Shown: positions 1-10,020 of the stretch, in pieces
Numbering within the stretch: position 1 is the first letter of the stretch
Layout of the letters: each line of letters begins with the position of its first letter
NCBI GenBank assembly: GCA_020850915.1
Contig: JADZDV010000031.1
Coordinates: forward strand, 1-10,020
Direction: 5' to 3'
Length of the DNA stretch: 10,020 nucleotides
Source of the DNA: Chloroflexota bacterium
Lineage (GTDB): Bacteria > Chloroflexota > UBA6077 > JADZDV01
Notes under the pieces: generated by a model
The model's database searches: none
Told to the model about the DNA's origin: nothing
What the model saw: only the letters and a program-made list of their open reading frames with translations
Position numbers and translations under genes: made by a program

Positions 1-693
1 CCTGGTGGCCAGTCGGATCGGCTGGGATGGGAACTGATGGACGCCTGCGCTCAGGTCGAGGAGCGTGAGACGCCCCCGGTCGGGATCGCGCTGAGTTGTC
101 CTCGCGGACCATTCTTCCTCCGGTCACCAGAGAGCGCCGAGCGGCTCGATCGCGTCGTTGGCGTGTGGGCGGAGGCGACAGCGGCGGTCGCCCGACTGAG
201 CGCGCCGACCGTGGCGGCCGTGCTGGGTGACGCCGTCGGGCCAGCCTGGGAGCTGGCGCTGGCGTGCGACCTGCGGGTTGTCGCGGCGGACGCTCGGGTT
301 GGCAGCCCGGAAGTCCGCTGGGGGCGAATGCCTGGCTCAGGCGGGACTCAGCGCCTCGTCCGAGCCGTCGGACAGGCCGCGGCTCTCCGCCTGCTCCTCC
401 TTGGCGAGGTGCTGACAGGCACGGAGGCGTATGAGCTCGGCCTGGTCCACCGTCTCGCGCAGCACGCCGAATTTGACAACACGTTCGAGATGCTGCTTGA
501 CGAGTCGCGGGCTGGCGCGCCGATCGCTCTGGCGTACGCTAGAGAGGCGGCGCTCGGCGCGGCAGACCTCAGCCTCGCAGCCGGCCTGCGCCTGGAGGCC
601 GACCTGGCTGCGCTCCTTCAGACGACCGTCGATCGTCAGGAAGGGATTGCTTCGTTCCTCGAGCGGCGGTCTGCCGCATTCGAGGGTCGCTGA
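1..693 (+). CDS. Crotonase-fold (enoyl-CoA hydratase/isomerase-like) protein, 5' partial, probably catalytically altered
   Basis: The frame is open from base 1. An ATG exists at 37, but the residues before it continue the helix that normally precedes the first oxyanion-hole strand, and a start at 37 would lack the usual N-terminal strands, so the true start is probably upstream of the window. The crotonase core is clear: an E-L-A-L-A-C-D segment (Glu codon 250-252), then S-P-E-V (Glu codon 310-312) and G-S-G-G-T-Q-R-L. The two Glu are 20 residues apart, as Glu144 and Glu164 are in rat mitochondrial enoyl-CoA hydratase. The usual F-C-A-G-A-D loop is replaced by F-L-R-S-P-E, and the position equal to oxyanion-hole Gly141 is Pro (codon 241-243), which has no backbone NH to donate. 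It may be a pseudo-enzyme or a partner of the intact crotonase 68 bp downstream. The fold is certain; the activity is doubtful. Confidence 0.85.
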   Translation, partial: PGGQSDRLGWELMDACAQVEERETPPVGIALSCPRGPFFLRSPESAERLDRVVGVWAEATAAVARLSAPTVAAVLGDAVGPAWELALACDLRVVAADARVGSPEVRWGRMPGSGGTQRLVRAVGQAAALRLLLLGEVLTGTEAYELGLVHRLAQHAEFDNTFEMLLDESRAGAPIALAYAREAALGAADLSLAAGLRLEADLAALLQTTVDRQEGIASFLERRSAAFEGR

Positions 694-761
694 TGGGGCG
701 TGTTCCGAGTTGTCTCTCAGACCAGACCGGTCCCGCCTTCCAACCCGCGCCGGAAGGCTGA

Positions 762-1493
762 ATGAGCTTCGGAACGCTGCTGTTCGACGTGCGGGACGGC
801 GTGGCGCGAGTCGGACTGAATCGCCCGCGGGCTCTGAACGCCTTCAACATTCAGATGCGCGACGAGCTGTTCGAGGTGCTGTCCGCGGTTCGAGACGATC
901 CGGACGTGCGCGTGCTGGCGCTCTACGGGGAGGGGACAGCGTTCTGCGCCGGCGCGGATCTGACCGAGTTTGGGACCGCGCCGTCGCCCACGGCGGCTCG
1001 GCGCATCCGCTTTGCGCGTGACGTCTGGGCGTTGCTGGCGGATCTGGAGGTTCCCGCCATCGCGGCGCTCCACGGCTACACCCTTGGCTCGGGGTTCGAG
1101 CTGGCGCTCCTGTGCGACCTGCGTCTGGCAGCCCGGGGGACGGTCTTCGGCCTGCCGGAGGTGCGGCTCGGAATGATCCCGGCGGCCGGCGGGACCCAGA
1201 GCCTGCCTCGCGTCTGCGGCATCAGCCGGGCGCTCGATCTTCTGCTCACCGGACGGCGCTTCGACGCGGACGAGGCGGAGCGGCTGGGCATCGTCGGTCG
1301 GGTGGTCCCACCGGAGCACCTGCGGGACGAGACGGCGGCGCTGGCTCGACAGCTCGCCTCGCAGGATGCCGCGGCCCTGCGCGCGATCAAGCGCGCCGTT
1401 CGCGAAGGGGCCGACCTTCCGCTGGCGCAAGGGCTTCGCCTCGAAGCCGTCCTGGCGGCGCGCCTCCGGGCCGGTGTGTCCCGCGAACCGTGA
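762..1493 (+). CDS. Enoyl-CoA hydratase/isomerase family protein
   Basis: A 243-residue crotonase, slightly short of the usual 255-265. It would act on acyl-CoA thioesters in the cytoplasm (hydration, isomerisation or related chemistry). Visible motifs in order are L-N-R-P near the N-terminus with L-N-A-F, the first oxyanion-hole loop F-C-A-G-A-D-L, the second G-Y-T-L-G-S-G-F-E-L-A-L-L-C-D with the first catalytic Glu, and L-P-E-V-R-L-G with the second. Both Glu of a true hydratase are present, so hydratase activity is plausible, but the substrate cannot be read from the sequence. The start is supported by GGAAGG at 752-757, four bases before the ATG. It follows the degenerate crotonase and precedes two amidohydrolases and a CoA-transferase, which suggests a shared catabolic pathway. 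Confidence 0.93.
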   Translation: MSFGTLLFDVRDGVARVGLNRPRALNAFNIQMRDELFEVLSAVRDDPDVRVLALYGEGTAFCAGADLTEFGTAPSPTAARRIRFARDVWALLADLEVPAIAALHGYTLGSGFELALLCDLRLAARGTVFGLPEVRLGMIPAAGGTQSLPRVCGISRALDLLLTGRRFDADEAERLGIVGRVVPPEHLRDETAALARQLASQDAAALRAIKRAVREGADLPLAQGLRLEAVLAARLRAGVSREP

Positions 1494-1539
1494 ATGTTCT
1501 GACCGGCGCGTCACTCGTCGACGGTCCGGCGGATCGGAG

Positions 1540-3030
1540 ATGACTGCTCACGCCAGCCTCATGGTCGTGAACGCGCGAATTGTCGAGGCCGACGATCCGC
1601 GCGCGGACGCGGTCGCCGTCGCGGACGGTAGGATCCAGCGGATTGGCCCGGCCGCCGGGCTGCGCTCGCTGGTCAGCAACCGAACGGAGCTGGTGGACGC
1701 TCAGCAGGCGCTCGTCGTGCCCGGCTTCCACGACGCTCACTGCCATCTGCTGAGCTACGCGCGATCGCTCTCGAGCCTGGATTGCCGCGGCGCGCGCAGC
1801 ATCCCGGAGCTGCGGGGGGCCATCGCGGCTCGTCTGAAAGCCGCCGCGCCCGGCGCATGGCTGCGCGCCTTCGGCTACGACGAGGCGAGGCTGGTGGAGC
1901 GGCGCCACCCGGATCGGTACGACCTCGACGCCGCGGCGCCCGACCGGCCCGTCCGCCTGCAACACCGAAGCGTTCACCTCGACATCTTCAACACGCCAGG
2001 TCTGCGCGCCGTTGGCCTGCTGGATGCGCGTGAGCCGGGGGTCGAGCGCGACTCCAGCACGGGTGAGCCAACCGGGCGGGTCTATCACTGGCAGCGACTG
2101 GGCCGGCGGCTCGAACCGACGGACGAGAACGCCATCGCGGCGGACACGCGGCGAGCGACGGAGCGGCTGCTCTCCTGGGGCGTGACCAGCGTGCAGGATG
2201 CCAGCGCCACGAACGGTCCGGCGGAGTGGCGGCTCATGAACCGCCTGGCGGCAAGCGGCGACCTTGGCGTGCGACTGTTTCTCATGCCAGGAGTGGACGC
2301 CCTGGAGTCGCTCCGCGAGATGCTCCCCGAACAGCGACTGGTCAGGAGAGGACCGATCAAGATCATGAACGACGAGGCTGCCTCTGATCCGGAGACGGTC
2401 CGCGCGCACGTGCGGGTCTCGCGCGCGGCGGCTCAGGCGGTGGCGCTGCATACGGCGACCGAGGCGGAGCTGGTCCTCGCGCTGGACGCGTTACAGCACG
2501 CGCCTCGAAATGCCAGCGGGATGGTCGATCGCCTGGAGCACGCCGCGGTTGTGCCGGACAGCCTGCTGGAGGAGGTCCAGGCGAGCGGCGCGGCGGTGGT
2601 CGGGCATCCCACCTGGGTGCACGAGCGTGGCGACGTCTATCGCGGACTCTTTCCGTCAGAGCAGCACGGCTGGCTGCACCGTGCCGCGTCGTTCGTCCGC
2701 GCCGGTATCCCGTACGCGATCGGCTCGGATGCTCCCCTGGCAGAGCCCTGCCCCGTGCTCTCGCTGTACGCGGCGACGCAGCGCAAGACAGGAGACGGAG
2801 GCGTGCTGAGCTCCGCGGAGCGGCTCGACACGCGGGAGGCGCTCGCCGCGTTGACCGCCACGCCGGCGCGCCTGCTGGGGCGTTCCGGTACCCTGGGAGC
2901 GGTCCGCGTCGGGATGCTGGCCGACCTCGTCCTCCTCGAGCAGGATCGGCTCAGGCCGGATTCGGCCGCGGCCGCGCACGAGCCAGTCGCGATGACGATC
3001 CTGAACGGAGAGATCGCCTGGAGCAGATGA
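1540..3030 (+). CDS. Amidohydrolase family 3 (YtcJ-like) metal-dependent hydrolase
   Basis: A 496-residue protein of the amidohydrolase superfamily, closest by motif order to the YtcJ / N-substituted-formamide deformylase group (Amidohydro_3). Visible features are the N-terminal beta-sandwich strand with A-D-G-R-I, P-G-F-H-D-A-H-C-H (metal ligands His67 and His69), a W-L-R-A-F-G-Y-D-E segment, G-V-T-S-V-Q-D-A, Lys274 in K-I-M-N-D-E, His304, L-E-H (His334) and G-S-D-A-P-L (Asp397), ending in G-M-L-A-D-L-V-L-L typical of the C-terminal sandwich. These cover the usual set of metal and catalytic positions, so I expect an active cytoplasmic hydrolase cleaving a C-N bond; the substrate is unknown. 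The frame is open further upstream, but that part overlaps the crotonase gene. I chose the ATG after GGCGGAT/GGAG at 1528-1539. An ATG at 1561 is a weaker alternative. Confidence 0.92.
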   Translation: MTAHASLMVVNARIVEADDPRADAVAVADGRIQRIGPAAGLRSLVSNRTELVDAQQALVVPGFHDAHCHLLSYARSLSSLDCRGARSIPELRGAIAARLKAAAPGAWLRAFGYDEARLVERRHPDRYDLDAAAPDRPVRLQHRSVHLDIFNTPGLRAVGLLDAREPGVERDSSTGEPTGRVYHWQRLGRRLEPTDENAIAADTRRATERLLSWGVTSVQDASATNGPAEWRLMNRLAASGDLGVRLFLMPGVDALESLREMLPEQRLVRRGPIKIMNDEAASDPETVRAHVRVSRAAAQAVALHTATEAELVLALDALQHAPRNASGMVDRLEHAAVVPDSLLEEVQASGAAVVGHPTWVHERGDVYRGLFPSEQHGWLHRAASFVRAGIPYAIGSDAPLAEPCPVLSLYAATQRKTGDGGVLSSAERLDTREALAALTATPARLLGRSGTLGAVRVGMLADLVLLEQDRLRPDSAAAAHEPVAMTILNGEIAWSR

Positions 3031-3031
3031 C

Positions 3032-3940
3032 GTGACCGTCGTAGACGCCCACGTTCACACATTTCCTGACGCTGAGACGGGGCTGGTCTGGCAGCGACGA
3101 CTCGGGGTGCCCGAGCCGCGGCGAACGGGCGCGGTGGCCGAGCTACGCGGAATCATGGACCAGAACGGCATCAATCACGCCGTCATGCTGCTGTATCCGC
3201 GCTCGCTGGAGCGGTACGGCGAGCTGCTCCAGGGGGCTGGAGTCGGAGCGGACCGCGAGGCGATCCGACAGACCATCCGCGACGAGATCGACGGGCTGAA
3301 TCGATGGGGCTGCTCGGTGGCGGCCGAGGACGAGCGCTTTCTGCCGTTCGTCGGGGTGAACCCGTGCTTTCAGACGGAGCGTGAGTATCTGGCCGAGCTT
3401 GACACGCTCGTGGAGCAGGGCGCCCGCGGGGTGAAGCTCATCCCGCCCTCGATGCAGATGTACGCCAGCGACCGGCGTCTGTTCCCGCTGTACCAGCGGT
3501 GCTGGGAGCTGAAGCTGCCGATCCTGTCGCAGTCGGGCGTTGGCGGCGGCCCGCCGCCAGCGCCGGGGGCCGATCACTACGGTCGACCGCGCTACTGGGC
3601 GGAGGTGTTGGAGATCTTCCCGGGGCTGCGGGTCGTTCTGGCCCACATGGCGCTCGGCTACGAAGATGACCTGGTCAGTCTGATGGCGCGCTTTCCCAGC
3701 GTGGTCACGGACACCTCGCTCCGGTTCAGCGGACTCGGCAAGCCCGGCCGCTCCTCGGCCGAGCAGGTCGTCGATCTGATCCGCCTGGTGGGCGTCGAAC
3801 GGGTTCTGCTCGGCAGCAACTACCCCGCGACCAATCCCGCTGTTTACGCGGAGATCCTGCGCCAGCTTCCGTTGAGCGCGAGCGAGTGGGAGAGCATCGC
3901 CAGCGGCAATTTCGAGCGGCTGATGGCGCGAGATGGCTGA
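3032..3940 (+). CDS. Amidohydrolase family 2 (ACMSD/resorcylate-decarboxylase-like TIM barrel) protein
   Basis: A 302-residue TIM-barrel protein beginning D-A-H-V-H (His7, His9), with G-V-K-L-I-P-P, L-A-H-M (His205) and a final L-G-S-N-Y-P. This order is that of Amidohydro_2 proteins, which hydrolyse lactones or decarboxylate or hydrate aromatic-pathway acids. Two metal-site positions differ: the usual His after the central strand is Gln167 (L-S-Q-S-G), and the usual Asp of G-S-D-x-P is Asn263. Asn at the second place occurs in some subfamilies as I recall; Gln at the first is less usual. The GTG start lies one base after the stop of the previous gene, with GGAG at 3020-3023 and eight bases of spacing, so translation is probably coupled. 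The exact reaction cannot be assigned. Confidence 0.9.
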   Translation: MTVVDAHVHTFPDAETGLVWQRRLGVPEPRRTGAVAELRGIMDQNGINHAVMLLYPRSLERYGELLQGAGVGADREAIRQTIRDEIDGLNRWGCSVAAEDERFLPFVGVNPCFQTEREYLAELDTLVEQGARGVKLIPPSMQMYASDRRLFPLYQRCWELKLPILSQSGVGGGPPPAPGADHYGRPRYWAEVLEIFPGLRVVLAHMALGYEDDLVSLMARFPSVVTDTSLRFSGLGKPGRSSAEQVVDLIRLVGVERVLLGSNYPATNPAVYAEILRQLPLSASEWESIASGNFERLMARDG

Positions 3941-6266
3941 ATCCGGCACTTCCACACCCGCGGAGGGCCCTCTGGCGGGGATCCGCGTGTTCGACTGGAC
4001 CATCTACGCCCTGGGCCCGTTCGCGGGGGTGCTGCTGGGCGCGCTGGGCGCTGAGGTCATCAAGATCGAGGCGCCGTCCGGCGATCCCCAGGCGCTGGAG
4101 CGCGGCAAGCAGCACGGCCTGGGGCAGATGTACATGAACCTGAACCTCAACAAGCGCTCGGTAACGCTCGATCTCTCGAAGGCCGAGGGTCGAGCGAAGG
4201 CGCTGGAGCTGGCGTCCCGCTGCGACGTGTTCCTGAACAACATGCGCCCGGGCACGCCGGATCGACTGGGCCTTGGCTACGAGACGCTGCGGGGTGTCAA
4301 CCGGGGGATCGTCTACGCAGTGGCTACGGCCTGGGGGCGCAGCGGCCCGATGGCAGGCGTTGGCGGCGTGGACGTGCTGGCGCAGGCGTTCGCCGGCTGG
4401 GCCAGCATCACCGGCGCGCCCGGCGGCCGGCCGGAGATCGGGCGCCACCTCGGGTACCTCGACCTGGCCGGAAGCTGCTACGTCGTGGCAGCGATTCTCC
4501 AGGCGCTCATCGTCCGCGCGCGGACCGGTCGCGGGCAGCGGATCGACGTCAGCCTGCTTGGGAGCGCCCTCGCCATGCAGGCGACTCGGCTGGCAGAGTT
4601 CTTCGCCACGGGCCAGGTCCCCCCGCGGGCCGGCAGCGCCTCGACAGCCGTCGCCCCAGACCAGGCGCTCCACTGTCAGGACCAGCGCTACCTCGCGGTC
4701 AGCGTGCTCACCGAGACCCAGTGGCAGGGCCTGCTGGCGGCGCTCGGCCAGCCAGCCGAGCTGCTCGATGCCGCTTTCAGGACCAATGCCGGGCGAGTCG
4801 CGCGGCGAGATGAGCTAGCTGGTCGCCTGGCAGCCCTGTTTGCCAAGCGACCAAGCGCGTGGTGGCAGATGCAGCTCGCCCGCCACGCCGTGCCGCACAG
4901 TCGCTTCTGGGATTTTGAGGTTATTCGTCACCATCCTCAGGTGCTCGAGAATGGCTTTCTGGCCGAGGTCGAAACGGCGCGCTGGGGGCGGCTCTTCGCG
5001 GGCGCGCCACCGTGGCAGTTCGAATCGACGCCGGCCGCGCTGCGGAGCAACCCCGAGCCCGGCGGCGATACCGCCGAGGTGCTCGGTCAGCTCGAACGGG
5101 GGGAGCTGCGCCTGTCTACAATCGAGACGCCGTGGCCGTTGGCCGCGTTCAGGAAGGCGCGCGACTCTGCGATCGACGTGGACCCGGCCCGTTCGCTGGT
5201 TGGCCTGCGCGTGCTCGATCTGACCCAGGGCATCGCCGGGCCGTACGCCGGTCGTCTGCTGGCCGAGAACGGCGCCGACGTCCTGAAACTGGAGCCGGCA
5301 GCAGGGGACGCCCTCCGGCGGCTCGGACCGCCGCGGCCCGATGGATCCAGCCCGCTCTTTGAGACCATCAATCACGGCAAACGCATTCGCCGCGCGGCGA
5401 CGGAGCTGACCCAGGCGACCGACGAGGCGCGGCGAGTGGCGCGCGAGGTGGACGTCGTGCTGGTGGACTGCCCGGGACCAGACGGCGAGGCGCCCTGGGT
5501 CGAGCGCGCGTGGCTGGCGTCAGTGAACTCGCGAGCGATCTACAGTGCCGTCAGCCCGCTCGGGGCTCGCGGACCGCTGGCCACCACGCCAGCCTCTGAG
5601 CTGGTTGTCCAGGCTATGAGCGACGTCTGGGGAGGACTCGGGGAGATCGGCCAGCCGCCGGTGCGCCTGGGAGCGGACATGGTCTCCCTGGCCGCGGGCC
5701 TGGTGACCTACCAGGGCGTACTCGCGGCCCTCTTCTGGCGCATGCGGAGCGATCAGGGTCAGCGGGTGGATACGAGCTTGCTGGGAACGTCGTTCTGCCT
5801 GAAGAGCTACCACTGGGGCGCTCTCAGCGAGCCAGATAGCTGGGAGGGGATCGTCCATCACGGCTGGACCAATCCGCCGAACCATGGCTACCGCACGGTC
5901 GACGGGGCGGTGTACTTCGTGTTCTATCGCGGCACGGAGGACGAGTTCTATCAGCTTCTGATGGAGCTGGGAATGGGGGACGACGTCCTGAGCGACCCGC
6001 GTTTTGCCGAAGGGCCCTGGGCGGTCGCGGGTGTTGGTCGATACGCGGCCGAGCTTCGACCGGTCTGGGAGGCGGCTCTATCGAAGCTGACGACGGCGCA
6101 GGCGCTGGGAATTCTCCGCCGCCACCGAGTGGACGCCGTGCCGATCAACGATTACGTGGCGCTGGTGGACCATCCGCAGGTCGCCGCGCTCGGCTCGATA
6201 GGACGGCTCGTGGCCCCTGGTGGTCCGCTGCGATATGTGCGCACGCCGGTGGATGTGGGCTGGTAG
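3933..6266 (+). CDS. Double-domain family III CoA-transferase (CaiB/BaiF fusion)
   Basis: 777 residues, about twice a normal CaiB/BaiF protein of around 400. Domain 1 runs from about residue 14 to 400 and domain 2 from about 422 to 777. Each opens with the family signature (L-A-G-I-R-V-F-D and L-V-G-L-R-V-L-D, followed by G-P-x-A-G and A-E-V-I-K-I-E or A-D-V-L-K-L-E). Family III enzymes move CoA between carboxylic acids through an aspartyl-CoA thioester. In domain 1 the aspartate expected from formyl-CoA transferase Asp169 is Asp177, 16 positions before the end of the following helix. In domain 2 the same position is Ser585, with an Asp only three residues earlier at 582. Family III enzymes normally work as interlocked dimers, so this fusion may form one active and one structural half. 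The ATG overlaps the previous stop by 8 bp, implying translational coupling. It would supply acyl-CoA to the crotonases. Confidence 0.93.
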   Translation: MAESGTSTPAEGPLAGIRVFDWTIYALGPFAGVLLGALGAEVIKIEAPSGDPQALERGKQHGLGQMYMNLNLNKRSVTLDLSKAEGRAKALELASRCDVFLNNMRPGTPDRLGLGYETLRGVNRGIVYAVATAWGRSGPMAGVGGVDVLAQAFAGWASITGAPGGRPEIGRHLGYLDLAGSCYVVAAILQALIVRARTGRGQRIDVSLLGSALAMQATRLAEFFATGQVPPRAGSASTAVAPDQALHCQDQRYLAVSVLTETQWQGLLAALGQPAELLDAAFRTNAGRVARRDELAGRLAALFAKRPSAWWQMQLARHAVPHSRFWDFEVIRHHPQVLENGFLAEVETARWGRLFAGAPPWQFESTPAALRSNPEPGGDTAEVLGQLERGELRLSTIETPWPLAAFRKARDSAIDVDPARSLVGLRVLDLTQGIAGPYAGRLLAENGADVLKLEPAAGDALRRLGPPRPDGSSPLFETINHGKRIRRAATELTQATDEARRVAREVDVVLVDCPGPDGEAPWVERAWLASVNSRAIYSAVSPLGARGPLATTPASELVVQAMSDVWGGLGEIGQPPVRLGADMVSLAAGLVTYQGVLAALFWRMRSDQGQRVDTSLLGTSFCLKSYHWGALSEPDSWEGIVHHGWTNPPNHGYRTVDGAVYFVFYRGTEDEFYQLLMELGMGDDVLSDPRFAEGPWAVAGVGRYAAELRPVWEAALSKLTTAQALGILRRHRVDAVPINDYVALVDHPQVAALGSIGRLVAPGGPLRYVRTPVDVGW

Positions 6267-6379
6267 ACCTGTCAAGCATGGCAGAGCTGCCGCGATGTCA
6301 TGGACCCGCGATGCGACGGGCTGTTATGGGAGCGCAGCAGGCATCGCCTCTCCCGGCGACGGCCCGAGCGGCTGATCTG

Positions 6380-6408
6380 TTGCGGCTCGGACCTTATCGT
6401 ACTAGGAT
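6380..6408 (+). promoter_or_regulatory. Candidate sigma-70 type promoter for the XRE-cupin/selenoprotein operon
   Basis: TTGCGG at 6380-6385 as the -35 box and TAGGAT at 6403-6408 as the -10 box are separated by exactly 17 bp. This places the transcription start at about 6414-6416, just ahead of the regulator gene. The -35 match is partial (3 of 6) and the -10 match is 4 of 6, but the spacing and position are good and the surrounding sequence is otherwise GC-rich. Confidence 0.5.
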
Positions 6409-6424
6409 CTCCGCAATCGCGGAG
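6409..6424 (+). promoter_or_regulatory. Perfect dyad overlapping transcription start and ribosome binding site (possible operator or RNA hairpin)
   Basis: CTCCGC and GCGGAG form a perfect 6-bp inverted repeat around a 4-base spacer (AATC). The left arm directly abuts the candidate -10 box. The right arm contains the first four bases of the GGAGG ribosome binding site at 6421-6425. The position suits an autoregulatory site for the XRE protein encoded just downstream. In RNA it could hide the ribosome binding site if transcription starts far enough upstream. Function is inferred from position only. Confidence 0.45.
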
Positions 6425-6425
6425 G
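6421..6425 (+). promoter_or_regulatory. Ribosome binding site that fixes the start of the XRE-cupin gene
   Basis: GGAGG five bases before the ATG at 6431. It decides the start against the in-frame ATG at 6278, which has no comparable site. Confidence 0.75.
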
Positions 6426-6430
6426 CAACG

Positions 6431-7036
6431 ATGGGATCTCCTGCACGGAGTGACGATAGGCTCGACCTGGCAGGCCTGGGAGAGCGGATCCGGCTACGAC
6501 GCTTGCAGCGCCGGTTGTCGCTGGACGAGCTGGCGCTGCGCTCGGGTGTCAGTCGCAGCATGATCTCCAGCGTCGAGCGGGGCAAGAAGGTGCCGACGGT
6601 GGTGGTGCTGAGTCGGATCGCAACCGCGCTCGACGCGAGCATTGCTCGGCTCCTGGGGGAGGAGCGATCGGCTCGAGTCGTGCTCCTGCGGAGGGAGCAA
6701 CAGGACGTCGTGCGAGACGAGTCCGGTCTGGAGCGGCGGGTGCTCTCGCCGGTGCTGCCGAGCGTCGAGTTCGTGCTGGTGCGCGGCCTGATCCCCCCGG
6801 GTGTGACGGCGGGTCTTTTCCGCCCACACGCGCCGGGGACGCGAGAGTATCTAGCCGTCGAATCGGGCGAGCTGCGCGTGACGATCGACAGCGAAGAGCA
6901 CCGTCTGATGGCGGGCGACAGCCTCTACTTCGCCGGCGACTGCTTCCATGGAGTCGCCAATGAGCGAGACCGGCCGTGCGTCTACTATGTTGCGAGCGAC
7001 ATCAACGCGGGGGCCGATCTGCCCGGGCGCGGGTAA
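6431..7036 (+). CDS. XRE-family transcriptional regulator with C-terminal cupin domain
   Basis: 201 residues. Residues about 16-76 form an XRE/Cro helix-turn-helix: L-G-E-R-I-R-L-R-R, then L-D-E-L-A-L-R-S-G-V-S-R-S-M-I-S-S-V-E-R-G-K, with L-L-G closing the domain. Residues about 110-190 are a cupin barrel with H-A-P-G-T-R-E-Y-L-A-V-E-S-G-E-L, M-A-G-D-S and F-H-G-V-A-N; His133, Glu139 and His173 sit where cupins bind a metal or small ligand. HTH-cupin proteins of this build usually sense a small molecule through the cupin and repress nearby catabolic or redox genes. It is the first gene of the right-hand group, 30 bp before the first selenoprotein gene, and a dyad lies at its own start, so it may regulate itself and the selenoprotein genes. 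Ligand unknown. Confidence 0.9.
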   Translation: MGSPARSDDRLDLAGLGERIRLRRLQRRLSLDELALRSGVSRSMISSVERGKKVPTVVVLSRIATALDASIARLLGEERSARVVLLRREQQDVVRDESGLERRVLSPVLPSVEFVLVRGLIPPGVTAGLFRPHAPGTREYLAVESGELRVTIDSEEHRLMAGDSLYFAGDCFHGVANERDRPCVYYVASDINAGADLPGRG

Positions 7037-7066
7037 GCGGGGCGCTGAAGACTGGGAGGGAGTGCC

Positions 7067-7723
7067 ATGGCGCGTCTGCCGTACCTGAATGATGACGAGC
7101 TGAACGATCGACAGCGGCTCGTGTTTGACGGCTGCGTGGAGCTGCTGGGACGTGTGCCGAATTCGATGCGTCTGTACGCCCGCACCCCGAAGGTGGCAGG
7201 CTGGTTCGTGCCGTTCCTCGCCAGCCTCCAGCGCGAGGGCGCGGGTGGCCTGCTGGACGGGCGCACGAAGGAGCTGGCGATCTTGAAGACCTCGTTGACG
7301 AACTCCTGCCGCTACTGAACGACGCATAACACGTCGCTCGGGATAGCGACAGGGCTGAGCCAGGAGCAGATCGACGCCGCGGCCGGGGACTATGCGTCGT
7401 CCGACGTACTGTCCGACCGTGACAAGGCTGTCTGTCGCTGGGCCGAGGCGGTCACAACGTATGAAGCGCCGGAGGACGACGAGGCGTTCGAGCAGCTCAA
7501 GCAGTTCTTCACGGACGACGAGATCGTGGAGCTGACCTGGGTCTCGGCGCTGTTCAACATGGTCAACCGCGTGCACGACTCGCTTCGGCTGGATGTCGAA
7601 GAACAGAGCGAGGTCAACAAGATCCGCCGCTCGGCTGTCCTGACCGAGGAGGCGATCCTGAAGTACGGACGCCGCCTGGTAGAGCAGGCAGGCGCCGATC
7701 TCGAGGCGAGGCGAGGGGAGTAG
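7067..7723 (+). CDS. AhpD-like / carboxymuconolactone decarboxylase family selenoprotein (Sec84, first tandem copy)
   Basis: Read through the in-frame TGA at 7316-7318, this gives a 218-residue protein ending at TAG 7721-7723. The TGA is codon 84 in C81-R-Y-U84-T-T-H-N, where relatives have the second Cys of a C-x-x-C redox pair. Glu69 is 12 residues before Cys81, the spacing of Glu118 and Cys130 in AhpD, and His87 follows the Sec. After the TGA the frame stays conserved and family-like (D-R-D-K-A-V, W-A-E-A, L-T-W-V, L-F-N-M-V-N-R-V), and a stem-loop at 7333-7350 has SECIS-like form and position. Ignoring readthrough would leave an 83-residue stub without its redox partner. Start ATG has GGGAGGGAG at 7054-7062. 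The role is probably a thiol/selenol redox or peroxide-linked step, perhaps passing electrons to the reductase downstream; CxxU AhpD-like selenoproteins are known from selenoproteome surveys. Confidence 0.88.
7333..7350 (+). promoter_or_regulatory. Candidate bacterial SECIS stem-loop of the first AhpD-like gene
   Basis: GTCGCT (7333-7338) pairs perfectly with AGCGAC (7345-7350) around a six-base loop CGGGAT. The stem begins after 14 intervening bases and the loop lies about 20 bases after the TGA. Bacterial SECIS elements lie inside the coding sequence at this kind of distance and carry G near the start of the apical loop to bind SelB; E. coli fdhF is the model. The loop lacks the classical GU, so this is the weaker loop of the three. 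Confidence 0.7.
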
Positions 7724-7760
7724 CGGTGGTATTCAAGAGCGGCACGGTAGCCGGATGACG

Positions 7761-7765
7761 AGGAG
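7761..7765 (+). promoter_or_regulatory. Ribosome binding site that selects the GTG at 7771
   Basis: AGGAG at 7761-7765 lies five bases before GTG 7771. An alternative GTG at 7765 overlaps this motif and so is unlikely as a start. The 7771 start also gives the N-terminus A-R-L-P-Y shared with the paralogue upstream. Confidence 0.7.
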
Positions 7766-7770
7766 TGACC

Positions 7771-8436
7771 GTGGCAAGACTTCCGTATGTCCCGGATGAC
7801 GTTGACGACGAGCTTACGCGACTGTACTTCGGCGGCTGTCGACAGCTCCTGGGGCGAATTCCCAACTCCGCCCGAGTGCGGGCCCACGTACCCCGCATCG
7901 CGGCCTGGTACGTCCCGTTCCTGGTGAGCCTCCAGCGCGAGGGCATTGGCGTTCTGGACAGCCGCACCAAGGAGCTGGCGATCCTGAAGGTCTCACTGAC
8001 TAACGCGTGCGGCTATTGAACGACCCACAACACGTCGCTTGGTCAGGCGGCAGGCATTACTGACGAGCAGATCGGGGCGCTGGAGGGGGACTACGAAAAC
8101 TCGCCAGCTTTCACCGAGCGGGACCGGGCGGTCATCCACTGGGCAGAGGCGATGACGCTGAACACGGCGCGGGATGACGACGAGGGCTTTGAGCGCCTGA
8201 AGGCGTTCTTCGACGACGCGGAGATCATGGAGCTGACCTGGGTGATTGGCCTGTTCAATATGAACAACCGGGTCCAGGACGCGATGAAACTCGAGATCGA
8301 AGAGCGCCACGAAGTCGACAAGATCAGGCGCTCCCGGCTGGTCACCGAAGAGATGATCGTCGAGTACGCCCGTGAACTCGTGGCGACCTATGACCGGCGG
8401 AAGGCACAGAAAGCCTGCAACAGTCCCACTTCATGA
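7771..8436 (+). CDS. AhpD-like / carboxymuconolactone decarboxylase family selenoprotein (Sec83, second tandem copy)
   Basis: Read through TGA 8017-8019, this gives 221 residues ending at TGA 8434-8436. It is a paralogue of the gene 47 bp upstream, about half identical by eye along its whole length, including A-R-L-P-Y at the N-terminus, K-E-L-A-I-L-K, T-T-H-N-T-S-L-G right after the TGA, L-T-W-V and L-F-N-M. The Sec is in C80-G-Y-U83, with Glu68 and His86 at the same places as in the first copy, so the two genes keep an in-frame TGA at exactly the same alignment column. A stem-loop at 8034-8051 lies at exactly the same distance. The final TGA is treated as a true stop because the frame then meets TGA again at once, and the GGAGG site of the next gene starts two bases later. 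The pair may form a heteromer. The most likely role is redox transfer by a selenol-thiol pair; the substrate is unknown. Confidence 0.88.
8034..8051 (+). promoter_or_regulatory. Candidate bacterial SECIS stem-loop of the second AhpD-like gene
   Basis: GTCGCTT (8034-8040) pairs with AGGCGGC (8045-8051), seven pairs including two U-G wobbles, around the loop GGTC. The loop begins 22 bases after the TGA and contains G-G-U, much like the AGGUCU loop of E. coli fdhF. Compared with the first copy the 3' arm encodes different residues (Gln-Ala-Ala instead of Ile-Ala-Thr), yet each change swaps a U-A pair for U-G, so pairing is kept. Confidence 0.78.
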
Positions 8437-8437
8437 C

Positions 8438-8442
8438 GGAGG
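8438..8442 (+). promoter_or_regulatory. Ribosome binding site of the GrdB/PrdB-like gene
   Basis: GGAGG four bases before ATG 8447. It decides this start over an in-frame ATG at 8372 that lies inside the previous gene. Confidence 0.75.
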
Positions 8443-8446
8443 TGAG

Positions 8447-9226
8447 ATGACGCTCTCCGAGCTACAGCGGCAGATCGAGGCGGAGCGCTTCGAAAAGTGG
8501 AAGAAGAACATCGAAGGCACGCACGCGGGCGGCCATTTCCTGCCGAACGACCGGCTCTACTGGTCACCGCTGACCAGGCCGCTCTCGCAGGCCACTGTGG
8601 CGCTGGTGACGAGCATCGGCGTGCACCTGAAGACGCAGCAGCCGTTCGACATCCTCGATCCGCACGGCGACCCCACAATCCGCGACATTCCTGGCGACGT
8701 TGATACCAGGGACCTGATGGCGACGCACGGTCACGTGGATACCGGTCCAGCCAACACCGACCCGAACGTCGCCCTGCCGATCGACCGGCTGCGCGAGCTG
8801 GTCGCGGCGGGCCGGGTCGGAGCGGCGGCGCGGCGTCACTATGGTCTGATGGGTTTCTGCCCAGCGATCGAGCGGATGCGAGATGAGGTTGGGCCGGAGA
8901 TCGCGCGACGGATGCACGAGGACGGAGTGGACGCCGCTATCCTGACCGCGGGTTGACCGATGTGCCATCAGTCCGTTGGACTGGTCCAGGGACAGATCGA
9001 GAAGTCCGGTATCCCCACCATCTCGACGACGGTCCGGACCGAGGTGACGCGGTACTCGCTCGTGCCGCGAGCGGTCTACGTGCGCTTCCCGATCGGGAAC
9101 CCGATCGGAGAGGCCGGCAAGCCGGAGCAGCAGCAGAAGATCCTCGTGGCGATTCTGGATGCCTTCGAGTCGATCGATGAGCCGGGAACGATCGTCGAGC
9201 TGCCGTTCCGCTGGAGACGGATGTGA
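8447..9226 (+). CDS. GrdB/PrdB-type reductase subunit, selenoprotein (Sec170)
   Basis: Read through TGA 8954-8956, this gives 259 residues of the glycine/sarcosine/betaine/D-proline reductase selenoprotein B family. The length is near the roughly 240 residues of the PrdB subunit of D-proline reductase and far below GrdB (about 430). Features in order are T-R-P-L-S-Q-A-T-V-A-L-V-T-S (about residues 43-56), R-D-I-P-G-D-V, H-G-H-V-D-T, D-P-N-V-A-L-P-I-D-R-L, H-Y-G-L-M-G-F, D-G-V-D-A-A-I-L-T, then U170-P-M-C173-H-Q-S-V-G and S-G-I-P-T-I-S, R-F-P-I-G-N-P-I-G. The TGA sits where these proteins have the catalytic Sec or Cys of a U-x-x-C motif. Known members cleave C-N bonds reductively through the selenol. 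No PrdA-, GrdA- or GrdC/D-like gene is visible, so the substrate may differ from the clostridial systems. The last four bases overlap the next gene. Confidence 0.9.
8967..8985 (+). promoter_or_regulatory. Candidate bacterial SECIS stem-loop of the GrdB/PrdB-like gene
   Basis: CAGTCC (8969-8974) and GGACTG (8978-8983) form a perfect six-pair stem with loop GTT, extendable outward by a U-G and an A-U pair. The loop begins 19 bases after the TGA and starts with G-U. E. coli fdhF has its loop at about 18-23 bases. This is the cleanest of the three stem-loops. Confidence 0.78.
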
Positions 9227-9534
9227 GCGAAGGTAGCACGGGAGCGGGATTGCCGGGCTACCGCATCACGACGGATAGCCTGGCCGAGATCCAGGGCCGG
9301 TACGACCAGCTCGTGGACGCCGTCGAACGGTATCACCGTCGGATCGCGGCCGAGCTGGCGAGAGCTGAGGCAAGTCCAGGGATCCCGGAGCACTATCCGT
9401 CCCGTCTGGCGATGCACGTGGCCTCGAGCAAGGAGCTGTTGGACGTGCTGGAGACGGCGGCGCACGATGCGCTGGTGCGCGCCTCGGATCGGACCATCCT
9501 GATCAAGGTTGCGGCCGAGGGTACGTTTGTCTGA
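9223..9534 (+). CDS. Small conserved-context protein of unknown function (103 aa)
   Basis: I do not recognise a family. It starts at a GTG that overlaps the TGA of the reductase-like gene (GTGA), with GGAG at 9213-9216 six bases ahead, so the two genes are translationally coupled and probably act together. The protein has no Cys and no signal peptide. Its sequence looks mostly helical (S-L-A-E-I-Q-G-R-Y, then a long amphipathic stretch R-R-I-A-A-E-L-A-R-A-E) with a second helix around K-E-L-L-D-V-L-E-T-A. It may be an accessory or assembly subunit of the selenoprotein reductase. That is inferred from position only. Confidence 0.75.
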   Translation: MSEGSTGAGLPGYRITTDSLAEIQGRYDQLVDAVERYHRRIAAELARAEASPGIPEHYPSRLAMHVASSKELLDVLETAAHDALVRASDRTILIKVAAEGTFV

Positions 9535-9566
9535 GAGGAACGGCTCCCAGGAGGGGTGAGGCAGAT

Positions 9567-10020
9567 ATGGACGACAGGGTCGTGGCGCGGGCTCGGCAGG
9601 CGGATGACGTCCTGACTTCGCTCGGCCAGTATGTCGAGGGGCTGTCGCCTGACGAGTGGCAGGGGCCAAGCGACTGCGCGGGCTGGAGCGTGGCGAACGT
9701 TCTGGCTCACCTGGTGCTGGTGACAGACCTGCTGGGCACGGCGATGGAGCGCGGTCTGGCCGGGGAGGGGGGACCACGACCTGAGATTGTCGCCGACGTG
9801 GCAGGCTGGCGGCAGCGCCGCGCACAGGAGGTTCAGCGGCTCAGCAGGCTGCCGCGCTCCGAGCTGCTGAGCGATCTGCGCAGGGGCCTGGGGCGCATGA
9901 ACCGAGCGCAGGCGCGGGTGGCCGAGGCTGGAGAAGGCGGCAGCGGCTGGCATCCTTCCGCGGGGAGGCAGCCGCTGCCGTGGTTCGCTGGCCAGTGGCT
10001 GTACGAGGTAGCGCTTCACG
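9567..10020 (+). CDS. DinB / mycothiol-dependent maleylpyruvate isomerase-like protein, 3' partial
   Basis: The frame is open from ATG 9567 to the window edge (151 codons), so the end is missing. The ribosome binding site GGAGGGG is at 9550-9556. The protein has the four-helix start of the MDMPI/DinB_2 superfamily: G-W-S-V-A-N-V-L-A-H-L with His48, and near the edge L-Y-E-V-A-L-H with Glu147 and His151. In the Corynebacterium maleylpyruvate isomerase, zinc is held by His52, Glu144 and His148 as I recall. The same order and the same four-residue spacing of the last two are seen here. Members of this superfamily use small thiols or act as thiol-dependent hydrolases and isomerases, which suits a neighbourhood of redox selenoproteins. 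The specific reaction is not known. Confidence 0.8.
   Translation, partial: MDDRVVARARQADDVLTSLGQYVEGLSPDEWQGPSDCAGWSVANVLAHLVLVTDLLGTAMERGLAGEGGPRPEIVADVAGWRQRRAQEVQRLSRLPRSELLSDLRRGLGRMNRAQARVAEAGEGGSGWHPSAGRQPLPWFAGQWLYEVALH

Follow-up and report, generated by a model that had tools for sequence, protein, structure and literature searches.

GrdB and PrdB require a pyruvoyl subunit, and proteins of the AhpD and CMD families are known for other activities, peroxidase and debrominase among them. In the available part of a 2026 review (PMC13188914), GrdA, through its CxxU motif, is believed to cooperate with the UxxCxxC motif of GrdB, and the operons described there comprise grdA-grdB, prdB-prdC, frhA-frhD-hdrA, SAO and Tso. 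AhpD-like CxxU and PrdB UxxC selenoproteins were reported in 2005 (PMC1088965) and 2008 (PMC2398784), and in the GOS marine metagenomes the PrdB-like selenoproteins ranked with the most abundant families (PMC2398784), going by the accessible portions of these papers. We analysed a 10,020-nt stretch of DNA from a Chloroflexota bacterium (contig JADZDV010000031.1; hereafter the window), in which three adjacent genes, two AhpD-like and one PrdB/GrdB-like, almost certainly encode selenoproteins, with their internal TGAs predicted to be read as selenocysteine (Sec; Table 1). This trio is not among the operons named in the available part of the review.

Table 1. Features of the selenoprotein gene cluster and its surroundings in the window.
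Feature	Coordinates	Strand	Remarks
XRE-cupin regulator, likely cluster regulator	6431..7036	+	HTH_3 and Cupin_2 above Pfam gathering
AhpD-like protein 1, CxxU	7067..7723	+	PF02627; AhpD-fold model
Predicted Sec codon TGA	7316..7318	+	column alternates Cys/TGA in homologues
Hairpin GUCGCU-CGGGAU-AGCGAC	7333..7350	+	apical loop 20 nt past TGA
AhpD-like protein 2, CxxU, GTG start after AGGAG	7771..8436	+	start is an interpretive reading; PF02627
Predicted Sec codon TGA	8017..8019	+	column alternates Cys/TGA in homologues
SECIS-type hairpin, place matching AhpD-like gene 1	8034..8051	+	apical loop 21 nt past TGA
PrdB/GrdB-like protein, UxxC (TAGUPMCH)	8447..9226	+	PF07355, TIGR04483
Predicted Sec codon TGA	8954..8956	+	column alternates Cys/TGA in homologues
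SECIS-type hairpin	8967..8985	+	apical loop 18 nt past TGA
103-aa protein, likely helical, predicted PrdB-like partner	9223..9534	+	overlaps PrdB-like stop by 4 nt
MDMPI/DinB-type thiol-enzyme gene	9567..10019	+	runs off window; TIGR03083 56.5 bits (cut-off 50), PF11716

Apart from one internal TGA each, the three frames are open to terminal TAG, TGA and TGA, respectively, and translation of each ORF revealed no further in-frame stop. The internal TGAs lie at the redox-Cys site of the homologues, in the motifs SCRYUTTH (ORF 7067-7723), ACGYUTTH (ORF 7771-8436) and TAGUPMCH (ORF 8447-9226), that is, CxxU, CxxU and UxxC in gene order. TGA also terminates seven frames of the window (at 691, 1491, 3028, 3938, 8434, 9224 and 9532), two of which (8434 and 9224) are the cluster's own selenoprotein genes; thus, a changed genetic code does not explain the internal TGAs. 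A preliminary description of this DNA had listed these seven stops as evidence of a normal code, and all seven are indeed TGA. It had also placed one in-frame TGA at a redox Cys in each of three neighbouring genes, with conserved coding sequence downstream, in agreement with our alignments: homologues mostly have Cys or TGA at the site and align across it in both families, with coding conserved on either side.

The search for Cys homologues that the same description had proposed returned Cys at the TGA column of both families. The PrdB-like protein has 248 homologues in the database, and those listed go by the name PrdB. Among the best 120 of these 248, which we examined, 49 fit the pattern of halves cut off immediately ahead of the Sec position, P0001 from the window itself being one of them, and 11 start directly after it; of 58 aligned rows, 56 longer ones covered the column, with Cys in 51, Trp in one and other residues in four. 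At 80 genome loci of PrdB relatives, the kept subset of 330 found, the codon was TGA in 67 cases and Cys in 12, and one locus ends earlier. For AhpD-like protein 2 we found 47 database homologues, 16 of which span the TGA column (Cys in four, Trp in 11, Glu in one). The Trp residues probably mean that gene callers applied another code to a TGA, and many of the remaining rows are C-terminal halves starting just past the TGA.

We surveyed the genomes of relatives, many of them draft MAGs, for SelB and tRNA-Sec. SelB scored above cut-off in 28 of 30 genomes with PrdB-like genes (18/18 of the TGA type, 10/12 of the Cys type). Of 68 genomes selected by their TGA-type AhpD-like matches, 60 had SelB above cut-off; a later run with the same family gave 2 of 14 control genomes above cut-off. 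For tRNA-Sec, 33 of 36 genomes exceeded the gathering score, including 18/18 with TGA-type PrdB, the misses being G019 (Cys type), G927 and G938; of the 14 control genomes, 5 were also above gathering. The case for Sec insertion at the three TGAs is strong.

A stem-loop of SECIS type after each TGA, as claimed in the preliminary description, finds support in its position but not in its energy alone. Constrained hairpins, in which the apical loop had to start 14-38 nt after the TGA with a G within its first two bases, scored -8.6, -8.7 and -9.7 in the window. Folding of the 50 nt past the TGAs was equalled or beaten by 55%, 90% and 23% of the 138 plus-strand TGAs of the window, and the best constrained hairpin alone was likewise ordinary (35%, 35% and 27% of window TGAs as good or better); such energies are ordinary for the GC-rich DNA of the window. 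Shuffling gave p values of 0.06-0.08 for energy only and of 0.018, 0.016 and 0.013 for energy combined with position, and the combined criteria picked out 3/3 selenoprotein TGAs versus 9/135 other TGAs of the window. All three hairpins occupy the position typical of their family, the loop distance in Sec homologues having a median of 20 (IQR 20-21) for AhpD and 18 (IQR 18-21) for PrdB. Median hairpin scores were -10.3 in Sec homologues (n=84) versus -4.5 in Cys homologues (n=12) of PrdB, and -10.7 (n=35) versus -5.0 (n=11) for AhpD; p was about 1e-4 in both families. Cys homologues of PrdB scored much like their shuffles (p 0.52), and those of AhpD scored slightly better than theirs (p 0.02). 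These family p values are optimistic because the homologues are related to each other. By position plus energy, we class the window hairpins as SECIS type, with a predicted function in Sec insertion.

Assignment of the first two genes to the AhpD-like family, likewise made in the preliminary description, is borne out by PF02627 (CMD/AhpD superfamily; 39.0 and 35.6 bits, gathering 23) and by the predicted structure of AhpD-like protein 1 (pLDDT 93.5), which has the AhpD fold and matches 6k40 (TM 0.73/0.85). The two proteins share 61% identity over 205 aa. Both score below the cut-offs of TIGR01926 (peroxidase-related enzyme; 74.6 and 55.7 bits, cut-off 81.8), NF053654 (YciW-related; 74.5 and 74.4 bits, cut-off 310) and NF041238 (AhpD_rel_CFYUT; 39.8 and 36.9 bits, cut-off 175). 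The proton relay of AhpD comprises Glu, Cys, His/Tyr, Cys and His(+4), as laid out in the accessible part of PMC3141380. The window pair has the Glu, Cys and Tyr, with Sec as the second Cys, but its relay His is at +3 and Asn occupies +4, a departure from the AhpD peroxidase relay. In a tree of 51 rows, protein 2 groups with a metagenomic half, P0123 (93/90, branch not starred). Protein 1 joins two Cys proteins, P0122, which sits on a long branch, and P0121, which is named Nitriliruptorales (95/84). These separate neighbours suggest that the duplication predates the splits and that Cys/Sec exchange has happened. Tandem AhpD-like TGA genes also occur at L157:6733-7852 (G586) and L163:4140-5137 (G933); the first Cys is missing from the first L157 gene (AEYU).

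The third gene had been described as PrdB/GrdB-like, and the profiles concur. PF07355 (GrdB family) matches at 49.4 bits (gathering 22), covering profile positions 212-346 of 347 only, and TIGR04483 (PrdB) is the best NCBIfam family (193.5 bits, 3.8e-57), although the curated cut-off of 300 is missed. TIGR01917 (glycine reductase GrdB) gave 61.2 bits against a cut-off of 602.2, and in place of the UxxCxxC of GrdB the protein reads UPMCHQS. The predicted structure has a pLDDT of 96.2, and Foldseek at E 0.001 matched this model to no solved structure. PrdA, PrdC and PrdD flank PrdB in an annotated control; none of them was recognised among the scanned window proteins. None of 64 genomes with PrdB-like genes had a PrdA match over the cut-off, versus 969 bits on the control plasmid; G814 and G820 gave weak, partial ones. 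The missed cut-off and the absence of PrdA above cut-off in the 64 relatives argue that the protein is PrdB-like and probably not PrdB proper. Its closest genome relative (55% identity) has TGA at the site and is followed by the helical partner; it comes from G184, which has SelB and belongs to the same taxonomic order as G007, the source of the Ktedonobacteria locus L010. The G184 contig begins 128 nt upstream of the match and gives no view of preceding genes. Two loci, L027 and L045, each contain two PrdB-like TGA genes. At L002:655-7188, a PrdB-like TGA gene has nearby, on the opposite strand, genes for an aminotransferase, a 2-hydroxyacid dehydrogenase, GntR, an alcohol dehydrogenase and an M24 peptidase.

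The preliminary description took the unit to be 7067..9226. The three genes do lie within these bounds, but the unit likely extends from about 6431 to 9534 and perhaps includes the gene at 9567, whose membership is uncertain. The protein at 9223-9534, likely helical judging from its sequence, has no Pfam or NCBIfam match. It is assigned to the unit because relatives have it fused or adjacent to the PrdB-like protein: in 11 database rows a homologue forms one protein with a PrdB-like C-terminal half, and in L177 (61 bits) and, by a weak match, L001 (23 bits) it adjoins the PrdB-like gene. L002 has a similar gene on the opposite strand, at a distance of about 1.4 kb. As a candidate partner of the PrdB-like protein it appears better supported than the AhpD pair. 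At the other end, the frame of the XRE-cupin gene is open from 6278 and was scanned from there; the ATG at 6431, after GGAGG, is an interpretive start. Gaps from this gene to 9223-9534 are 30, 47, 10 and -4 nt, and a search for promoters and terminators gave no match. We have moderate confidence in a single transcript under the XRE-cupin regulator. Upstream of the cluster lies a double-domain CaiB-type CoA-transferase gene (3933-6266; two PF02515 stretches), preceded by two amidohydrolase and two hydratase-type genes. These neighbours hint at a carboxylic or amide compound as substrate.

At E 1e-8, AhpD-like matches occurred in 136 of the 400 genomes in the phylum of G007; at E 1e-15, they occurred in 52 of 95 in the phylum of G003, the Methylomirabilota MAG behind L003. 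Most matches in the latter phylum have one in-frame TGA, and several genomes have more than one such gene. Among 80 of these genomes, selected because their AhpD-like genes are of the TGA type, 49 have a PrdB-like match (1e-15). Among the matches listed, the two genes lay within 10 kb on one contig in 2 of these 49 genomes (G003 and G933) and, compared by eye, directly side by side in none of the 49. AhpD matches (1e-14) were present in 14 of 80 PrdB-positive genomes, and G576 has the two families 8 kb apart. The trio is adjacent in no relative examined, so the exact trio is known to us from the present contig only.

How might the three proteins work together? The preliminary description had suggested a reductase with selenol redox partners of its own, a role that is predicted here for the AhpD-like proteins. 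The reading we favour, to which we give somewhat less than an even chance, is a PrdA-free GrdB-type reductase in which the CxxU AhpD-fold pair serves the UxxC protein as one functional unit; it draws on the analogy to GrdA/GrdB and on gene order. The reductase would consist of the PrdB-like protein (8447-9226) and its partner (9223-9534). Its Sec would act as the nucleophile that reductively cleaves a small substrate, and the UxxC motif would close to a selenylsulfide. By analogy to GrdA/GrdB, the AhpD-fold CxxU proteins may then hand electrons to the PrdB-like protein, recharging the selenol, and may in turn be reduced by a general dithiol. A bolder form of this idea, which we consider rather unlikely, is a pyruvoyl-free selenol relay in which the AhpD-fold pair replaces GrdA as carriers of electrons or intermediates for the UxxC selenoenzyme; such a relay would place three Sec residues in one electron path, include a helical subunit of its own and form a new class of reductases unconnected with Stickland metabolism. 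The window showed no pyruvoyl subunit. This, the lack of an adjacent trio in any relative examined and the other activities known for AhpD and CMD proteins count against the reading that we favour.

Other explanations share some of the evidence. The genes could encode true selenoproteins of separate machines, with the AhpD pair acting in peroxide or thiol stress, and a separate reductase, made of the PrdB-like protein and its helical partner, that merely happens to share the regulator. We take this possibility seriously while holding it to be improbable on balance: the AhpD fold, best structure matches that are AhpD and peroxidase-related, the rarity with which the two families meet elsewhere and the existence of AhpD-like TGA tandems that have no PrdB-like neighbour (L157) or have one 9 kb away (L163/G933) all speak for it, whereas the tight spacing, including 10 nt between AhpD-like gene 2 and the PrdB-like gene, and the relay His shifted by one place speak against it. 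The roles might even be reversed, the AhpD-like proteins being reductive catalysts, e.g. Bmp8-type dehalogenases, with the PrdB-like protein as reductant. Sec-based dehalogenation of the Bmp8 type would resemble the chemistry of iodothyronine deiodinase. The debrominase Bmp8 (6ohi and 6ohj; C82A mutant with tribromopyrrole) was matched by both sequence profile and fold; but identity to Bmp8 is just 20% (Foldseek), many AhpD structures match better, and no halogen-related genes were recognised in the window, which leaves this explanation with little probability.

Still less probable is that the third gene encodes an ordinary PrdB subunit of D-proline reductase. The best NCBIfam family and the database names point that way, yet 193.5 bits fall well short of 300, the PrdA, PrdC and PrdD genes that flank PrdB in the annotated control are unrecognised in the window, and none of the 64 relatives has PrdA above cut-off. 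That the TGAs stem from assembly errors or gene decay, a thought invited by the fact that they come from one contig, we regard as the most improbable explanation of all: there are three of them, each at the very codon that alternates between Cys and TGA in relatives, none of the genes has a second in-frame stop, and SECIS-type hairpins lie at the family position.

PrdB-like proteins are routinely named D-proline reductase, and the absence of PrdA above cut-off from all 64 genomes with PrdB-like genes implies that this name is likely wrong for many of them. The cluster offers candidate partners, namely the AhpD-like CxxU proteins, the helical subunit and the regulator, which make the real reaction testable, and the keeping of Sec in three adjacent genes bears on the reasons why bacteria retain it. 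The preliminary description did not know the combination as a described system, and we found none in the literature searched, including the available parts of PMC13188914, PMC9312934, PMC2398784 and PMC1088965; subscription papers were mostly outside the search. Selenoproteins of both families have been known since 2005; an AhpD pair next to a PrdB-like gene turned up in no relative examined.

Among the eight window proteins scanned, none matched the Tso models at E 0.01 or the SAO families as named in the available part of the review (PMC13188914). Multi-selenoprotein operons described in the accessible parts of PMC13188914 and PMC2398784 resemble the cluster in having several selenoprotein genes per operon but differ in composition. 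Marine AhpD-like (COG2128/TIGR01926) and CMD-like CxxU selenoproteins, as far as they are covered in the available parts of PMC1088965 and PMC2398784, share family and motif with the window pair; the latter, however, is a tandem beside a PrdB-like gene, has its relay His at +3 instead of +4 and scores under the TIGR01926 cut-off. With PrdB, the window protein has in common its length class, a UxxC-H motif and the best-scoring curated family; in contrast to PrdB, it remains under the cut-off, carries an extra N-terminal stretch and a helical partner, and lies in a window in which PrdA, PrdC and PrdD were not recognised. The GrdA-GrdB pair likewise co-encodes CxxU and UxxC-type selenoproteins, and the PrdB-like protein matches the C-terminal part of GrdB. 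In the window, by contrast, proteins with an AhpD fold stand where GrdA would be, GrdB is represented by its C-terminal part only, the motif lacks the third Cys of UxxCxxC, and neither a pyruvoyl subunit nor GrdC is among the genes seen.
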